DNA of 64,000 nt from Alphaproteobacteria bacterium MarineAlpha11_Bin1. GTDB taxonomy: Bacteria > Pseudomonadota > Alphaproteobacteria > MPNO01 > UBA830. Location: contig PTJZ01000001.1 in assembly GCA_002937455.1 (NCBI GenBank), forward strand, positions 379,605 to 443,604, given 5' to 3'. The translations under genes and the position numbers were made by a program. The notes under the pieces are model-generated. The model was not told the DNA's origin and searched no databases. It saw only the letters and a list, made by a program, of their open reading frames with translations. This document shows positions 1 to 64,000 of this stretch, piece after piece. How positions within the stretch are numbered: the first letter of the stretch is position 1; every line of letters starts with the position of its first letter.

Positions 1-613
1 CGAAGACGTCAATATGGGGAATCACGTTGAACGCTATCTGCTTTGTAAATTGTTCGTGTTCCTTCGTATCATTAACAAAAATACCACGGGTCTGGTTGAA
101 TAGCTCGTCCATCGCTGCTTTCCCTGCCCCCGACGTGGACTGATAGGTGGAAACCGACACACGCTTGATTTTAGCAATGTCGTGTAGCGGCTTAAGCGCA
201 ACAACCATCTGGATGGTAGAACAATTTGGGTTGGCAATAATGTTACGCTTGGTATGCCATTCTAAGTCTTCCGGATTAACCTCCGGCACTACCAGCGGAA
301 CATCAGGATCCATCCGGAAATGAGACGAATTATCAATCACCACGCAACCCGCCTTTGCAGCACGCGGCGCCTGCTCCGCAGAAACTTTAGAACCCGGCGA
401 AAATAATGCGATATCGGCATCTGAAAAATCGTAATGTGCTAGATCCTGGACGGTCAGGATGACATCTCCGCCCATCGAAACCTCGCGACCGACTGAGCGT
501 GAAGAAGCGAGTGCTACCACCTTGTCCGCCGGGAATTTTCTCTCCGCCAGAATTCCTAACATTTCTCTACCGACATTTCCTGTGGCGCCAGCTACCACAA
601 CTGTGTAACCCAT
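1..613 (-). CDS. asd: Aspartate-semialdehyde dehydrogenase, partial (C-terminus beyond the left edge)
   Basis: The reverse frame from the ATG at 613 reads MGYTVVVAGATGNVGREML, an NADP-binding Rossmann start with a GxxGxxG-like loop. It continues through NPNCSTIQMV, which carries the catalytic cysteine of the family, and stays open to base 1, so about 204 residues are visible. The enzyme reduces aspartyl phosphate to aspartate semialdehyde, the branch point to lysine, threonine and methionine. It lies 125 bases downstream of leuB on the same strand, the usual alphaproteobacterial leuC-leuD-leuB-asd arrangement. The missing C-terminus is only a window effect. Confidence 0.95.
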   Translation of the reverse strand, partial: MGYTVVVAGATGNVGREMLGILAERKFPADKVVALASSRSVGREVSMGGDVILTVQDLAHYDFSDADIALFSPGSKVSAEQAPRAAKAGCVVIDNSSHFRMDPDVPLVVPEVNPEDLEWHTKRNIIANPNCSTIQMVVALKPLHDIAKIKRVSVSTYQSTSGAGKAAMDELFNQTRGIFVNDTKEHEQFTKQIAFNVIPHIDVF

Positions 614-738
614 TATTTTTGTCTTTCCGTATACTCAGAGATCTCACCGTCGCTTACTTGTTAGAGGTCTTTGCGTTCAAGATTCTGTGTAATAATTCAA
701 ACGACGCTGCCTCTAATCGGGCAGGCTGAAGTGATCAT

Positions 739-1851
739 TTACGCGGCGATCTTATCTAGTTCCGCCGTGACCGCCTCGCCCATCTGTTCGCAGGAAACCA
801 ACCTCATACCATCCTGCATTATGTCACCGGTCCGCAAACCAGATTCGAGTACGTTACACACGGCCTTATCAACCAAGTCGGCATCCTCCGCCATGTCAAA
901 TGAGTAGCGGAGCATCATGGCATAGGACTGGATCATTGCTAGTGGATTGGCCTTACCTTGGCCCGCGATGTCAGGCGCCGAGCCATGAACTGGTTCGTAA
1001 AGCGCCGGGCGTCTGCCAGACTCATCTGCCGGGCCCAATGAGGCCGAAGGCAACATGCCGAGAGAGCCCGTAAGCATTGAGGCAACATCAGACAACATAT
1101 CGCCAAACAAATTATCAGTAACGATTACGTCAAACTGCTTCGGGTCGCGCACCAGCTGCATCCCACAGTTATCAGCAAGCATATGCGACAAATCAACGTC
1201 CTTGAACTCGTTGTCGTGGACCCAAGTTGCTTCCTCGCGCCATAAAATACCTGATTCCATGACGTTCATTTTCTCGACGGAGCAGACTCGATTATTACGC
1301 TTCTTTGCCAGATCGAAAGCGACACGGCATACGCGGCGGATTTCCTCAGTCGTGTAAACCTGCGTATTAACGCCTCGCCGCTGGCCATCGGGCAGTTCTT
1401 CAATTCCACGTGGTTCGCCAAAATAGACCCCACCGGTCAATTCACGGACTATAAGTATGTCAAGCCCACCCACTAGGTCCGTCTTTAAACTTGACGCATC
1501 GGCCAACGCGTCGAAACAGATTGCTGGTCGAAGGTTAGCGAATAGATCCATATCCTTCCGTAGCCGAAGCAACCCCGCCTCTGGGCGAACGTCAAAACCA
1601 ATATTATCCCACTGAGGACCTCCAACCGCACCGAATAGAACCGCATCGGAATTAATTGCAACTTCCATCGTGTCATCACTTATAGCGGCGCCATGACTCT
1701 CGTAGGCGGCCCCCCCCACCAAGTCTTCGGTCACATCAAACGTGACCGAACGTCGCTTATCCATCCAGTCTATGAGACGGCGGACTTCACCCATGACCTC
1801 TGGGCCAATTCCATCACCAGGCAGCATGAGTATTTTCTTGTTGGCAGCCAT
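739..1851 (-). CDS. leuB: 3-isopropylmalate dehydrogenase
   Basis: Oxidatively decarboxylates 3-isopropylmalate in leucine biosynthesis, with NAD. The 370-residue protein begins [19 protein letters not shown], the family N-terminus, and has the family's length. Later motifs include [13 protein letters not shown] and the NAD-site segment [18 protein letters not shown]. The open frame extends further upstream, but the extension is the reverse of leuD and is not protein-like. The ATG at 1851 follows an AAGGAGAG ribosome-binding site. It lies 28 bases after leuD on the same strand. Confidence 0.97.
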
Positions 1852-1879
1852 TTTACGGCTCTCCTTAGCTTTTTGATAT

Positions 1880-2500
1880 TTAGACCCGCGCACCCTGCAT
1901 CCACGGCATAGACCGTCTCTGATTTTCCTCAAACGAAGAAATTTTATCATCCGATTGCAGTGTGATACCGATATCGTCGAGCCCCTCCAGCAAACAGTGC
2001 TTGCGGAATGGATCAACTTCGAAGGCGATCTCCTCGCCGTCCGGGCGAGCGATTTTCTGGTTCTCCAAATCGATTCCGACCCGGGCATTCTCCCCATGAG
2101 CGGCATCTTCCAGTAGAGCATCACGTTGCTCAGCCGAGACCTTAATTAGCAAAAGGCCGTTTTTGAACGAGTTGTTAAAGAAAATGTCAGCGAACGAAGT
2201 CGAAATCACACATTTAATTCCGAAATCAGTGATCGCCCACGGCGCATGTTCACGAGACGAGCCGCAACCGAAATTGTCTCCAGTTACTAATATTTCAGAA
2301 TTACGATACTGTGGCTGATTGAGAATGAAGTCCTTTTTTTCTGAACCGTCCTCATTATAGCGGACGTCATTAAAAAGATTTACTCCAAGGCCAGTGCGCT
2401 TGATCGTTTTTAAGAACCGGGCAGGGATAATTCTGTCGGTGTCTATATTGTGATCAGCCATAGGTACGGCAACACCCGAAAAAGTTTGGAATTTTTTCAT
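1880..2500 (-). CDS. leuD: 3-isopropylmalate dehydratase small subunit
   Basis: Small (swivel-domain) subunit of isopropylmalate isomerase, which pairs with LeuC to interconvert 2- and 3-isopropylmalate. The 206-residue protein has [15 protein letters not shown] near the start and the [17 protein letters not shown] motif typical of the aconitase swivel domain. It sits 12 bases downstream of leuC, consistent with translation as a pair. Confidence 0.97.
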
Positions 2501-2512
2501 ATTCTTTCTCTC

Positions 2513-3934
2513 TTATTCCCCAGCGCTGTCACTCAATTCTCGTACGTCTGCGAGGTGACCGGTCACTGCGGCAGCCGCTGCCATAGCTGGACTTACCAAA
2601 TGAGTCCGCCCACCCGGACCCTGTCTACCCTGAAAATTTCGATTCGAGGTAGATGCCGAACGTTCACCTGGCTCCAACATATCTCCATTCATGCCAAGAC
2701 ACATGGAACATCCTGGCTCCCGCCAATCGAAGCCGGCCTCTGTAAAGATCGCATCCAAGCCTTCCGACTCTGCTTGTTCCTTTATGAGACCGGAACCGGG
2801 CACAACCATGGCGTAAACTCCATCCGCCACTTTCCGACCCCTCGCAACCAGAGCGGCCGCGCGGAGGTCCTCAATGCGAGAGTTGGTACATGAACCAATA
2901 AACACCTTGTCAATATGGATGTCAGTCAGCTTCATCCCGGCTTTAATATCCATATAGTCAAGGGCACCTTCGATAGTTTGCCGTTTTGCCTCGTCGTCAA
3001 TATCTGTGGGATTGGGAACCACGCCACCAATCGGTCCAACCATTTCGGGGCTGGTTCCCCAAGAGACGTAAGGCTCGATATCCATGGCGTCCAGCTCGAC
3101 CTCAATATCGTAGCTTGCCCCAAAATCGGATTTAAGCGTCTTCCAGTACTCTACCGCCTGCTCCCACGCGGCGCCCTTAGGGGCCATGGGCCGGCCTTTA
3201 AGATAGTCAAACACCTTCTGATCAGGTGCTACAATGCCTGCACGTGCCCCGGCTTCGATTGACATGTTGCAAACTGTCATACGCCCTTCTACCGACATAT
3301 TTTCGATGACGCTGCCTGCATATTCGATGACGCTACCGGTGCCCCCGGCAGTTCCAATTTTTCCTATGATTGCAAGGATAACGTCTTTAGCAGTCACGCC
3401 GTCACGCAGCTCGCCGTTGACGGTGATCCGCATGTTTTTCGATGGTTTTTGCAAAAGGGTCTGGGTCGCAAGTACATGCTCGACTTCAGAGGTACCGATT
3501 CCGAAAGCCAGTGCCCCCAGTGCACCATGTGTGGCGGTGTGTGAATCGCCACACACCAGTGTCAGACCAGGCTGAGTGAAGCCCTGTTCCGGGCCGATCA
3601 CGTGGACAATTCCCTGACGGACGTCCAAAAAATCTATGAAGGGGAGACCAAATTCCCTCGCATTCTTCTCCAAAAGCTCGATCTGTATGCGGGACTGTTC
3701 ATTCTCTATCCCGTCGGCTCTGCCGGCGGTTGGAACGTTGTGATCCGCAACCAAAAGATGAGCGTCTGGAACCCGAACTGGCCGATTGTTTTCACGCAGG
3801 CCATCAAACGCCTGAGCGCTGGTGATCTCGTGAATAATCTGACGATCAATATACAGAATGCAGGTGCCGTCATCCTTTTCCTCGACCAAGTGAGAGTCCC
3901 AGATCTTGTCGAAAAGTGTTTTTATTTCGGCCAT
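2513..3934 (-). CDS. leuC: 3-isopropylmalate dehydratase large subunit
   Basis: Iron-sulfur subunit of isopropylmalate isomerase, 473 residues, the standard length. Visible cluster ligands are the cysteine in [14 protein letters not shown] and the CxxC of [12 protein letters not shown]. An upstream motif [14 protein letters not shown] matches the aconitase superfamily active site. It follows rplS by 37 bases, so it probably belongs to the rpsP-rplS transcript. Confidence 0.97.
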
Positions 3935-3971
3935 TTTTTACTTTTCACCCCAATCTATTGCAAATAGACGT

Positions 3972-4490
3972 TCAGGATTCTTTCTGCTCGCCGCTGTTAT
4001 TCTCTGCTTCGGCTGGTGCTACGTTCTCCGGCTCAGGAGCGATCTGCTCCATCGCCTCATCCTGCATTTCGACCGCTTCGGCCGCTGTCGCAGGCGCATC
4101 GTTCTTGCTAACAGCCGCAGCTCCAAAGCGTCGATCAACCTTTTCGGCGATCCGCGCCGACTTTCCCCTACGTGATCGTAAGTAATAGAGCTTAGCGCGA
4201 CGGACTGCGCCGCGGCGAACAACCTCGATCTTCTCGATGCGCGGGCTGTAAAGCGGGAAAACCCGTTCCACACCTTCACCATATGAAATCTTACGCACTG
4301 TAAATGAGGAATTCAGCGCCTTAGCGGTTCGAGCAATTACTACACCTTCATAGACTTGAACGCGCTCACGAGTTCCCTCCACCACTTTGTAGTGGACGCG
4401 GACCGTATCTCCGGGGGCGAATTCTGGTACCGGACGCTCGGCAACCAAACGCTCGATTTCTCCCTGTTCAATTTGTTCAATCACGTTCAT
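3972..4490 (-). CDS. rplS: 50S ribosomal protein L19 with acidic tail
   Basis: bL19 lies at the 30S-50S interface. The 172-residue protein starts [15 protein letters not shown] and contains the conserved core [16 protein letters not shown] and [10 protein letters not shown]. The typical bL19 is about 115-125 residues; here roughly 50 extra C-terminal residues are rich in Ala, Glu and Gln. The ATG at 4490 lies inside the last codons of trmD (14-base overlap), which suggests translational coupling. A longer upstream frame is only the reverse reading of trmD. Confidence 0.95.
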
Positions 4491-5217
4491 AGTAATTTTC
4501 CTTCTGGTTCTGCAGGTTTTGTCGGTACCGTTTCCAAAGATCTGGCCGACGTTCCCGTGTTGCAATCTCGGCCTGTTCGGTTCGCCAGGCACAGATATTC
4601 TCGTGATGACCGGAAAGCAGAACCTCCGGTACTTTGCGACCACACCACTCGGCTGGCCGCGTGTAATGGGGATATTCGAGCAATCCCCGGTCAAAGCTCT
4701 CGTCTTCGAGCGAGGCCTCCGCACCCATTATATCGGGCAAAAGGCGCACGCTAGCATCAATTATTGCAAGGGCGGCCGGTTCCCCACCCGACAGTACGAA
4801 ATCGCCTAGACTGATTTCGGTGACGCTCCGGGCGTCAAGAACACGCTGGTCGATACCCTCGTAACGTCCACAAATTAGTATCGCCCCTGGCCCTGCCGCA
4901 AGCTCTCTCGCATATGCTTGGTCGAATCTTTTACCGCGTGGCGTCAGATAGATCAGCGGCGCATCCGCGACCGCCACGTCTTTGATCGCCGCATCAACCA
5001 CATCAGCTCGCATCACCATTCCGGCGCCTCCGCCGAATGGCGCATCGTCGACTTTTCGGTGTTTTCCAAGCGCATATTCTCGGATATCGATGGGTTCTAG
5101 TGACCACTTATCACGGCCTAATGCCTTGCCAGCGAGCGAATGGGCGAGCGGCCCCGGAAACATCTCCGGGAACAGCGTCAGCACTTTCGCCGTCCATATT
5201 TTTCGCTCTTCACTCAC
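4477..5217 (-). CDS. trmD: tRNA (guanine-N1)-methyltransferase
   Basis: SPOUT-class methyltransferase making m1G37 in tRNA. The 246-residue protein has the family motifs [12 protein letters not shown] near the N-terminus, [26 protein letters not shown] and [17 protein letters not shown], which together form the AdoMet-binding knot. Its start overlaps the end of rimM by four bases and its end overlaps rplS, giving the conserved order rpsP-rimM-trmD-rplS. Confidence 0.97.
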
Positions 5218-5837
5218 TCTTTTGTCTCGTCCTCTCTATTTGATCCCGAGCTTCCTTCGATCCCTTCGGGTGGATCGACGGTAAGTCGTCCGGTCCGGAT
5301 ATCGATTTTCGGCACTGCCGATCTCGTGAACGGCACCAGCAGGTTTTCCTTCCTTGGTCCGCAATCGATTTCCAGCACATCGCCGGCTCCGGCCGGGATA
5401 ATCGACCTAACTGTCCCAATCTTGCTCCCATTATGCATAACCTCCAATCCGAGAAGATCCGCATGATAGAATTCGTCATCATCTAACTTCGGCAACGCGT
5501 CTTTTGAGACGTATAGCCGAAGGCCTTTAAGCGCCTCCGCCGCGTTTCGGTCCGACACCCCGTCTAGCGCCGCAATCACCATCCCACCCCGAAACCCTTC
5601 GACCCGGATTTTAAACCTTTTGCTTCCTAGCTCATCCGACACTGCGCCGTAAGCGGCAACGTTTTCCGCTAGGTCTGTGAACGGCTTAATTCGGACCAAA
5701 CCACTAAGACCGTGTGCGCCCGCGATAGCTCCAACACATATGCGATCCGGATTAGCAGCACCCTCGACCCGCGCCGATGAGGCGACCGCCGTGACGTTCC
5801 CGCCGCGCTGCCCGCCGAAGGATCGCGCTACAGACAG
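5214..5837 (-). CDS. rimM: Ribosome maturation factor RimM, non-canonical start
   Basis: RimM assists 30S head maturation with ribosomal protein S19. The N-terminal barrel reads [19 protein letters not shown] and the PRC-like C-terminal part has [17 protein letters not shown]. The conserved N-terminus is encoded upstream of the first in-frame ATG, GTG or TTG (the TTG at 5699 would delete it). The frame stays open back to a stop at 5865-5867. Between them the only plausible near-cognate starts are CTG at 5837 and 5843, the latter overlapping the rpsP stop. I chose CTG at 5837, giving 207 residues; this start is inferred. A sequencing error in the C-rich run around 5844-5849 is the alternative. 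Confidence 0.85.
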
Positions 5838-5839
5838 TT

Positions 5840-6424
5840 TCAGCCCCCCTTCTTCTCTGCTTCCTCATCGGTCTTCTCGGTCGAGGCCTCTTCAGCCGGA
5901 GCTTCTTCAGCCGGAGCTTCTTCGGCTACAGATTCTTCCGTCGGAGCTTCTTCAGCCGGAGCTTCTTCGGCTACAGATTCTTCCGTCGGAGCTTCTTTGG
6001 CTACAGCTTCCTCCGTCGGAGCTTCTTCAGCCGGAGCTTCTTCAGCCGGAGTATCCTCGACAGAGACATCCGCCTCAGCTTTCGCTTTGGCTAATTCTTC
6101 AGCCTCTCTCATACGTTCCAAAGTCTTGGCGCGCGGTGCACTCTGTTTCGGTGTCTCACGGATTTCCGGCATCGGGATAATCTCAGCTCGGCCGAGAAAC
6201 TTCGCCACGCGGTCAGACGGCTTGGCGCCGACACTGAGCCAGTGCTTGATACGCTTATCGTCGAGCTTAATCCGGTCAGGATGTTCCTGCGGCAGCATCG
6301 GATTGTAAGTGCCGACACGCTCGATATAACGACCGTCGCGCGGCATACGCGAATCCGCAACAACAATACGATAGTAAGGGCGCTTTTTCGCACCCCCTCG
6401 AGATAGTCTGAGTTTAAGCGACAT
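5840..6424 (-). CDS. rpsP: 30S ribosomal protein S16 with repeat-rich acidic tail
   Basis: bS16, an early-assembly 30S protein. The first 80 residues are canonical: [20 protein letters not shown], then [13 protein letters not shown] and the LSVGAKPSD motif. The whole protein is 194 residues against the usual 80-130. The last 90 or so residues are Ala-Glu-Pro repeats of the form [15 protein letters not shown], encoded by tandem 15-base units. The core is certainly S16; the tail is an elaboration of the kind seen in other alphaproteobacteria but unusually repetitive here. Confidence 0.96.
5881..6056. repeat. 15-bp tandem repeats in the 3' end of rpsP
   Basis: Degenerate 15-base units on the plus strand of the type TTCAGCCGGAGCTTC, interspersed with TTCGGCTACAGATTC and TTCCGTCGGAGCTTC variants. 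The composite 45-base block occurs at least twice. The repeat is in frame with rpsP, encoding five-residue E-A-P-A-E-like units, so unit gain or loss would keep the frame. Confidence 0.9.
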
Positions 6425-6516
6425 TAGGTTATTAACCCTCCATTTGATCGCGATTGTTTAAGTGGTTCGTATTCATCTTTCTGTTCGTTCTAATCCTTGG
6501 CGCTAACGCACCGTCG

Positions 6517-7893
6517 TCATCGTATTCCCGGACCCGGCGGCATGCCCGGCGGCATCATTCCAGCCATTCCTGACTGCATTAGACCCCTCTTGCCGATCTT
6601 CTTCATCTTTTTCATCATACGGCCCATTTCCTGATATTGTTTCAGGACCTTATTGACATCCTGCACAGTCGTGCCTGATCCGGCGGCAATCCGGCGCTTT
6701 CGGGATGCCTTGATCAGATCCGGTTTCTTTCGTTCATTTAGAGTCATCGATCCGATAATTGCTTCTTGGCGAACGACTACCGTGTCATCAAGATTAGCAG
6801 CGGCCATCTGCGCTTGAGCCTTTTTCACGCCGGGCAACATGCCCATCACGCCGCTCAGACCACCCATTTTCCTGAGCTGACGTAACTGTGATGCAAAATC
6901 ATCGAGATCGAAGCTACCTGCCTCCATCTTCTTCATCAGCCGCTCAGCTTCGTCCTCTTGGACCAACTCGGATGCTCTCTCGACGAGACTCACGACATCA
7001 CCCATACCAAGAATCCGTGAAGCAATCCGGTCGGGATGGAAAGGTTCCAACGCTTCCAGCTTTTCCCCGGTTCCAAGCAGCCGGATCGGTGTTCCAGTAA
7101 CCGCTTTCATCGACAGAGCCGCACCACCACGGGCATCGCCGTCGATACGGGTTAGTACGATGCCGGTAAGGGTCAATTTTTTATTAAATGACTCGGCGAC
7201 ATTAACCGCGTCCTGGCCAGTCATAGCATCGGCAACTAGCAAAATTTCCGCCGGCCGCGCACCATCGCGAACATCGACGACCTCGGCCATCAATTCATCA
7301 TCCAAGTGCAGGCGGCCTGCTGTGTCGAGGATGACTACATCGTAGCCTTCCTTCTTTGCGGCATCCATGGCCCGGTCTGCAATCATTCGGGGTGTCTGAA
7401 GCGGTAAGATTGGCAGCGTGTCGATCTTAGCCTGCTCGCCAAGTACGGCTAGCTGCTGCTGTGCCGCCGGGCGGCGCACATCGAGAGATGCCATCAGCAC
7501 CTTCTTAGCCTGCTTTTCCTGAATGCGCCGAGCGATCTTGGCGGACGTGGTCGTTTTACCTGAACCTTGAAGACCAACCATCATTACGGCGGCAGGCGGC
7601 GCGGCGCGGATCTCGAATTCTTCGGTCTCAGGGCCAAGCATCTCGACCAAATAGTCGTTGACGATCTTGACAACCTGCTGACCGGGCGTGACCGAGCGCA
7701 GAACTTCCTCGCCAACCGCGCGCTCCCTGATGCCATCTATGAAGTCTTTTACAACCGGCAGCGCAACATCGGCTTCGAGAAGCGCGACGCGTATTTCACG
7801 CATAGCCAATGTTATGTCGGCCTCGGACAGCACGCCACGTTTTCTTAGCTTATCGAATATCTCGCCGAAACGATCTGTAAGTCCGTCGAACAT
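6517..7893 (-). CDS. ffh: Signal recognition particle protein Ffh
   Basis: SRP54-type GTPase that binds 4.5S RNA and signal sequences at the ribosome. The 458-residue protein has an N-domain start MFDGLTDRFGEIFDKLRKRG, P-loop GLQGSGKTTTSAKIA, DTAGRLHLDDEL, and TRIDGDARGGAAL in the G domain. The methionine-rich M domain follows, ending MMKKMKKIGKRGLMQSGM and a Pro/Gly tail. It lies 92 bases upstream of rpsP on the same strand. Its receptor FtsY is encoded about 6 kb away in this window. Confidence 0.98.
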   Translation of the reverse strand: MFDGLTDRFGEIFDKLRKRGVLSEADITLAMREIRVALLEADVALPVVKDFIDGIRERAVGEEVLRSVTPGQQVVKIVNDYLVEMLGPETEEFEIRAAPPAAVMMVGLQGSGKTTTSAKIARRIQEKQAKKVLMASLDVRRPAAQQQLAVLGEQAKIDTLPILPLQTPRMIADRAMDAAKKEGYDVVILDTAGRLHLDDELMAEVVDVRDGARPAEILLVADAMTGQDAVNVAESFNKKLTLTGIVLTRIDGDARGGAALSMKAVTGTPIRLLGTGEKLEALEPFHPDRIASRILGMGDVVSLVERASELVQEDEAERLMKKMEAGSFDLDDFASQLRQLRKMGGLSGVMGMLPGVKKAQAQMAAANLDDTVVVRQEAIIGSMTLNERKKPDLIKASRKRRIAAGSGTTVQDVNKVLKQYQEMGRMMKKMKKIGKRGLMQSGMAGMMPPGMPPGPGIR

Positions 7894-8216
7894 GTTCCCG
7901 TATCATTACCTAAATTAACATCGGCCCAACTAGAACAATCCCCAACGCAAATGGCGCCAGTGCGCGCACCTGCGCGGACCGACGTACACCCGAAAGCGTT
8001 AGACAATGAATTTTGTCGTGGGCGGGCGGAAAACTAGGGGGAAATGACGGTTAGGTCAAGGATTTCTGCAGGTCTCGGCAGCAAAACGAAATAGTCAAAA
8101 ATGGCGCTGAAAATTCCTTTCTATTCTTCCTGACCGCTCCAAGATGCTCCGCCTTCCAATAAATAACGGCCCGCACTTGGAGAGATGGAACCGAAAAGGA
8201 AATATTTTTGGCTCCT
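7894..8216. other. Intergenic gap between ffh and the catabolic block
   Basis: About 320 bases with no convincing coding frame. The ffh promoter should lie here, but I see no clear consensus pair. No 4.5S RNA hairpin was recognised. Confidence 0.5.
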
Positions 8217-9287
8217 TTAGGCCAAATTATAGAAGTTAATCATATTGTCGTGCACCAACTTCGACTTAATCTCGTCCGAAAACTCGCTGCTCTCGAGAAA
8301 TTCCGGTAACTCGCTCGTAAGGTCGTCCTCGGTTGGCTCATGCGGATAGTCTGATGCATACAGAATACGATCTGGCCCGATAGCGTCGATAGTGTATTTG
8401 AGGTTTTTCTCCCCCAATTCCATCGCCACCCAGAAATTATTCCCCTCCCGCAAATATTCAGACGGTCGCTTTTTGAGTTTCTTTCGGCTAGCGATACCAA
8501 ATACGGAATCGTATTCGTAGTCCATTCGATCCATCATAAAGGGCACCCAAGAAGCACCTCCTTCCAAGAAGGCGATCTTGAGCGTTGGGAACGCATCCCA
8601 CACCCCGGAAAAAACAATGTCGGTTAGCTGCATCATCAACGGAAACGGATGTTCAAGCGTATGCACCTTCACGAATTCCCGAAAGTGGTCAAAACCCATG
8701 CCTCGGCTTGGTCCGCCGTGAATGGCAAGCGGCATATCATACTTTTCCGCAGCTTCGTAAATCGGCCAGAAGAACTCATCGCCATACGATTTTCCGATAT
8801 ATGTCTGAGACGGCAACATCATTGCGGGAAAATGCACGCGTTCGGTAGCGCAGCGTTCGATTTCTTTGGCCGCCTCATCAGGCACCTGAACCGGAATTAT
8901 CCCTGCGCCGTAAAGTCGTTTGTCTTTGGATGTATACCGATCTTCTAACCAGTTATTGTATGCGCGGATAGTTTCTACTGCCCACTTGGGATCGGAAATT
9001 AGCCCCGCAGCGAGCCCCGCCGTAGGATATAACACGGTACCATCTGCACCGATGATGTCTAACATCTCTGCCCAGACATCAGCGTCGGTATGTGTGTAGC
9101 GACGCGGCTCGCCGTCGTTCGACGCCATGATGAACCCCCTCGCCCATCCATCAAGGCTAGGCCAAACACCGAAAGTCTTAAAGCGTTGCAGATTTGCGAA
9201 ATCGCCTTCGAAATATTCCGCGATCTCATCATCGTTCTCAAGGACGTGGCCGTCTCCGTCAAAAACATCGAACCCGTTAATAGCCAT
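8217..9287 (-). CDS. Amidohydrolase family protein (amidohydrolase 2 / ACMSD-like)
   Basis: Metal-dependent TIM-barrel hydrolase or decarboxylase of 356 residues. The N-terminal DGDGH motif gives metal ligands; a central AIHGG carries another histidine, and the C-terminal RILYASDYPHEP carries the conserved aspartate. The family includes aminocarboxymuconate-semialdehyde and other benzoate-type decarboxylases, so an aromatic acid substrate is likely but not provable. I chose the ATG at 9287 rather than the TTG at 9299 because a GGGGAAGG purine run precedes it. It is followed in the block by a MetE-like gene on the same strand. Confidence 0.88.
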   Translation of the reverse strand: MAINGFDVFDGDGHVLENDDEIAEYFEGDFANLQRFKTFGVWPSLDGWARGFIMASNDGEPRRYTHTDADVWAEMLDIIGADGTVLYPTAGLAAGLISDPKWAVETIRAYNNWLEDRYTSKDKRLYGAGIIPVQVPDEAAKEIERCATERVHFPAMMLPSQTYIGKSYGDEFFWPIYEAAEKYDMPLAIHGGPSRGMGFDHFREFVKVHTLEHPFPLMMQLTDIVFSGVWDAFPTLKIAFLEGGASWVPFMMDRMDYEYDSVFGIASRKKLKKRPSEYLREGNNFWVAMELGEKNLKYTIDAIGPDRILYASDYPHEPTEDDLTSELPEFLESSEFSDEIKSKLVHDNMINFYNLA

Positions 9288-9369
9288 TCCTTCCCCCAAT
9301 TTCTGTGGCCTTTAGACCGAATTGAAGACCCGAGGCATTCCGGAGTCAATGGCCCCGTTCGAGGAATAT

Positions 9370-10482
9370 TTACGCTGTGCCCCAGACCTCCCGCGCCACC
9401 TCAACGACGAGGTTTAACTTGGCCAGTTGGTCATCTCTGGTGACAGGATTGCCAATAATTGCAGATGAGAACCCGCATTGAGGGCTAAGTGCAAGGCGTT
9501 CAAGATCGACGTATTTCTGAGCCTCTTTTATACGGGCGTGCAGAGCAATCTTCGATTCCAGTTCTGGAACCTTGGATGACACAAGGCCCAAAACAACTAT
9601 CTTGTCATCTGGCATGGCTGAAAGCGGCTCAAATCCGCCAGCGCGTTCGGTATCGAATTCCAGGAAGAACACGTCTACGTCAAGGTTTTTGAATAGTTTT
9701 TCCGAGACGGCTTGGTAGCTTCCTTCCGACAACCAGGTCCCTTTGAGGTTACCACGGCACATGTGAAAGCCAACCGTCATGTCTGACGGTGCGCTGGCAA
9801 AGCTGGCGTTGGTAAGTTCAATATATTGGTCAACCAGCCGTTCTGGGTCCTTGCCCAGCTTTTCCAATTGGCCGCGGATCGCAGGGTCGCATAGCATGGG
9901 AAATGGAACGTCATCTAGAGTAATGTAGCAGGCACCACGGTCAGAAATGTCAGCTATGTCCTCATCATATGCGGTGGCGATGTCGGCGAATAAGTCTTCC
10001 TCATTGCAATAGAATTCCGGATCAGGGTCCTGAGCTCCGCCAAGGAAATGCATGGTTGCTGGCGAAGCGTATGTTGATTTGATTGTACTTTTGGTGACGG
10101 ACTTCAAAAATTCTAATTCAACAGCTGAAAGCGCCTTGGAGCGTTTTATCTTGCCAACACAGGCCGGTGCTAGAAATTCATGATCATTACCCGAGATGTC
10201 ATGAAAGCGGAACGAGCTCGGCCTAAAATCTAGACCGTCGCAACTCTCAACGAAGTGAGAGATATAAGTCGTCCGTCGGAATTCGCCATCGGTCACCGAT
10301 TGTAACCCAACATCTTCCTGCATTTTCACTACGTCACGGATAGCGTCTTCGCGTGCTTTGGTCAGGCCAGTTTCGTCCAGTTCTCCTCTCTTATATGCTC
10401 GGAAGGCTTCAGGAATCGACGCTGGGCGTAGTAAACTGCCAATATGTTCGGCGCGGTAAGGTGGATTTTGTTTGACGGCCAT
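9370..10482 (-). CDS. MetE-like cobalamin-independent methyltransferase domain protein (copy 1)
   Basis: 370-residue stand-alone version of the MetE C-terminal catalytic barrel. It starts with AEHIGSLLRP, and zinc ligands are visible as the HxC of GFHMCRGNLKG and the cysteine of LSPQCGFSS. Full MetE is about 750 residues, so there is no N-terminal half. Such short proteins act as methyl or alkyl transferases on thiols, including archaeal-type methionine synthase and epoxyalkane:CoM transferases; the substrate here is unknown. A GGAG ribosome-binding site precedes the start. It diverges from the PaaK-like ligase. Confidence 0.85.
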   Translation of the reverse strand: MAVKQNPPYRAEHIGSLLRPASIPEAFRAYKRGELDETGLTKAREDAIRDVVKMQEDVGLQSVTDGEFRRTTYISHFVESCDGLDFRPSSFRFHDISGNDHEFLAPACVGKIKRSKALSAVELEFLKSVTKSTIKSTYASPATMHFLGGAQDPDPEFYCNEEDLFADIATAYDEDIADISDRGACYITLDDVPFPMLCDPAIRGQLEKLGKDPERLVDQYIELTNASFASAPSDMTVGFHMCRGNLKGTWLSEGSYQAVSEKLFKNLDVDVFFLEFDTERAGGFEPLSAMPDDKIVVLGLVSSKVPELESKIALHARIKEAQKYVDLERLALSPQCGFSSAIIGNPVTRDDQLAKLNLVVEVAREVWGTA

Positions 10483-10613
10483 TACTGTTTCTCCGTGGAC
10501 ATTTTAAGAACCCAAAACTATGTCAATTTGAGAATCGAAGAAACCGGGCTATCTACCCGACCTTGCAGCCCACCGTATCGCTCGCTACGCTTCCAAAAAA
10601 ACAGGAGCAACCC

Positions 10614-12035
10614 ATGGCCGGAGATGACCGCAAAGCGCAAACGCGCACCACTTGGCTCGGTGTGCTGAACAAACATGCCCACGATTTCGATGCTCCTGCT
10701 GATGGCCAATACTGGTCTCCTAGATTGGATACTGCGTCTCGCGACGAGCTTACCGCTATTCAAAATAACAAACTCGCGGCCGTCACACCATTTCTATACG
10801 AAAACAGCCCGTTTTATCGTGCACGGTTTGACCGGCTAGACCTTACACCGACCGATATTGCAACCGTCGATGACCTATCGAAGTGGCCAGTGCTTGATAA
10901 ATCAGAGATGATGGAAGACGCTATCTCCAACCCGCCGTACGGTACCTATACCACCATCGATGACGACGACTGGCATCAGCGTGGCTGGATGCTGTTTTCG
11001 TCCTCGGGATCAACGGGTGTGCCACGGGTATTTCGCTATACTCATCTTGACCGAGAGTACTGGGAGTGGGCCAATGCACGGGCCATGTGGTCAATGGATA
11101 TCCGGCCGGGAGACGTGATGTTTCCCATGGTCGGGTTTGGGCCCCATGTATGGATGTGGGGCGTAATGGCTGCTGCTAATCGACTTAAGCTCGCAGTCAT
11201 TCCCGGCGGAGGCATGGATGCCAAGGCGCGGGTGGGCATCATAGATCGTTTTAAACCAACCGTAATAGCGGGCACACCCTCCTATGCGCTCTACCTCGGG
11301 CGCGTGATGCAGGACATGGGCCTAGACCCGGCTGAGAGTTCTGTCACCACCCTATTCACTGGTGGCGAGCCCGCGATGGGGATCGACCGAACCCGCGAGC
11401 GCATAGAAGACCTATGGGGCTGTCGCACTGCCGAGTTTTACGGCTGTACCGAGGTTTCTCCCCATGCTGGTGGCTTCACATGCCGCTATTCCGAGGCTGG
11501 TAGCCAAGTTTTCACCCATTTGTCGGAAGATATCCAGATATGGGAACTAGTCGATCCCGATACGATGGAAACTTTGGCAGATGGAAAACGGGGTTTAACT
11601 GTCTGCACGTCACTGAATTCAGAAAGCTCACCTCAGCTAAGGTTCTTGGTTGGAGACTATACGACCTTCAACCGAGACACTTGCGAGTGCGGACGTAACC
11701 ATGTTCGCGCCATGGGTTCTTTCACTGGGCGCGCCGACGACCTAATCAACCTACGCGGAATTAAATTCTTCCCGAGTCAAATCGAGCAGGCGGTCCGCGC
11801 TGTCGACGGCGTCGGCGACGAATTCGAGATCATACTATCGACCAACGATGACGGCTTGCAAGTGATGGATATCCGCGTCGAACATCCCGATAGCAATGGT
11901 TACGTTGCTGAACAGGTGACCAACGAAATCCGTACTCGTTGCGAAGTACGCGCGACGGTGGAGGTGCTGCCGCCAGACACCCTCCCCAAGACCGAATTTA
12001 AAGCCAAACGGGTTCGCGACGAACGGAATCCTTGA
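10614..12035 (+). CDS. Phenylacetate-CoA ligase-like (PaaK family) AMP-forming ligase
   Basis: 473-residue adenylate-forming enzyme. Motifs are FSSSGSTGVPRVFRYTH (AMP-binding P-loop), EFYGCTEVSPHAGG, VGDYTTFN, and GRADDLINLRGIKFFPSQIE in the C-terminal AMP-binding part typical of PaaK. It probably activates an aromatic or other acid to its CoA ester. The ATG at 10614 is preceded by AGGAGCAACCC; an upstream TTG is less likely. A ring-cleavage-type dioxygenase gene follows 60 bases downstream on the same strand. Confidence 0.88.
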   Translation: MAGDDRKAQTRTTWLGVLNKHAHDFDAPADGQYWSPRLDTASRDELTAIQNNKLAAVTPFLYENSPFYRARFDRLDLTPTDIATVDDLSKWPVLDKSEMMEDAISNPPYGTYTTIDDDDWHQRGWMLFSSSGSTGVPRVFRYTHLDREYWEWANARAMWSMDIRPGDVMFPMVGFGPHVWMWGVMAAANRLKLAVIPGGGMDAKARVGIIDRFKPTVIAGTPSYALYLGRVMQDMGLDPAESSVTTLFTGGEPAMGIDRTRERIEDLWGCRTAEFYGCTEVSPHAGGFTCRYSEAGSQVFTHLSEDIQIWELVDPDTMETLADGKRGLTVCTSLNSESSPQLRFLVGDYTTFNRDTCECGRNHVRAMGSFTGRADDLINLRGIKFFPSQIEQAVRAVDGVGDEFEIILSTNDDGLQVMDIRVEHPDSNGYVAEQVTNEIRTRCEVRATVEVLPPDTLPKTEFKAKRVRDERNP

Positions 12036-12095
12036 TAAGGCGCCGCAACCATATTTTCGGAAATATATGTGCCAATTATTTGAAGCGAGGTTCTC

Positions 12096-12482
12096 TTGAT
12101 CAAGAGATTTGAAAACGGCGACGAAACCAAGATCAAATATTATCACGCCCACGTCTATTATGGCGATGACGATACGGTGCGGGAAACTGCGGCGCGTTTA
12201 AGGGAAAAGGTTTGGAACAAATGGCGGGACAAAGTTCGTATGGGGCGTTTCCGCGATACTGCCGTGGGACCTCACCCACAGGCTATGTTCCAAATCGAAT
12301 TCGACCCAGGGATATTTGATGAAATTGTACCTTGGCTAATGTTCAACCGAGACGGTCTGACCATCCTGCTACACCCCGATGCCGAAGACCCCTGGCGGGA
12401 CCACGCTTGGTATCCATTCTGGATGGGCGACATTCTGGAACTGCGCCTCGACTGGCTAGCGGCGGGGAATCGGAAGGCTTAG
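12096..12482 (+). CDS. DOPA 4,5-dioxygenase family protein
   Basis: 128-residue protein of the small DOPA-dioxygenase-like family. It has the N-terminal YHAHVYY, the central VGPHPQAMFQIEF and the C-terminal LLHPDAEDPWRDHAWYPFW, all with likely metal-binding histidines. Known members cleave catechol rings extradiol. The start is TTG at 12096 with GCGAGG five bases upstream; the nearby ATG leads to a stop. Its last four bases overlap the convergent MFS gene. Confidence 0.85.
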   Translation: MIKRFENGDETKIKYYHAHVYYGDDDTVRETAARLREKVWNKWRDKVRMGRFRDTAVGPHPQAMFQIEFDPGIFDEIVPWLMFNRDGLTILLHPDAEDPWRDHAWYPFWMGDILELRLDWLAAGNRKA

Positions 12483-13693
12483 AACGCATGCCGCTTAAGT
12501 ACCGTCCAAATCAGCCAAGCAACTGAACACAGGGCAACCTGCATTCCAACGACAGGTAACAAAGTACCATCGTATATTAGTCCTTGAGTAAGTGATACAG
12601 CCGCTGCCGCACACATCTGCACGAAACCAAGTACTGCTGCCGCCGCACCGGCAGCCTTGGGATGCGACATCATCACCCCGGCGGCGGTATTAGGGGCCAG
12701 AAATCCGCCACCAAACCAGAATACGAACTGCAAGATTACGATAACCCAAACCATCGACCAGCCGGCCACGCCACAGCCGGCGAGCACCACTGAGGGGAAA
12801 AACATAAGTAGGAGGCTGACATTTATGACCCGCGGCGAGCCCCAGCGCGGTATTGCCGCCCGCGCTGCGAACGATCCGGCCAAAAATCCCGACATAGCTA
12901 TAGCTGCAATGACTCCGTAGATCGACGGTGCCGCGCCAATACTGTCAATGAAGTAGTAGGGTGCGCCGGCAACAAAGCAATAAAGACCTGCATATCCGAT
13001 TGAATGGGTAATCATAAAGGCAAGGAACCCCCTGTGTCGGAAGAGGCCAATGTAGACGACACTAGGCCTATCTATTTCTGAGGGGCTATGCGCCTTGCTA
13101 GTTTCCGGCATAACAAAGAGTGTAGACAGAAGCCAGATCAATCCCGTAACTGCGGCGAATACAAAACCTACGCGCCACCCGGTGAGATCAAGCAGCACGC
13201 CGCCAATTAGTGGCGCCATTAGAAAAGAAGCCGCCATAAGGGCGAATAGCGTAGCCATAGCTTTCGGAGCGCCGACCGCGCCATAAACATCCCTCACAAC
13301 GGCGCGCGAAACAACGTATCCCGCAGCCCCACCCAGTCCTTGTATGCCACGTGCCAGAACTATCACCCAGATACTGTCCGCAGCAGCCGCTAGAGACGAG
13401 CCAGCTAGCGCCAATACCCCACCGATCAATAATGCAACGCGGCGCCCTCGCCGATCAGAGAATGGGCCAAAAAACAGCTGACCTATCGCAAACATAAGGG
13501 CAAACGACACGATGGTAAGCTGTATCGTCTCCGGTGGTCGGGCAAAAACCTCGCCGAGGGTTGGCAAGGCGGGGACAATCAGACCAGTCGCTACCTCCCC
13601 GAATGCAGTGCATAGGACCAACGTCCCGAAGACAAGGATACCAATACTTTGTCCGGATTGCGTCGCAACAATATTGTTAGGGTCTTCGTTCAT
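12479..13693 (-). CDS. MFS transporter, Bcr/CflA type
   Basis: 404-residue, strongly hydrophobic protein with about twelve predicted membrane spans. Family marks are PALPTLGEVFARPPETIQLT after span 1, the MFS loop GPFSDRRGRRVALLIGG, and RGIQGLGGAAGYVVSRAVVRD in span 4. These identify the Bcr/CflA drug-efflux group of the inner membrane. The substrate is unknown; the neighbours suggest an aromatic compound or its intermediates. Confidence 0.9.
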   Translation of the reverse strand: MNEDPNNIVATQSGQSIGILVFGTLVLCTAFGEVATGLIVPALPTLGEVFARPPETIQLTIVSFALMFAIGQLFFGPFSDRRGRRVALLIGGVLALAGSSLAAAADSIWVIVLARGIQGLGGAAGYVVSRAVVRDVYGAVGAPKAMATLFALMAASFLMAPLIGGVLLDLTGWRVGFVFAAVTGLIWLLSTLFVMPETSKAHSPSEIDRPSVVYIGLFRHRGFLAFMITHSIGYAGLYCFVAGAPYYFIDSIGAAPSIYGVIAAIAMSGFLAGSFAARAAIPRWGSPRVINVSLLLMFFPSVVLAGCGVAGWSMVWVIVILQFVFWFGGGFLAPNTAAGVMMSHPKAAGAAAAVLGFVQMCAAAAVSLTQGLIYDGTLLPVVGMQVALCSVAWLIWTVLKRHAF

Positions 13694-13803
13694 TCCTTAC
13701 ACACGTACATAATGCTGGGCGGCAATAGCTTCGGTAAAAAGAAAGGGTCGAGCGGAAAATTATTTACATATCGGAAGCCCGTCCGCAGAGGATCTTTGGA
13801 CCA

Positions 13804-14742
13804 CTAAGCCCCCAGCCCCACCAGAGACCGCGCGAAGGCCTCCGCATCGAAGGGACGCAGATCATCCTCACCTTCACCGACGCCTATAGCATATATCGGC
13901 AGACCAAATTTTTCAGCTAACGCCACCAAAACTCCGCCCCGAGCGGAGCCATCCAGCTTGGTGACCACTAGGCCTGTGACGTTACACAAACTCTGAAAAG
14001 TCTCAACCTGGGAATGCGCGTTCTGTCCAGTGGTTGCATCCAGAATCAATAGTGTATCGTGCGGCGCGTTTGCATTCTGCTTAGATATGACGCGCACCAC
14101 TTTTTGCAGCTGCTGCATAAGATCATCTCGGTTTTGTAGTCGGCCAGCAGTATCGATCAGCAAAATATCGCTATTCGCTGCTCGAGCATGCTCGATAGCT
14201 TCGAAGGCTAAGCTGGCGGCATCGGCACCCTGTTCACTAGAGACCACATCACACCCCGTTCGTTCACCCCATATCTTTAGCTGTTCGATAGCCGCGGCGC
14301 GGAAAGTATCACCGGCCGCCAGCATCACGGTTTTGCCATCTTCTTTTAGCCGCTTCGCCAGCTTACCAATGGTTGTAGTCTTACCGGAGCCGTTAACCCC
14401 AGTCACTAAAATCACGTGAGGACGGCAATCGATATTGGTTTCCAATGGTTTAGCTACTGGCGCCAATATCTTCGTTACTTCCTGCGCTAGGGCAGCCCGG
14501 ATCTCGTCAGCTGAGACTTCCTTATTGAAACGTGTGCTAGACAGTGCCGCACATAATTTTGCTGATGTTTCTACACCCAGATCTGATGTAATCAGTAGGT
14601 CTTCCAGTTCTTCTAACGCAACTTCGTCAAGTTTACGATCGGAGAAAATCCCGCCAATACCGTCCGACATTCGGGAGGAGGTGCGACTTAGACCATCACG
14701 GAGGCGAGCCAGCCAACCACTTTTCCCAAGCTCTTCGGTCAT
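13804..14742 (-). CDS. ftsY: Signal recognition particle receptor FtsY
   Basis: SRP receptor GTPase at the inner membrane, partner of Ffh. 312 residues without a long acidic A domain. Motifs are GVNGSGKTTTIGKLAKRL (P-loop), DTAGRLQNRDDLM, and TKLDGSARGGVLVALAEKFG, ending with IGVGEGEDDLRPFDAEAFA. Its start overlaps the mtaB stop by four bases (ATGA). Confidence 0.97.
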   Translation of the reverse strand: MTEELGKSGWLARLRDGLSRTSSRMSDGIGGIFSDRKLDEVALEELEDLLITSDLGVETSAKLCAALSSTRFNKEVSADEIRAALAQEVTKILAPVAKPLETNIDCRPHVILVTGVNGSGKTTTIGKLAKRLKEDGKTVMLAAGDTFRAAAIEQLKIWGERTGCDVVSSEQGADAASLAFEAIEHARAANSDILLIDTAGRLQNRDDLMQQLQKVVRVISKQNANAPHDTLLILDATTGQNAHSQVETFQSLCNVTGLVVTKLDGSARGGVLVALAEKFGLPIYAIGVGEGEDDLRPFDAEAFARSLVGLGA

Positions 14743-16001
14743 GTCGCTAATTGCGCTGTGAGCGTCTGATTGTCTCGCGCTACAATGCGAGCAGGAACAA
14801 TCCGCCCTTCCGCCGGCACCTGATCAGGAGTTCCTTCGATCCGGACATCTGCAAATTGAGGCGAATAGCCCCGCCCCTCCCCTTCGACCAAAACATCGGC
14901 AACTGAGCCGATTTGCGCATCCAGAAAGTCTCGCACCTGCGCTGCCCCCGCAGCACGCAATTTGGCGGCCCTTTCTTTGCGAATATTACCGGGTAGTTGA
15001 GGCATCCTAGCCGCCGGCGTACCGGGTCGCTCCGAATAGGGAAACACATGCAACCATGTCAGCCTGCAGTCATGGACTAGCGACAAGGAGTTGGAAAAAG
15101 CGTCCTCGGATTCGGTCGGAAAACCAGCGATTATGTCAGCACCAAATGCCGCGTCAGGACGAAGAGTACGAACTCGTTGGACAAAGCTCTTGACATCGCT
15201 TCGCCTATGACGCCGCTTCATTCTTTTTAGAATTAAATCATCACCCGACTGAACGCTTAAATGAAAGTGTGGCATTAGGCGCTGCTCATCGGCGATAAGG
15301 TTAAATAACGTATCGTCGATTTCAGCGGGATCAACGGAGCTGAGCCGCAACCGTGGCAATTCAGGTACCAACTTCAACAAACGTCTGACCATTTCGCCGA
15401 GCCTCGGGGTGCCGGGGAGATCCTTGCCGTAGTCTGTGATGTCAACGCCAGTCAGCACTACTTCGCGGTAACCCTGCCGAACTAGGGTACGCAGCTGTTC
15501 TACAATTACCCCAACCGGCACAGAACGGTTATTACCGCGGCCAAAGGGGATGATGCAGAACGTACACCGATGATCACACCCCTGCTGGATCTCAACGAAA
15601 GCGCGCATACGGCCGTCGAAGCCAGAGACAAGGTGGCCGGCGCTTTCGCGTACCGTCATGATGTCCATAACGGAAATGCTGGGGCTATTTAGGATATTGG
15701 GCCATGTTTCAGCAAGGAGCTTTTCCTCGTTACCAACGACGTGATCGACTTCATCCATAGAGGCATATTTTAAGGGGTCAACCTGGGCGGCACATCCAGT
15801 CACGATAATTTTGGCATTTGGATTATTCCTCTTAGCGCGGCGAATCGACTGGCGCACCTGGCGTTCCGCCTCTGCGGTTACGGCGCAAGAATTAACAATG
15901 ATGGCATCGTTTAACCCTGCCACTTCCGCGTGTCCGCGCATCACCTCGGCTTCGAAAGCGTTCAACCGGCAGCCGAAATTAAGGATTTGAGTTGCGCTCA
16001 T
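14739..16001 (-). CDS. mtaB: tRNA t6A37 methylthiotransferase MtaB
   Basis: Radical-SAM methylthiotransferase converting t6A37 to ms2t6A37 in tRNA. The 420-residue protein has N-terminal cluster cysteines in NFGCRLNAFEAEV, IVNSCAVTAEAERQ and IIVTGCAAQ. The radical-SAM CxxxCxxC is in GCDHRCTFCIIPFGRG, with a TRAM-like C-terminus. It is coupled by four-base overlaps to dapF upstream and ftsY downstream. Confidence 0.96.
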   Translation of the reverse strand: MSATQILNFGCRLNAFEAEVMRGHAEVAGLNDAIIVNSCAVTAEAERQVRQSIRRAKRNNPNAKIIVTGCAAQVDPLKYASMDEVDHVVGNEEKLLAETWPNILNSPSISVMDIMTVRESAGHLVSGFDGRMRAFVEIQQGCDHRCTFCIIPFGRGNNRSVPVGVIVEQLRTLVRQGYREVVLTGVDITDYGKDLPGTPRLGEMVRRLLKLVPELPRLRLSSVDPAEIDDTLFNLIADEQRLMPHFHLSVQSGDDLILKRMKRRHRRSDVKSFVQRVRTLRPDAAFGADIIAGFPTESEDAFSNSLSLVHDCRLTWLHVFPYSERPGTPAARMPQLPGNIRKERAAKLRAAGAAQVRDFLDAQIGSVADVLVEGEGRGYSPQFADVRIEGTPDQVPAEGRIVPARIVARDNQTLTAQLAT

Positions 16002-16864
16002 GTCAACAGACTCTGATCGAGTATTCCACAGAAGCTAGTAGCTGCCGGGCCAGTCATGAAGACCCGACCCAACTCCCCGGGGCGATCCTCCTGCCAGTTT
16101 ATGAGAAGTTCACCGCCATCGACCTCGACCACCATACGACGTCCTGCGAGGTCGCGTCGGTTAGCGTTCACGACGGCAGCGCAGGCCCCGGTTCCGCAAG
16201 CAAGCGTTAGTCCGACCCCGCGCTCCCAGACACGAAGTTTCATTCGGTCTGGTGCGAGGATCTGTGAAATGCCTATATTAGCTCGTTCGGGGAAAATGGG
16301 GTCATTTTCTAATTCGGGCCCAACCAATGCGATTGGTATTTCACTAACTTGATCGACGAAGAAAGTCGCATGCGGGTTACCCATACTAATAGCCGCCGGA
16401 TCGCTTAGCGGCCCGCAGGAAAGATCAAGATGGAGAGTATCGGCCTGCACTGCCAACGGAATTTTGTTCCATTCTCCAAGCGGGGTGCCCATATCTACGG
16501 TTATTAGTCCATAACCGGCACGTTTCACCGTCAGAAGGTCAGCGCCGGTAAGAAGGCCGACCTGGTCTTCACCAGTCTCCGCTAGCAGCATGGCACCAAC
16601 ACAGCGGGTCGCGTTGCCGCAGGCATTGACCTCTCCGCCGTCGGCATTCCGAATCCGAATGAATGCATGGCCACCAGAATCTTTTCTGGGTGTATCCTCT
16701 ATAGTTATCAATTGATCGCAGCCTACGCCGGTACGGCGGTCGGCGATCGCTGCCGCCTGGGCAGCAGAAAACATTATGCCGGCGGCGGGTTTTCCGCTAC
16801 GTGCGTCGATTATCACGAAATCGTTACCGAGCCCGTGCATCTTTATAAACGGCAGTTCATTCAT
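15998..16864 (-). CDS. dapF: Diaminopimelate epimerase
   Basis: Interconverts LL- and meso-diaminopimelate for lysine and peptidoglycan. It has 288 residues and the family start FIKMHGLGNDFVIIDARSG. The two catalytic cysteines are visible in NACGNATRCVG and LACGTGACAAVV. It is first in the dapF-mtaB-ftsY operon and diverges from the molybdenum hydroxylase gene across about 160 bases that hold a run of nine C. Confidence 0.97.
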   Translation of the reverse strand: MNELPFIKMHGLGNDFVIIDARSGKPAAGIMFSAAQAAAIADRRTGVGCDQLITIEDTPRKDSGGHAFIRIRNADGGEVNACGNATRCVGAMLLAETGEDQVGLLTGADLLTVKRAGYGLITVDMGTPLGEWNKIPLAVQADTLHLDLSCGPLSDPAAISMGNPHATFFVDQVSEIPIALVGPELENDPIFPERANIGISQILAPDRMKLRVWERGVGLTLACGTGACAAVVNANRRDLAGRRMVVEVDGGELLINWQEDRPGELGRVFMTGPAATSFCGILDQSLLT

Positions 16865-17023
16865 AGCGGCGGTAATATGGCGGTATCAGGCGTGATGTCC
16901 AGCGGATTGCGAGTTTTGTTATAGTTTCCCAGTATTGGTTACTCCCCCCCCCTCGACTTAAATCTATAATTCTTGGATTATCGGGTTGAGAGAAAAGGAT
17001 TAGGTCAAATTTAGGTAACGGCG

Positions 17024-19342
17024 ATGCAGTTTGGAATTGGACAACCCGTAACGCGCACGGAAGATCCAAAATTCTTAATGGGACAAGGTCAGTATGTAGA
17101 CGATCTCCGTTTACCCCATACAGTCGTTGGCTACGTACTCCGCTCGCCACACCCGAATGCGAAGATTAACAGAGTCAATTCAAGTGAAGCGGAAAAGGCC
17201 GAGGGTGTGGTGCTGGTGCTAACTGGCGCCGATGCTGATGCACAAGGGCTCGGCACCATTCAGTGTCACGTGCCGCCGATGGCTTTCGGCGGCCCCCCGT
17301 CGCCGACACCGGCACATCCGGTCGTTGCTCGCGATCGTGTTCGGTGTGTCGGTGATCCCGTAGCGTTCGTTTTAGCCGAGACTCTGGCACAGGCGAAAGA
17401 CGCTGCGGAGATGATCGAAGTCGATTACGAGGCACTGCCCGCAGTGGGGTCTACACGTGACGCGGTTAAAGACGGTGCGCCACTCGTATGGGAGGAAAAC
17501 GCTGGTAATCTGTGGTTTGAAATGGATCGCGGTGATGCAGACGCGACCAACTCCGCCTTTGATAGGGCAGCACATATAGTGAGGGCAGACCTGCATCATA
17601 ATCGGATTTCCGCTAACGCCATGGAGCCGCGCGCAGCGCTCGCCGACTACAGCCCTGGACGGCGAGAGTGGACAATATATATGTCTAGTCAGGGAACACA
17701 CCAGCATAGGCCGACATTTGGTGAAATTTTCCACAAACCTGCGACGGCATTCCGTATCATCTCTCCCGATGTAGGCGGCGGGTTCGGAATGAAGAACGGT
17801 GTTTTTCCGGAGGATGCTCTATGTGCATGGGCATCCAGGGAGCTGGGTAGACCGGTTAAATGGACCGGGGATCGATCGGAATCGCTTGTCAGCGATACGC
17901 ATGCCCGTGATGCCGAAACCGATAGCGAGATGGCTTTGGATGAAAATGGCAGAATTCTCGCCATTCGGGTTAAGGCGGATTACGGGGTCGGCGCATACTT
18001 GGCCGCTTCCGCGCCAGTACCGGCCTGTATCGGGTCTATGGTTTATCAAAACGTTTATGAATATGAGGCTATGCATATCCATATCCGGATCGTCTTCTCA
18101 AATACCACTTGGACTGGCCCCTATCGGGGCGCTGGTCGTCCGGAAGCAGTCTACGTTGTTGAACGCCTTCTGGATATTGCGGCCGATGAGATGGGAATTG
18201 ATCCGGTAGAGATTCGGCAGAGGAACTATATTCCTAAGGATAAAATCCCGTTTACTACACTGATTCCAACGGTCTACGACTCTGGGGATTTTTCTGGCAT
18301 TACTTCGCATGCGGCTGCGGTCGCTGACGTAGATGGCTTTGAGGCGCGGAAAGCGGAAAGTGCCTTACGCGGGAAACTGCGTGGGCTGGGGACATGTTCT
18401 TTCATCGACTTCGCCTCTCCTTTCAACGACCGGATGGAAATTCGATTCGACGAAACCGGTGCGGTAACGATTATTAGCGGGACCCATAGTCACGGACAAG
18501 GTCACCAAACGTCCTATGCGCAAATGATCCATAGCTGGCTCGGTGTGCCTTTCGAAAAGATCCGTCTTGTGCAAGGCGACTCGGACAAAGTTACTTTCGG
18601 CCGAGGTACCTATGGCTCCCGATCAATGACGGTCGGCGGGTCGGCACTTCGTCTTGCTGCTGACAAAATCATTGAAAAGGCAAAAAAAATCGCCGCACAT
18701 GTGCTAGAGGCAGCGGTAGAAGACATCGAGTTCTTAGATGGCACCCTGACGGTCGCCGGCACCGACAAGTCGCTACACATTTGCGACATGGCACCGATGG
18801 CTTATATGCCAATGGGATGGCCTGGCGAACTCGGTATTGGACTCGAGGCCGAAGCGACTTGGTCGCCGGAGCAAGGCCCAAACTGGCCAAACGGAACACA
18901 CTTCTCCGAAGTAGAGGTCGACCCCGATACGGGCTTTGTGGAACTCATTCGACATGTGGCGGTGAATGACTCCGGCGAGGTTATCAACCCCCTTCTGCTT
19001 GCCGGACAAGTACATGGGGGTGTCGCGCAGGGTATCGGTCAGGCACTGATGGAGGACGTTACTTACGATCCTGACGGACAAATATTAGCCGGATCATTCC
19101 TCGATTATTGCATGCCGCGCGCCGACGATTTACCAATGATTGAAACCTCCGATTTCGTAGAAGCGTGTCAGACAAATCCTCTAGGTGTAAAGGGTGGCGG
19201 TGAATCGGGCACAGTTGGGTCGATCGCTGCTGCTGTGAACGCAATCATCGACGCACTCTCCGATTATGGCGTGAAGGATATCGATATGCCTGCTACACCT
19301 CTTAAAGTTTGGCAAGCGATCCAAGAAGGAAAATCCGCGTGA
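17024..19342 (+). CDS. Molybdenum hydroxylase large subunit (xanthine dehydrogenase / CoxL-like, form II type)
   Basis: 772-residue molybdopterin-binding subunit. N-terminal VTRTEDPKFLMGQGQYVDDL is typical of aerobic CO-dehydrogenase-like large chains. The loop near residue 365 reads PYRGAGRPEA, the form II (AYRGAGR-like) pattern rather than the form I AYRCSFR of true CO dehydrogenases. GGGFGMKNG and the catalytic glutamate in KGGGESGTVGS near residue 722 are present. The FAD and 2Fe-2S subunits normally encoded beside it are absent here. It is joined to pyrE by a TGATG overlap. The substrate is unknown, probably a heterocycle or aldehyde. Confidence 0.9.
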   Translation: MQFGIGQPVTRTEDPKFLMGQGQYVDDLRLPHTVVGYVLRSPHPNAKINRVNSSEAEKAEGVVLVLTGADADAQGLGTIQCHVPPMAFGGPPSPTPAHPVVARDRVRCVGDPVAFVLAETLAQAKDAAEMIEVDYEALPAVGSTRDAVKDGAPLVWEENAGNLWFEMDRGDADATNSAFDRAAHIVRADLHHNRISANAMEPRAALADYSPGRREWTIYMSSQGTHQHRPTFGEIFHKPATAFRIISPDVGGGFGMKNGVFPEDALCAWASRELGRPVKWTGDRSESLVSDTHARDAETDSEMALDENGRILAIRVKADYGVGAYLAASAPVPACIGSMVYQNVYEYEAMHIHIRIVFSNTTWTGPYRGAGRPEAVYVVERLLDIAADEMGIDPVEIRQRNYIPKDKIPFTTLIPTVYDSGDFSGITSHAAAVADVDGFEARKAESALRGKLRGLGTCSFIDFASPFNDRMEIRFDETGAVTIISGTHSHGQGHQTSYAQMIHSWLGVPFEKIRLVQGDSDKVTFGRGTYGSRSMTVGGSALRLAADKIIEKAKKIAAHVLEAAVEDIEFLDGTLTVAGTDKSLHICDMAPMAYMPMGWPGELGIGLEAEATWSPEQGPNWPNGTHFSEVEVDPDTGFVELIRHVAVNDSGEVINPLLLAGQVHGGVAQGIGQALMEDVTYDPDGQILAGSFLDYCMPRADDLPMIETSDFVEACQTNPLGVKGGGESGTVGSIAAAVNAIIDALSDYGVKDIDMPATPLKVWQAIQEGKSA

Positions 19343-19890
19343 TGGACAATCGAAAGAAACAACTGCGCGATATTATCGCATGTAAATCATTCTCAAGGGG
19401 CGGCGACTTCAAGCTGGCGTCAGGTCAATCAAGCGGGTTCTATTTCGACATGAAGCCGACCGTGATGGATCCTAACGGTGCACGCCTTGCTGCTGAACTG
19501 ATCCTTGAGGTCGTCGCGAACGAGGACCTAGACTGTGTCGGTGGAATGGCAGTTGGTGCAGTGCCGATTATTACTGCGGTCGCGATGGCATCAACGGGGA
19601 CTGACCGATCTCTACCAGGCTTTCTTGTCCGGAAGGAGGTGAAAGAACGCGGCACAGAGAAACAGGTTGAGGGCAACTTGGTCCGAGGTGGCAAAGCACT
19701 TATCGTGGAGGACGTCACCACAACGGGAGGTTCGTCAATGCAGGCAATCGAGGCCGTAAACCGCGAAGGTAACGGCAGCGTTCCAGTCGTCGTCACCATA
19801 GTTGACCGGCTACAAGGCGCGGAGGAAAATTTCCGAAAACAGGGTATCCGCCTGATCGCGCTTTTAAACAAGGACGATTTCGCCGAATAA
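19342..19890 (+). CDS. pyrE: Orotate phosphoribosyltransferase
   Basis: Adds ribose phosphate from PRPP to orotate in pyrimidine synthesis. The start is the ATG sharing its A with the upstream TGA, giving 182 residues. Visible motifs are FKLASGQSSGFYFDMKPTVM, the lysine-rich VRKEVKERG loop, and the PRPP-binding ALIVEDVTTTGGSSMQAIE. Slightly shorter than enterobacterial PyrE but complete. Confidence 0.95.
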   Translation: MDNRKKQLRDIIACKSFSRGGDFKLASGQSSGFYFDMKPTVMDPNGARLAAELILEVVANEDLDCVGGMAVGAVPIITAVAMASTGTDRSLPGFLVRKEVKERGTEKQVEGNLVRGGKALIVEDVTTTGGSSMQAIEAVNREGNGSVPVVVTIVDRLQGAEENFRKQGIRLIALLNKDDFAE

Positions 19891-20328
19891 AAATTCCAGT
19901 CGCCTAAAAATAAAATCGCAGAGGTTACAAACACGAAACAGCTATCATGGTAGATAGTCTAAATTCTTATTGACGCATCTATATTGCGACGGCCGACTAT
20001 CAAACATCTGGCCAACCGCTCCCGATCAACACCCGGTTTTGCCATCTTATGATTTTATTATATTAGTCTCTCCGATGCGGTTATAAAAATGTGGTGCGAG
20101 TTCCGCCATAATCGAGGGCATCACGAAGCCGTAGCACCCGTTGCTAGATGCGGAGGCATTCCTCTCTTATAGAAAAGCTTAATTAGTCGATGTCGGGCGC
20201 TGTCTACACAAACGTCTTTGATATTTTTTTAAATGGATAGACCACGTTCGGTTATAGTTTAACCTTGTTTAAGTCTTGCCACCCGAATAGCTTCCGGTCC
20301 GCATAATGAAACTGTGGAGGCGAGCGAC
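19891..20328. other. Intergenic gap after pyrE
   Basis: About 440 AT-rich bases without a supported gene. It must hold the promoter of the thioesterase gene, but I cannot pick a convincing one. No hairpin followed by a T run was found directly after pyrE. Confidence 0.4.
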
Positions 20329-20745
20329 TTGCCGTTTAAGAGCAAATATATGACCCGCGCTGAGTGGGCAGACTGTGATCCGCTAGGGCAAATATTTTAT
20401 CCTAATTATTTCCGCTGGTTTGACATAGGTACTCACACGCTTCTGACTGCGGCCGGTATTCCTTACGAACAGGTGATCGAGAAATACGGCTTGGCTGGTC
20501 TACCGCTAGTGGATGCGCAGGCTTCTTTTCGAGGTCGTTGCCGTTGGACTGATCATCTGGAGGTCGAGAGCTTTATTTCGGAGTTCGGTCGTAAAAGTTT
20601 TACGGTAACGCATAATATTTGGAATGATTCCCTCGTGGCGGTTGAAGGAAAAGAAATCCGCATATGGGGGCTATTTAATCCAGAAGACGATACAAAGCTA
20701 AAAGCCGGAGAGATCCCTCAAGAATTTAAAACGATATTTGCATAA
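20329..20745 (+). CDS. Acyl-CoA thioesterase, 4-hydroxybenzoyl-CoA thioesterase family
   Basis: Hotdog-fold protein of about 138 residues. The motif RAEWADCDPLGQIFYPNYFRWFD contains the catalytic aspartate of the 4HBT group. It hydrolyses an acyl-CoA, plausibly aromatic. I chose TTG at 20329 because GGAGG lies eight bases before it; GTG at 20314 inside that region is the alternative. The gentisate dioxygenase gene lies downstream in convergent orientation, so a shared aromatic pathway is possible. Confidence 0.85.
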   Translation: MPFKSKYMTRAEWADCDPLGQIFYPNYFRWFDIGTHTLLTAAGIPYEQVIEKYGLAGLPLVDAQASFRGRCRWTDHLEVESFISEFGRKSFTVTHNIWNDSLVAVEGKEIRIWGLFNPEDDTKLKAGEIPQEFKTIFA

Positions 20746-20911
20746 ACTTATCGAATAGGGGAAAGGAAAAGATAGTTTTTGCGTATGAAAAAAATGTCGC
20801 TTTAGCAATTTAAATGAGGAAACAGCAATAATATACCGCCCTTCTGGATAGCTATATTGCTGCTATGGATTGAATGCATTATCCAATTTATGTTGTTTTA
20901 CTAACCGGGTC

Positions 20912-21964
20912 TTAGACTGCCACATTCTCCCGGAAAAGACCCAGTTTCTGCTGTACCGGCTGATCAGTAAAACTGAACAAGAAAGCATCGGTATCAACAT
21001 GATGCTCGTGTTCATACCACGCTGGTACAACGAATGTATCCCTCTCCTTCCAATCAATCATCTGGCCATTTATCACCGTGCTTCCAGATCCTTCAACACA
21101 GTGGTACACCCAAGCGGCTGTTGTTTGATATTTTTCGCCTGTAAATCCGCCCGGAAGCATCTGCATATATGTCGAGATTGTGGGCATAACAGGCCCACCG
21201 GTGGTGGGATTGATATATTCAAGTTTTATGCCGTGCCGAGGGTCGATATCGCGTGACTTAGTCAATGTCTCCAGCGTCTGGCGGGTCTGAACGTAGGGGT
21301 AATGGAACACCGGCGAGTTCTGGGATTGGAAAGTTTCGCCGAACGGTAGCATGTTTCCTCCATAGCGCGCCATGTTATCCCCAGTTGGCCGCCCTTGAGG
21401 AAATTCTGAATCAGGATAGGGTTCGGCGAATACTGGGCCTAGGTGCCTTACTAACGGAATGTCCAAGCCATCTAGCCAAACCACTGGCACATCGCCATCA
21501 TGACCGTGATCATGCCATACCCAGGAAGGCGTAAGAATCAAATCACCAACCTCCATGTAAGCTTTTTCGCCGTTGATTGCGGTGTAAGCACCGGAGCCCT
21601 CGACTATAAAACGAAGTGCTGCTGGTGAATGGCGATGCGCCGGCGCAATTTCTCCTGGCATTATCAGCTGTAGTCCAGCGTATAACGCTTCCGTAATACA
21701 TGATTTTTCTTCAAGACCCGGATTTTCCAAAACCATCACACGGCGTTCCGCCTCCTCGGCAGAAATAACGTCTGCCGATTCCATAATATAGGGTCGACAA
21801 AGGTCATAATCCCATTTATGCGGGACCGCCTCGGTAACTGGCGCCTCCGCCAACAACGTGTGCAGAACTTCCCAAAGCGGCGTCATTTTTTGTTCCGCCA
21901 TCCTGCCATAAAAATCGGCGCGGGCGTTGGTCAACTCAGGTTTTTCGTGCAGTGCCCTGCTCAT
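20912..21964 (-). CDS. Gentisate 1,2-dioxygenase-like cupin protein
   Basis: 350-residue double-cupin ring-cleavage enzyme. The iron site is visible in the first cupin, PGEIAPAHRHSPAALRFIVEG, followed by GDLILTPSWVWHDHGHDG. The second cupin contains VPAWYEHEHHVDTDAFLF. The family opens gentisate to maleylpyruvate; salicylate and 1-hydroxy-2-naphthoate dioxygenases are relatives, so exact specificity is uncertain. No maleylpyruvate isomerase gene is adjacent. Confidence 0.88.
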   Translation of the reverse strand: MSRALHEKPELTNARADFYGRMAEQKMTPLWEVLHTLLAEAPVTEAVPHKWDYDLCRPYIMESADVISAEEAERRVMVLENPGLEEKSCITEALYAGLQLIMPGEIAPAHRHSPAALRFIVEGSGAYTAINGEKAYMEVGDLILTPSWVWHDHGHDGDVPVVWLDGLDIPLVRHLGPVFAEPYPDSEFPQGRPTGDNMARYGGNMLPFGETFQSQNSPVFHYPYVQTRQTLETLTKSRDIDPRHGIKLEYINPTTGGPVMPTISTYMQMLPGGFTGEKYQTTAAWVYHCVEGSGSTVINGQMIDWKERDTFVVPAWYEHEHHVDTDAFLFSFTDQPVQQKLGLFRENVAV

Positions 21965-22216
21965 TTAAAATCCTCCTCAACCAGACTTCCGATTAATCAT
22001 AGCATCTTTATGGATAGCGTCCCCGTAAAAACAGGACAACCTCTGCGTCCAGAAATTAGGAATATTCTATATTTTCCGACCGTGAGATATAGCTTAATGA
22101 GGCAAGTCCGAATCCCATCGCGATCTCGCAAATAAAGTATAAAATAATGGCGGGTATTCAGCGGATTGATAAATTTAACTATCCCAACATCGAACAAGGT
22201 ATTAACCAGATCTAAC

Positions 22217-23323
22217 ATGCCACAGATATTTCACCTCATCGCCGCAGCTCGGCCGAACTTTATGAAGATCGCACCCATTTATCATGCGATGTCCGCTGCG
22301 GAATGGTGCAAGCCATTAATCGTTCACACGGGTCAGCATTACGACACCAACATGTCTGATAACTTTTTCGACGACCTTTGCTTGCCCCGCCCTGATTACA
22401 ACCTTTCGGTCGGTAGCGGTACACATGCGGAACAGACCGGTGCCGTGATGATCGCCTATGAAAAGGTTCTCATAAAGGACCCCCCGGCTGCAACCATAGT
22501 AGTCGGCGATGTAAATTCAACAATCGCCTGTGCACTGGCAGCAAAAAAACTCTCTTTGACAGTGGCTCACCTCGAGGCTGGGCTGCGCAGCCGTGACCGG
22601 GAAATGCCGGAGGAGATAAATCGTATCGTCACCGATTCAATCTCTGATATATTGTGGACACCGTCACCAGACGCGGACAAAAATCTGCTCATCGAGGGTA
22701 TCGCCTTGGAACGGATCACGCGTGTCGGCAACGTTATGTTGGACTCATATGAACTGATGCGACCCCATATAGAGGCAGAGTCGGATCTTCAGGAATTTGG
22801 GTTAGATAAAAAACGTTTTGGTATTGTAACCCTACACCGCCCGAGTAACGTTGATAACGAGGAAACGCTGGTTTCTATATTATCTGCTCTGAAGACATCG
22901 GCTACGATCGTACCACTGCTTTTTCCGCTTCACCCACGCACCCGCAGAAACATGGAGAATTACAACTTACTTAATGATTTTTTGTCGGCCCCCGGCATCC
23001 ATGTTTGTCAACCACTGAACTACATTCGTTTTATGGGACTTGTGCGAGAATCCGCCATGGTGATCACCGACTCGGGCGGAATTCAGGAAGAAACTACCTA
23101 CCTAGATATTCCTTGTATTACGTTGCGCAGAAACACCGAGCGTCCGATCACGGTTGCCGAGGGAACCAACCGGCTCGCAGTGAGCGATGATTTGCAAGGT
23201 TATGTAAGCAGTATTATCGCCGGCAACTGGCCATCTGGCAGACGACCCGATCTTTGGGATGGGAAGACAGCGAGCCGCGTAATGGATGATCTTCAGCGTC
23301 GAATGGCACCAGGGTTTTCTTAG
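22217..23323 (+). CDS. wecB: UDP-N-acetylglucosamine 2-epimerase (non-hydrolysing)
   Basis: Converts UDP-GlcNAc to UDP-ManNAc for surface polysaccharide. 368 residues from the ATG at 22217. Motifs are AAARPNFMKIAPI, HTGQHYDTNMSD, VVGDVNSTIA, HLEAGLRSRDREMPEEINR and TDSGGIQEETTYL, all standard. The longer frame starting upstream lacks a good ribosome-binding site. It converges on a second nucleotide-sugar epimerase gene. Confidence 0.94.
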   Translation: MPQIFHLIAAARPNFMKIAPIYHAMSAAEWCKPLIVHTGQHYDTNMSDNFFDDLCLPRPDYNLSVGSGTHAEQTGAVMIAYEKVLIKDPPAATIVVGDVNSTIACALAAKKLSLTVAHLEAGLRSRDREMPEEINRIVTDSISDILWTPSPDADKNLLIEGIALERITRVGNVMLDSYELMRPHIEAESDLQEFGLDKKRFGIVTLHRPSNVDNEETLVSILSALKTSATIVPLLFPLHPRTRRNMENYNLLNDFLSAPGIHVCQPLNYIRFMGLVRESAMVITDSGGIQEETTYLDIPCITLRRNTERPITVAEGTNRLAVSDDLQGYVSSIIAGNWPSGRRPDLWDGKTASRVMDDLQRRMAPGFS

Positions 23324-23443
23324 CGAGCAGGACAACCCGTCTTATTTTGATTTCAATTCGTTGGGGATAATCCTAGGAAAATTATCAAAAGAGTTGCTAA
23401 AATCTGACGTTACTAAAGTGGATAATCAACCCCTCCGAGCACG

Positions 23444-24424
23444 TCAGCTATAGCCTTCGTATTCTTTGAACCACTCAACGAACTTTGGCACACCGACGTC
23501 GATCGGCGTGGTGGGCTCGAATCCAATATCGTTCTGGATTGCGTCTATATCGGCTAAGGTCTCCTTTACGTCCCCCAACTGCATAGGTTTCATGATCAAC
23601 TCCGTCTTGCGTCCCAGAGCCTCCTCTAGGAGTTGGATCAGATGCATAAGTGGCACCGAGCGGTTATTACCGATATTATAGACGCGATGCGGCGGCCCAT
23701 CTATCGAGATGGGTGGGTTCTCGTACGATGCAACCACGCCCGCGACAATATCATCAATGAATGTGAAGTCGCGCTTCATATCACCATTATTAAAAACTTC
23801 GATTGGTCTTCCTGCCATCATAGCATCGGCGAATAAGTATAGGGCCATATCAGGCCGTCCCCAAGGTCCGTAGACGGTAAAGAATCGCAAACCCGTCTGG
23901 GGTATGCCGTAAAGATGAGAGTACGCGTAACTCATATGTTCGTTTGCTCGCTTTGTGGCCGCGTAAAGTGAAACTGGTGTATCTGTCGGGTCCTCGACCG
24001 AGAATGGCAGTTTCTTGTTTCCGCCATATACGGAACTGGAGCTTGCATAAACAAGATGTTCAAAGTCTGGCTGATGTCGGCAGAGTTCTAGTATCGTCAT
24101 CTGAGCGACCAGATTGGCATCAACATACTGGAAAGGATGCTCGATTGAGTGGCGTACACCCGCCTGTGCTGCCAGATGGATTGCCCCGGTTACCCCTGAT
24201 ATAGCCGCTTTCGTCTCGTCCCAAGCCCTTCGGTCGGAGAGATCTAGCCTGTAAAACTGAAACCCGTCACGCTTTACAAGCTGCCCTAATCTCGCATTTT
24301 TAAGATTGACACTGTAATAGTCATTCAAGCAATCGATGCCTACGACCTCGTGCCCTCGATCAAGTAAACACTTAGCTGTATGAAATCCGATAAATCCAGC
24401 TGCGCCGGTAACTAACGTTTTCAT
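23444..24424 (-). CDS. NAD-dependent epimerase, UDP-glucuronate 4-epimerase-like
   Basis: 326-residue extended SDR. TGAAGFIGFHTAKCLLDRG is the NAD-binding loop, and DCLNDYYSVNLKNARL is typical of UDP-glucuronate epimerases (CapI/LpsL type). The YxxxK pair lies in VSLYAATKRANEHM. With WecB it points to an uronate- or ManNAc-containing surface polysaccharide, though no glycosyltransferases are in view. Confidence 0.9.
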   Translation of the reverse strand: MKTLVTGAAGFIGFHTAKCLLDRGHEVVGIDCLNDYYSVNLKNARLGQLVKRDGFQFYRLDLSDRRAWDETKAAISGVTGAIHLAAQAGVRHSIEHPFQYVDANLVAQMTILELCRHQPDFEHLVYASSSSVYGGNKKLPFSVEDPTDTPVSLYAATKRANEHMSYAYSHLYGIPQTGLRFFTVYGPWGRPDMALYLFADAMMAGRPIEVFNNGDMKRDFTFIDDIVAGVVASYENPPISIDGPPHRVYNIGNNRSVPLMHLIQLLEEALGRKTELIMKPMQLGDVKETLADIDAIQNDIGFEPTTPIDVGVPKFVEWFKEYEGYS

Positions 24425-24619
24425 GAAACTCAGAACCTAAAAATGCTGTATGTCCGAAACTTTAGAATAAATGGTATCTACCACACCTAGCTGGCTAGCA
24501 CACAGATTATGTGTATTCGCCTATAAAGGGGTCAGGCCATTCCTTATACAACTATTTAGTCTGCTTTTGACCGCAAGTGGTTTCCCAGTGTTTAGGAACG
24601 CGCCGTTGATTTTGGCTAG

Positions 24620-25672
24620 TCAACTGAAGGCCGGGATCACTTTCTCTCCAAAAAGCTTCACCGAACGTTCGGCGTCCTCGTAACTTATGTCATGAAAATT
24701 CACCTGTAATGAGGCGTCGTCGATCCCACCGACAAGTTCATCGTAAGATTTTATTTGTTCTATCAGTTTTTCGGGCGGACCAACCCAGGCAGCTCCTTTT
24801 TCAACCTGGCTTTCAAAGGTTTCAGCGTCCAATGCCTCGATCATTTTACCGTAGCCCTTATAATTATCGGATGATGTGCCATCCACCCAGTCTTTAGCTG
24901 CGTCAACGAGCGATTTTAAATATCTATTCAGGGGGGCGCGGGCTATGCGCACAGCCTCCTCGGCATCCTCATGACAGTACATGTGGAAGGCAATCATTAC
25001 ACGTCCATCGCCATCATGTCCCGCGGATTGACGGGCATCCCTGTAAATCCGAATTAGCTCACCCATCTGGGCGCCGCCCAGTGGTATAGCCATCACGTTG
25101 TTACCTTGGCGGCCAGCCTTCTCAAATGACTCTGGAGTGGCGAAAGCCGCCGTCCAAAAGTTGGGTCGCGGGAGCTGTGTGGGACGCGGTAGGGAGGTTA
25201 CGTTAGCAAATCTATGGAATTTTCCTTCGTGACTCACATTCTCTCCCGTTAGTAAGAGATCAATTTGTTCGACACCTTCGTCAAAGCGATCGACGCTTTC
25301 ATCGAGACTTATTCCGAAGTGCTCGTATTCATGAGGAAGAAAAGCTCTCGCAAATCCGATTTCCAACCTCCCGCCACTAATGGCGTCAAGCATTGATAAT
25401 TCGCCAGCGAGTTTGAGCGGGTTGTTAAAGACCGGCAACACAGCGCCCGTCACCATTCGAGCTTCCTTAGTTCTTTGAGAAGCGGCGGAGAGAAAAACAA
25501 TGGGGTTAGGACTGTAACCTCCATAGGCATGGAAATAATGCTCGACTATACGAATATGTGTGTAGCCGTATGTATCTGCGTACCCTGTCAGTCTGAGGCT
25601 TTCGTTAAAATATTGTTCCCCGGACTTTTGCTCTGGCCCCACACAGGGGAAAAATTGCATCCCAAATTCCAC
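24620..25672 (-). CDS. LLM class flavin-dependent oxidoreductase
   Basis: 350-residue luciferase-like monooxygenase (F420 or FMNH2 type). MEFGMQFFPCVG, RIVEHYFHAYGGYSPNP and SGGRLEIGFARAFLPHEYEHFGI are the barrel motifs. The start is GTG at 25672 with GGGAG six bases upstream. Members oxidise aromatic and aliphatic substrates; this one's substrate is unknown. Confidence 0.88.
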   Translation of the reverse strand: MEFGMQFFPCVGPEQKSGEQYFNESLRLTGYADTYGYTHIRIVEHYFHAYGGYSPNPIVFLSAASQRTKEARMVTGAVLPVFNNPLKLAGELSMLDAISGGRLEIGFARAFLPHEYEHFGISLDESVDRFDEGVEQIDLLLTGENVSHEGKFHRFANVTSLPRPTQLPRPNFWTAAFATPESFEKAGRQGNNVMAIPLGGAQMGELIRIYRDARQSAGHDGDGRVMIAFHMYCHEDAEEAVRIARAPLNRYLKSLVDAAKDWVDGTSSDNYKGYGKMIEALDAETFESQVEKGAAWVGPPEKLIEQIKSYDELVGGIDDASLQVNFHDISYEDAERSVKLFGEKVIPAFS

Positions 25673-26117
25673 GACTATCTCCCAATGATAAGTATATGCC
25701 GATCATACCTCGGCACACCTGATACGCTAGCCGCATCAGTATATTGAGTACAGATTAATTACTCCCCGATAATATTTTTTTAAGACATTCTGGAGCATTC
25801 GAGATGGGCTCTGGACCGGTCATTTCTCGGCTCATTACATACCGTAAAAGTACGGGAAGGTGCTATCGTATGCATCAGGCTCAAGAGGATGGAGGTATAG
25901 TCTTATATCAGTTATTCATCACAGCACATGGTTTCGGGGTGACCAGTGACCGGCCGTTAGTTACTTACTGCGTACATTCATCGCCAGATCGAGTCGTCGA
26001 CATAAGGGTTTGCATCAAATACTAACGCTTCGAGGCGAGAACAAAACCGTATATTTTCGATACCTTAGATGAGGACCTGGTAGACAGTAGTTAATCAGCT
26101 AGTGGCCGGAACGGCCG
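25673..26117. other. Intergenic gap
   Basis: About 445 bases without a recognisable gene. A 73-codon plus-strand frame at 25804-26025 has no family features. Nothing regulatory stands out. Confidence 0.4.
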
Positions 26118-26696
26118 TCAGTCTGCCCCCACATCGTTCGCGACCTTTCCTTCGCCGACGCGGTGCAGGGGGCGCCCCGAATCTGTTAGTGCAACTATTA
26201 CAACGATTTCATCGGCATGCGGCGCGTCCGCTAGAGAGATTTCCATGGCATCAAAGTGGGAAAATGTCCAAACATCTTCCTTGTGATGCAAAGGGCAATC
26301 AATGGTAGTACCTGGGCCACCAACCTTCTTTGCAGAGGGGATAATCGAAGGAGCAGGACCGACAATATTACGTAGTGGTTTGCCCATGGTTGGGTGCAGG
26401 CAGGCTGCGCCATGCTCCTTCTCTCCGTCCTCTCCAATAATCGTTGCCTTGCCGAAACTTTGTACTGCCGTCGCACCGATGCCGAGCGCATCCATCGCGC
26501 GCTGGCCGAGAATCTCGCCTAGTTCCGCGCCGGCGGCTTCAAGTTCGGTTAAATCATGATAATATTGCCCGACATAGGGGTTTTTGATCACCGCCACGGC
26601 TGCGCATTGTCGGCTGGGTGGATCGACTGGCACGCCAATCTCGGTTCTTGTCTCTTCGACAATAGTAATAAGTTTTCTGATTTGGATGCGTGACAT
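26118..26696 (-). CDS. Amino acid synthesis family protein (DUF1185)
   Basis: 192-residue protein of the DUF1185 / AA_synth family. Marks are RKLITIVEETRTEIG, AVAVIKNPYVGQY, GKATIIGEDGEKEHGAACLHP and the final ALTDSGRPLHRVG. The family name is historical and its reaction is not established to my knowledge; members sit beside catabolic genes. The ATG at 26696 follows GGAGGGG by six bases. It diverges from the UbiD decarboxylase, suggesting shared control. Confidence 0.88.
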   Translation of the reverse strand: MSRIQIRKLITIVEETRTEIGVPVDPPSRQCAAVAVIKNPYVGQYYHDLTELEAAGAELGEILGQRAMDALGIGATAVQSFGKATIIGEDGEKEHGAACLHPTMGKPLRNIVGPAPSIIPSAKKVGGPGTTIDCPLHHKEDVWTFSHFDAMEISLADAPHADEIVVIVALTDSGRPLHRVGEGKVANDVGAD

Positions 26697-26771
26697 ATTT
26701 TTCCCCTCCATGGCGCGGTTAAACCGATTATGTCATAAATATTCAAAGATTATTCTGGGAGTGCAGAGCGT

Positions 26772-28175
26772 ATGGATCAATCGATCCGGGGATATCTCGC
26801 CAATTTGGAACAGCAAGGTGAACTGGTGCGGTTTCAAAAGGAAGTAGACCCGCTAGAGAACCTAACTGCGATTGGCTGGAAGACATATGACCGGCTTGGT
26901 AAAGGGTCGCTATTCGACAATCTCAAGGGCTTTCCGGAATGGAAGGTCTGCAACCAGATTCTCATCGACAGACGTAAATGGGGTATCGGTCTCGGCGTGT
27001 CTGAACAAGAAGTCATCGAGACTTTCAATACCCGAGTGAAATCGCCGATTGATACGGTGATGGTTGATGCGGCGCAGGCGCCGATTAAGGAAGTCATTTT
27101 GAAGGACGAAGATGTTGATCTGACCAAAATACCCGCCGCTTGGACGTCAGAACTCGACCCCGGTCCATTCATCGCATCTGGTATGGCAATTATCAAGGAT
27201 CCGGATACCGGTATTCGCAACATGTCGATACACCGCCAGCAAATTATGGGAAAAAACCGCACAGGCTACCTAATCTGCCCACGTCAAGCGCTCCGCATCT
27301 ATCAGAAATACCAAGAGCGTAACGAGGCCATGCCGGTAGCCATGGTGGTCGGTGCGCATCCGGCAATATATTTTTCATCCTCCTATACCGCACCTTACGG
27401 AGTCGACGAGCTAACGGTGGCCGGTGCACTCATGGGCGAGCCGGTCAGAATGGTAAAATGCGAAACTATAGACATCGAAGTGCCCGCAGAAGCCGAGATG
27501 ATTCTAGAAGGTGAAATTCCGCCCGATGCCCATACGCCTGAAGGCCCATTCGGCGAGGGGTCTGGCGGCTACGCGATGGAAGGCTTCACTCAGTATCTCG
27601 ACGTTAAATGCATTAGCCGGCGTGAAAATCCAGTGTTCTATGCAATGCAATGCGGCGCGCCGATGACTGACACCCAAGCGCTCGTAGCAACAGCCATCGA
27701 CATGCTGTTATGGGAACACCTTAAGAATGTTGAAGGGGGGCTCGACCTCCTCGATCTTCGGTGTCTCGGGCTCGCCGGAATGATGGCCGTGGTAATTAAG
27801 CTACGCCCACGGGTCGAAGGGCAGGCTAAAACCGCGTTGCTGGCGGCACTGTCGGGGCCTCAAATGCATCCGAAACTTGCAATCGCCGTTGACGAGGACA
27901 TAGATGCGTCAGATATGCGCCAAGTGTTTTGGTCACTTACCACTCGCGTGCACGCGGAACGCGACGTGATCAAGATCCCCAACGCACGTACTTGGTCGCT
28001 AGATAATGTATCGGACATCGTGCCCGGACAGAGCGCTATGCACCGAATCGGTACTAAAACGCTAGTTGACGCCACCAAGCCGGCGGCGACTGACCCAGAC
28101 GGCCGCGAACGGTTCGCCATGGCAATGCCAAAAAATTACGATAGTGTCGAACTCAAAGACTTTTTACCTGACTGA
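26772..28175 (+). CDS. UbiD family decarboxylase
   Basis: 467-residue prenyl-FMN-dependent (de)carboxylase. The active-site stretch near residues 255-265 is HTPEGPFGEGSGGYAMEG with the two conserved glutamates, and the N-terminal RFQKEVDPLENLTAIG matches the family. No UbiX-type prenyltransferase gene is in the window, so the cofactor must come from elsewhere. It is followed after 10 bases by a cupin and then two carriers, so the operon probably imports and decarboxylates an aromatic or unsaturated acid. Confidence 0.9.
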   Translation: MDQSIRGYLANLEQQGELVRFQKEVDPLENLTAIGWKTYDRLGKGSLFDNLKGFPEWKVCNQILIDRRKWGIGLGVSEQEVIETFNTRVKSPIDTVMVDAAQAPIKEVILKDEDVDLTKIPAAWTSELDPGPFIASGMAIIKDPDTGIRNMSIHRQQIMGKNRTGYLICPRQALRIYQKYQERNEAMPVAMVVGAHPAIYFSSSYTAPYGVDELTVAGALMGEPVRMVKCETIDIEVPAEAEMILEGEIPPDAHTPEGPFGEGSGGYAMEGFTQYLDVKCISRRENPVFYAMQCGAPMTDTQALVATAIDMLLWEHLKNVEGGLDLLDLRCLGLAGMMAVVIKLRPRVEGQAKTALLAALSGPQMHPKLAIAVDEDIDASDMRQVFWSLTTRVHAERDVIKIPNARTWSLDNVSDIVPGQSAMHRIGTKTLVDATKPAATDPDGRERFAMAMPKNYDSVELKDFLPD

Positions 28176-28185
28176 GGAGCAAGCC

Positions 28186-28665
28186 ATGTCCGCCAACAGT
28201 AACGGTCCTGCGTTCGATCCACTCAATATAGAAGCCTTTGTGCGCAATCCCTATTTCCCCACCCACGACACCGCGCTGAATGGTAAGAAACGCCGTGCAT
28301 TGGATGATTCGAACGAGCTAACTAAGTTTGGTGTCAACCTGACGGAGATGGCGCCGGGTTCTATCTCAGCCCTACGACCCTGGTACACCGAAGAAGACGA
28401 ATTTATATACATAATTGAGGGCACGCCGACATTAGTTAATGATGCTGGGGCACAGCAGTTGCAGCCAGGAATGTGCGCCTGTTTTCCGACTAATTCGGGC
28501 GATGCGCACCGCTTGGAAAACCTTAGCAAGGCGGTGGTTCTTTTTTTAGAGGTCGGAAACCGGTCGGAGCGGGAAGAAGTCTACTATCCCGATGATGATA
28601 TGGTCATGAGTCGAATGGCTGGCGAGGCGCCCACCTTCACCCATACGGACGGCTCGCCGTATTGA
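28186..28665 (+). CDS. Cupin domain protein
   Basis: 159-residue single-domain cupin. The barrel core runs from VNLTEMAPGSISALRPW through EEDEFIYIIEGTPTLVND to GMCACFPTNSGDAHRL. A GGAGC ribosome-binding site precedes the ATG. Its TGA overlaps the TTG start of the next gene by three bases. The metal and substrate are unknown; its place after UbiD suggests a role in the same pathway. Confidence 0.85.
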   Translation: MSANSNGPAFDPLNIEAFVRNPYFPTHDTALNGKKRRALDDSNELTKFGVNLTEMAPGSISALRPWYTEEDEFIYIIEGTPTLVNDAGAQQLQPGMCACFPTNSGDAHRLENLSKAVVLFLEVGNRSEREEVYYPDDDMVMSRMAGEAPTFTHTDGSPY

Positions 28666-29594
28666 TTCGGCCCGCTTTTGAGCGGATTGCTGGCGTCGCT
28701 ACTTGGCTGATGGCGGGAGCGCTGGTAGTCGGGTATGCTGCCCAGCCGGTTGCTGAATTTTTCCGTCCATATATTTTACATACTATGGTGATCCTTCTGG
28801 CGATTGCCATGGTTAGGCTGGATGTTGAGAAACTTCGCGGATATATACGCCGGCCTCGCGTCCTAATCGCCATCGTCATCGTCAACCTTATCGCCGCACC
28901 GCTGATGATGTGGATGCTAATCCAACCGCTTTCAATTCCGCGCGGGCTAGAACAGGGACTTTTCCTGATGGCGGCCGCCCCGATGATCAGTTCCGCTATC
29001 GCCATCGCAACAATATTGGAACTCGACGCACCGTTAGCCGTAGCCGCGATGGTTGCAACCTATGCCATTGTCCCATTTACCCTACCGACACTGTCCGTAT
29101 GGCTGATAGGCCTCGATCTCGGGGTGAGTATATGGGAGATGTTCATCCGCCTTTTCGCTACCATCGCCGGTCCAGCGACGCTGGCCTTTATACTGAGAAG
29201 ATGGGTATTTAAAAGGGAAATGCTGGCCCGTAACGCTCGAGCAATCGACGGACTGGGGGTGGTGTTCGTTGTGATTTTCTGCCTAGGGATTATGGACGGT
29301 ATAGCGACCTTCGCCGTCGGTCGGGTCGATTACGTCTTCCTGACCCTGGTGGCCGCGTTCGCCGCTAACATAGCGATGCAAGGGTTCGGTACCATAATGT
29401 TTCTTAAGCTTGGACGCAGGGAGGCCCTGACTATCGGTTTAGTCACCGGGAACACCAATCTGGGCCTCGTCATGGTGGTGCTAGCCGACAAGGCCTCGCC
29501 GGAATTGATCGCCTATTTCGTACTTGGTCAGGTGCCAATGTATTTCCTCCCCGTGGTGGCGCTGCCGATATATCGGCGGCTGATAAAAGCGTGA
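28662..29594 (+). CDS. Bile acid:sodium symporter-like carrier (copy 1)
   Basis: 310-residue integral membrane protein with eight to ten hydrophobic segments, resembling BASS / auxin-efflux-like carriers. RREALTIGLVTGNTNLGLVMVVL near residue 250 is shared almost exactly with the next gene. The TTG start overlaps the cupin stop (TTGA). A pair of same-size paralogues in one operon suggests either a heterodimer or two related substrates. Confidence 0.78.
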   Translation: MIRPAFERIAGVATWLMAGALVVGYAAQPVAEFFRPYILHTMVILLAIAMVRLDVEKLRGYIRRPRVLIAIVIVNLIAAPLMMWMLIQPLSIPRGLEQGLFLMAAAPMISSAIAIATILELDAPLAVAAMVATYAIVPFTLPTLSVWLIGLDLGVSIWEMFIRLFATIAGPATLAFILRRWVFKREMLARNARAIDGLGVVFVVIFCLGIMDGIATFAVGRVDYVFLTLVAAFAANIAMQGFGTIMFLKLGRREALTIGLVTGNTNLGLVMVVLADKASPELIAYFVLGQVPMYFLPVVALPIYRRLIKA

Positions 29595-30526
29595 TCCCGC
29601 TAAAGGGGCTGGACTGGATTGCGAAGCGGGCGACCTGGTTTCTTGCCGCTGGTGTGTTCGGCGGTATTGCCTGGCAGCCATTAGCCGATACGCTAGCTCC
29701 TTGGCTGGAAGTGCTAATCGTTATGAATTTATCGTTGTCGATGATACGCATAGATCCGACCTCCTTAAGGGCTTATCTCCGACGGCCTTACCTAATCACT
29801 ATTGTCTTTATTTTTTCTATGTGTCTTGCGCCTTTAATTTTGTGGGGTCTGACCAAGGCTGCCGGCATAGATGGCCCGCTAGGCGCCGGCATCGTGTTTC
29901 ATGCGCTAGCAACACCGATTATGTCGGCACCAGCATTGTGCTTGCTATTCGGTCTCGACGCGGCACTGGCACTGATCATAACGGTTTTGTCATATGCACT
30001 AGTACCATTCACGCTCCCACCGCTAGCGTTGTGGTTACTTGGCATAGAACTCGACGTCACGGTCTGGGAACTGATGTGGAGATTAGGTCGAATTGTCGGC
30101 GTAAGTTTCCTGATCGCGGTGATCGCCCGTTATGTCACGAAGCCCGCATTCCTTCAGGAGCAAGCGTCGCGGATGGATGGGATTATGGTGATTGGCATGG
30201 TTGGCGTAGCGGTCTCTCTTATGTCGGGGCTGCCGGATTTCGCGTCCGTTAAACCAACTTTTACCGCCACAGTGACCCTCACTACTTTCGCCATCAACAT
30301 CGGATTACAGATATCTGCCGCCACCCTATTTTGGCGCATTGGGCGCCCAGAAGCTTTGACCATCGGCTTGGTTACAGGAAATACAAACGTTGCGCTTGTT
30401 CTCGCAGCAGTCAGCGAAAGTGCTTCATACGACCTTCTAGTATACTTCGTTTTAGGGCAGTTCCCGATCTATATCTTACCGCTGGTCGTCGTCCCTATTT
30501 ATCGGCGAATGGCAGATATTAAGTAA
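29591..30526 (+). CDS. Bile acid:sodium symporter-like carrier (copy 2)
   Basis: 311-residue paralogue of the preceding carrier, with the same hydrophobic pattern and the shared segment RPEALTIGLVTGNTN followed by VLAAVSE. Its GTG start overlaps the previous stop (GTGA), a tight translational link. It ends FVLGQFPIYILPLVVVPIYRR, nearly matching copy 1's C-terminus, which supports tandem duplication. Confidence 0.78.
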   Translation: MIPLKGLDWIAKRATWFLAAGVFGGIAWQPLADTLAPWLEVLIVMNLSLSMIRIDPTSLRAYLRRPYLITIVFIFSMCLAPLILWGLTKAAGIDGPLGAGIVFHALATPIMSAPALCLLFGLDAALALIITVLSYALVPFTLPPLALWLLGIELDVTVWELMWRLGRIVGVSFLIAVIARYVTKPAFLQEQASRMDGIMVIGMVGVAVSLMSGLPDFASVKPTFTATVTLTTFAINIGLQISAATLFWRIGRPEALTIGLVTGNTNVALVLAAVSESASYDLLVYFVLGQFPIYILPLVVVPIYRRMADIK

Positions 30527-30818
30527 GAGCAGTGGAACCAAGGCCCACCGCTCATATTAAGATCGACATCTTCGGCAGGGAGAGCAGCCGGGCATTCCAG
30601 CTTGACAGCTGAAAACCCGATCCTAGAGAGCCGCGACCAGATAACTGGGCATTCGTCCCCGGTTCGCGGCGCGCCTATCCCTAGGGTAATATCGATTTCG
30701 CCAGGATCCTGTGCCGGCGGCATTCGATCCATGATGAAATGCTTCTAGATAACGGTTGCGCCCAAGGTAGCGACCGCAGTTTGGAATATAATTCCATCTC
30801 TTTGGTCTGCCGCGGAAT

Positions 30819-31886
30819 CTACTCAGCAGCGACCGCCATTTCTCCCTGCTCTTCCGCTATTTTGCGGTCGATCATATTACGTGCTGCGATAGAACCCGCA
30901 TCCTGAATCGTGTCAATCACGGGCTTATCATCCCAGTTTTCCTGTTGCTTGTTAAAGACCTCCCAATCCTGATGAAACGCCGTGAATATCTGCTTATAAG
31001 ACATCTCGGTCATTTCGTCGGTAACCGGCTTACCTTCTATCTGATAGGCATTTGACCAGAAATAATGTGTTGTGGTTTCAGTTTCGGGCGTCACAAAATT
31101 GAGATTGTGAAAGCCAAACCCGCCACTAGGAACTGGAAGATCAATATCAGTGAACCCGAAATCTTTTCCTCCCGCGGCACCCTTGGCCGCCCCGGTAAAC
31201 AGGCGTACGGCTCCCGGCATCTGAAATTCGATTATCTGCCATCTATCAACAATGTCGTTTTCAGTCCAACCACCCATTTTCTGATAGGTCGGCGCCGGAT
31301 TTTGCCCTACCGTCCATCTCGCGACGGTTACAGAGTCGTCATTCTTCAACGTACGGATCCTGGCCGCCTCTGCCACTGCGGCGTTTCCAATTGTCGAGCG
31401 GTGCACAAAGCCGAGATGTGAGAGATCGAGAAGGTTGTCTACGACCAATTTATAGTCGCATTTGACATAAAAATAAGTGCCCTTGTCACCCCAATCGTCA
31501 GAGGTTTTCCAAGGATAAGGAACGATTAGACCGTCGTCAGCAAGCGCCGGGTCACCCATCCAAATCCATACCCAGTTATATTTTTCAACGATCGGATATG
31601 TGCTGACCTCAGCCCCTGGCGGGATCTTAGATTGGCCGGGCACGTGAATGCACTTACCTGCCGTATCAAACTGTAGGCCGTGATAATAGCACTCGAGCTT
31701 ATCCCCGACGAGGTGGCCCTTAGACAGGGGCATACGGCGATGGCAGCAGCGGTCCTCAAAAGCTAACGGCGTTCCGTCCTCTTTTCGCCAGAAAACGATA
31801 TTCTCATTGCAGATGGTGCGGGCCATCGGAGTTCGGTTAATTTCCTCCGGCTGTGCACAGACGTACCATGTATTCCTGAGAAACAT
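30819..31886 (-). CDS. Rieske aromatic ring-hydroxylating oxygenase / O-demethylase, alpha subunit (VanA-like)
   Basis: 355-residue oxygenase. The N-terminus MFLRNTWYVCAQPEEI is typical of vanillate O-demethylase-like enzymes. The Rieske 2Fe-2S ligands are the CxH of DRCCHRRMPL and CxxH of LECYYHG, 17 residues apart. The mononuclear iron site is in DNLLDLSHLGFVH. No reductase (VanB) gene is adjacent. GAGGG precedes the ATG. Confidence 0.9.
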   Translation of the reverse strand: MFLRNTWYVCAQPEEINRTPMARTICNENIVFWRKEDGTPLAFEDRCCHRRMPLSKGHLVGDKLECYYHGLQFDTAGKCIHVPGQSKIPPGAEVSTYPIVEKYNWVWIWMGDPALADDGLIVPYPWKTSDDWGDKGTYFYVKCDYKLVVDNLLDLSHLGFVHRSTIGNAAVAEAARIRTLKNDDSVTVARWTVGQNPAPTYQKMGGWTENDIVDRWQIIEFQMPGAVRLFTGAAKGAAGGKDFGFTDIDLPVPSGGFGFHNLNFVTPETETTTHYFWSNAYQIEGKPVTDEMTEMSYKQIFTAFHQDWEVFNKQQENWDDKPVIDTIQDAGSIAARNMIDRKIAEEQGEMAVAAE

Positions 31887-32032
31887 TTTTTATTCCCTCA
31901 AATTTAGAATTAAACTTTAGCTTAGTGCCTTTAAGAGGTTGGTTCAATAAATTACGATCCGGATACTTGCCGGGACCCCATGAGGTTTCTATAGAAGAGT
32001 CCAAAGACTCAGGTTTATCTTAGGAGGTAGAG

Positions 32033-32431
32033 ATGGAAAACCGTGCTTTTTATCCTGAAAAAATGCAAATGCCTTTGGGTCTTTATGCTCACGGCGTGGA
32101 GGTTCCCGAAGATGCCAAGCTGACTTTCGTGGCGGGACAGGTAGGTATGGATTTCGGCGGGAATGTACCGGACGATTTTGAGGGCCAAGCGCGAAATGCT
32201 TGGAATAATTGCCTCGCCGTTCTCGAACACAACCGCCTTCGCGTCAGTGACGTGGTCCACGTAAAGCATTTTATCACTGATGCTGCAAACATGGAATTGT
32301 ACAACATGATAAGGGCTGAATTTTTGGGCGAAAACAGACCAACGTCAACCCTTCTGATCGTTGCGGGACTAGCCGATCCCCATTTCTTGGTTGAGGTTGA
32401 AATGATTGCTGCATCGACACGAAAGGCATAG
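32033..32431 (+). CDS. RidA family protein
   Basis: 132-residue trimer-forming Rid-family protein. The conserved arginine is in ENRPTSTLLIVAGL and the C-terminal VEVEMIAA is typical. RidA proteins remove reactive enamine/imine intermediates, though catabolic subgroups act on other substrates. Strong AGGAGGTAGAG ribosome-binding site. Confidence 0.9.
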   Translation: MENRAFYPEKMQMPLGLYAHGVEVPEDAKLTFVAGQVGMDFGGNVPDDFEGQARNAWNNCLAVLEHNRLRVSDVVHVKHFITDAANMELYNMIRAEFLGENRPTSTLLIVAGLADPHFLVEVEMIAASTRKA

Positions 32432-32465
32432 GAAACTTTATTTGGTCAAGGTTTTGAGTTCCCTA

Positions 32466-34169
32466 TCACTCTGCTAAAATAGTGTTTGCTACCTTCTCTG
32501 CCATCATCATGGTAGGAAAATTTGTATTCGCACGTGGCACCCTTGGCATAATTGATGCATCACAGATACGCAGACCTTCTACCCCGTAGACCCGAGCTGA
32601 TGAATCGGTCACAGCACCAGGATCGTCCGCCGCTCCCATCCGGCAGGTGCACGACGCATGCCAGTGGCCAGTCACAGAAGTGCGCACCCATTCGGTAATA
32701 GCTTCATCGTCTTCGAGCAGTTCTCGGAGCGTCGGGCCTTCGCGGATAACATTATCGATAAAAGCACGCCGAATCGGGCCGCCAAGATCCATCAGTGAGG
32801 CGGCGATCCAGGTTTTAAATTTATTAGCCGTATTGAAGTCACCCACCTTACGTACTCTCTCTGAATAGGCGGCGGGAAAAACATCGTGTACCGCATTTTG
32901 TACAGCCTCATGTTGGTGCATCCGAGCAAGCATTCGGGTCGCCCGGACTATCCGCAATAGGTCTCGCTCGTCAGAACACATGTTGAAATCGACATTGGGT
33001 TCGACACCTGGGTTTGCTGAGATAAGCGTTACCTCGCCAGTCGAGAATGAATTATTAACCCAGACCATTGTTGCACCAATCCGGTCACCTAGCGGGTGCC
33101 AGGCCGATTTATTGGTTGGCACTATAAACATATCGCCGGGTCCACACCCCTCAACACCCGACGAGTATCGTATACAAGCGATCATCTGACGGCGCATACC
33201 GGCAGGTAGCCGAGCCGGCTTCTTCATGAATGACGCGATTGATACGCCCGGGTGCTCCATCAAATGCTGGCCTACCCCCTCGCGATCAGCGACTATATCA
33301 ATGCCCAGATGAGACAGCTTTGCGGCGGGCCCAATACCGGACCGCATTAAGATCGCTGGCGAGTGGGTCGATCCGCCCGAGACGATCACTTCGTTAGCAC
33401 GAATCTTTTGAATGCCTTCAGCGGTTCTGACGGTGAGACTGGTCAGGCGTTTACCATCAAAATTCAGACGTTGCACCTCGGCCCGGTCAAGGATGGTGAA
33501 GTTGTGTCGGGCTCGAACCTCTTTAGTAAGATAGGCGACATTGGCGGATACCCGCTTGTCATCAATGTTAGATATGGTGACCGGAAAGTAACCATCCTCG
33601 AAGTCGGCGTTCATATCGCCAAAATATTTGAAACCCTCGGCGTTCGCCGCATTCATTATCGCAGCGGTATACCCGGGCCAAACATCAGGAAATAGGCGGC
33701 GCACCCCAATCGGACCTTTATTTCCGTGAAGCGGCCCATCAAAATCACGGTCCGACTCCATTTTTTTAAAGAATGGCAGCACGTCATCCCAACCCCAGCC
33801 CGAGGCGCCGCGCTCGACCCAGTCTTCATAATCCAGCGGGCTGCCACGGTTGGCCATCATGCCGTTGATTGACGAACCGCCTCCTATTACTCGGCCTTGT
33901 TGGTAGAGCTTATCGGGCCTGGTGTCGGGCATATTCCCCGGTCGTGGCGAAACAGTGACGCGCAGATTGCTCCAGATAAACCGCTTGTCGTTATACGCAA
34001 CCCCCGCGAACCCGTCCTGCAGCTGGTCAGGCAGGTTATCCGGTAAGTAGTCCGACCCTGCTTCGACCAATAGAACGTTGTTTGTCGAGCGTTCGCTTAA
34101 CCGGCTCGCCATTACACAGCCGGCCGAACCACCCCCGACAATGACGTAATCGTAAACGGTATCGGTCAT
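32466..34169 (-). CDS. GMC family oxidoreductase (choline dehydrogenase-like)
   Basis: 567-residue FAD enzyme. The dinucleotide-binding loop is VIVGGGSAGCVMASRLSE, the GMC signature 2 is SGGSTHSPAILMRSGIGP, and the C-terminal active-site region has VTGHWHASCTCRMG followed by RANTNFPTMMMAEK. It oxidises a primary alcohol; the substrate cannot be read from sequence. It converges on ridA. Confidence 0.92.
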   Translation of the reverse strand: MTDTVYDYVIVGGGSAGCVMASRLSERSTNNVLLVEAGSDYLPDNLPDQLQDGFAGVAYNDKRFIWSNLRVTVSPRPGNMPDTRPDKLYQQGRVIGGGSSINGMMANRGSPLDYEDWVERGASGWGWDDVLPFFKKMESDRDFDGPLHGNKGPIGVRRLFPDVWPGYTAAIMNAANAEGFKYFGDMNADFEDGYFPVTISNIDDKRVSANVAYLTKEVRARHNFTILDRAEVQRLNFDGKRLTSLTVRTAEGIQKIRANEVIVSGGSTHSPAILMRSGIGPAAKLSHLGIDIVADREGVGQHLMEHPGVSIASFMKKPARLPAGMRRQMIACIRYSSGVEGCGPGDMFIVPTNKSAWHPLGDRIGATMVWVNNSFSTGEVTLISANPGVEPNVDFNMCSDERDLLRIVRATRMLARMHQHEAVQNAVHDVFPAAYSERVRKVGDFNTANKFKTWIAASLMDLGGPIRRAFIDNVIREGPTLRELLEDDEAITEWVRTSVTGHWHASCTCRMGAADDPGAVTDSSARVYGVEGLRICDASIMPRVPRANTNFPTMMMAEKVANTILAE

Positions 34170-34376
34170 GTTGACTCCCGTCGCAACGTCCTAGCAGTTC
34201 ATCCACAGCAAGTTTTAATTCCGCGTATAGAAAAACAGTCATAACCTCGATGAACAAGTAGAATTAAAGTCCGGAAAAACTTATCCAAGTATTAAATCTC
34301 TTGCCCCTTGTATACCGCCACTTTTTCGAACAAGTTTCTAGGGACGGAGAGTACATAATAGATAGAGGAAAGAAAG

Positions 34377-35132
34377 ATGGGAAAACTTGATGGGCGTGTA
34401 GCGGTCGTTACCGGCGGGGGTCGCGGTATTGGTGTTGAATACGCAAAGGTTCTAGCGGCGGAGGGCGCGATGGTCGCCGTGACCGATATCGTCGACACCG
34501 AAACTACTGTCAATATAATCAAACAATCAGGCGGAGAGGCTATCGGTATCCATTGCGATGTGACTGATACGGATAATATTAAAGCTATGGTTTTAGAAAC
34601 AATCGATACGTACGGTAAGATTGACATTCTGGTTAATAACGCAGCGCTTTTCGCTGATCTTAAACAAGGTTCTTTTCTTAATATCGACGAAGCCGAATGG
34701 GACCGCGTGATGCAAATCAATACCCGTGGAGTGTTCAGTTGCACCAAGGCGGTCGTGCCAGAAATGAAAAGAAATGGCTACGGAAAGATCATTAACATCG
34801 CTTCAGGTACCGTATTTAAGGGTACACCCATGATGCTGCATTACGTCAGTTCTAAAGGAGCACAAGTAGCGTTTACCCGCGCGCTGGCTCGCGAAGTAGG
34901 CGATGATGGAATTACCGTAAATTGCATTGCACCCGGCCTAACTATGAGCGAGAAAGTCTTGGATGATCCGCAATGGGATGCGATTAAAGATGGTAATACG
35001 GCAACCCGAGCGATTAAGCGCGAACAAATGCCGGAAGACTTAATTGGCACTCTTGTTTTCTTTTCATCTTCGGACTCTGATTTTATCACGGGACAAACCC
35101 TCGTGGTCGACGGCGGTTCAGCGATGCATTAA
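34377..35132 (+). CDS. SDR family NAD(P)-dependent oxidoreductase
   Basis: 251-residue classical short-chain dehydrogenase. VVTGGGRGIGVEYAKV is the cofactor loop, ILVNNAALF the NNAG-type motif, and INIASG with YVSSKGAQ give the Ser and YxxxK catalytic residues. GAGGAAAG precedes the ATG. A hairpin at 35160-35192 follows. Confidence 0.93.
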   Translation: MGKLDGRVAVVTGGGRGIGVEYAKVLAAEGAMVAVTDIVDTETTVNIIKQSGGEAIGIHCDVTDTDNIKAMVLETIDTYGKIDILVNNAALFADLKQGSFLNIDEAEWDRVMQINTRGVFSCTKAVVPEMKRNGYGKIINIASGTVFKGTPMMLHYVSSKGAQVAFTRALAREVGDDGITVNCIAPGLTMSEKVLDDPQWDAIKDGNTATRAIKREQMPEDLIGTLVFFSSSDSDFITGQTLVVDGGSAMH

Positions 35133-35159
35133 CAGTATTTCGAATGATCTCAAACGAAC

Positions 35160-35192
35160 GGCCTCAAGGGTGACCCCTTTTATTTTGAGGCC
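35160..35192. terminator. Hairpin after the SDR gene
   Basis: Perfect 8-bp inverted repeat GGCCTCAA / TTGAGGCC with a 17-base loop, 28 bases after the SDR stop. There is no strong T run after it, so it may be a weak or bidirectional terminator or an mRNA-stabilising hairpin. Confidence 0.5.
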
Positions 35193-35229
35193 AAATAGAT
35201 GAAATCTGCTGATACTATATTTTGATAGT

Positions 35230-36651
35230 ATGACTGATATCTTCACGACAGCAGGAGCGGCTGTAGCAGCCTACGAACACCGGCTCAAATTTCACCGTGA
35301 TCGGTTTGCCTCACGCCCATCTGTGGCCGCGCTTGAGAGCGGCGCAAACCTTCCCAGCGACATACTGCAAATTTTTATGATTCATTATGCGGCGTTCGGT
35401 ATTTCAATGACCCGTCCAGTAGAAGACTGGATTCGTAGAGCAGGAATACGATGCTGGGACTTAAACTATCGGGCGCTGGGCGATGCTTTGATCAAACATG
35501 CCGCCCATGAATCAGGGCATCATAGACTAATGGTCGCCGATCTTTGGACGCTTATCGATAAATGGAATGCGGACCACCGAGACAAAATTGACCCGATAGC
35601 AATAAGTAGGTGTAACATACCCAGTAGCGTCGAACGGTATCGAAGCTTACACGAAGAGCTTATCGCCGGGGTGACACCCTATACTCAAGTTGCGCTCGAA
35701 TATGAAATAGAATCTCTATCGGTGCGGTATGGTCCTGCTTTACTAGCCGCGGCGAGGAAAGCAGGAGCCGAGGGCGGATTTTCCTTTTTGGAAGAGCATG
35801 TCGCCCTGGATGTCGCCCACACCCAGTTTAATAAAAAGCAAATTGGAGATCTGCTAGCGGCACATCCGGAGTGCCTGGAACCCTTGATTAAAACCGGCGC
35901 CTCAGCTCTTGAAATATATGGCCAATTCATAGATGACTGTCTCACAGCAACGGTAGCATTCGGGAGTGGCGCCTCAGACGGTTTTATCTCATGCCAACTG
36001 ATCGAGCCGCCCGGTCTCTTGGGGAATAAAATACCTGAATGGCTCACGCGGATGAGATCGATGCGATCACAGATCCTATTTGAGAGTGGAGCACGCCCAG
36101 CCTTTGGACCGGGTGGGAACGCCTACGGTGACCCGGATCCGTTAGACTTTTATTGTCACCACTTACTCCTACAAGATCGCGAAATGCTGGTTGGCGCTGT
36201 ACGTCTAACAAAACCCGGGATCAGTTCTTTGCCTTCACTTGTCGATACCGCATTTGGACGCTCAAACGTCCGTAAGATCCTCTCGGAAGTAGGCGTTCGA
36301 CGAGAGGCTTGTGCGGAAGCCAGCCGGCTGGTCGTTATGCCAGAATATAGAAACGGTTTTAATCCTCGAATACTTTTTGCCGGGCTTTGGGCGCTTGCAG
36401 TCGAGTTAAATGCAGATACAATTATAGCCGCCGTTGGCACCGCGAACCGCCAAGATCGGATGTTTTCGATGCTAGGCGCCGACATACTGGCCGAAGCCGG
36501 ATACACTGATGCTCCGCTCTTCAATGATAAACTCCGGCTCGCCTATTTTATTATCGAGCCAGATGCACCTCCTAATTATCCCGAACTCGATCATATGCGG
36601 GAATTCGTCAGACGTTCTCTACCCCACGCGTCGTCGGAACTCTCTGCTTAG
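35230..36651 (+). CDS. Fusion: heme-oxygenase-like diiron oxidase domain + autoinducer-synthase/FeeM-like GNAT acyltransferase domain
   Basis: 473 residues. Residues about 40-235 look like a heme-oxygenase-like diiron oxidase (UndA/CADD/SznF type): histidines and Glu in KHAAHESGHH (90-98), glutamates at 157-161, and the H190-x3-D194-x2-H197 pattern in EEHVALDVAHTQF, the spacing of that family's last iron ligands. Residues about 300-445 resemble the LuxI/FeeM acyltransferase fold: LQDREMLVGAVRL, then ACAEASRLVVMPEYR carrying the E-x-S-R motif. It could acylate a small molecule and oxidise it in one polypeptide. The domain calls come from motif reading only. Confidence 0.65.
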   Translation: MTDIFTTAGAAVAAYEHRLKFHRDRFASRPSVAALESGANLPSDILQIFMIHYAAFGISMTRPVEDWIRRAGIRCWDLNYRALGDALIKHAAHESGHHRLMVADLWTLIDKWNADHRDKIDPIAISRCNIPSSVERYRSLHEELIAGVTPYTQVALEYEIESLSVRYGPALLAAARKAGAEGGFSFLEEHVALDVAHTQFNKKQIGDLLAAHPECLEPLIKTGASALEIYGQFIDDCLTATVAFGSGASDGFISCQLIEPPGLLGNKIPEWLTRMRSMRSQILFESGARPAFGPGGNAYGDPDPLDFYCHHLLLQDREMLVGAVRLTKPGISSLPSLVDTAFGRSNVRKILSEVGVRREACAEASRLVVMPEYRNGFNPRILFAGLWALAVELNADTIIAAVGTANRQDRMFSMLGADILAEAGYTDAPLFNDKLRLAYFIIEPDAPPNYPELDHMREFVRRSLPHASSELSA

Positions 36652-36672
36652 TAGCTTAGCCGCTAAAGGTCC

Positions 36673-37281
36673 TCATCTATGTTCGGGGGCGGATCGCAGG
36701 AGCGGGAACAAAGCCATCCCGGCAAAGAATCCTCCCGTGTGAGCTTCCCAACTGATATTGCCGCCGCCGAGTAAAGCGTATCCAACATTCACAATCATCA
36801 TTAAAAGCGAATATTGCAGAATGTCCTTGCCTGAAGGCTTGGAAAATCCATCCCGGCCACGTAGTAGGACATAGCCTCCGGCGCCCAGCAACCCAAAGGC
36901 GGCACCTGATGCGCCCACCAAGACATCGCTTGCACCCCAATTCAGTGCTGAATGAACAAGTGATCCGCAAACACCGGTCGCGACAAAAAATGCGAAGAAC
37001 CGTTTCTGAGACATATGCGGCAAAATCTGTGGGGAAATTATAATAACCCACATCGAATTTACGAGGAGATGTGACCATCCTCCATGAATAAACACTGATG
37101 TAACCGCACCATAGATCCAGACTGGATCAAAATGACCGGCGCGAAAAGGGTTGAAGCCCAGGAAATAGATCAGGTAGGCATCTAAGTCCGGTGGCAACAC
37201 CGTGCGGACAAGCTGAACAGCGGAGAGAACTATCAGGATTCTTAAAGTAACCGGGGATAGAGAAAGGGAATTATTGTTCAT
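36673..37281 (-). CDS. Rhomboid family intramembrane serine protease
   Basis: 202-residue protein with about six membrane segments. The serine is in GASGAAFGLLGAGG and the histidine in SWEAHTGGFFAGMAL, forming the catalytic dyad within the membrane. HGGWSHLLVNSMW is the conserved HxxxN-containing stretch. It converges on the diiron/GNAT fusion gene. Confidence 0.92.
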   Translation of the reverse strand: MNNNSLSLSPVTLRILIVLSAVQLVRTVLPPDLDAYLIYFLGFNPFRAGHFDPVWIYGAVTSVFIHGGWSHLLVNSMWVIIISPQILPHMSQKRFFAFFVATGVCGSLVHSALNWGASDVLVGASGAAFGLLGAGGYVLLRGRDGFSKPSGKDILQYSLLMMIVNVGYALLGGGNISWEAHTGGFFAGMALFPLLRSAPEHR

Positions 37282-37351
37282 CCAGTTTTTCGTCCGATTG
37301 TTTTCTGGTCAGTAATAAAATTACTGGCGGGTACGAGCTTTATGCACCAAT

Positions 37352-38233
37352 TCACAGGACAGCCAGCAACAGCAATGGAAGAGTTACGAAGGAAATACCC
37401 GTAGATACGATCACCATTCCGGCGACTTCCTCCGGCTTACGTTCGTATTTTTGCGCGAATAGGTAGCTAGACACCGCGACCGGCATCGCGCTCTGGATGA
37501 TAACGATAGCCCACGCGGCACCCTCTAAAGAAAAGGCTTCAGCAATTGCAAAACCTATACCTATACCCATCGCAAGTCGGAATACGCCAAGGAATGAGCT
37601 ACGCGCGATACCGCCGGTTTTCAGTTGAAGGAGGGATACGCCTAGCGATACCAATTGTGCCGGGATCACCATCCCACCAAGTAAGTCAGTGGTATTGAAG
37701 ATCCATTCTGGGAGGGGCGTGCTGGTTAGCTGCAACGCCACGGCGATGGCAACCGCGTAGATAACTGGTGCCGTCGCTAGTTTCTTAAACGAAAAACTTC
37801 CCGCGGCGATCGCAGCACCGAGTGTAAACGTACCTATCGCACCAAAAGTAAAATAAACTATAGCTAACGCGAGCCCCTCATTACCAAACGCATAGTACGA
37901 CACTGGTAGTCCCATGCTACCGGTAAGAGGAAAAATTAGAGACGGAAGATAAGAGGGGATGTCGAGTCGCATAAGTTTGATCAGCACGAGGGCGATAATC
38001 GTAAAAGCGGTGTAACAGGCGATCGTTGCTAGCGCGACCTCCATCATGGCCTCAGCTGTTAGGGTAACTTTCTGAAAGGTGGACAGGATCAGACAGGGTG
38101 CCCCAATATTGTACACAAGCGAGGTAACTAATTTTGAGTCGAAAGCGGTTCCGATCCTAGCCCACAGGACTCCCAATCCGACGCAGATAAACACCGGCAC
38201 AATTATATTGGTGAGTTGGATAATCGTTTCCAT
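37352..38233 (-). CDS. AEC family transporter (auxin efflux carrier-like), copy 2
   Basis: 293 residues, about ten hydrophobic helices in two five-helix halves. N-terminal NIIVPVFICVGLGVLWARIG and central PLTGSMGLPVSYYAFGNEGL are family marks. It is encoded two bases downstream of a paralogue of equal length. AEC proteins carry organic acids such as malate or malonate; the substrate here is unknown. Confidence 0.88.
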   Translation of the reverse strand: METIIQLTNIIVPVFICVGLGVLWARIGTAFDSKLVTSLVYNIGAPCLILSTFQKVTLTAEAMMEVALATIACYTAFTIIALVLIKLMRLDIPSYLPSLIFPLTGSMGLPVSYYAFGNEGLALAIVYFTFGAIGTFTLGAAIAAGSFSFKKLATAPVIYAVAIAVALQLTSTPLPEWIFNTTDLLGGMVIPAQLVSLGVSLLQLKTGGIARSSFLGVFRLAMGIGIGFAIAEAFSLEGAAWAIVIIQSAMPVAVSSYLFAQKYERKPEEVAGMVIVSTGISFVTLPLLLLAVL

Positions 38234-38235
38234 AT

Positions 38236-39114
38236 TTAGTTAAGTACCAGCCACATCAGGAACGGCAACGTAACTAGCGAGATGACAGTCGAGATCAGAA
38301 TCATACTAGCAGTATCAGCGGCGTTCCTATTGAAACGCTGGGCGAACATGTAATTGTGCACAGCGACCGGCATAGCCGCTTCTATCATTAACGCACCGCG
38401 TGCAGCTCCCTCAAGGCCAAGGCCACTGGCGATCGCGTACCCCACAGTGAACCCGCCGACTAGCTTGATTATGCAGATGATCACAATACGCCCGGCCCCT
38501 CGCGCTCGCATATTTGCAATGGCAACGCCAAGCGAGACCAACATCAACGGGATAGCAAGACCGCCGATTAATTCGGAGGCATTGGCTAGCCATACCGGTG
38601 GATTGATACCACTGATCATGAAAATTAACGCTATACCTACAGCATAGATTAGCGGATTATTGTACAGAACATCGCCTGCAAGGCGGCCAGCGTAGATGCT
38701 CCAACCCACCGTAAAACTAAAAATTGAAGACATCACAAATATGCAGATTCCGAGCGCCAGTCCCTCTGGCCCAAAAGCGAAGAGGCAGAGCGGCAGGCCC
38801 ATATTTCCGGTATTAGATGAGGTAAAGATCGGCAGGTAGGTGTGAGACGGCACTCTCATGATCCAGATAGTCGTCAGCCCGATAAAAAGAAAAAAGGTCA
38901 GTACCAGCCCGTAAGCTCCAACCATCTCGATAAAAGCTTTGGGACTAACGTTCAGGCTTGTAAGGGTCGAAAATGCCAAACACGGCATGCCAAGGTTTAA
39001 CGCCAACGCACCGACCATTCGGGTATCAAACGGCCTTCCTGTGCGACCCCAGACGAAACCTAAGCCTGCGCAAACGAATACCGGAGCAATGACCGAGATT
39101 ATTTTAAAAAGCAA
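38236..39114 (-). CDS. AEC family transporter, copy 1
   Basis: 292 residues with the same layout as its downstream neighbour: VIAPVFVCAGLGFVWGRTG, then SSNTGNMGLPLCLFAFGPEGL, and AAMPVAVHNYMFAQRFNR matching AAMPVAV-SYLFAQKYERK in copy 2. The start is TTG at 39114 with no strong ribosome-binding site; no ATG lies in frame upstream. Confidence 0.86.
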   Translation of the reverse strand: MLFKIISVIAPVFVCAGLGFVWGRTGRPFDTRMVGALALNLGMPCLAFSTLTSLNVSPKAFIEMVGAYGLVLTFFLFIGLTTIWIMRVPSHTYLPIFTSSNTGNMGLPLCLFAFGPEGLALGICIFVMSSIFSFTVGWSIYAGRLAGDVLYNNPLIYAVGIALIFMISGINPPVWLANASELIGGLAIPLMLVSLGVAIANMRARGAGRIVIICIIKLVGGFTVGYAIASGLGLEGAARGALMIEAAMPVAVHNYMFAQRFNRNAADTASMILISTVISLVTLPFLMWLVLN

Positions 39115-39209
39115 ACCAGTGTCGCCGAAAAAATTACTGGGAAGCCGCGCTTCGGCGCGGTGAGATCAGGCAGTCTAATCTATTAAGTAAGTGCGGCAAA
39201 CCATCACAG

Positions 39210-39689
39210 TCACTTTTTACGCTTGGAGTCGATATCTTCAGTAAGTTCACCTAACTCGCTCATGTCCTCGATCATCTGGCGCCAGCGGTCTTCGCCGAAT
39301 TTTTCGACGATTATCGCTTGAGCCTTTTGCCAGACCGGAGTTGCGCGATCAATGGCGGCTTGGCCTTCAACGGTGACCTTAACGACTCGCTCTCGCCGGT
39401 CGTTGCCAGCAGATATAGATACCATTCCCTGATCAGCTAATACTTTTAAATTCCGCGTGAGTGTCGTGCGATCAAGGGCAAGCCTTTCTGCGAGTTGTGT
39501 CACCGAGGCTGGCCCCATCAACGATACAGCCCCCAGCATGGTAAATTGAGTAGCTTTTACTCCGCTCGGAGCCATAATACTGTCATAGAATTCTGTCACC
39601 GCCCGGGATGCTCTTCGAACGTTGAAACACGTGCAGTGCCACGCAATTCGAACTTGGGTTGGTTCTTTTTCAATCGTTTGATCATTCAT
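39210..39689 (-). CDS. MarR family transcriptional regulator
   Basis: 159-residue winged-helix regulator. The DNA-binding part is VTQLAERLALDRTTLTRNL followed by the wing SAGNDRRERVVKVT. I chose the ATG at 39689; upstream ATGs at 39701 and beyond would place the palindrome at 39693 inside the gene. It diverges from the PduO-type gene and may control that gene or the AEC carriers. Confidence 0.88.
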   Translation of the reverse strand: MNDQTIEKEPTQVRIAWHCTCFNVRRASRAVTEFYDSIMAPSGVKATQFTMLGAVSLMGPASVTQLAERLALDRTTLTRNLKVLADQGMVSISAGNDRRERVVKVTVEGQAAIDRATPVWQKAQAIIVEKFGEDRWRQMIEDMSELGELTEDIDSKRKK

Positions 39690-39692
39690 TCC

Positions 39693-39706
39693 AGTGTACA
39701 TACACT
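39693..39706. promoter_or_regulatory. Putative MarR operator
   Basis: 14-base inverted repeat AGTGTA-CA-TACACT three bases upstream of the chosen marR start, in the marR/pduO divergent region. MarR proteins commonly bind such palindromes at their own promoters, so autoregulation is a reasonable inference. Confidence 0.5.
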
Positions 39707-39803
39707 TAACGGGGCGAATCGGCAATTATTCAATTGGGTCTATGGTATTTGTTCGGGCCGAACGATAATACAAATTCAAAGCCTTTAATTATCGGAACAC
39801 AAA

Positions 39804-40373
39804 ATGGTCAAATTGGACAAAATTTATACCCGTGGGGGTGATGCAGGTGAAACCTCGTTGGGGGACGGTAGCCGAGTTGCAAAAAACAGCTCTCGGATCA
39901 TAGCCCAGGGTGATATTGATGAAACAAACGCAGTTATCGGCCTCGCCCGTTGCAGCGCGGATGACAGTAAGTTAAACGCCTTGTTGGCGCGCGTTCAGAA
40001 TGACCTGTTTGATTTAGGTGCAGACCTTACTCGACCCGGCGACAATCACGAAGACGGACGCCTAAGAATCCAACCTGCACAGGTCGAACGACTTGAATTG
40101 GAAATTGATGCCGCCAACGAAGTTTTGGAACCACTAAAATCGTTCATAATACGGGGAGGGACCGACTTGGCAGCCAATATGCACTTTGCGTGCTCGGTCT
40201 GCCGAAGGGCGGAGCGGGCAATGGTAGCACTAGCCGATGATGAGCCAATAAATCCGCATGGACTTAAGTATATCAACCGCCTGTCGGACCTGCTATTCGT
40301 TCTGGCACGGCAAGCCAACGATAATGGAAATTCAGACATCCTGTGGATGCCGGGAGAACACGGTAAAGGATGA
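39804..40373 (+). CDS. Cob(I)yrinic acid a,c-diamide adenosyltransferase, PduO type
   Basis: 189-residue PduO-type adenosyltransferase making adenosylcobalamin. YTRGGDAGETSLGDGSRVAK is the ATP-binding N-terminus, GDIDETNAVIGLAR follows, and FIIRGGTDLAANMHFACSVCRRAER holds the conserved Arg and Glu. It is the only B12 gene in the window, beside three B12-independent methyltransferase-like genes. Confidence 0.94.
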   Translation: MVKLDKIYTRGGDAGETSLGDGSRVAKNSSRIIAQGDIDETNAVIGLARCSADDSKLNALLARVQNDLFDLGADLTRPGDNHEDGRLRIQPAQVERLELEIDAANEVLEPLKSFIIRGGTDLAANMHFACSVCRRAERAMVALADDEPINPHGLKYINRLSDLLFVLARQANDNGNSDILWMPGEHGKG

Positions 40374-40454
40374 CGGAGCGTCCTTTCGCAGCTCCTCGCA
40401 GTTTCTGCAAAAATGCCTGCATCTTATAAGCATCTCGCCAACGATAGATTTAAA

Positions 40455-41330
40455 TTAAGATATGGCCTCGCGTACCGCGTACGCTGTCATACCGAGAAAA
40501 CCATCACTACCCGCCGCCCAAAAATCGGCGGTGTCACCGTCGACTGAAATCCCGAGGGTGATGTCTCCAGTATCATAGACTGGCTTTCCTGACCGGAAAG
40601 AAAACTCACTTATGGTAAAATCCGGCTTTTCATAGGACAGCATGTTTAACATCAGCCGTGCAATCAACGTGCCCTGCACCAAAAGCCCCGGATAGCCCCT
40701 TTCGACAACGTAGTTCCGATCGTAGTGCACACGGTGACTGTTAAAGGTCAATGCCGAATGCCGAAACATTAAGATGGGATCGGGGGTTATCACACAGGTA
40801 AGGTCTGCGTGCGGTAGCGGCGGCGCTTCCAGCTCAGGCGAGACACCGACCGCCGTGGGCGACGCAGGACGGAAAATAACATTGTTATCCTCAACTATTG
40901 CGAGGCCGTCATCGTTTGAAACCCTATGTTGGACAAGACATACGATAAATTCGCCGGATCGGCCATTTTTAAAATCAAATGACATTACCTGAGACTCTTT
41001 CCGTATTCTGTCACCAATATGGAGAGGCGACCGAAAGTCGAAACGAGCGCCACCGAAAAGTTTATTTGGATAATCGATCGCGGCGGGCAGAAGTCCCTCA
41101 TCCCTTGCAAGACCGTCGACCCCAAGCCTATCGGGAGGTAGCTTTGCATTACAAAATAGGCCATGCCAAAGTGGTGGTAATTGGTCGCCAGTTCGAATTT
41201 CGGAATGATCTAGACCAAATGTTGCCATCAAGCTAGCAACAGGAGCAGCCGAGATCGTATCTTCCTCCATTACAGTGCGGCCCACGGCTGCCTTTAAGTT
41301 CTCTGGGATGCTGGTCATATCCATTTGCAT
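40455..41330 (-). CDS. MaoC/HTD2-like acyl-CoA hydratase (mesaconyl-C4-CoA hydratase-like)
   Basis: 291-residue double-hotdog protein. The N-terminal FAS1-like half has PPLWHGLFCNAKLPPDRLG; the C-terminal half contains FRHSALTFNSHRVHYDRNY, the hydratase stretch with catalytic His, and GYPGLLVQGTLIARLML. Relatives hydrate mesaconyl- or itaconyl-CoA and other branched enoyl-CoAs. It diverges from the ornithine-cyclodeaminase-like gene. Confidence 0.82.
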   Translation of the reverse strand: MQMDMTSIPENLKAAVGRTVMEEDTISAAPVASLMATFGLDHSEIRTGDQLPPLWHGLFCNAKLPPDRLGVDGLARDEGLLPAAIDYPNKLFGGARFDFRSPLHIGDRIRKESQVMSFDFKNGRSGEFIVCLVQHRVSNDDGLAIVEDNNVIFRPASPTAVGVSPELEAPPLPHADLTCVITPDPILMFRHSALTFNSHRVHYDRNYVVERGYPGLLVQGTLIARLMLNMLSYEKPDFTISEFSFRSGKPVYDTGDITLGISVDGDTADFWAAGSDGFLGMTAYAVREAIS

Positions 41331-41389
41331 ACCCTAGCTGTGTTTGTCTCGCTAGACTGAATTGAACAATAAAATAAGGATAACTAATA

Positions 41390-42484
41390 ATGGTGTTGGT
41401 ATTAGGCCCGTCAGATGTCAAAGGACTGATAACAATCAAAGAAGCCGTAGACGCGATGGAACAGGGCTTTGTAGATTGGTCCCAAAATAAATGGTTTGCC
41501 GAAATGCGCCAACGCGTTCACTCCGCTGCAGGTGTTCGACTGACGATGCACATGGGGGCCCCCAACACACCTAACACTATTGGCACACTAGTGCATACCG
41601 AAAAACCGGTTATCGGCGAAGATATGCGCCAAACATACTCTCACCGCGGTGCTCGGGTCCGTGTAGTATACGAGGGGGAGACTGGCGGACTTTTATCGAT
41701 CCAGATAGGTGAGCTAGAAGTTGTTGAACTACCTGGTGTCAACCAAAACGTTGTTATACCGACAAGCTGCGCTACCGCCGTCGGGACCAAGTGGTTGGCA
41801 AAAAAAGAGTCGAGAACGGTCGGGATCCTTGGTTCAAGGGGTCAAGCGCGCGGGCAGTTAGCCGCAGTAAAGGCAGCTATTCCTAGCATCGAGCGCGCGG
41901 TGGTTTTCAGCCCCAACGAAGACAACCGAAAGCGATTCGCGGATGCAATGGGGCAGATCCTAGATATGGATGTTAACGCGGTCGATAGCGCGCGTGAGGC
42001 GGTTGAAGATATGGATATCGTATTAACGGCAACTAATTCCAACGTACCAACTTTTGACGGCGACTGGCTCTCACCGGGTACGCATGTGTGCTCACTAGTC
42101 TCGTCTAACAAAGGCCTGCACGAGGCGGGTTTCATAAAAAATGCACGTCGAGAAATCGATGATACTACATTGCAACGTGCTGACGTAGTAGTCTGCAACT
42201 CGATTGAGCAAGACAAGCTTGACCGTACCGCCATTGTTTGGGGTGCAGCAGAAGAAGGCGTGATCTCCTGGGACAAGGTAGCCGACTTAGGACAGGTTAT
42301 GCGCGGAGAGGCTGGACGGACGGAAAACGACCAGATCACATTTTTTAAACAGAATGCGTTCTGGGGGGTCGGTGACCAAGTCATTGGAAAGCTGCTCTAC
42401 GAAAAAGCGAAAGCGCGTGGTATCGGTTTCAAATTGGATGTCGATCCATTTGAATCGACCACTGACTCCAGCTTGGAGGGCTAA
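41390..42484 (+). CDS. Ornithine cyclodeaminase / mu-crystallin family protein
   Basis: 364-residue NAD(P)-binding protein. TVGILGSRGQARGQLAAVKAA is the Rossmann loop, and VLTATNSNVPTFDGDWLSPGTHV is the family's second motif. Members include ornithine cyclodeaminase, alanine dehydrogenase and ketimine reductases, so the reaction stays open. A terminator follows at 42569. Confidence 0.88.
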   Translation: MVLVLGPSDVKGLITIKEAVDAMEQGFVDWSQNKWFAEMRQRVHSAAGVRLTMHMGAPNTPNTIGTLVHTEKPVIGEDMRQTYSHRGARVRVVYEGETGGLLSIQIGELEVVELPGVNQNVVIPTSCATAVGTKWLAKKESRTVGILGSRGQARGQLAAVKAAIPSIERAVVFSPNEDNRKRFADAMGQILDMDVNAVDSAREAVEDMDIVLTATNSNVPTFDGDWLSPGTHVCSLVSSNKGLHEAGFIKNARREIDDTTLQRADVVVCNSIEQDKLDRTAIVWGAAEEGVISWDKVADLGQVMRGEAGRTENDQITFFKQNAFWGVGDQVIGKLLYEKAKARGIGFKLDVDPFESTTDSSLEG

Positions 42485-42568
42485 GCCAGAAATTACGGGC
42501 GCCTCGCTTCACTAGTCCCGCCGATGGTGTGAGATGAGTAGCTCTTAAAAAACTCATGCGAAGCCCTT

Positions 42569-42592
42569 ACGGCTGACCAGGCCGTTTTTTAA
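42569..42592 (+). terminator. Rho-independent terminator
   Basis: 5-bp stem ACGGC/GCCGT with a 7-base loop, followed by a run of six T. It lies 85 bases after the ornithine-cyclodeaminase-like gene and in front of the convergent thiolase. Confidence 0.75.
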
Positions 42593-42632
42593 AGGAAAAG
42601 AACCGGACTCCACAGTACTATTGTCCCTAACT

Positions 42633-43838
42633 TTATACCCGCTCAATTAATGTAGAGATTCCCTGCCCAACTCCAATACACATAGTACAAAGCGCGTATT
42701 TTCCACCTGCTCGCTCAAGCTGGTTTAGCGCGGTAGTCATTAGCCTTGCCCCTGACATACCAAGTGGATGTCCAAGCGCAATCGCGCCCCCATTAGGATT
42801 AATACGCTCGTCATCGTCCGCAATTCCGAGGTCGCGAGTGCAGGCGAGCGCCTGAGCCGCAAAGGCTTCGTTAAATTCCATTACATCTAAATTGTCCAGA
42901 GTAAGTCCCGATTTTTCTAAAACCTTTCGTGTTGCGGGCGCCGGACCAATACCCATAATACGCGGTGGAACACCGGCAGTGGCAGCCCCAATGATACGGG
43001 CACGCGGAGTGAGCCCGTGCTTCTTCGCTGCTTCCTCGTTAGCCAAAAGCAAAGCCGCCGCACCATCATTAACGCCAGAGGAATTACCTGCGGTGACGCT
43101 ACCATCTTTTTTAAAAGCAGGACGAAGATTAGAGAGGTCTTCCAAAGTGGTGCCGTGACGCGGATGCTCGTCCGAGTCGATAACCGCGTCGACCCCTCGC
43201 CGTTGTGGGACATTAACGGCAATAATCTCCGATGCAAGATATCCCCGTTTCTGAGCAGCCTCTGCTTTCTGCTGGGACCAGAGTGCGAACTTATCTTGGT
43301 CGGCCCGGGTGATCTGGTGCTCCTCCGCAAGATTTTCGGCCGTCTCTCCCATCGCATCAACGCCAAATAGTTTCTCCATCTTGGGGTTCACAAACCGCCA
43401 CCCAATCGTCGTATCGAATATTTCCGCCTTCCGCGAAAACGGTAAGTCAGCCTTTGCCATCACAAACGGTGCGCGGGACATACTCTCGACACCGCCGGTA
43501 ATTACCATATCTGCCTCACCGACGCGGATCGCCCGAGCACCCTGTGCGGTCGCTTCCATGCCGGAGCCACACAGGCGATTTACTGTGGCGCCACCGACTT
43601 CGAGTGGTAGTCCTGCAAGCAGCGCGGACATGCGCGCCACATTGCGATTATCTTCACCAGCCTGATTAGCACTACCGAAATAAACGTCGTCGATTTTTTC
43701 CCAATCGACCGAGTTATTCCGGTCCATTAGCGCTTTTATCGGCACGGCCCCGAGATCGTCGGTTCGAACCGCACTGAGACCACCACCGTAGCGGCCGACG
43801 GGGGTACGGATAGCGTCACAAATAAAAGCGTCGGACAT
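42633..43838 (-). CDS. Acetyl-CoA acyltransferase, 3-oxoadipyl-CoA thiolase-like
   Basis: 401-residue thiolase. The nucleophilic cysteine is in VNRLCGSGMEATAQGARAI, the His in NPNGGAIALGHPLGMSGAR, and the second Cys in YALCTMCIGVGQG. Length and the start MSDAFICDAIRTPVGRYGGG resemble PcaF of the beta-ketoadipate path. A longer upstream frame carries an unrelated extension and is not preferred. Given the aromatic catabolism around it, 3-oxoadipyl-CoA is a plausible substrate. Confidence 0.92.
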   Translation of the reverse strand: MSDAFICDAIRTPVGRYGGGLSAVRTDDLGAVPIKALMDRNNSVDWEKIDDVYFGSANQAGEDNRNVARMSALLAGLPLEVGGATVNRLCGSGMEATAQGARAIRVGEADMVITGGVESMSRAPFVMAKADLPFSRKAEIFDTTIGWRFVNPKMEKLFGVDAMGETAENLAEEHQITRADQDKFALWSQQKAEAAQKRGYLASEIIAVNVPQRRGVDAVIDSDEHPRHGTTLEDLSNLRPAFKKDGSVTAGNSSGVNDGAAALLLANEEAAKKHGLTPRARIIGAATAGVPPRIMGIGPAPATRKVLEKSGLTLDNLDVMEFNEAFAAQALACTRDLGIADDDERINPNGGAIALGHPLGMSGARLMTTALNQLERAGGKYALCTMCIGVGQGISTLIERV

Positions 43839-44071
43839 TGTGTGATTTCCCTGTTTTGAGTTTGGGTTTACTACTCCCGGGTCTACCATGGCTTCCTGTG
43901 TTAGGAGGCCAAGAGGGAATAGGGCCGATACATTGCGGCCGAGGAATATTGGCCATTGTTGTCGATGCGCATCGTGGGAGCAAGACTTTGGTATTGAGTG
44001 CTTTTCATACCTATGCAATTAGAATTGGTGCAGGTGCTTGATCGTATTGCCCCTTCGCGCAAAAGTAGCGG

Positions 44072-44962
44072 ATGACAGGAACTTCAGAATCAGCGTTGGC
44101 ACCTCATCTAGACGGGGCAAATGTGATTTTTATAGGGAGATCGCCACGCATCGCTGTCGAATACATCGGCGATGGTCCGCTAGTATTAATGCTGCACGGA
44201 ATTGGCGGTGACCGATCGATTTGGGCACACCAACTTCTGAGCCTCTCGGAGGCTGGTTATTGTGCGGCGGCTTGGGATGCCCGTGGCTACGGTGGCAGTG
44301 ATGACTATGACGGACCCCTTAGTTTTACAGACATGGCCCAAGATGTCTCCGAAGTTCTAAATGCGTTTGCAGTAGATAGATCGCATATTGTCGGAATTTC
44401 CATGGGTGGGCGTATTGCCTTAGAGGTATACGCTAATTTCCCTGATCGATTCGCTTCCCTTACTCTGGCGGGGGTGCACGCGCGATTCGACGCGCTTTCT
44501 TCGACGGCCCAGCGTGATTTCGTTGACACGCGACGGAAGCCGTTACTTGAAGAGGGGCTATCACCGTCAGTTCTTGCGCCAGCAGTCATCGATAGTCTCG
44601 CCGGCCCCAACGCTTCAGAGGATGCTAGATCGCGCGCAATTGCTGCAATGTCGAGAATCCATGTTGATTCATATATAAAGACTGTCGAGGCAACAACAAA
44701 ATTTGATCGCGAGCACGTACTTTCGGAGATCCGCGTCCCGACGCAGGTGATTGGTGGAGAATTCGACCTGCTGACGTTACCCAGTCTCACCAAGAGGGTC
44801 GCAGAGGGGATTGAAGGCGCGGAATATCACTTGATGTATGATGTTGGGCACTTGGGAAATCTTGAAAACCCTATTGAATTCAATCGTTTACTGTCCCAAT
44901 TCTTAGCTCGATATAGGGAACGCGCCAATTTCGCAGCGGATCCAAGAATATTAATCTGTTAA
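44072..44962 (+). CDS. Alpha/beta hydrolase (3-oxoadipate enol-lactonase-like)
   Basis: 296-residue hydrolase. LMLHGIGGDRSIW gives the oxyanion region, VGISMGGRIALEVY the nucleophilic serine, GGEFDLLTLP the acid and VGHLGNLENP the histidine. The closest visual match is the enol-lactonase group, and the divergent neighbour is a PcaF-like thiolase, but specificity is unproven. Confidence 0.85.
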   Translation: MTGTSESALAPHLDGANVIFIGRSPRIAVEYIGDGPLVLMLHGIGGDRSIWAHQLLSLSEAGYCAAAWDARGYGGSDDYDGPLSFTDMAQDVSEVLNAFAVDRSHIVGISMGGRIALEVYANFPDRFASLTLAGVHARFDALSSTAQRDFVDTRRKPLLEEGLSPSVLAPAVIDSLAGPNASEDARSRAIAAMSRIHVDSYIKTVEATTKFDREHVLSEIRVPTQVIGGEFDLLTLPSLTKRVAEGIEGAEYHLMYDVGHLGNLENPIEFNRLLSQFLARYRERANFAADPRILIC

Positions 44963-45414
44963 AAAGGGTTGAAGATCTAGTAAGGAGCCGCGAGTTTGAG
45001 GGCAATCCTCACTACTTCCCAAGAATGGCTGAAGATTGAACCTATCAGCGTTGAAGCGCAGCAACGAACTATATATAATCGCTTTTTAAGCTGATTAAGT
45101 CGCCATTTATGTCAAAATTACTGACCTTTTTTTAAAAAAATTTTTTTAATTTCAGATGAAATGGAAATATTATATAATTTTTGGTCAGTATATGATACCC
45201 TTTTTACCCGAAGCCAGTTCCCTCATCATAATTGCGGTCCGGAGAAACTCGGATACGTGATCAAATAAAATTCACTAGGCGATATTTACGGTAGGTTGGC
45301 CAAGATCAAGCAAACCAAAGTACTACAATTCTTTCGCGATTTCCCCAAAATGCCAACGGGTTATATAGAAGAATCTAGTATATGATTTCCGTCTTGCGGA
45401 AAAGGAGAGAGAAC
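44963..45414. other. Intergenic gap with an A/T-rich tract
   Basis: About 450 bases without a gene. Bases 45125-45185 are almost pure A and T, including long A and T runs, which may bend DNA or melt easily and lie upstream of the enoyl-CoA hydratase operon. No clear promoter pair was identified. Confidence 0.5.
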
Positions 45415-46224
45415 ATGAAGGACCGTTATTCAAGCTACGAACGCTTGAAATTCGATACCCCCTCGGACCGCATTCTTCGAATCACTATGGACGTGCCAGG
45501 GCGGCTCAACGCTGCCGACGAAACCATGCACGATGAGTTAGGTCGTGTATGGAAAGATGTTGAGGCGGATCCAGACATCTCTGTTGCAATACTGCGCGGC
45601 GCGGGCAGCGCATTTTCCTCAGGTGGGGATTTCAACATGATCGATGAGATGATTGATAAGTTTGAGGTCCGCGCCCGAGTCTGGAAAGAAGCACGCGACC
45701 TCGTTTACAACGTTATAAACTGCTCCAAGCCAATCGTCAGCGCGATGCATGGACCCGCCGTCGGAGCCGGATTAGTAGCAGGACTACTGGCAGATATATC
45801 CATCGCCGCCAAGGACGCTCGAATTATAGACGGCCACACGCGGCTGGGTGTTGCCGCGGGTGATCATGCTGCAATTATATGGCCATTGCTGTGCGGCATG
45901 GCTAAAGCTAAATATTATCTATTGCTGTGCGAACCTGTATCAGGAGAGGAGGCTGAACGAATCGGACTCGTCTCAATTTGCGTAGAGGAAAGCGAACTAC
46001 AAGATACGGCCATCAAAGTAGCCGAAAAACTAGCTGCCGGGTCCCCATCAGCAATTCGGTTCACAAAATACGCACTAAATAATTGGTTGCGCATGATGGG
46101 CCCTAACTTCGATACCTCTTTAGCACTCGAGTTTCTTGGCTTTACCGGGCCCGACGCTAAAGAAGGCTTGAGGAGCTTGCGCGAAAAGAGAAAAGCCAAT
46201 TTCGATCTGAATTCGAATCTATAG
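45415..46224 (+). CDS. Enoyl-CoA hydratase/isomerase family protein
   Basis: 269-residue crotonase-fold protein. [13 protein letters not shown] and [18 protein letters not shown] provide the two oxyanion-hole segments. AGGAGAGAGAAC precedes the ATG at 45415, so the earlier ATG at 45382 is not preferred. First gene of an operon continuing with an arylformamidase-like hydrolase, MFS transporter and MetE-like protein. Confidence 0.9.
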
Positions 46225-46233
46225 GATAGGCAA

Positions 46234-47097
46234 ATGGCAAACGTCTATGCCAATTTTGATCAGGTTACGCTCGATAATGAATACCTGATTTCAAAAACCG
46301 TTCCAAGCATCGAGCCTTTCATGGCTGACTATGCAAAACAGAGCCGGAAGGCGCGCGAACTGCCCGGCTGTAGAGAAGATGTGCCCTATGGTGACCGACC
46401 GGACGAAGTGATCGATATTTTTCCTGCAGGTCACAATGCGCCGGTCTTTATCTTTATCCATGGCGGGTACTGGCGAATGCTAAGCCATAAGGATTCGTCC
46501 TTCATGGCGTCGACCATGGTGCAGCATGGTATCGCCGTCGTCAGCGTCAATTACACCCTAGTCGGAGACGGTGCGTCCATTAGCGATATCGTCCGCCAAT
46601 GTCGGGCGGCTATCAGTTGGACCTGGAATAACGCTACCGATTTCGGTGGCAACCCAGACCAAATATTCGTCTGCGGATCCTCCGCCGGCGGTCACCTGAC
46701 CGGTATGATGGTGGCAGGGGGCTGGCATAAAGACTTTGGTGTACCGAAAAATGTTGTAAAAGGTGCTATTCCTCTCAGTGGTCTACATGACCTCGAACCC
46801 GTCCGGCTGTCCTGTATAAATGATTGGGCGAATCTAGATGCAGACGAAGCCGCGCGAAACAGTCCAGTAAATAATTTGCCAGAGTCCGGATGTCCGCTGA
46901 TTTTGTCATATGGTGCTTCGGAAACGACGGAGTTCAAGCGGCAGAGTGCACTGCTTGCGAATGCCTGGAAATTGAATGGATGGGAGGCTGATATCTTCGA
47001 ACACCCGGACCGCAACCATTTCAATATCGTCTTCGACTTGTGCGACCCAGACAGCCTACTGGGCCGCAAGGTATTCGCAATGATTCTCGGCATTTAA
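46234..47097 (+). CDS. Alpha/beta hydrolase, arylformamidase (kynurenine formamidase)-like
   Basis: 287 residues. [18 protein letters not shown] has the HGGYW oxyanion motif of bacterial and eukaryotic arylformamidases, [13 protein letters not shown] the nucleophilic serine, and HPDRNHFNI the catalytic histidine. It could hydrolyse a formamide or ester; tryptophan pathway genes are not adjacent. Good AGGATAGG ribosome-binding site. Confidence 0.85.
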
Positions 47098-47115
47098 AAC
47101 CATTCGAGAACCTCT

Positions 47116-48315
47116 GTGCGAATAAAAATTCCCGTCGTTTACACTGCAGCTATAGCCATGCTTCTTCAGCAGTCTCTATCGACCATGAGCGGCCTGACCA
47201 TTCCTGTTTTGGCGCCACCTATCGCCGCAGAAACCGGTTTAAATCCCAGCTTAGTCGGTCTCTACACTGCATTCCTTTATGGTGGGTCAATGATTTCATC
47301 GCTGGCTGGAGGCGGTTTCCTCCTTAGGTTTGGCGCTCTTCGCGTCAGCCAAGCTTGTCTATTCGTTGTGGCTATCGGATTAATGATCAATGCACCCGGA
47401 CTGACATCACTGTTCGTCATCGGCGCCTTAGTGACGGGCCTCGGCGGTGGGCCGTCAACACCGGCAAGCTCCCAAATTCTTGCCCGGTATGCTGATCCAG
47501 CCAACGCACCGCTGATTTTTTCAATCAAACAGACCGGCGTGCCGATCGGGGGAGTAATCGCGGGAATGATTTTACCAGTATACGTATCGCTTTTTGGCTG
47601 GCGCGGCGCTCTAGTCTGCGCAGCCTTAATGGCGTTAGCACTCGCACTACTGCTGCAGCCGCTCCGCACTGAATTTGACTCCGACCGCCAGCCGCGGCGT
47701 AGCTTAAAAATGAACGATATCCGCGCAACCCTAACCGCCGTAATAAGCGATAGACGTGTCAGAGAGTTAGCTCTGGGACTTTTCGCGTTCACCGGCCTAC
47801 AATTGGCATTCGCCTCTTTTTTCATTTCATTCCTCTCACTTGGACTTGGTTGGACACTTACCAATGCTGGTTTTGCCTATTCGATAGCAATGGGTGCTGG
47901 TGTTATCGGACGACTTATCTGGGGTTGGGTTGGGACGAAATATTTATCTCCGCTGATGCTACTCGCTCTTCTGGGCTTTTCTATGGGCTTTGCACACATG
48001 GCAATCAGCCTAGTCACCGAAACTTGGCAGACAACAGCCGTCTGGATAGTTGCATTTGTTTATGGTTTAACCGGCATTGGGTATCAAGGCGTCCTACTCG
48101 CTGAGATCGCACGCGTATCGCCGCCAGGCATGGCGGGCGTGGTCACTGGAGGTGCGGTATTTTTTGCCTATGCGGGCATGATCCTCATGCCGGCTGCGTT
48201 CGGTCTCATACTAGCCATCCTGGACAGCTATCGGATCGCATTTTTGATCCTAGGTATCGTTCCGCTTTTTGTCGCTGTTATGCTGATGCGATCTTCGCTG
48301 AAATATAAAACATGA
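47116..48315 (+). CDS. MFS transporter
   Basis: 399-residue, twelve-span inner-membrane carrier starting at GTG 47116. LTIPVLAPPIAAETGLNPSL is the first loop and KQTGVPIGGVIAGMILPVYV the span-5 region seen in cyanate/organic-anion type MFS carriers. The next gene begins at the base after its stop, so it is probably the uptake system for the pathway encoded around it. Confidence 0.88.
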   Translation: MRIKIPVVYTAAIAMLLQQSLSTMSGLTIPVLAPPIAAETGLNPSLVGLYTAFLYGGSMISSLAGGGFLLRFGALRVSQACLFVVAIGLMINAPGLTSLFVIGALVTGLGGGPSTPASSQILARYADPANAPLIFSIKQTGVPIGGVIAGMILPVYVSLFGWRGALVCAALMALALALLLQPLRTEFDSDRQPRRSLKMNDIRATLTAVISDRRVRELALGLFAFTGLQLAFASFFISFLSLGLGWTLTNAGFAYSIAMGAGVIGRLIWGWVGTKYLSPLMLLALLGFSMGFAHMAISLVTETWQTTAVWIVAFVYGLTGIGYQGVLLAEIARVSPPGMAGVVTGGAVFFAYAGMILMPAAFGLILAILDSYRIAFLILGIVPLFVAVMLMRSSLKYKT

Positions 48316-49362
48316 ATGGAAAAATACATGGGCCCCATAAGGACAACGATTGTCGGCAGTCTTCCCAAACCCTCATGGCTCTCCGATCCGGAGCAGCTTC
48401 GGGCCCCTTGGAGGCAAGAAGGTGATGCTCTTACGGAAGGTCAGAATGATGCAGTCTCACTCTGTCTCGCTGCTCAGGAAGACGCTGGGCTAGATATCGT
48501 CTGTGACGGCGAACAGCGCCGTCGACACTACATCTGGGGCTTTATCGAACAACTCGGTAGTGTCGATTTTGATAATCCAATGCAAAAGAAAAGCCGGGGC
48601 CAGCGCTATTCTCAAGAAACCGCAGCACCACGTATTTTGGAGAAATGGAACTGGACAAAACCGATATTGCTTGATGATCTACGTTTCGTAAAGTCACGGA
48701 CAAACAAAACAGTCAAAGTAACCTTGCCGGGCCCTATGACCGTAGCAGACAGCGTCTATGACGACGCAAGTGGACGGTCCGATGCGGAGTTCGCGGACGC
48801 ATACGCCAAACTCCTTAATAAGGAAGCCCGTGCATTATCGGACGCCGGCGCTGACATCATCCAACTTGATGAGCCCTGTTTCAATATCTATACCGACGAG
48901 GTCAAGGACTGGGGTATGGAGATGATAGAAAAGTCATTCGACGGCGTCTCCGCCAAAAGGGCAATCCACATATGCTACGGGTACGGTACAGAGGTTGTTC
49001 TTAAGTGGAAAAACTCAAATACAGATTGGAGCCACTACAGCGTCACATTACCGCTAATAGCAGATAGTTCCATCGACCAGGTCTCGATAGAGGCAGCGGC
49101 GGCAGGCATCAATTTGGGCGTACTCGATTGCCTAGAAGGGAAGGACGTAATGGTTGGGGTAATCGACGTCGGTACCGAGGAAGTTGAGTCCGCGCAAACT
49201 GTCGCGGATCGCATTCGCGAAGCAATGAAGCATGTGTCGGCAGAGAACCTAATCGCATGCACGGATTGTGGTATGGTTCCTCGCAGCCGTCGATCTGCAG
49301 GCGAAAAAATGAATGCTCTTTCAGAAGGTGCGGCCCTCGTTAACCAAGAGCTAGGCGCTTGA
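48316..49362 (+). CDS. MetE-like cobalamin-independent methyltransferase domain protein (copy 2)
   Basis: 348 residues, only the catalytic half of MetE. RTTIVGSLPKPSWLS is the start motif, and zinc ligands are the HxC in AIHICYGYGTEV and the cysteine in IACTDCGMVPRS. It is the last gene of the enoyl-CoA hydratase operon, directly abutting the MFS gene. It is much diverged from copies 1 and 3, so it is not a recent duplicate. Confidence 0.86.
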   Translation: MEKYMGPIRTTIVGSLPKPSWLSDPEQLRAPWRQEGDALTEGQNDAVSLCLAAQEDAGLDIVCDGEQRRRHYIWGFIEQLGSVDFDNPMQKKSRGQRYSQETAAPRILEKWNWTKPILLDDLRFVKSRTNKTVKVTLPGPMTVADSVYDDASGRSDAEFADAYAKLLNKEARALSDAGADIIQLDEPCFNIYTDEVKDWGMEMIEKSFDGVSAKRAIHICYGYGTEVVLKWKNSNTDWSHYSVTLPLIADSSIDQVSIEAAAAGINLGVLDCLEGKDVMVGVIDVGTEEVESAQTVADRIREAMKHVSAENLIACTDCGMVPRSRRSAGEKMNALSEGAALVNQELGA

Positions 49363-49407
49363 GACGTGATCCACTAAGACAGAATTTACCGACTCAAACT
49401 GTCTTTC

Positions 49408-50106
49408 TCACAGATCTCTCAGGAGGCTGAATGTTCGTTCCCATGATAGTTCTGCTGCCGCTTCATTATAGGCGGATCCGTGCCCGGGAAGCATATAGCC
49501 ATGCTCTACTCCACCAGGGTACACAAAGACCTCGGCATCATCTATTCCCAAAAATAAACCCTTTACCTCATCTATAAGAGATAGCGAAGCAGCTCGATCG
49601 TCATCACCCCAATGAAAGCTCAGCGGACAACGCACCTCCTTAATACAGTCAAGGTGATCGCCAACAAAAGAGCCGTGATAAGATATGCCCGCCTGTATAC
49701 AGCCCTTGGCACCGGCGACGATCGCAAATGGACCACCGTAGCAAAAACCCATTACAGCGACCTTGCCGTTGCATTCCGTCGCTAAGCGGAGTTCCTCAAT
49801 TACATCTGTAACATCTCCAAAGGCCTGATCAAAAGGCGTGCGCTCAAGCCGGGAAAAAGCACGTGCGCGGCCTTCTTCATCATGGCCAATGACCCCTTTA
49901 TCCTCATCACGCCAAAACGGATCTAGAATGACAGCGGCGAACCCCTGTTTCGCTAGGCGCTGGGCAACCATCTCCATGTCTTCGTCAACACCAAAAATAG
50001 AGGGAACGACCACCACACCAGTAGAAGGACCCCCAGCCGGATATGCCGCGATACAGGGGATGTCTCCGCCACCAGAAGCGGAAGCGGTTATCTGAGTTAC
50101 GGCCAT
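49408..50106 (-). CDS. Dienelactone hydrolase family protein
   Basis: 232-residue alpha/beta hydrolase. The nucleophile is cysteine in VMGFCYGGPFAIVAG, as in true dienelactone hydrolases; HWGDDDRAA and GVEHGYMLPG supply the Asp and His. GGAGCAATC precedes the ATG at 50106. It would fit opening of a lactone in ring-cleavage pathways. Confidence 0.9.
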   Translation of the reverse strand: MAVTQITASASGGGDIPCIAAYPAGGPSTGVVVVPSIFGVDEDMEMVAQRLAKQGFAAVILDPFWRDEDKGVIGHDEEGRARAFSRLERTPFDQAFGDVTDVIEELRLATECNGKVAVMGFCYGGPFAIVAGAKGCIQAGISYHGSFVGDHLDCIKEVRCPLSFHWGDDDRAASLSLIDEVKGLFLGIDDAEVFVYPGGVEHGYMLPGHGSAYNEAAAELSWERTFSLLRDL

Positions 50107-50340
50107 GATTGCTCCATTAACTCTCCGTTTAGGCAAGCATACACGTCGGAACCGTTGCCTGTCATAAAGAACATTCTTTTACTCGAAGAGAACTATACAT
50201 GTAAATTTTTTAGCTTGCTGCATCGTAAAAGTAAGCGACAAGAAACTAGGAAAAAGAATAGATGACAGCAAAGGTTTACCCCAACCGGTGTGAATTTTCA
50301 TCGGTTTAGATGTTGTGAAATCAGCTTAGACCCTCGAGAA

Positions 50341-51531
50341 TCAGGAGCGGCAACCTCGCGACCATAAGCGATCGGTCGCGATTGACGCCCCTTCTCCCAT
50401 CGCTCGAAATTTTGACCATACGACCGATTCCGCCACGGGTTGATCCTCACGCGCGAAGGTCCCAAAACCACAATCGGAGCCGGCGATAACCCGCTCTTTA
50501 CCTACGATTTTGGCCCAGTTGCATAGACGCTGAGCTATTAATTTCGGGTGTTCAACGAAGTTCGAAGTAGAATCAATCACTCCTGGAATAAGGATCTTAT
50601 GGTCGGGGATATACAAATCCTGTACGTCTTCCCACTCATGTTCATGTCGAGGATTAGCGCCCTCGAAAAGGATCGCCGACGGTCGAGATGCCATCAGCAC
50701 CGGAAAAATTTTTGCCAGCGGAAAATCGTGTGTGTGGGGGCCTTCATAGTTCCCCCAGCAAATATGAAGGCGCATTTTTTCGGGGGGGATATTGGCGGTA
50801 GCAGCGTTTACCGCCTCCATATTACGCCAGGCGATCATAAGAAATTCTTCATCTGATAGGTGTTTGTATTGATTGTGGCGGGCGGATCCGAGATCAGGAC
50901 AGTCTATCTGCAAAATTAACCCCGCGGCATGAATGGCCTCATACTCGGTCTGCATGGCACTTGTCATTGCCTCAATATAGGCGTCTTCATTCTTGTAGTA
51001 GTCGTCTGGTACAAACTTGCTTAGGACGCCCGGTGATGCTGCGGTCATGAAGGCTTCGACCGGGGAGGTCTCATCCATCGCACCTCTGAGATTTGCGATA
51101 TCACGTTCCAGAGGCTCTCGATTTTCATACTCGACAGGACCAACAACCCAAGGCCGGCCAAACGAAAGTGCCCAGCCGCTCCGCTCTCGCGCAACGCGAT
51201 CAGCAAAATCTGGGTGGTCCAGAATATCTTGGTTCGCCCCTTCGCGCGGCGGTTCGGCACCTGGCGGTTGGGCTGGATCGATATTGGATAACCGGTGTCT
51301 AACATAGAAGGTATAGGAAATCTTTCCCATATCTCCGTCCGAAACACTGTCGATCCCGGAGGAAACCTGCTTCGCTACCGCATCACGAACTGCATCAGCG
51401 GTACGAACTCTCAGCTTTGCCGCATCATGCGATTCGCCTCGTTCCTCCGCAATCAGCAAATCATAAAGATCTAACGGTCGCGGTAGACTACCGACATGGG
51501 TTGTAAGAATTCTATCGGTGCTAATTTTCAT
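50341..51531 (-). CDS. MetE-like cobalamin-independent methyltransferase domain protein (copy 3)
   Basis: 396 residues, the longest of the three. RILTTHVGSLPRPLDLYDLL opens the barrel; RLHICWGNYEGPHTHD and VIAGSDCGFGTFARED hold the zinc-binding His and Cys residues. The extra length is an insertion after the first strand. Its role is unknown. It is the last host gene before the integrated element. Confidence 0.86.
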   Translation of the reverse strand: MKISTDRILTTHVGSLPRPLDLYDLLIAEERGESHDAAKLRVRTADAVRDAVAKQVSSGIDSVSDGDMGKISYTFYVRHRLSNIDPAQPPGAEPPREGANQDILDHPDFADRVARERSGWALSFGRPWVVGPVEYENREPLERDIANLRGAMDETSPVEAFMTAASPGVLSKFVPDDYYKNEDAYIEAMTSAMQTEYEAIHAAGLILQIDCPDLGSARHNQYKHLSDEEFLMIAWRNMEAVNAATANIPPEKMRLHICWGNYEGPHTHDFPLAKIFPVLMASRPSAILFEGANPRHEHEWEDVQDLYIPDHKILIPGVIDSTSNFVEHPKLIAQRLCNWAKIVGKERVIAGSDCGFGTFAREDQPVAESVVWSKFRAMGEGASIATDRLWSRGCRS

Positions 51532-51599
51532 TGCCTCCCACCTTTCTGTTATCTAGGGATTGTAGAATCAGCCTATCGAAAGTTCAGGATTGGATATCG

Positions 51600-51645
51600 T
51601 GGTGCCGCCTGCGTGACTCGAACACGCGACCCCCGCATTACGAAT
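51600..51645 (-). pseudogene. Host tRNA-Thr(CGU), 3' half cut off by integration (left attachment site)
   Basis: On the minus strand this reads from the anticodon loop (ATTCGTAAT) through the T arm GCGTG-TTCGAGT-CACGC to the acceptor AGGCGGC, discriminator A and CCA. Its acceptor strand pairs perfectly with GCCGCCT of the 5' half at 60913-60951. The two together make a regular 76-nt tRNA with anticodon CGU. The last nine bases (51637-51645) are the attachment core. Confidence 0.9.
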
Positions 51646-51698
51646 AAACGGGTTTACCATTTATAAAAAAATTTTCTCTATACATTACATACACTTAG

Positions 51699-51923
51699 AT
51701 ACCATTAATAATTCTTATTGACTATATTGAAGGACAACAACACTTCGAACCAGTCACCTTCGGAAGAATGTCAGAGAGTGAGGCGGACCAAGCACTAGAA
51801 CGGACGCAGACGAACGACCGATTGAAGGATGAATGGGCTCTCTCAAATGGTCACACCATGTTGAGGATTCGATATGATCAAGATGTATCTGAGACCCTCG
51901 GGGAGTTCTTCAGATCAAATTGA
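51699..51923 (+). pseudogene. C-terminal remnant of a DUF723/VSR-like (homing-type) endonuclease
   Basis: In-frame fragment with no start at its true N-terminus. IEGQQHFEPVTFGRMSE followed by ERTQTNDRLKDEW and NGHTMLRIRYDQ matches the pattern of the PD-(D/E)xK-like endonuclease C-termini (QHF-P, then R-x-K-x-E, then LRIxY) found in phage and intron homing enzymes. A stop precedes it at 51696. An internal ATG at 51768 could only give 51 residues. Loss of the N-terminus makes it a relic. Confidence 0.6.
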
Positions 51924-51932
51924 TTTCTATCT

Positions 51933-51961
51933 AAACGATCGACCCGAAATGATCGTTTTTC
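51933..51961 (+). terminator. Hairpin with T tail
   Basis: Perfect 8-bp stem AAACGATC/GATCGTTT with a 10-base loop and a T run, ten bases after the endonuclease relic's stop. It looks like that gene's rho-independent terminator. Confidence 0.7.
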
Positions 51962-52058
51962 TGTTTATTCAGATAAACGAATAAACAAGATTTCCGGCCG
52001 TCATAGATGCATCAGGAGAGACGTTGATCTCTTCACGAATGAACCCCATCGGACATGA

Positions 52059-52110
52059 GGAACACCCTTTAGAACTCATCTCTGGACGATGTAGGGGGGA
52101 GAAAAGTGGT
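52059..52110. repeat. 52-bp direct repeat, copy 1
   Basis: Matches 52994-53045 with one mismatch (T/G near base 10). It starts GGAACACCCT and ends GGGGAGAAAAGTGGT. Here it is not followed by tRNA sequence; copy 2 runs directly into the middle tRNA 3' half. Confidence 0.9.
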
Positions 52111-52221
52111 TGGTTAGTTCAAACCAGTCCTATGTCTTTCTCTACGTAGGCACCGGATAGAAACCTCCTTGTCAACCTACCCTTACGGTGACATCCTTCA
52201 TCCAACGAACAGGAGATGCAG

Positions 52222-52920
52222 ATGTTCAGAACGGGGGTGTTGACGTTAACCATAATGCTCTTCGGAATGACTACGCATGCAAAAGACCAACCGATTAATG
52301 AAGTGCGTTATTTTGGAGGGTTTGAGGAACCAAGGTGTAAGGGACAGGAAGGACTCTCGAAGATACCCGAGTCTTGGCGAGACTGCTCATACATTGGGTC
52401 CCTTAGGACGATGACAACAAGGGTGACCTGGTGGGGATCACTGAACTCAAAAGGCAACATGCACGGGACGCAAACATCGGACCATCAAGCATTGGACCAT
52501 AAGTTTTTCAAGCGTTGTGTGAGAACTTTTGAAGATGGAAAGATGCAGGGATGGGAAATATGCAGAGGTAAGGACGGATCTGGTCTCGCGAATGGACCCG
52601 TTATCTCCAAGAAATTTTATGTTAATGGCAAACACTCCCCTGAAAAAGAGGTGGAAATTCAAAAAACATCTTATCGAACTGAATGCAAAGAAATTGGATT
52701 CTCTCCAAAGACCGAGAAATTTGCAGAATGTATCCTTCGTTTGATGGAGTTGAAGGGGTATTCAAATAAAGAGATTGTCACGAAAAATAATAGATCTGAG
52801 ACACCGGATGCTGTTCGTTCTTTGGTGGATGAAACAAAACGGCAAAATGACATCACAAATGCAATTGAGTTGATGAATCGGAGTCTGAAAATGATGGAAT
52901 TGCCCGTTTCCAAACAATGA
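52222..52920 (+). CDS. Exported protein of unknown function
   Basis: 232 residues with an N-terminal signal peptide (MFRTGVLTLTIMLFGMTTHA, then KDQ). The mature part has paired cysteines, and the segment CKEIGFSPKTEKFAECILRL is a C-x4-GF-x-P-x-T-x2-FA-x-C arrangement I have seen in short exported proteins of marine alphaproteobacteria; no function is known to me. I chose the ATG at 52222, six bases after AGGAG. It lies between the two 52-bp repeats. Confidence 0.7.
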   Translation: MFRTGVLTLTIMLFGMTTHAKDQPINEVRYFGGFEEPRCKGQEGLSKIPESWRDCSYIGSLRTMTTRVTWWGSLNSKGNMHGTQTSDHQALDHKFFKRCVRTFEDGKMQGWEICRGKDGSGLANGPVISKKFYVNGKHSPEKEVEIQKTSYRTECKEIGFSPKTEKFAECILRLMELKGYSNKEIVTKNNRSETPDAVRSLVDETKRQNDITNAIELMNRSLKMMELPVSKQ

Positions 52921-52993
52921 TGTGAAGGTTCACTCCGTAAACGCCTTGGGACACACGATTCACCCCTTCGGGATGGATGTATCTAATAGATAT

Positions 52994-53045
52994 GGAACAC
53001 CCTGTAGAACTCATCTCTGGACGATGTAGGGGGGAGAAAAGTGGT
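52994..53045. repeat. 52-bp direct repeat, copy 2
   Basis: Second copy of the repeat at 52059. Its last bases overlap the CCA end of the middle tRNA 3' half, so the repeat is the sequence naturally lying just downstream of that tRNA fragment. Confidence 0.9.
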
Positions 53046-53087
53046 GCCGCATGGGTGACTCGAACACCCGACCCCAGCATTACGAAT
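53042..53087 (-). pseudogene. Middle tRNA-Thr 3' half (internal attachment site)
   Basis: Minus strand reads core ATTCGTAAT, T arm GGGTG-TTCGAGT-CACCC, acceptor ATGCGGC and ACCA. It is 46 nt, the same size as the host 3' half at 51600 but a different sequence. Joined to the host 5' half it would form a tRNA with mismatches at C6-U67 and C28-U42, so it looks like an old element-supplied replacement 3' end later cut off by a second integration. The core is at 53079-53087. Confidence 0.8.
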
Positions 53088-53145
53088 AAAACGGTCTACC
53101 AAAACGTCTTGTAAAAACAATAACTTACAGACCGCCTAAAAAATA

Positions 53146-53163
53146 TATAAACGTTTTATAAAC
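53146..53163. repeat. Integrase arm-site-like repeat, left
   Basis: TATAAACGTTTTATAAAC lies 58 bases inside the middle core. A near copy, TATAAACGATTTATAAA, lies at 60829-60845 inside the right end. Paired repeats near element ends are typical of tyrosine-integrase arm sites; the role is inferred. Confidence 0.5.
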
Positions 53164-53278
53164 CCTAAGCGAGCCAATAAAACGGTTATAATCTATGTTT
53201 TCTGCGTTGTCTTTAGCTCCTCCTCCCTTAGCTTCGCAAACGTTTCGTTTTAGTTTTTCAGAACCGAATTCTACCGTC

Positions 53279-54091
53279 TCAATATTTTCCCGGAAACTCA
53301 CCCTTTGCCACATTTTCGGCGATGCGCCTAGCCTTTCGAATGTATCTAACACAAACTCTTCTCGCCATCTCTGCGTTAGACCCTTCGATATCGCCAGATA
53401 ACGTCTCTGTATCCAAATCGCCTATGCCAAAACTCGCCTGTGTTTCTGTTTTGTCGGATCTAAGCCAATCAACATAAAGCTCGATAGCGTCGGTCATATA
53501 TGGACGCCATCCACCTCTATAGCCTCGGGGCTTATCACTAATTTTATCTTCCCAACCCATAACCCAGTCGTGGTAATCGGATATCGTTTTGTTTACCCGC
53601 TCTCTTCGATTGAGCTTTTCGTGTTTGAGCCAGTAACCATATAACCGAAGCATCAGACGGGCGGTATTCATCCGCTTTTCAAAACCCTGCTTTGATCCCT
53701 CAGAAAGAGCGAACTTGCCCTTTACTCTAGGCGCTTCTCGATTGCCTATTCCTTGCTCGTGTAGAAGTTCTTTAAGCTCCTTGAGAGCCGTATTTGGATC
53801 GAGTGATAAAGGTACTTTTATAGCAACCGATGAGTCCGTGTTTCCTAGGCTCTCACCCCGTTCCATTAGACGGATACCAGTCTCGACGGCGAACAGGTTG
53901 CGCCAGTTAGCACTCCACCATTTATCGAAGGAGAGGTTTTCGACATCACCCCAAGATTTGTAGATGCGCTTGTCGACTTTGATGTCTGGGTCTTTCAGAG
54001 CGAGCTTGAGAAACTCAAACCAAAGGCGATACGGCTCTATTTTCCGTGCCGGCAAAATGTATTCGCCATCACCACTCCAAGCCTTTGCCAT
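53279..54091 (-). CDS. Hypothetical element protein
   Basis: 270 residues, not recognised. It is basic and tryptophan-rich, with YRLWFEFLKLALKD near residue 21 and LSFDKWWSANWRNLFA near residue 53, and no signal peptide or membrane span. It is the third gene of a tight operon after the serine resolvase and a small exported protein (three bases after the latter's stop). The operon suggests an element-maintenance role, but nothing in the protein proves it. Confidence 0.7.
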   Translation of the reverse strand: MAKAWSGDGEYILPARKIEPYRLWFEFLKLALKDPDIKVDKRIYKSWGDVENLSFDKWWSANWRNLFAVETGIRLMERGESLGNTDSSVAIKVPLSLDPNTALKELKELLHEQGIGNREAPRVKGKFALSEGSKQGFEKRMNTARLMLRLYGYWLKHEKLNRRERVNKTISDYHDWVMGWEDKISDKPRGYRGGWRPYMTDAIELYVDWLRSDKTETQASFGIGDLDTETLSGDIEGSNAEMARRVCVRYIRKARRIAENVAKGEFPGKY

Positions 54092-54094
54092 TCC

Positions 54095-54340
54095 CTAGAT
54101 CACCTTTTCTTTTTCTTCTTTTTCCGTTTTAGGATTTTTCCTTCGAATAAGGATATCACCATTTTCGAGTATTTTGGGCGCTTCGTATTGAGGGATCGTT
54201 TTTAGAACGAGAGCAAGAGCGTCGAAAATCATCTTCGCCCCTTGCTCGATCATTACGTCTGGCTTCTGATCCTGCGCTTGAACTGCGGTTGAAAACGCAA
54301 GCCCAACCACCAAGCAAATTGTCATTACAAAATTCTTCAT
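54095..54340 (-). CDS. Small exported protein
   Basis: 81 residues. A signal peptide MKNFVMTICLVVGLAFSTAV is followed by an alanine-x-alanine cleavage site (VQA-QD). The C-terminal APKILENGDILIRRKNP resembles a segment found in other small alphaproteobacterial exported proteins. Start at the ATG at 54340, one base after the resolvase stop, so it is probably coupled to it. Confidence 0.7.
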   Translation of the reverse strand: MKNFVMTICLVVGLAFSTAVQAQDQKPDVMIEQGAKMIFDALALVLKTIPQYEAPKILENGDILIRRKNPKTEKEEKEKVI

Positions 54341-54341
54341 A

Positions 54342-54887
54342 TCAACTCGCCTCCAAAGCACGATATACGCTTGCTCTGCTTATCCCTAATTCACGGGATA
54401 TCTTTGTGGGCTTAAATCCCTGAGCCGCCAGTTCCTTAATTTTGCTCTGATCGATCTTAGGTGGACGACCTTTATAGACGCCTTTCTCTTTAGCTTTGGC
54501 GATCCCTTCGAGTTGGCGTTCCCGTCTGAGGTTCGTTTCGAATTCCGCAAACACACCCAACATATCGAGGAAGCACTTTCCGGCGCTTGTTGTCGTGTCG
54601 ATGGGTTGTTCCGTGGCTTTAAGCTCGACGCCTCTTTCCCTCAAGTCTCGGACAATCGTTTGAAGGTCGAGAACCGAGCGACCCAACCTATCAACACGGG
54701 TAACGACGAGCTCGTCGCCTGATCTTAAGAATTCTAAGAGCGTTTTAAGCTCGTCTCTTCCGTTCACCGAAGAACCGGAAACCTTCTCGCTTCGGATTAT
54801 CTCGCAACCCGCATTTTTAAGAGCTTCTTTCTGGACCGTTAGATCCTGATCCGTCGTCGAAACTCTCGCATATCCATAAACCGTCAT
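54342..54887 (-). CDS. Serine recombinase (resolvase/invertase family)
   Basis: 181 residues. YGYARVSTTDQDL contains the catalytic Ser10; GDELVVTRVDRLGRSVLDLQ and FAEFETNLRRERQLEGI are the conserved arginine-bearing segments. The C-terminal KISRELGISRASVYRAL is a Hin-type helix-turn-helix. GGAGGG lies four bases upstream of the ATG at 54887. It could resolve element multimers or invert DNA. Confidence 0.93.
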   Translation of the reverse strand: MTVYGYARVSTTDQDLTVQKEALKNAGCEIIRSEKVSGSSVNGRDELKTLLEFLRSGDELVVTRVDRLGRSVLDLQTIVRDLRERGVELKATEQPIDTTTSAGKCFLDMLGVFAEFETNLRRERQLEGIAKAKEKGVYKGRPPKIDQSKIKELAAQGFKPTKISRELGISRASVYRALEAS

Positions 54888-54901
54888 AAGACCCTCCAAA
54901 A

Positions 54902-54942
54902 AATCGTATCTTATGGGTCTAGACTATAATTGGAATCGTATC
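54902..54942. promoter_or_regulatory. Repeats upstream of the resolvase gene
   Basis: Two direct copies of AATCGTATC (54902-54910 and 54934-54942), 32 bases apart, flank a TATAAT/TATAGT-like box at 54925-54930. They are candidates for resolvase binding sites and an autoregulated promoter. Confidence 0.4.
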
Positions 54943-55062
54943 ATAAGTAAAGGAACACACCCAAAAGAAACGCTATGTCGTTTCGTATGATCGCCTTCGT
55001 AGGGTGTAATCAAAAGAAACGCCCTGTTTTAGAACTGAAACTGAACCAAACGCCGGATAGCC

Positions 55063-55073
55063 TGAACGGTTCA
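55063..55073. promoter_or_regulatory. 11-bp palindrome, site 1
   Basis: TGAACGGTTCA, a palindrome around a central G, 81 bases upstream of the 194-residue gene. The same sequence in reverse orientation lies at 59098-59108 upstream of the Rep-like gene, suggesting one regulator for both. Confidence 0.45.
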
Positions 55074-55153
55074 AGTTCCAGAACCCGATATCGCCGATAA
55101 TAAAAACATCAAGAGAGCGATGGGTTCTCTTACAAACAGAAGGAAATTTAGAA

Positions 55154-55738
55154 ATGAGTAACTTTGATTTAAATGATGAAGCGAATGCGTTCTTTGCGAA
55201 CGCGCCGTATGGTCTATCCAAAGGATTTATAGCTTCGCTACCGGAAGACGAAAAAGATGTGCTTGAGAATGCCATTAAAAGGTTCTCGCAAGCTCAACTC
55301 GATGAGAATTGCGATTGGTATGTTGAGGATCTTATCGACGAACTGGGAAGCGATGTCGAACGACTTGGTAAGGATTACTGTGAAAGCCTTTGTATTGTTG
55401 ATGACGAAAGGGCTTCGATGGAAGCTCGACAAATAGCGTTAAACGACATCGAAACGGTGAGTAACCTTATTAAAAAACTCCTACTGATTTCTAAGGATCC
55501 ATTAATGGAGAATTTAAAGCAGCTCAAAAAGGTCGTGAGCGAAGCAGATCAGATCAACGTTGAGAAAAACGATAGCTATCTGTCAGAGGTCTTAGACCTT
55601 CTGAATGAGTTCTCTCCCGATGAGCTACTTAAAATTTCAAGAAGTCTTAAAGAGATATATCTTAAGGGTGTCAGGCAAGAAGCAGAAGATATGTGGAAGG
55701 CGGCGATCCAGTCCGACAAAGAGAGGAAAGCCGCATAG
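55154..55738 (+). CDS. Hypothetical acidic element protein
   Basis: 194 residues, not recognised. It is very acidic and predicted to be mostly helical: DEANAFFANAPYGLSKGF at the start, then leucine-rich helices around VSNLIKKLLLISKDPL and EVLDLLNEFSPDELLKI. No membrane segment. AGAAGGAAA precedes the ATG and a strong terminator follows, so it is a real single-gene unit. Confidence 0.7.
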   Translation: MSNFDLNDEANAFFANAPYGLSKGFIASLPEDEKDVLENAIKRFSQAQLDENCDWYVEDLIDELGSDVERLGKDYCESLCIVDDERASMEARQIALNDIETVSNLIKKLLLISKDPLMENLKQLKKVVSEADQINVEKNDSYLSEVLDLLNEFSPDELLKISRSLKEIYLKGVRQEAEDMWKAAIQSDKERKAA

Positions 55739-55753
55739 CCAGGTAATCTAACA

Positions 55754-55808
55754 ACACATTATTGAGCCTACCCGATTGAACCCGCCGCCTTGGCGGGTTT
55801 TTTCGTTT
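55754..55808. repeat. 55-bp direct repeat containing a terminator, copy 1
   Basis: ACACATTATTGAGCCTACCC then a GC-rich terminator hairpin. A near-identical block lies at 57348-57403 in the same orientation. The pair brackets the J-domain fragment and an exported-protein gene. Confidence 0.85.
55780..55805 (+). terminator. Rho-independent terminator
   Basis: CCCGCC/GGCGGG stem with a 5-base loop and six T, 42 bases after the 194-residue gene. It sits inside a repeated block found again at 57348-57403. Confidence 0.9.
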
Positions 55809-55892
55809 TGGCGTTTCCGATCTGTTTTTGTACTAAGAGTTGGTTTTGCGCTCTCGCTTAACGGCTAATCGAGTAGTGCTACTTTATTCCCT

Positions 55893-56085
55893 ATGGATAC
55901 GACCAAAAACTATTACGCCATTTTAGGTGTCCTGCCTTCAGCCGAGGTGGAGACTATTCAGGCGGTCTATCGATCACTCTCGAAGAAGTATCATCCTGAC
56001 GTATCACGGGAGGATCCAGAGGGCTTAAGGTCAAAGATTATTCAAAAAAATCGCCGATTACCGACGTGTTACCAAGTGTTTAAAC
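55893..56085 (+). pseudogene. Truncated J-domain (DnaJ-like) protein
   Basis: [21 protein letters not shown] and [11 protein letters not shown] give a J domain with HPD at residues 34-36. After about residue 45 the J-domain sequence is lost; a +1 frame continues [11 protein letters not shown], suggesting a frameshift. The nominal frame then runs antisense into the 3' end of the next gene. A start and complete helix II remain, but helix IV and everything after are missing. Confidence 0.7.
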
Positions 56086-57183
56086 ACCGTTTTTCAGAAT
56101 GTCTTCAGCACAATATTTTTTTGGAGCCTTGGGGCGCTTGGTCGGTCCAATATTTTTTATTTTTTTCAAACAAGCTTGGTATGCAGCGTTTAATTTCGTC
56201 GCCCGTTTTTTTACTTTATTAGGTGTAAGACGATGTTTATGTAAATAAAATATGTGATCTTTATCAGTATTTTTCCCTGACAAAGAGGTGTTTTTTGTTT
56301 CCAGGTAGATGTCTTCGGCACTCCATTTTGGATGCTTCGCAATTAGCTCACTTGCTACCTTATCAAAACCAATTTTACGTTGAATAAGCATTACATTATC
56401 TTCACGTGTCCCACCAGTAACCTGGTACGCATAACCGGCATCAATTGTTGGTAAAACCCTAAAGAAGTAAAAATAATCCCAGCGCCCCCATTTATCCCTT
56501 GAGTAAACGAGTTTTTGCAATTTTTCTGCTGCAATTCGTGGGTCAACCCACGCCGCTTTATAAGCCTTAAAGTCGTTTAAAGTACCTATATTGTGCAGAT
56601 AAAGGTCGCTCTTGTTCTTTTTATTCACCAATTTTATGGCACCGTTTTGACGGTAGTTTTTACCAATAGTCGTGCAAGGAGGTTCAAATACACTTATGCA
56701 AAATGACCCATTCTTGCCCGGTGTAACTATTCCTTCCAGCATACCTCCATTATTGGCTGCTAGTGAGAACCTTAAAACACCCTGATCAATCCAAAATTTC
56801 AGCGCGTGCTCCGGATCTCCCAGCATTATACCGGTCGGTTTCCCTGTCCAAAGTTTCCCAGTAACTTGTTGGGCAAATTTCTCGAGTTGACTATTTCTAG
56901 GAATTTTTTGGGTATTCTTAATCGCTTTTGGTTTTTTACCCGATGATTTGGATTGAGTATCTGGTCCACCGAAAGAATTCACAGCATCACCAAAAGCTTT
57001 TAAGGAATCAGGGTCCGCCAATTCTTTGAGTAGACCCTTCTGCATCTCGAGCATTTTCTTTTCCTGTGCTTCAGCTTCCGCTTCAGCTTTTTTGACCAGA
57101 CAGTCGATGTCGCTCGGTTTACAATCCTGCGCTACTGCGCTTGTGGCGAAAGCGAAAAATAAGACGAGAGACAAACGCACCAT
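56080..57183 (-). CDS. Exported protein of unknown function
   Basis: 367 residues with a signal peptide [20 protein letters not shown] short helical segment rich in Ala, Glu and Lys follows ([20 protein letters not shown]), then a globular part with several cysteines ([22 protein letters not shown]). I recognise no family. GGGG lies six bases before the ATG. It lies within the block bounded by the terminator repeats and may be cargo. Confidence 0.7.
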
Positions 57184-57347
57184 AGTAATCCCCTATAGCA
57201 GACGAAATAGTTTTGAAAACGTAATGCATCGATAATGGAGGATTTTCAGTTTCATAACAAATAGATTGGTATCTTGGAGAGCCTTGGCTCAACTTTTGAC
57301 TTCCGATAGCACTCACGCAGTTTCATAAATTGCTCCGCCGCAACACC

Positions 57348-57403
57348 ACACATTATTGAGCCTACCCGATTTGACCCGCCGCCTCGGCGGGTTTTGTCGT
57401 TTC
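57348..57403. repeat. 55-bp direct repeat containing a terminator, copy 2
   Basis: Same block as 55754-55808 with a few changes; its hairpin CCCGCC/GGCGGG is followed by TTTTGTCGTTT. No plus-strand gene now ends in front of it, so the gene it once terminated has probably been replaced. Confidence 0.85.
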
Positions 57404-57442
57404 TAAGTTTATGAGCGGAAAAAGGATTGGGAAGACGACTAA

Positions 57443-57631
57443 TTAAAGCCACTTCCTCCTTAACGACACCATTTCTAAGTCATCGTCATATTCTATCGCC
57501 AAGCCCTGATTTACGTCGTTCGCGTGTTCCGTAACCGTGTTGAGCAATTCGATTAATCTGTCATAGAAGCGATAAGCGTCAGGATCATTATCATCCTCGG
57601 TGTAATCGTAGGAGAGAGTATGTCGTATCAT
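57443..57631 (-). CDS. Small acidic hypothetical protein
   Basis: 62 residues, strongly acidic (YDYTEDDNDPDAYRFYDRL). AAGGTAAGCG precedes the ATG. It follows the RHH-like gene by 63 bases on the same strand. An antitoxin or anti-restriction type role is conceivable but nothing shows it. Confidence 0.5.
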   Translation of the reverse strand: MIRHTLSYDYTEDDNDPDAYRFYDRLIELLNTVTEHANDVNQGLAIEYDDDLEMVSLRRKWL

Positions 57632-57694
57632 CGCTTACCTTTCCCCTTCGCCTTCGGCTTCTCTTTCGTTTCGGCTAAAGCCTCTCTGTATGCC

Positions 57695-57979
57695 TTAAAG
57701 GTTTTCATAATCTGTCTCGGGCAAGTTAGCGAATATTGCCAAAGGCTCTCCTCGGTCGGTTACAGGTTGTTTCGGGGAACCGACGCTCCACCCGCCTTCG
57801 GTAGCGGTTCGATGCCTCTGCTCTATCTCTTCAACGCCGCTCCGAACGAAGCTACGTACGAGGTGAGACATCGGCATTCCATATTCATCGGCGATAACTT
57901 CGAGTCTGCCTTTGAGCGGATCAGGCATAAGGAAATTAAATAAACTTTTAGACGTTCGTTGAATCTGAGTGGCGTACAT
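57695..57979 (-). CDS. Ribbon-helix-helix-like small protein
   Basis: 94 residues. FNFLMPDPLKGRLEVIADEY followed by GMPMSHLVRSFVRSGVEEIE looks like the strand-helix-helix core of CopG/Arc regulators. AAAGGATTGAT precedes the ATG. It may control element transcription and could be the ligand of the palindromes at 55063 and 59098. Confidence 0.6.
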   Translation of the reverse strand: MYATQIQRTSKSLFNFLMPDPLKGRLEVIADEYGMPMSHLVRSFVRSGVEEIEQRHRTATEGGWSVGSPKQPVTDRGEPLAIFANLPETDYENL

Positions 57980-57988
57980 ATCAATCCT

Positions 57989-58303
57989 TTAAAAAAATCG
58001 TTCTAAGGTGTTTACCGGAGTTTCACTTATTGATTTAGGCGAACCAGATAATCGCTTGGCTCGACCGATCCTAATACAGGGTTCGAAAAAGTTTTTAACC
58101 TGTTCGACATTTCCCTTGGTTTCAAAAACCAAAAACGTGCGGATCGCTTTGAACTGCCTTTGAGATAAGGTTCCATACAAGATTAGATCCGTTCGAATAG
58201 ACCGAATGTAACGTTTCATATCTGAGCTAATGTGCTTTCGACTATGAGGATTTCCATACATCTCCAGTAGCTCTAACAGGATCGTTCTGGGTTCCGGTTT
58301 CAT
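57989..58303 (-). CDS. Hypothetical element protein
   Basis: 104 residues, basic, not recognised: MKPEPRTILLELLEMYGNP then SSDMKRYIRSIRTDLILYG. It ends nine bases before the RHH-like gene, so the two are likely co-transcribed with the Rep-like gene upstream. Confidence 0.55.
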   Translation of the reverse strand: MKPEPRTILLELLEMYGNPHSRKHISSDMKRYIRSIRTDLILYGTLSQRQFKAIRTFLVFETKGNVEQVKNFFEPCIRIGRAKRLSGSPKSISETPVNTLERFF

Positions 58304-58444
58304 TATTATTTATTCCTTCTTGTTCGTTCCTAACTCGGTTTGGTTAGGTTCTTTGTTCGCGTTTAGGTAAAGTTCATCAATCAAGGAGAAACGCATATTT
58401 CTCCCTTTGACGACTATCGAAATACCTAATGGGGCGAAGGAAAC

Positions 58445-59020
58445 TTAGTTCTGCGACGCCTTGCTAGGTAAGGAGATAAAATCCCAAGGAACCGATTGAT
58501 CGTAGTGTTCCTTGGTTTCGGATTTCGCGAGGTAATCGCTCCACCCATCGTCGGCGTGAAAGCCGACGTACGAGCCGTAAGCCCAATCGATTTTAGCCCA
58601 ACAATCACGTATCAATTTTACGAATTGGAGTTTCCGCGCTTCGAACTCTCTCAATTCGTCAAAGGTTTGAGGCGTAGCAAAAGGTAGCTTGAACCGAAGG
58701 TGTATATGCTTGCGAGTATAGCCTCTCGTATTGTTTGACGAGTAGCCTTCCTTCGCCGACACAAACTCTATGCGTCTGTTATATCGCCGCCAATTATTCC
58801 CGAACCAACGACGATTAAGCCTATTCGAAAAATGTCTAAGGCTCGCGGTGATTTGGTACTCGTCTAATTCGACATTAAAAGATCCGATAAAACGGTTAGT
58901 GGGATCCTCTACTTTCATTCTCTGCTTGAGTTTTAAGGTAGCAGGGATCGACGCGCCCCAATCACGGTTGCCTAAAAACTCTTTTGTTGTTTCGACTAAC
59001 TTCCTCGACACGACGCACAC
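58445..59020 (-). CDS. HUH-type replication initiator-like protein
   Basis: 191 residues. The HUH metal motif is KHIHLRFKLP with H105-I-H107, and Y163-L-A-K166 in GWSDYLAKSET matches the catalytic YxxK of single-tyrosine Rep/relaxase nucleases. The upstream segment SLRHFSNRLNRRWFGNNW is typical of small plasmid and satellite Rep proteins. GTG start at 59020 is tentative. If active it would nick DNA for rolling-circle replication of the excised element. Confidence 0.65.
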   Translation of the reverse strand: MCVVSRKLVETTKEFLGNRDWGASIPATLKLKQRMKVEDPTNRFIGSFNVELDEYQITASLRHFSNRLNRRWFGNNWRRYNRRIEFVSAKEGYSSNNTRGYTRKHIHLRFKLPFATPQTFDELREFEARKLQFVKLIRDCWAKIDWAYGSYVGFHADDGWSDYLAKSETKEHYDQSVPWDFISLPSKASQN

Positions 59021-59096
59021 ACCCTAAAACGCGATATTTTTTTAATTTAAATTCAATTTTATTTATAAGTTTGAGATGCTTTAGATCGATGAATTT

Positions 59097-59130
59097 CTGA
59101 ACCGTTCAACCAGTTCGGTGTTCGGTTCAG
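59097..59130. promoter_or_regulatory. Inverted repeat upstream of the Rep-like gene
   Basis: Perfect 8-bp arms CTGAACCG and CGGTTCAG with an 18-base spacer, 77 bases upstream of the Rep-like start. Its left arm overlaps the 11-bp palindrome TGAACCGTTCA (59098-59108) shared with 55063-55073. It could be the Rep origin or an operator. Confidence 0.5.
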
Positions 59131-59221
59131 TTTTCGTTCGTTTTAAGGAGAAGAGAGGAGCGTTATGAGTTTTGAGGGGTAGGTGGGGAGAAGAGAGGTG
59201 TAATCGGTCTACCTCTTCCTT

Positions 59222-59252
59222 AAAAAGAAACCCCAAAACCTAAATTCTGGGG
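59222..59252 (-). terminator. Terminator of the intron-containing tRNA
   Basis: On the minus strand CCCCA/TGGGG with a 12-base loop followed by TTTCTTTTT, starting 14 bases after the tRNA CCA end. This supports active transcription of the tRNA. Confidence 0.8.
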
Positions 59253-59265
59253 CTTCAATAAAAAG

Positions 59266-59553
59266 TGGTGCCGCGTGGGTGACTTGAACACCCGACCCCC
59301 GCATTCATCACACTACGACTTTCGTCGCCACCCTGTTGGGCTTTGTGCGCTGGACTTTCTCTTCACCATACTAACCGTCGGTTAGATTAGGCGCTCACCG
59401 TCAAGTCTCTACACCTTCTCCGCTCGGAGCTTGGCTCGGGATTGCCATTTCACAGGTTTCCCCGACTTTGATGAGTTTTCATCTCAAGGTTTCCCAAGAG
59501 AGACGCAATTTAAAACTACGAATGCGATGCTCTACCAACTGAGCTAACGCGGC
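59266..59553 (-). tRNA. tRNA-Thr(CGU) interrupted by a group I intron
   Basis: 5' exon 59553-59518 (36 nt, GCCGCGTTAGCTC through anticodon CGU) and 3' exon 59305-59266 (40 nt, ending CCA). Spliced, it makes a regular 76-nt tRNA: acceptor GCCGCGT/ACGCGGC, D stem GCTC/GAGC, anticodon stem TCGCA/TGCGG, T stem GGGTG/CACCC. CCA is encoded. It starts 22 bases after the integrase stop on the same strand and may be transcribed with it. It differs from the split host gene at paired positions in compensating ways, so it is an independent functional gene. Confidence 0.92.
59306..59517 (-). ncRNA. Group I intron (Azoarcus tRNA-Ile type, IC3-like) in tRNA-Thr
   Basis: 212 nt, inserted directly after anticodon position 36. 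Core elements on the minus strand: guide triplet GCG (59506-59504) pairing with anticodon CGU, including a U-G wobble at the splice site; AATCCCGAGCCAAGC (59443-59429); GGTGTAGAGACTTGACGG (59415-59398); AAAGTCC (59358-59352); a GAAA-capped P9 hairpin (59327-59316); terminal G at 59306. Two other GGGAAACC/GGGGAAACC segments resemble its tetraloop and P-domain parts. P7 would pair GACUU with AAGUC, versus GACUA/UAGUC in Azoarcus as I recall it. No open reading frame inside. Confidence 0.9.
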
Positions 59554-59575
59554 ACATCGTTGTTATAAGTCGAAG

Positions 59576-60793
59576 TTATGTTGCTAGAAAGTCAAAAATG
59601 TTTTCCACCTTTGAGCGGTTCGAAGACTTAGTTAGTTCACTCGCCTGTCGGAGGTTGCTCGTATGCCCGTAAAACTTTTCGATCATTTCGACTGACGTTC
59701 CCATATTTTGGGCGAGTACATAGTGATCCACACCCTCATAAAGCCGAAAGGTCGCATAGGTATGGCGAAGCGAATAAATGGTTCGCTTATTTCCTTCCCT
59801 ATCAAATTCAACGTCGCAATATTTGAGTAAGGAAGCGAACGACTTTTTGAACGATCCGATAGCTTTTCCGTTTGGGTGACAGAATATGAGGCTATCCTGG
59901 GGTGGTTTTGAACCGAGCTCTTCCGTGCGTATTTTAAGTATACGTTGGAGGTAGGTTTGAACTTCCGAGGTTCGCGCGACGACTTCACGGAGCCCTGTTT
60001 TGCCCTTAACTCGAAAGGCAAAGTTCGTCTCGTCTCTATCGTTCGTTTTAAATGGGCGAACGTCTCGCCATTCCAAATCTCTAGCCTCGCCCACTCGGAT
60101 ACCCGTGTTTGATAGGATCAGAATATAATTCCAAAGTAAGGCGCGGTCTCTGCGAACTGACGGGTGCTTGTGTTCTTCTAACCAGTATCGAGCGTATCGA
60201 GTTAGCTTTTTGTAATCGACCTCATCGAACACAGGGCGCGGATTATCTTTGATCGACGGCTTAGTAAAACTTGGTATCTCTCGGATAAACTTTCTGTCTT
60301 TCGCCCACTTTAAAAATCTCGATATTTCCCCGCCTTCGGCGTTCAGGGTATTTTCCGATAATTGTCTGCCTCTGTATTTCTGACTGCGGCGGTGCGTGAA
60401 ATAGTCTTCGATCAGTTTTGTGTCTATCGCCCCGATAGTCTTTTTTCCTAAAAAGGAACGAAAGTGATCTCCAATCTTTTTTTGCGTATTGGAGAACCGA
60501 GATTTATGGCTCTGAGAGTGAAGGTACTCATCAATCACTTTAGAAGCGGATTTACTTTTTACCTCCTCCCCTGCCCGAGCCCGAAATCTTAAATCTTCGT
60601 ACAGATCTATCGCACGTCTGTAGGCTTCGTCTCTATCTTCGGTTTTGAGTGACTTGACGATATAGCCTGAACCCAACGGCGTTCTGATGCGGCTCTGGTA
60701 GACAGGTTTCTTCCCAGCACTACGCACGTAAATCGTTACGTCGCCGTTGTGAAAGCTCTCTAGATCTTGGTACGTTTTTGTGTCGTTATCCAT
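59576..60793 (-). CDS. Tyrosine-type site-specific integrase
   Basis: 405 residues. N-terminal arm-binding and SAM-like regions, then catalytic R233 (SNTGIRVGEARDLEW), K265 (RVKGKTGLRE), R343 in YSLRHTYATF and nucleophile Y375 in MIEKFYGHT. The usual first histidine of HxxR is Tyr and the later His is Thr (NMGTS), a variant common in alphaproteobacterial element integrases. It lies at the right end, reading away from the host tRNA 5' half, as expected for the enzyme that uses this attachment site. Confidence 0.95.
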   Translation of the reverse strand: MDNDTKTYQDLESFHNGDVTIYVRSAGKKPVYQSRIRTPLGSGYIVKSLKTEDRDEAYRRAIDLYEDLRFRARAGEEVKSKSASKVIDEYLHSQSHKSRFSNTQKKIGDHFRSFLGKKTIGAIDTKLIEDYFTHRRSQKYRGRQLSENTLNAEGGEISRFLKWAKDRKFIREIPSFTKPSIKDNPRPVFDEVDYKKLTRYARYWLEEHKHPSVRRDRALLWNYILILSNTGIRVGEARDLEWRDVRPFKTNDRDETNFAFRVKGKTGLREVVARTSEVQTYLQRILKIRTEELGSKPPQDSLIFCHPNGKAIGSFKKSFASLLKYCDVEFDREGNKRTIYSLRHTYATFRLYEGVDHYVLAQNMGTSVEMIEKFYGHTSNLRQASELTKSSNRSKVENIFDFLAT

Positions 60794-60828
60794 AACAATC
60801 CTACCCCATTAGGATCGTTATAAATTAT

Positions 60829-60845
60829 TATAAACGATTTATAAA
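60829..60845. repeat. Integrase arm-site-like repeat, right
   Basis: TATAAACGATTTATAAA, a near copy of the site at 53146-53163, between the integrase start and the right core. It may also overlap the integrase promoter. Confidence 0.45.
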
Positions 60846-60912
60846 TCGAAAAATTTTAATGAAAAAGACAAAAACCGGCAGAAAACGTGGGTTTTTATAT
60901 GTGAATAAACTT

Positions 60913-60951
60913 ATTACGAATGCGATGCTCTACCAACTGAGCTAAGGCGGC
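60913..60951 (-). pseudogene. Host tRNA-Thr(CGU), 5' half cut off by integration (right attachment site)
   Basis: Minus strand reads GCCGCCT, D arm GCTC-AGTTGGTA-GAGC, then the anticodon stem and loop ending ATTCGTAAT. It is 39 nt, identical to the element's tRNA 5' exon apart from base 6, and it pairs with the 3' half at 51600. The core is at 60913-60921. After the core the sequence is AT-rich element DNA with no tRNA 3' half, so this copy cannot make a tRNA. Confidence 0.9.
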
Positions 60952-61381
60952 CCCGACTTCGGGAACTCGTAGCAAGCTATGGGGTTTCTTGCAATCTCTC
61001 CATGCGGTCCGGGCCAATCTCAGACACTCAAAACTTTATTTAGTCCAGATATGGTAAAGTATGGTTACGGAGGGCGGGTGTTTTTAGAATCTAAATCCAT
61101 AGGTTTTTGGGGGTGTTTAGATAGATTAGAAAAATTAGAGTTGCCAAAAAGAAACCCAGAACAGCAAGCACACCGGAGACCTCAACAAAGATCTTCCAAG
61201 CCCGCTTAACACGTCCAATTTCAGATATTTTCATAAACCGGTACATCAAAGAACACGAGAGTCATAGATTCTAATATTGTTATGACCGTCCTATGTGCCA
61301 GACTGATTGAGAGGTTTGCTAGCAGTGATAAAATCTGGTTCGGCATATAATGCCTATACTCAGAGCAAAAGAGCGAGGGAA
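60952..61381. other. Intergenic gap between tRNA-Thr and hemY
   Basis: About 430 bases with no supported gene; a 76-codon plus-strand frame at 60979 has no protein features. The host tRNA-Thr promoter should be here: TTGCAA then TACGAG 17 bases on (minus strand) is a weak candidate. Confidence 0.35.
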
Positions 61382-62797
61382 CTATCCCCTCGATCCTATA
61401 TCCGGTTTATTAGTGACCGTAGCGATATCTCGCACCACTGACGCCGGATTAACAACATCTTCCTCAAGCACCAACGGCACCTCAGCATCCCCCAGCGCCC
61501 GCGGACGGGCCGGTGATCCCCACCCTATGGTCCCGAGAGTACGACAACTTCCACAGACAGGCCTCCAATCATACCAGGTCGACCCGCATTCGCTACAGGT
61601 CCACGCTGGATCCGGCGGGGCAGCCGCTGCTCTCCGCAACCACGACCCGGCATTTTCTGGATTTTCCCCCGACCGCTCCTCTAGATCTGCCATCATTCTG
61701 CACACGCGCGATGGTGGATCGGTTCCCGCTGCTTTTTTAAGATGCGTGCGAGCCTCTCCCCAGAGCCCTGCTTCGAGAGCCGATTGCGCCAGCGCGATAT
61801 GACTTTCGGGATGGTCAGGATTGAACGAGAGGAGGCGTTCGTAGCGTTTAACGATTTTGAGTTGGTCCTCACCGGCTATACCGATTTCGCCATAGATCCG
61901 AGCGAGTACCGGGTGCGGCGTGTACGCCCAAGCATTTTGAATGATACGGGCAGCGTGGCCCGTTTTGCCGTTCCTTACCATTAGGTCAACAGTACGCAAT
62001 GCAGCGGGCAGAAATTCTGGGGTCAGCGTATTTCCTTGCCGCGCGAAGCGAAGTGCTTCTGGCAAATCGCCATTATCTTCCGCCTCGAGGCTGCAACCGA
62101 GTAATACCGTCGTCCGGCGGACACGGGCAGTGTCAGCTGGCAGTAATCTTCGCTTCACAGTTTCTTCCAAAGTGGTCAACGCGGCGCGCCAACGACCCTC
62201 AGCAACTTGAAGATCAAACATTGTCGTCAAGACCCAGGGTGTCTTGGGCTGCAGTTCATAAGCCCTTTCGGCGTATTGAAGTGCTGCATAACGGTCATTT
62301 TTCTTCTGCGCTTGGATAAGTAAACCGCGGACACCGAGAAAAGCAGTTTCGGGCCGATCGAGCATATTCTTGAAGTACCGCGCTGCGGCAGCCTCGTCGC
62401 CATTTAGTTGCGCCGCCTGCGCCGAGAGCAACATTGTAAGTGGCGGTTCGTTCAACAGGATATCTGCCCGCCGCGCCTGTCGATTAGCTTCTCCCGGATC
62501 GCCTGCTGCGACGGCGACCATACCATGGGTCAATGCTCGGTACCCGCGCTCTCGACGAGAGGCCCGATGCCATTCCCGAAGACGCCGTGGGGTTCTACCG
62601 AGCGCCCGGACTATGCCAACAATAAAGACCAGAACAAACAGTAGAAACGCAGTGGCCAAGACAAACCGACCTACCGTTAATTCGACCAGCCAACCCTGCC
62701 ATACAATCGATACCATTCCTGGTCGGTCACTAAACCAAACCGCCGCAGCAACAATGCCCGCTAAAGAAACAATCATACACAAGGTAAAACGGATCAT
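61382..62797 (-). CDS. HemY-like inner-membrane TPR protein
   Basis: 471 residues. Two N-terminal membrane spans (MIRFTLCMIVSLAGIVAAAV and VLATAFLLFVLVFIVGIVRA) precede the HemY_N segment GRTPRRLREWHRASRRERGY, followed by TPR helices to about residue 390. A C-terminal CxxC pair (WTCSECGSTWYDWRPVCGSC) looks like a small zinc ribbon. HemY-like proteins accompany haem genes, but their role is unclear. It starts two bases after the mitofilin stop. Confidence 0.92.
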   Translation of the reverse strand: MIRFTLCMIVSLAGIVAAAVWFSDRPGMVSIVWQGWLVELTVGRFVLATAFLLFVLVFIVGIVRALGRTPRRLREWHRASRRERGYRALTHGMVAVAAGDPGEANRQARRADILLNEPPLTMLLSAQAAQLNGDEAAAARYFKNMLDRPETAFLGVRGLLIQAQKKNDRYAALQYAERAYELQPKTPWVLTTMFDLQVAEGRWRAALTTLEETVKRRLLPADTARVRRTTVLLGCSLEAEDNGDLPEALRFARQGNTLTPEFLPAALRTVDLMVRNGKTGHAARIIQNAWAYTPHPVLARIYGEIGIAGEDQLKIVKRYERLLSFNPDHPESHIALAQSALEAGLWGEARTHLKKAAGTDPPSRVCRMMADLEERSGENPENAGSWLRRAAAAPPDPAWTCSECGSTWYDWRPVCGSCRTLGTIGWGSPARPRALGDAEVPLVLEEDVVNPASVVRDIATVTNKPDIGSRG

Positions 62798-62799
62798 AA

Positions 62800-63954
62800 T
62801 TAACCCAACGTCTCGATCCCGTTCAGCACGATCCGGTTCAATGTAGTTTGAGCTTCTTCCATCGTTAAGCGGGCGCGGGCATTATCGAGCCAAGCATTAA
62901 TTTCACCATCTGAATTGATATTTAGTTTTGAAATTTCTAATACCGCCGCAGAGAGGTCATCTCGGTCGGCAGCCGCCTCTGCCCGGGCTAATATAGCATC
63001 GGTACCACCGCCTTTTCCATCCACTCGTCGAACAATCACGAATCCACGCAACTTGGATATCGTCCTATCAATCCAGTCCCCTTGGTCCGTTGTACGGATT
63101 GCAGCTACGGTCGCGTCGACAACCGCGGGCAACCGGGAAAGTAATTCGGAGCGGGACGGCACACCCTTTACCGATATAGCTTCTAACGGCGCAATAGCCG
63201 TAAGGATATCAGCTTTATCGCTGGCGAGGCGTTTGAGAGTTGCAATCTCAGCCTCGAACGGTCTAGCTCGTGATAAAGAATCGCGCAACTGGCCTATGGC
63301 TAGAGCAAGCACATCGCTTGAACTGGATGCCCTCAACGCCCTCTTTATAGCCGCGGCCTCCTCCTCTTGCTCATTAATCCGGGCGACCAATGCTGCGATC
63401 CTGTCATCCAGTTCCTGCCTATCAAAAGCCCGGCTAGATCGGGCAACAACAGCGGTTTTAGACATCGAATTTTCAAGCGCGTCGATACGCTCAAGCAACG
63501 CGGGATCCACAGTTGACGTGAGGTTTCGAGCTGCTGATCTTACCTCAGACTGGAGTTCCTTGAGTTTTCTCTCGTTGCCGCTTTGACGTAAAACTAGTTC
63601 GTCGATAGCGGTCAATCTCGCCTTCAATTCATCCAAGCTCTGTTCAAGAACTACAACTTTCGTATTCAAAAGATCGTTTTGGCTTTGCAAGGAAGCAAAT
63701 GCTGTAGCCAGCCCTCTATCGGTCGCCGCCTTCACGTCAGATCCACCGGCAAGTTGCTCTTGCATATGTTTCGGGAGTTCTCCCCGCCACATAGGTAATG
63801 TAAAATATCCTACGAAGACTATCGCGAAAACAACGACAAGGGTCCAGACTACTGTCGGCACTCGCGAACGGAATTCGGCGGGCGGAGAGGCGGGTCCTGA
63901 AGTTTCCTGTCCGGGACTAGATTTCTCCTGCTTTTCGTTAGATTGAACTGTCAT
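62800..63954 (-). CDS. Mitofilin (Mic60)-like inner-membrane protein
   Basis: 384 residues from the ATG at 63954. A single membrane span near residue 40 (VVWTLVVVFAIVFVGYFTL) is preceded by a Pro/Ser/Glu-rich cytoplasmic tail. Long coiled coil follows (about 90-220), then the C-terminal mitofilin-like domain. Alphaproteobacterial homologues shape intracytoplasmic membranes and sit beside hem genes. The frame is open to the window edge (EPSSGDDDIPKSESL before the ATG), so the true start may lie beyond it. Confidence 0.85.
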   Translation of the reverse strand: MTVQSNEKQEKSSPGQETSGPASPPAEFRSRVPTVVWTLVVVFAIVFVGYFTLPMWRGELPKHMQEQLAGGSDVKAATDRGLATAFASLQSQNDLLNTKVVVLEQSLDELKARLTAIDELVLRQSGNERKLKELQSEVRSAARNLTSTVDPALLERIDALENSMSKTAVVARSSRAFDRQELDDRIAALVARINEQEEEAAAIKRALRASSSSDVLALAIGQLRDSLSRARPFEAEIATLKRLASDKADILTAIAPLEAISVKGVPSRSELLSRLPAVVDATVAAIRTTDQGDWIDRTISKLRGFVIVRRVDGKGGGTDAILARAEAAADRDDLSAAVLEISKLNINSDGEINAWLDNARARLTMEEAQTTLNRIVLNGIETLG

Positions 63955-64000
63955 AAGACTCTCGGATTTTGGAATATCATCATCGCCGGATGACGGCTCT

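What the first reader, a model, noticed from the sequence alone, without database searches (positions are those of the whole stretch)
59266..59553. A tRNA-Thr(CGU) gene carries a compact group I intron whose guide matches this anticodon
Seen: two exons form a perfect 76-nt tRNA-Thr(CGU), split after the anticodon by 212 nt with group I core elements nearly identical in order and sequence to the Azoarcus tRNA-Ile(CAU) ribozyme. The internal guide is GCG, pairing with CGU, whereas Azoarcus uses GUG with CAU. P7 also shows a compensating pair change. Known bacterial tRNA introns of this class are in tRNA-Leu, -fMet, -Arg(CCU) and -Ile(CAU); I do not recall one in tRNA-Thr(CGU). This looks like an intron adapted to a new tRNA, on a mobile element.
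Basis: partly seen in the sequence, partly recalled or inferred. Interest (0 to 1): 0.93.

Follow-up and report, generated by a model that had tools for sequence, protein, structure and literature searches.

The report
Intron-shielded replacement tRNA on an integrating element
In an alphaproteobacterial chromosome a likely mobile element has cut the host's threonine tRNA gene in two and carries a complete spare copy interrupted by a predicted self-splicing intron, which probably hides the spare from the element's own integrase; the same layout recurs with leucine tRNA, so it may explain how these introns spread and what they are for.

Summary
In detail: a 76-nt tRNA-Thr(CGU) is split after position 36 by a 212-nt group I intron (RF00028, above gathering score). 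The larger finding lies around it. The host's own tRNA-Thr(CGU) is cut in the anticodon loop. Its 5' half (60951-60913) and 3' half (51645-51600) flank a 9.3-kb, lower-GC region with a tyrosine integrase and overlap only by the 9-bp core ATTCGTAAT. Rejoined, they give a tRNA identical to intact genes in five other genomes. The intron-bearing gene starts 22 bp after the integrase, pairs with itself rather than with either half, and so looks like a replacement. Its intron interrupts the core that the integrase presumably recognises. The order host 5' half, integrase, intron-bearing tRNA recurs in a second tRNA-Thr(CGU) element and in tRNA-Leu(UAA) elements with another integrase lineage; host 3' halves were found 20-28 kb away in three of these. 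Among integrases found without regard to introns, 5 of 9 with a complete tRNA just downstream have the intron there, against 0 of 41 with a complete tRNA upstream. Splicing, recombination and the shielding role are untested, and intronless replacements also exist.

The parts
59266..59553 (-). Replacement tRNA-Thr(CGU) gene with group I intron: exon 1 59518-59553, intron 59306-59517 (212 nt, between tRNA positions 36 and 37), exon 2 59266-59305
   Evidence: ARAGORN on spliced exons; RF00028 53.1 bits; covariation
60913..60951 (-). 5' half (nt 1-39) of the host's own tRNA-Thr(CGU), ending in the core ATTCGTAAT (attL-like)
   Evidence: blastn of the spliced tRNA against the window; sequence; rejoining
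51600..51645 (-). 3' half (nt 31-76) of the host's own tRNA-Thr(CGU), beginning with the core ATTCGTAAT (attR-like)
   Evidence: rejoined with the 5' half gives a 76-nt tRNA-Thr(cgt), acceptor stem 7/7
53042..53087 (-). Third, orphan 3' half (nt 31-76) with a different acceptor strand (ATGCGGC); read as what is left of an earlier replacement tRNA hit by a later integration
   Evidence: the relic reading is inference
59576..60793 (-). Tyrosine recombinase (integrase), 405 aa, ending 22 bp before the replacement tRNA
   Evidence: PF00589 E 3.1e-9 and PF13102; homologues and alignment A1
59227..59256 (-). Terminator-like hairpin just after the replacement tRNA
   Evidence: 1 found, 0.6 expected in shuffles, so weak
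54342..54899 (-). Serine resolvase inside the inserted region; a homologue (41% over 193 aa) sits in the related 2.3-kb element of L025
   Evidence: PF00239; tblastn
61382..62797 (-). hemY-like gene, host flank on the 5' side of the split tRNA
   Evidence: PF07219; hemY homologue within 1.5 kb of intronless tRNA-Thr(CGU) in 16 of 30 relatives
50341..51531 (-). Methionine-synthase-like gene, host flank on the 3' side of the split tRNA
   Evidence: PF01717

Best explanation
A likely integrative element has split the host's tRNA-Thr(CGU) gene at its anticodon loop and carries, right behind its integrase gene, a complete replacement tRNA-Thr(CGU) whose predicted self-splicing group I intron interrupts the presumed integrase core site, so that the replacement would supply the tRNA while being hidden from further integration. 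Shown by sequence: both halves of the host gene at the two ends of the region, the shared 9-bp core ATTCGTAAT, the self-contained replacement gene, and the intron splitting that core. Inferred: that the integrase uses this core; that the intron splices and gives a working tRNA; that separating the two half-sites by 212 bp blocks recombination. Unlike classical tRNA islands, neither end of the window's insert regenerates the tRNA, so the host would come to depend on the element's copy. The same layout in other elements suggests that bacterial tRNA group I introns spread partly as the shield of such replacement-tRNA cassettes.
For: Split host gene: the halves at 60951-60913 and 51645-51600 overlap by exactly ATTCGTAAT and rejoin to a 76-nt tRNA-Thr(cgt), 100% identical to intact genes in 5 of 385 genomes searched. 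A hemY homologue lies within 1.5 kb of intronless tRNA-Thr(CGU) in 16 of the 30 best-matching relatives, which marks the native locus. Replacement: in the window acceptor stems pair 7/7 host5 x host3 and 6/7 in both cross pairings, in G106 7/7 against 5/7; the gene starts 22 bp after the integrase. Recurrence: L011 (host 5' half, integrase, intron-bearing tRNA-Thr(CGU)) and tRNA-Leu(UAA) in G004, G015, G106 and G389. Host 3' halves were found in G106, G004 and G015, about 20, 24 and 28 kb from the 5' halves, and rejoin to tRNA-Leu(taa). The core is interrupted in 5 of 5 intron-bearing replacements tested and intact in the 1 intronless one tested. Association: integrases found without regard to introns, complete tRNA within about 105 bp downstream, intron in 5 of 9; complete tRNA upstream, intron in 0 of 41 (one of the 9 placed by eye; Fisher 6e-5). 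From the intron side, integrase directly upstream in 5 of 28 intron-bearing tRNA genes against 0 of 57 intronless ones (p 0.003). A tree that holds the integrases of window, L025 and L011 together is rejected at AU p 0.0265, though the intron-tRNA genes of window and L011 are 85% identical, as if the cassette moves between integrases.
Against: 4 of the 9 integrase-found downstream tRNAs have no intron (L009, L025, L040, L493), so the intron is not needed for the layout. 23 of 28 intron-bearing tRNA genes of the survey have no integrase directly upstream. Of 47 intron-bearing tRNAs on viral contigs, 3 have a weak integrase match at 3.7 kb and 44 none in the stretch held. Truncated 5' halves upstream are not clearly commoner with introns: 5 of 28 against 3 of 57, p 0.11. 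The Leu integrases are one clade, so the counts are not independent. Group I introns in tRNAs sit in the anticodon loop anyway, so overlap with an anticodon-loop core could be a by-product. In G004 one cross pairing of acceptor strands also reaches 7/7 with a G.T pair. In G015 the host 5' half runs on, just after the core, into a T-arm and CCA-like tail, perhaps a defective regenerated tRNA, though ARAGORN calls none there. In L025 the two host halves pair 4/7 by my own count. L040 shows no host half. No sigma-70-like promoter was seen before the window's replacement tRNA.
Confidence: 0.64

Rival explanations
1. Replacement without shielding: elements of this kind carry a spare tRNA because they destroy the host's. 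The group I intron came along by descent or by chance because it lives in anticodon loops anyway, and has no effect on integration.
For: Intronless replacement tRNAs exist in the same layout (L009, L025, L040, L493). 23 of 28 intron-bearing tRNA genes have no integrase directly upstream, and those on viral contigs show no close integrase.
Against: The intron is in 5 of 9 downstream tRNAs but in 0 of 41 upstream tRNAs of related integrases, in at least two integrase lineages and two tRNA families. The intronless replacement of L025 keeps the full core.
Confidence: 0.25
2. Classical tRNA island, misread: the element brought a 5' tRNA part that regenerated the gene with the host's 3' part, and later rearrangements made it look like several copies.
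For: Islands with a displaced 5' fragment are on record (159 of 3919 in Islander; passages of PMC4383910). The window holds an extra 3' half at 53042, and in G015 the host 5' half is followed by a tRNA-tail-like stretch.
Against: The host halves pair with each other better than with the intron gene in the window (7 against 6) and in G106 (7 against 5; G004 does not tell them apart). No complete 5' half precedes the host 3' halves of window, G106, G004 and G015. A crossover in the core would not leave an intron in the middle of the core.
Confidence: 0.07
3. Intron delivery by attP: the element's own attachment site contains the intron and passes it to the host tRNA during integration, as proposed for archaea by Sugahara et al. 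2012.
For: The idea is described in a passage of PMC8371274; element and intron do travel together here.
Against: Both cores in the window, 60913-60921 and 51637-51645, are intron-free, and the intron sits in a separate complete gene inside the insert.
Confidence: 0.03

Closest known systems
Group I introns of bacterial tRNA genes (Rfam RF00028; Azoarcus tRNA-Ile(CAU), Agrobacterium tRNA-Arg(CCU), cyanobacterial tRNA-Leu(UAA) and -fMet; partly recalled, partly from passages)
   Same: Covariance-model match, anticodon-loop position, guide that fits the 5' exon, terminal G, no reading frame of its own
   Different: The tRNA is Thr(CGU), and it looks like a replacement gene on an integrase-bearing element rather than the host's own gene
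tRNA-targeting genomic islands with tyrosine integrases (Islander; passages of PMC4383910)
   Same: Tyrosine integrase, apparent crossover in the anticodon loop, tRNA pieces at both ends
   Different: There the island's fragment regenerates the target; in the window both ends stay broken and a full separate tRNA gene is carried inside
Archaeal tRNA introns and split tRNAs as protection from integration (Randau and Soell 2008, not held; read through passages of PMC4090602 and PMC4033280)
   Same: An intron in the anticodon loop breaks up an integration site
   Different: Bacterial, a group I ribozyme rather than an endonuclease-spliced intron, and carried by the element itself in its replacement tRNA
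Caldiarchaeum 1.8-kb recombinase insertion between a tRNA fragment and a tRNA gene; intron-bearing attP (Sugahara et al. 2012; known to me only through passages)
   Same: A tRNA fragment and a tRNA gene with a recombinase gene between them
   Different: Archaeal; proposed as intron delivery through attP, while here the attachment cores are intron-free

Membership tests
Group I intron (RF00028) | Covariance-model match above the curated score | tested here: met
   Window 53.1 bits against 50. Of 7 related loci, 6 match at 34.5-69.1 bits (L112 and L431 above gathering, L082, L094, L107, L438 below) and L111 has no match at E 0.01; L001-L003 have none at gathering
Group I intron (RF00028) | Guide pairing with the 5' exon ending in U.G, and terminal G | tested here: met
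   GCG with CGU, last base G; weak alone, see the control
Group I intron (RF00028) | Conserved core helices supported by compensatory changes | tested here: met
   26 of 51 pairs with a change on both sides; P7, in a pseudoknot with P3, is not in this fold
Group I intron (RF00028) | Self-splicing | not testable with these tools
   No RNA data; needs in vitro transcription or RNA-seq
tRNA-targeting genomic island (Islander type) | Tyrosine integrase | tested here: met
   PF00589
tRNA-targeting genomic island (Islander type) | Direct repeat of a tRNA segment at both ends | tested here: met
   ATTCGTAAT at 60913-60921 and 51637-51645
tRNA-targeting genomic island (Islander type) | The island's tRNA fragment regenerates the target gene at one end | tested here: not met
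   Both host halves in the window are lone fragments; the complete gene is internal and self-paired
Intron as protection from integration (archaeal proposal) | Intron lies inside the integration core | tested here: met
   Core absent from 5 of 5 intron-bearing replacement genes, present in the 1 intronless one tested
Intron as protection from integration (archaeal proposal) | Intron prevents recombination | not testable with these tools
   Needs a recombination assay

The most novel reading that the evidence does not exclude
There is an unrecognised class of bacterial integrative elements that break an anticodon-loop target and do not repair it, but bring their own tRNA armoured with a group I ribozyme against their own and rival integrases. 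The ribozyme is the element's self-immunity device, the host becomes dependent on the element's tRNA, and this traffic is a main route by which bacterial tRNA group I introns without homing genes have moved between tRNAs and species. The lone 3' half at 53042 would be the trace of an earlier replacement tRNA destroyed by a rival.
Probability: 0.48. Interest if true: 0.93.

Novelty: new variant of a known kind. Interest (0 to 1): 0.86.

Why it matters
The stated rule for tRNA-targeting islands is that the target gene is regenerated on integration. Here it is broken at both ends and replaced, which would tie the host to the element. It gives group I tRNA introns a possible job and a vehicle, and makes the archaeal idea that tRNA introns guard against integration testable in bacteria with one integrase, one 76-bp site and one 288-bp site. 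Because common tRNA finders miss these genes, such islands are easily overlooked and a host can look as if it lacked a tRNA.

Tried and rejected
Viral contigs: the integrase alignment found no relatives. The gapped pattern was far too loose, so its loci (L133-L212 are listed) were ignored.

Considered and dropped: the intron as a homing element with its own gene (212 nt leave no room for one); a defence island (10 of 10 cargo ORFs tested without PADLOC match); ARAGORN's call of the unspliced gene, with introns allowed, as tRNA-Ile. The first splicing script gave ambiguous calls and the second crashed; the routine was used. Loci it could not splice to a clear tRNA (L096, L099, L100, L102, L438) were assigned by eye. 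The script's 3/7 acceptor pairs for G015 come from a wrong trim at an inner GCCA; by eye GGCCCCA and TGGGGCC pair 7/7. L025 was trimmed wrongly as well; by eye 4/7. My notebook says 17 of 30 for hemY; the recount is 16.

Limits of the surveys: in the class searches with DNA only two candidates per genome were scored, so counts of introns are lower bounds and absences are soft. The control genes are the 30 best matches of each, of 182 and 42 genomes with a match. Of the 78 integrase loci (the best 80 of 418 matching stretches), 35 have a complete tRNA upstream, 4 one just downstream, and 39 neither within 700 bp. Displaced fragments of the 41 upstream tRNAs were not looked for.

Not followed up: Polynucleobacter L079, where the order of tRNA-Ile(CAU) halves, integrases and intron copies is more tangled. 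No phylogeny of the introns was built. Integrase and cargo were not folded.

Full report
WHAT IS THERE. Exons 59553-59518 and 59305-59266 splice to a 76-nt tRNA-Thr(CGU). The 212-nt intron between them is the only Rfam hit of the window at or above gathering score, RF00028 at 53.1 bits. The guide GCG fits CGU and the last intron base is G. A control with exons of other anticodons shows that a 3-nt guide match is weak evidence alone: 25 of 25 for own exons, 114 of 175 for others. Six related introns support the fold with changes on both sides at 26 of 51 pairs. ARAGORN without introns sees no tRNA in the window.

THE HOST GENE IS SPLIT. A blast of the spliced tRNA against the window shows, besides the intron-bearing gene, a 5' half at 60951-60913, a 3' half at 51645-51600, and a third 3' half matched at 53102-53042. 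The 5' half ends and the 3' half begins with ATTCGTAAT, the seven-base anticodon loop with one base on each side. Joined at that core they make a tRNA-Thr(cgt) of 76 nt. The joined sequence is 100% identical to intact genes in 5 of 385 alphaproteobacterial genomes (G070, G381, G312, G305, G110). The 5' half lies 430 bp behind a hemY-like gene. A hemY homologue lies within 1.5 kb of the intronless tRNA-Thr(CGU) in 16 of the 30 best-matching relatives and about 1.6 kb from the 5' half in L011 and L025. So the native locus is hemY with tRNA-Thr(CGU), and 9.3 kb appear to have been inserted into the anticodon loop. The insert has 40-47% GC in 1-kb windows against 46-54% for the flanks. It carries a tyrosine integrase next to the 5' half, a serine resolvase, a small DnaJ-domain protein and several ORFs without a Pfam or PADLOC match.

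THE INTRON-BEARING GENE LOOKS LIKE A REPLACEMENT. It starts 22 bp after the integrase and ends 6.2 and 7.6 kb before the lone 3' halves. Its acceptor stem pairs 7/7 (by its score), the two host halves pair 7/7 with each other, and both cross pairings give 6/7. Neither end of the insert regenerates the host gene, unlike the rule stated for tRNA islands in Islander (passages of PMC4383910) and in a review of tyrosine recombinases (passages of PMC8371274). The intron splits the core between positions 36 and 37. That review describes the anticodon loop with its flanking palindromic stem as matching the overlap region and core of an integrase site; here the stem arms GCATT and AATGC are moved 212 bp apart.

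THE LAYOUT RECURS. A scan of GTDB genomes with the integrase alignment gave 78 loci, the best of 418 matching stretches. In 35 a complete tRNA lies upstream of the integrase, the classical form. In four (L009 Arg, L011 Thr-CGU, L025 Thr-CGU, L040 Thr-UGU) a complete tRNA lies 6-72 bp after the end of the match, and three of these four have a host tRNA 5' half upstream. The other 39 have neither within 700 bp. L011 has the intron, 85% identical to the window over all 288 nt; the other three have none. L025 is a small element of 2.3 kb with host 5' half, integrase, intronless replacement, resolvase and 3' half; its integrase reading frame is in two pieces, and its host halves pair only 4/7 by eye.

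SURVEY FROM THE INTRON SIDE. The window gene and an intron-bearing tRNA-Leu were searched in 385 genomes drawn from the class, two candidates scored per genome. They gave 28 distinct intron-bearing tRNA genes without G001, which had been picked for its integrase. Five, all tRNA-Leu(UAA), have an integrase directly upstream: G389 70 bp, G015 59 bp, G120 27 bp (partial integrase), G106 66 bp, and G331 about 105 bp, read by eye, with a frameshifted integrase on a contig that ends inside the intron. Of 57 intronless tRNA genes from the same draw with at least 1.4 kb upstream (27 Thr-CGU, 27 Leu-UAA, 3 other Leu) none has one within 200 bp. Fisher p is 0.003, or 0.007 for Leu alone, 5 of 18 against 0 of 27. 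Truncated 5' halves upstream: 5 of 28 against 3 of 57, p 0.11. A further case, G004 (Sphingobium lactosutens, 55 bp), came from a genome chosen for another integrase. Host 5' halves precede the integrase in G389, G015, G106 and G004; in G015 it runs on into a T-arm and CCA-like tail. Host 3' halves were found downstream in G106 (about 20 kb from the 5' half), G004 (24 kb) and G015 (28 kb). Rejoined, all three are tRNA-Leu(taa) for ARAGORN with acceptor stems 7/7 (G015 recounted by eye). Cross pairing with the replacement is worse in G106 (5/7) but reaches 7/7 one way in G004. No second 3' half was seen in G389 up to its contig end.

SURVEY FROM THE INTEGRASE SIDE. The G106 integrase found 13 relatives in 11 of the 385 genomes at E 1e-90. 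Five have a tRNA directly downstream: four tRNA-Leu(UAA) with the intron (one cut off by the contig end) and one intronless tRNA-Leu(UAG) beside what I read as an inverted tRNA-Leu 3' piece. Six have a complete tRNA upstream, one of them with a second tRNA-Met and a decayed intron further downstream. Two show neither. Together that makes introns in 5 of 9 downstream tRNAs and 0 of 41 upstream tRNAs (intron profile over the loci; Fisher 6e-5). Displaced fragments of the 41 were not checked. Six Leu integrases form one clade with full support, apart from window plus L025 and from L011, which groups with integrases beside tRNA-Thr(GGU). A tree holding window, L025 and L011 together is rejected at p 0.0265; the group was named after the tree was seen, so this is soft. 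Rows of one clade are not independent, which weakens the p values.

OTHER TRACES. tRNA-Thr(CGU) introns in G130 and G234 lie away from hemY. There is no tRNA-Thr within 1.5 kb of hemY in these genomes, and neither is among the genomes with an intronless match; both absences are soft, because L011 shows a 1.6-kb spacing and only two candidates per genome were scored. If they hold, the intron copy is the only tRNA-Thr(CGU) there. G398 gave no hemY match. G130 keeps a decayed 5' half 202 bp upstream of its intron copy. In Polynucleobacter AP-Latsch-80-C2 two lone tRNA-Ile(CAU) 5' halves, integrases, two intact intron copies, two degenerate ones and a lone 3' half lie on two contigs. The third 3' half in the window (53042) differs from the host's in its acceptor strand, and part of its 3' flank recurs near 52108. 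I read it as the rest of an earlier element's replacement tRNA that was itself hit; this is inference.

MECHANISM AND LIMITS. Best reading: integration splits the host tRNA, the cassette supplies the tRNA, and the intron keeps the cassette from being a target for the same or rival integrases, while splicing restores the RNA. Shown: anatomy, cores, interruption, recurrence. Not shown: splicing, tRNA function, integrase specificity, effect of the intron on recombination. Against a strict need for the shield stand four intronless replacements, 23 of 28 introns without an adjacent integrase, and 47 viral-contig introns without the layout.

WHERE IT COMES FROM. The Ffh protein of the window has near-identical copies (100%) in contigs of Tara and other collections, and hits named Alphaproteobacteria or Pseudomonadota, so the window is from an uncultured, probably marine alphaproteobacterium.

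PRINT. Ten paper searches, seen as listings, showed no bacterial tRNA-Thr(CGU) group I intron and no bacterial replacement tRNA shielded by an intron; most subscription papers are not in that library. The idea that tRNA introns guard against integration is Randau and Soell's for archaea, read through passages of PMC4090602 and PMC4033280. Passages of tRNAscan-SE 2.0 (PMC8450103) say the program was not designed to detect group I introns and name tRNA-fMet and tRNA-Ile2 cases. Passages of PMC5733544 report cyanobacterial tRNA-Arg, -Gly and -Lys cases. A term search of a paper on integration into Sinorhizobium tRNA genes (PMC11476347) found no mention of introns.

Noticed in passing
L003 (Escherichia coli plasmid CP142574.1), about 3885-4183: An intron-bearing tRNA-Leu(UAA) gene lies near aminoglycoside resistance genes; sequence similar to part of the window's intron gene matched 1,272 plasmid records, 485 of them Escherichia and 357 Klebsiella.
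   Followed up: no
L001 (Tritonibacter mobilis megaplasmid NZ_CP015231.1), 5920-6247: tRNA-Thr(UGU) with a 252-nt group I intron on a plasmid, no integrase match in the 12 kb held.
   Followed up: partly
L118, L384, L387, L386: Group I introns in tRNA-Thr(GGU), tRNA-Lys(CUU) (between positions 35 and 36) and tRNA-Lys(UUU).
   Followed up: partly
L079/L129/L131 (Polynucleobacter AP-Latsch-80-C2): Array of lone tRNA-Ile(CAU) 5' halves, intact and degenerate intron copies, integrases and a lone 3' half on two contigs.
   Followed up: partly
L488, about 0.7 kb after the integrase: Decayed tRNA-Leu intron and 3' exon behind an integrase that has tRNA-Met(CAT) on both sides, perhaps an old element overlaid by a new one.
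   Followed up: no
L374 10380-10414: An inverted 5' piece of tRNA-Arg(CCU) lies 0.4 kb after the start of an intron-bearing tRNA-Arg(CCU).
   Followed up: no
window 52216-52920 and repeats at about 53054 and 52108: ORF of 234 aa without Pfam or PADLOC match, flanked by a repeated stretch of about 50 bp.
   Followed up: no
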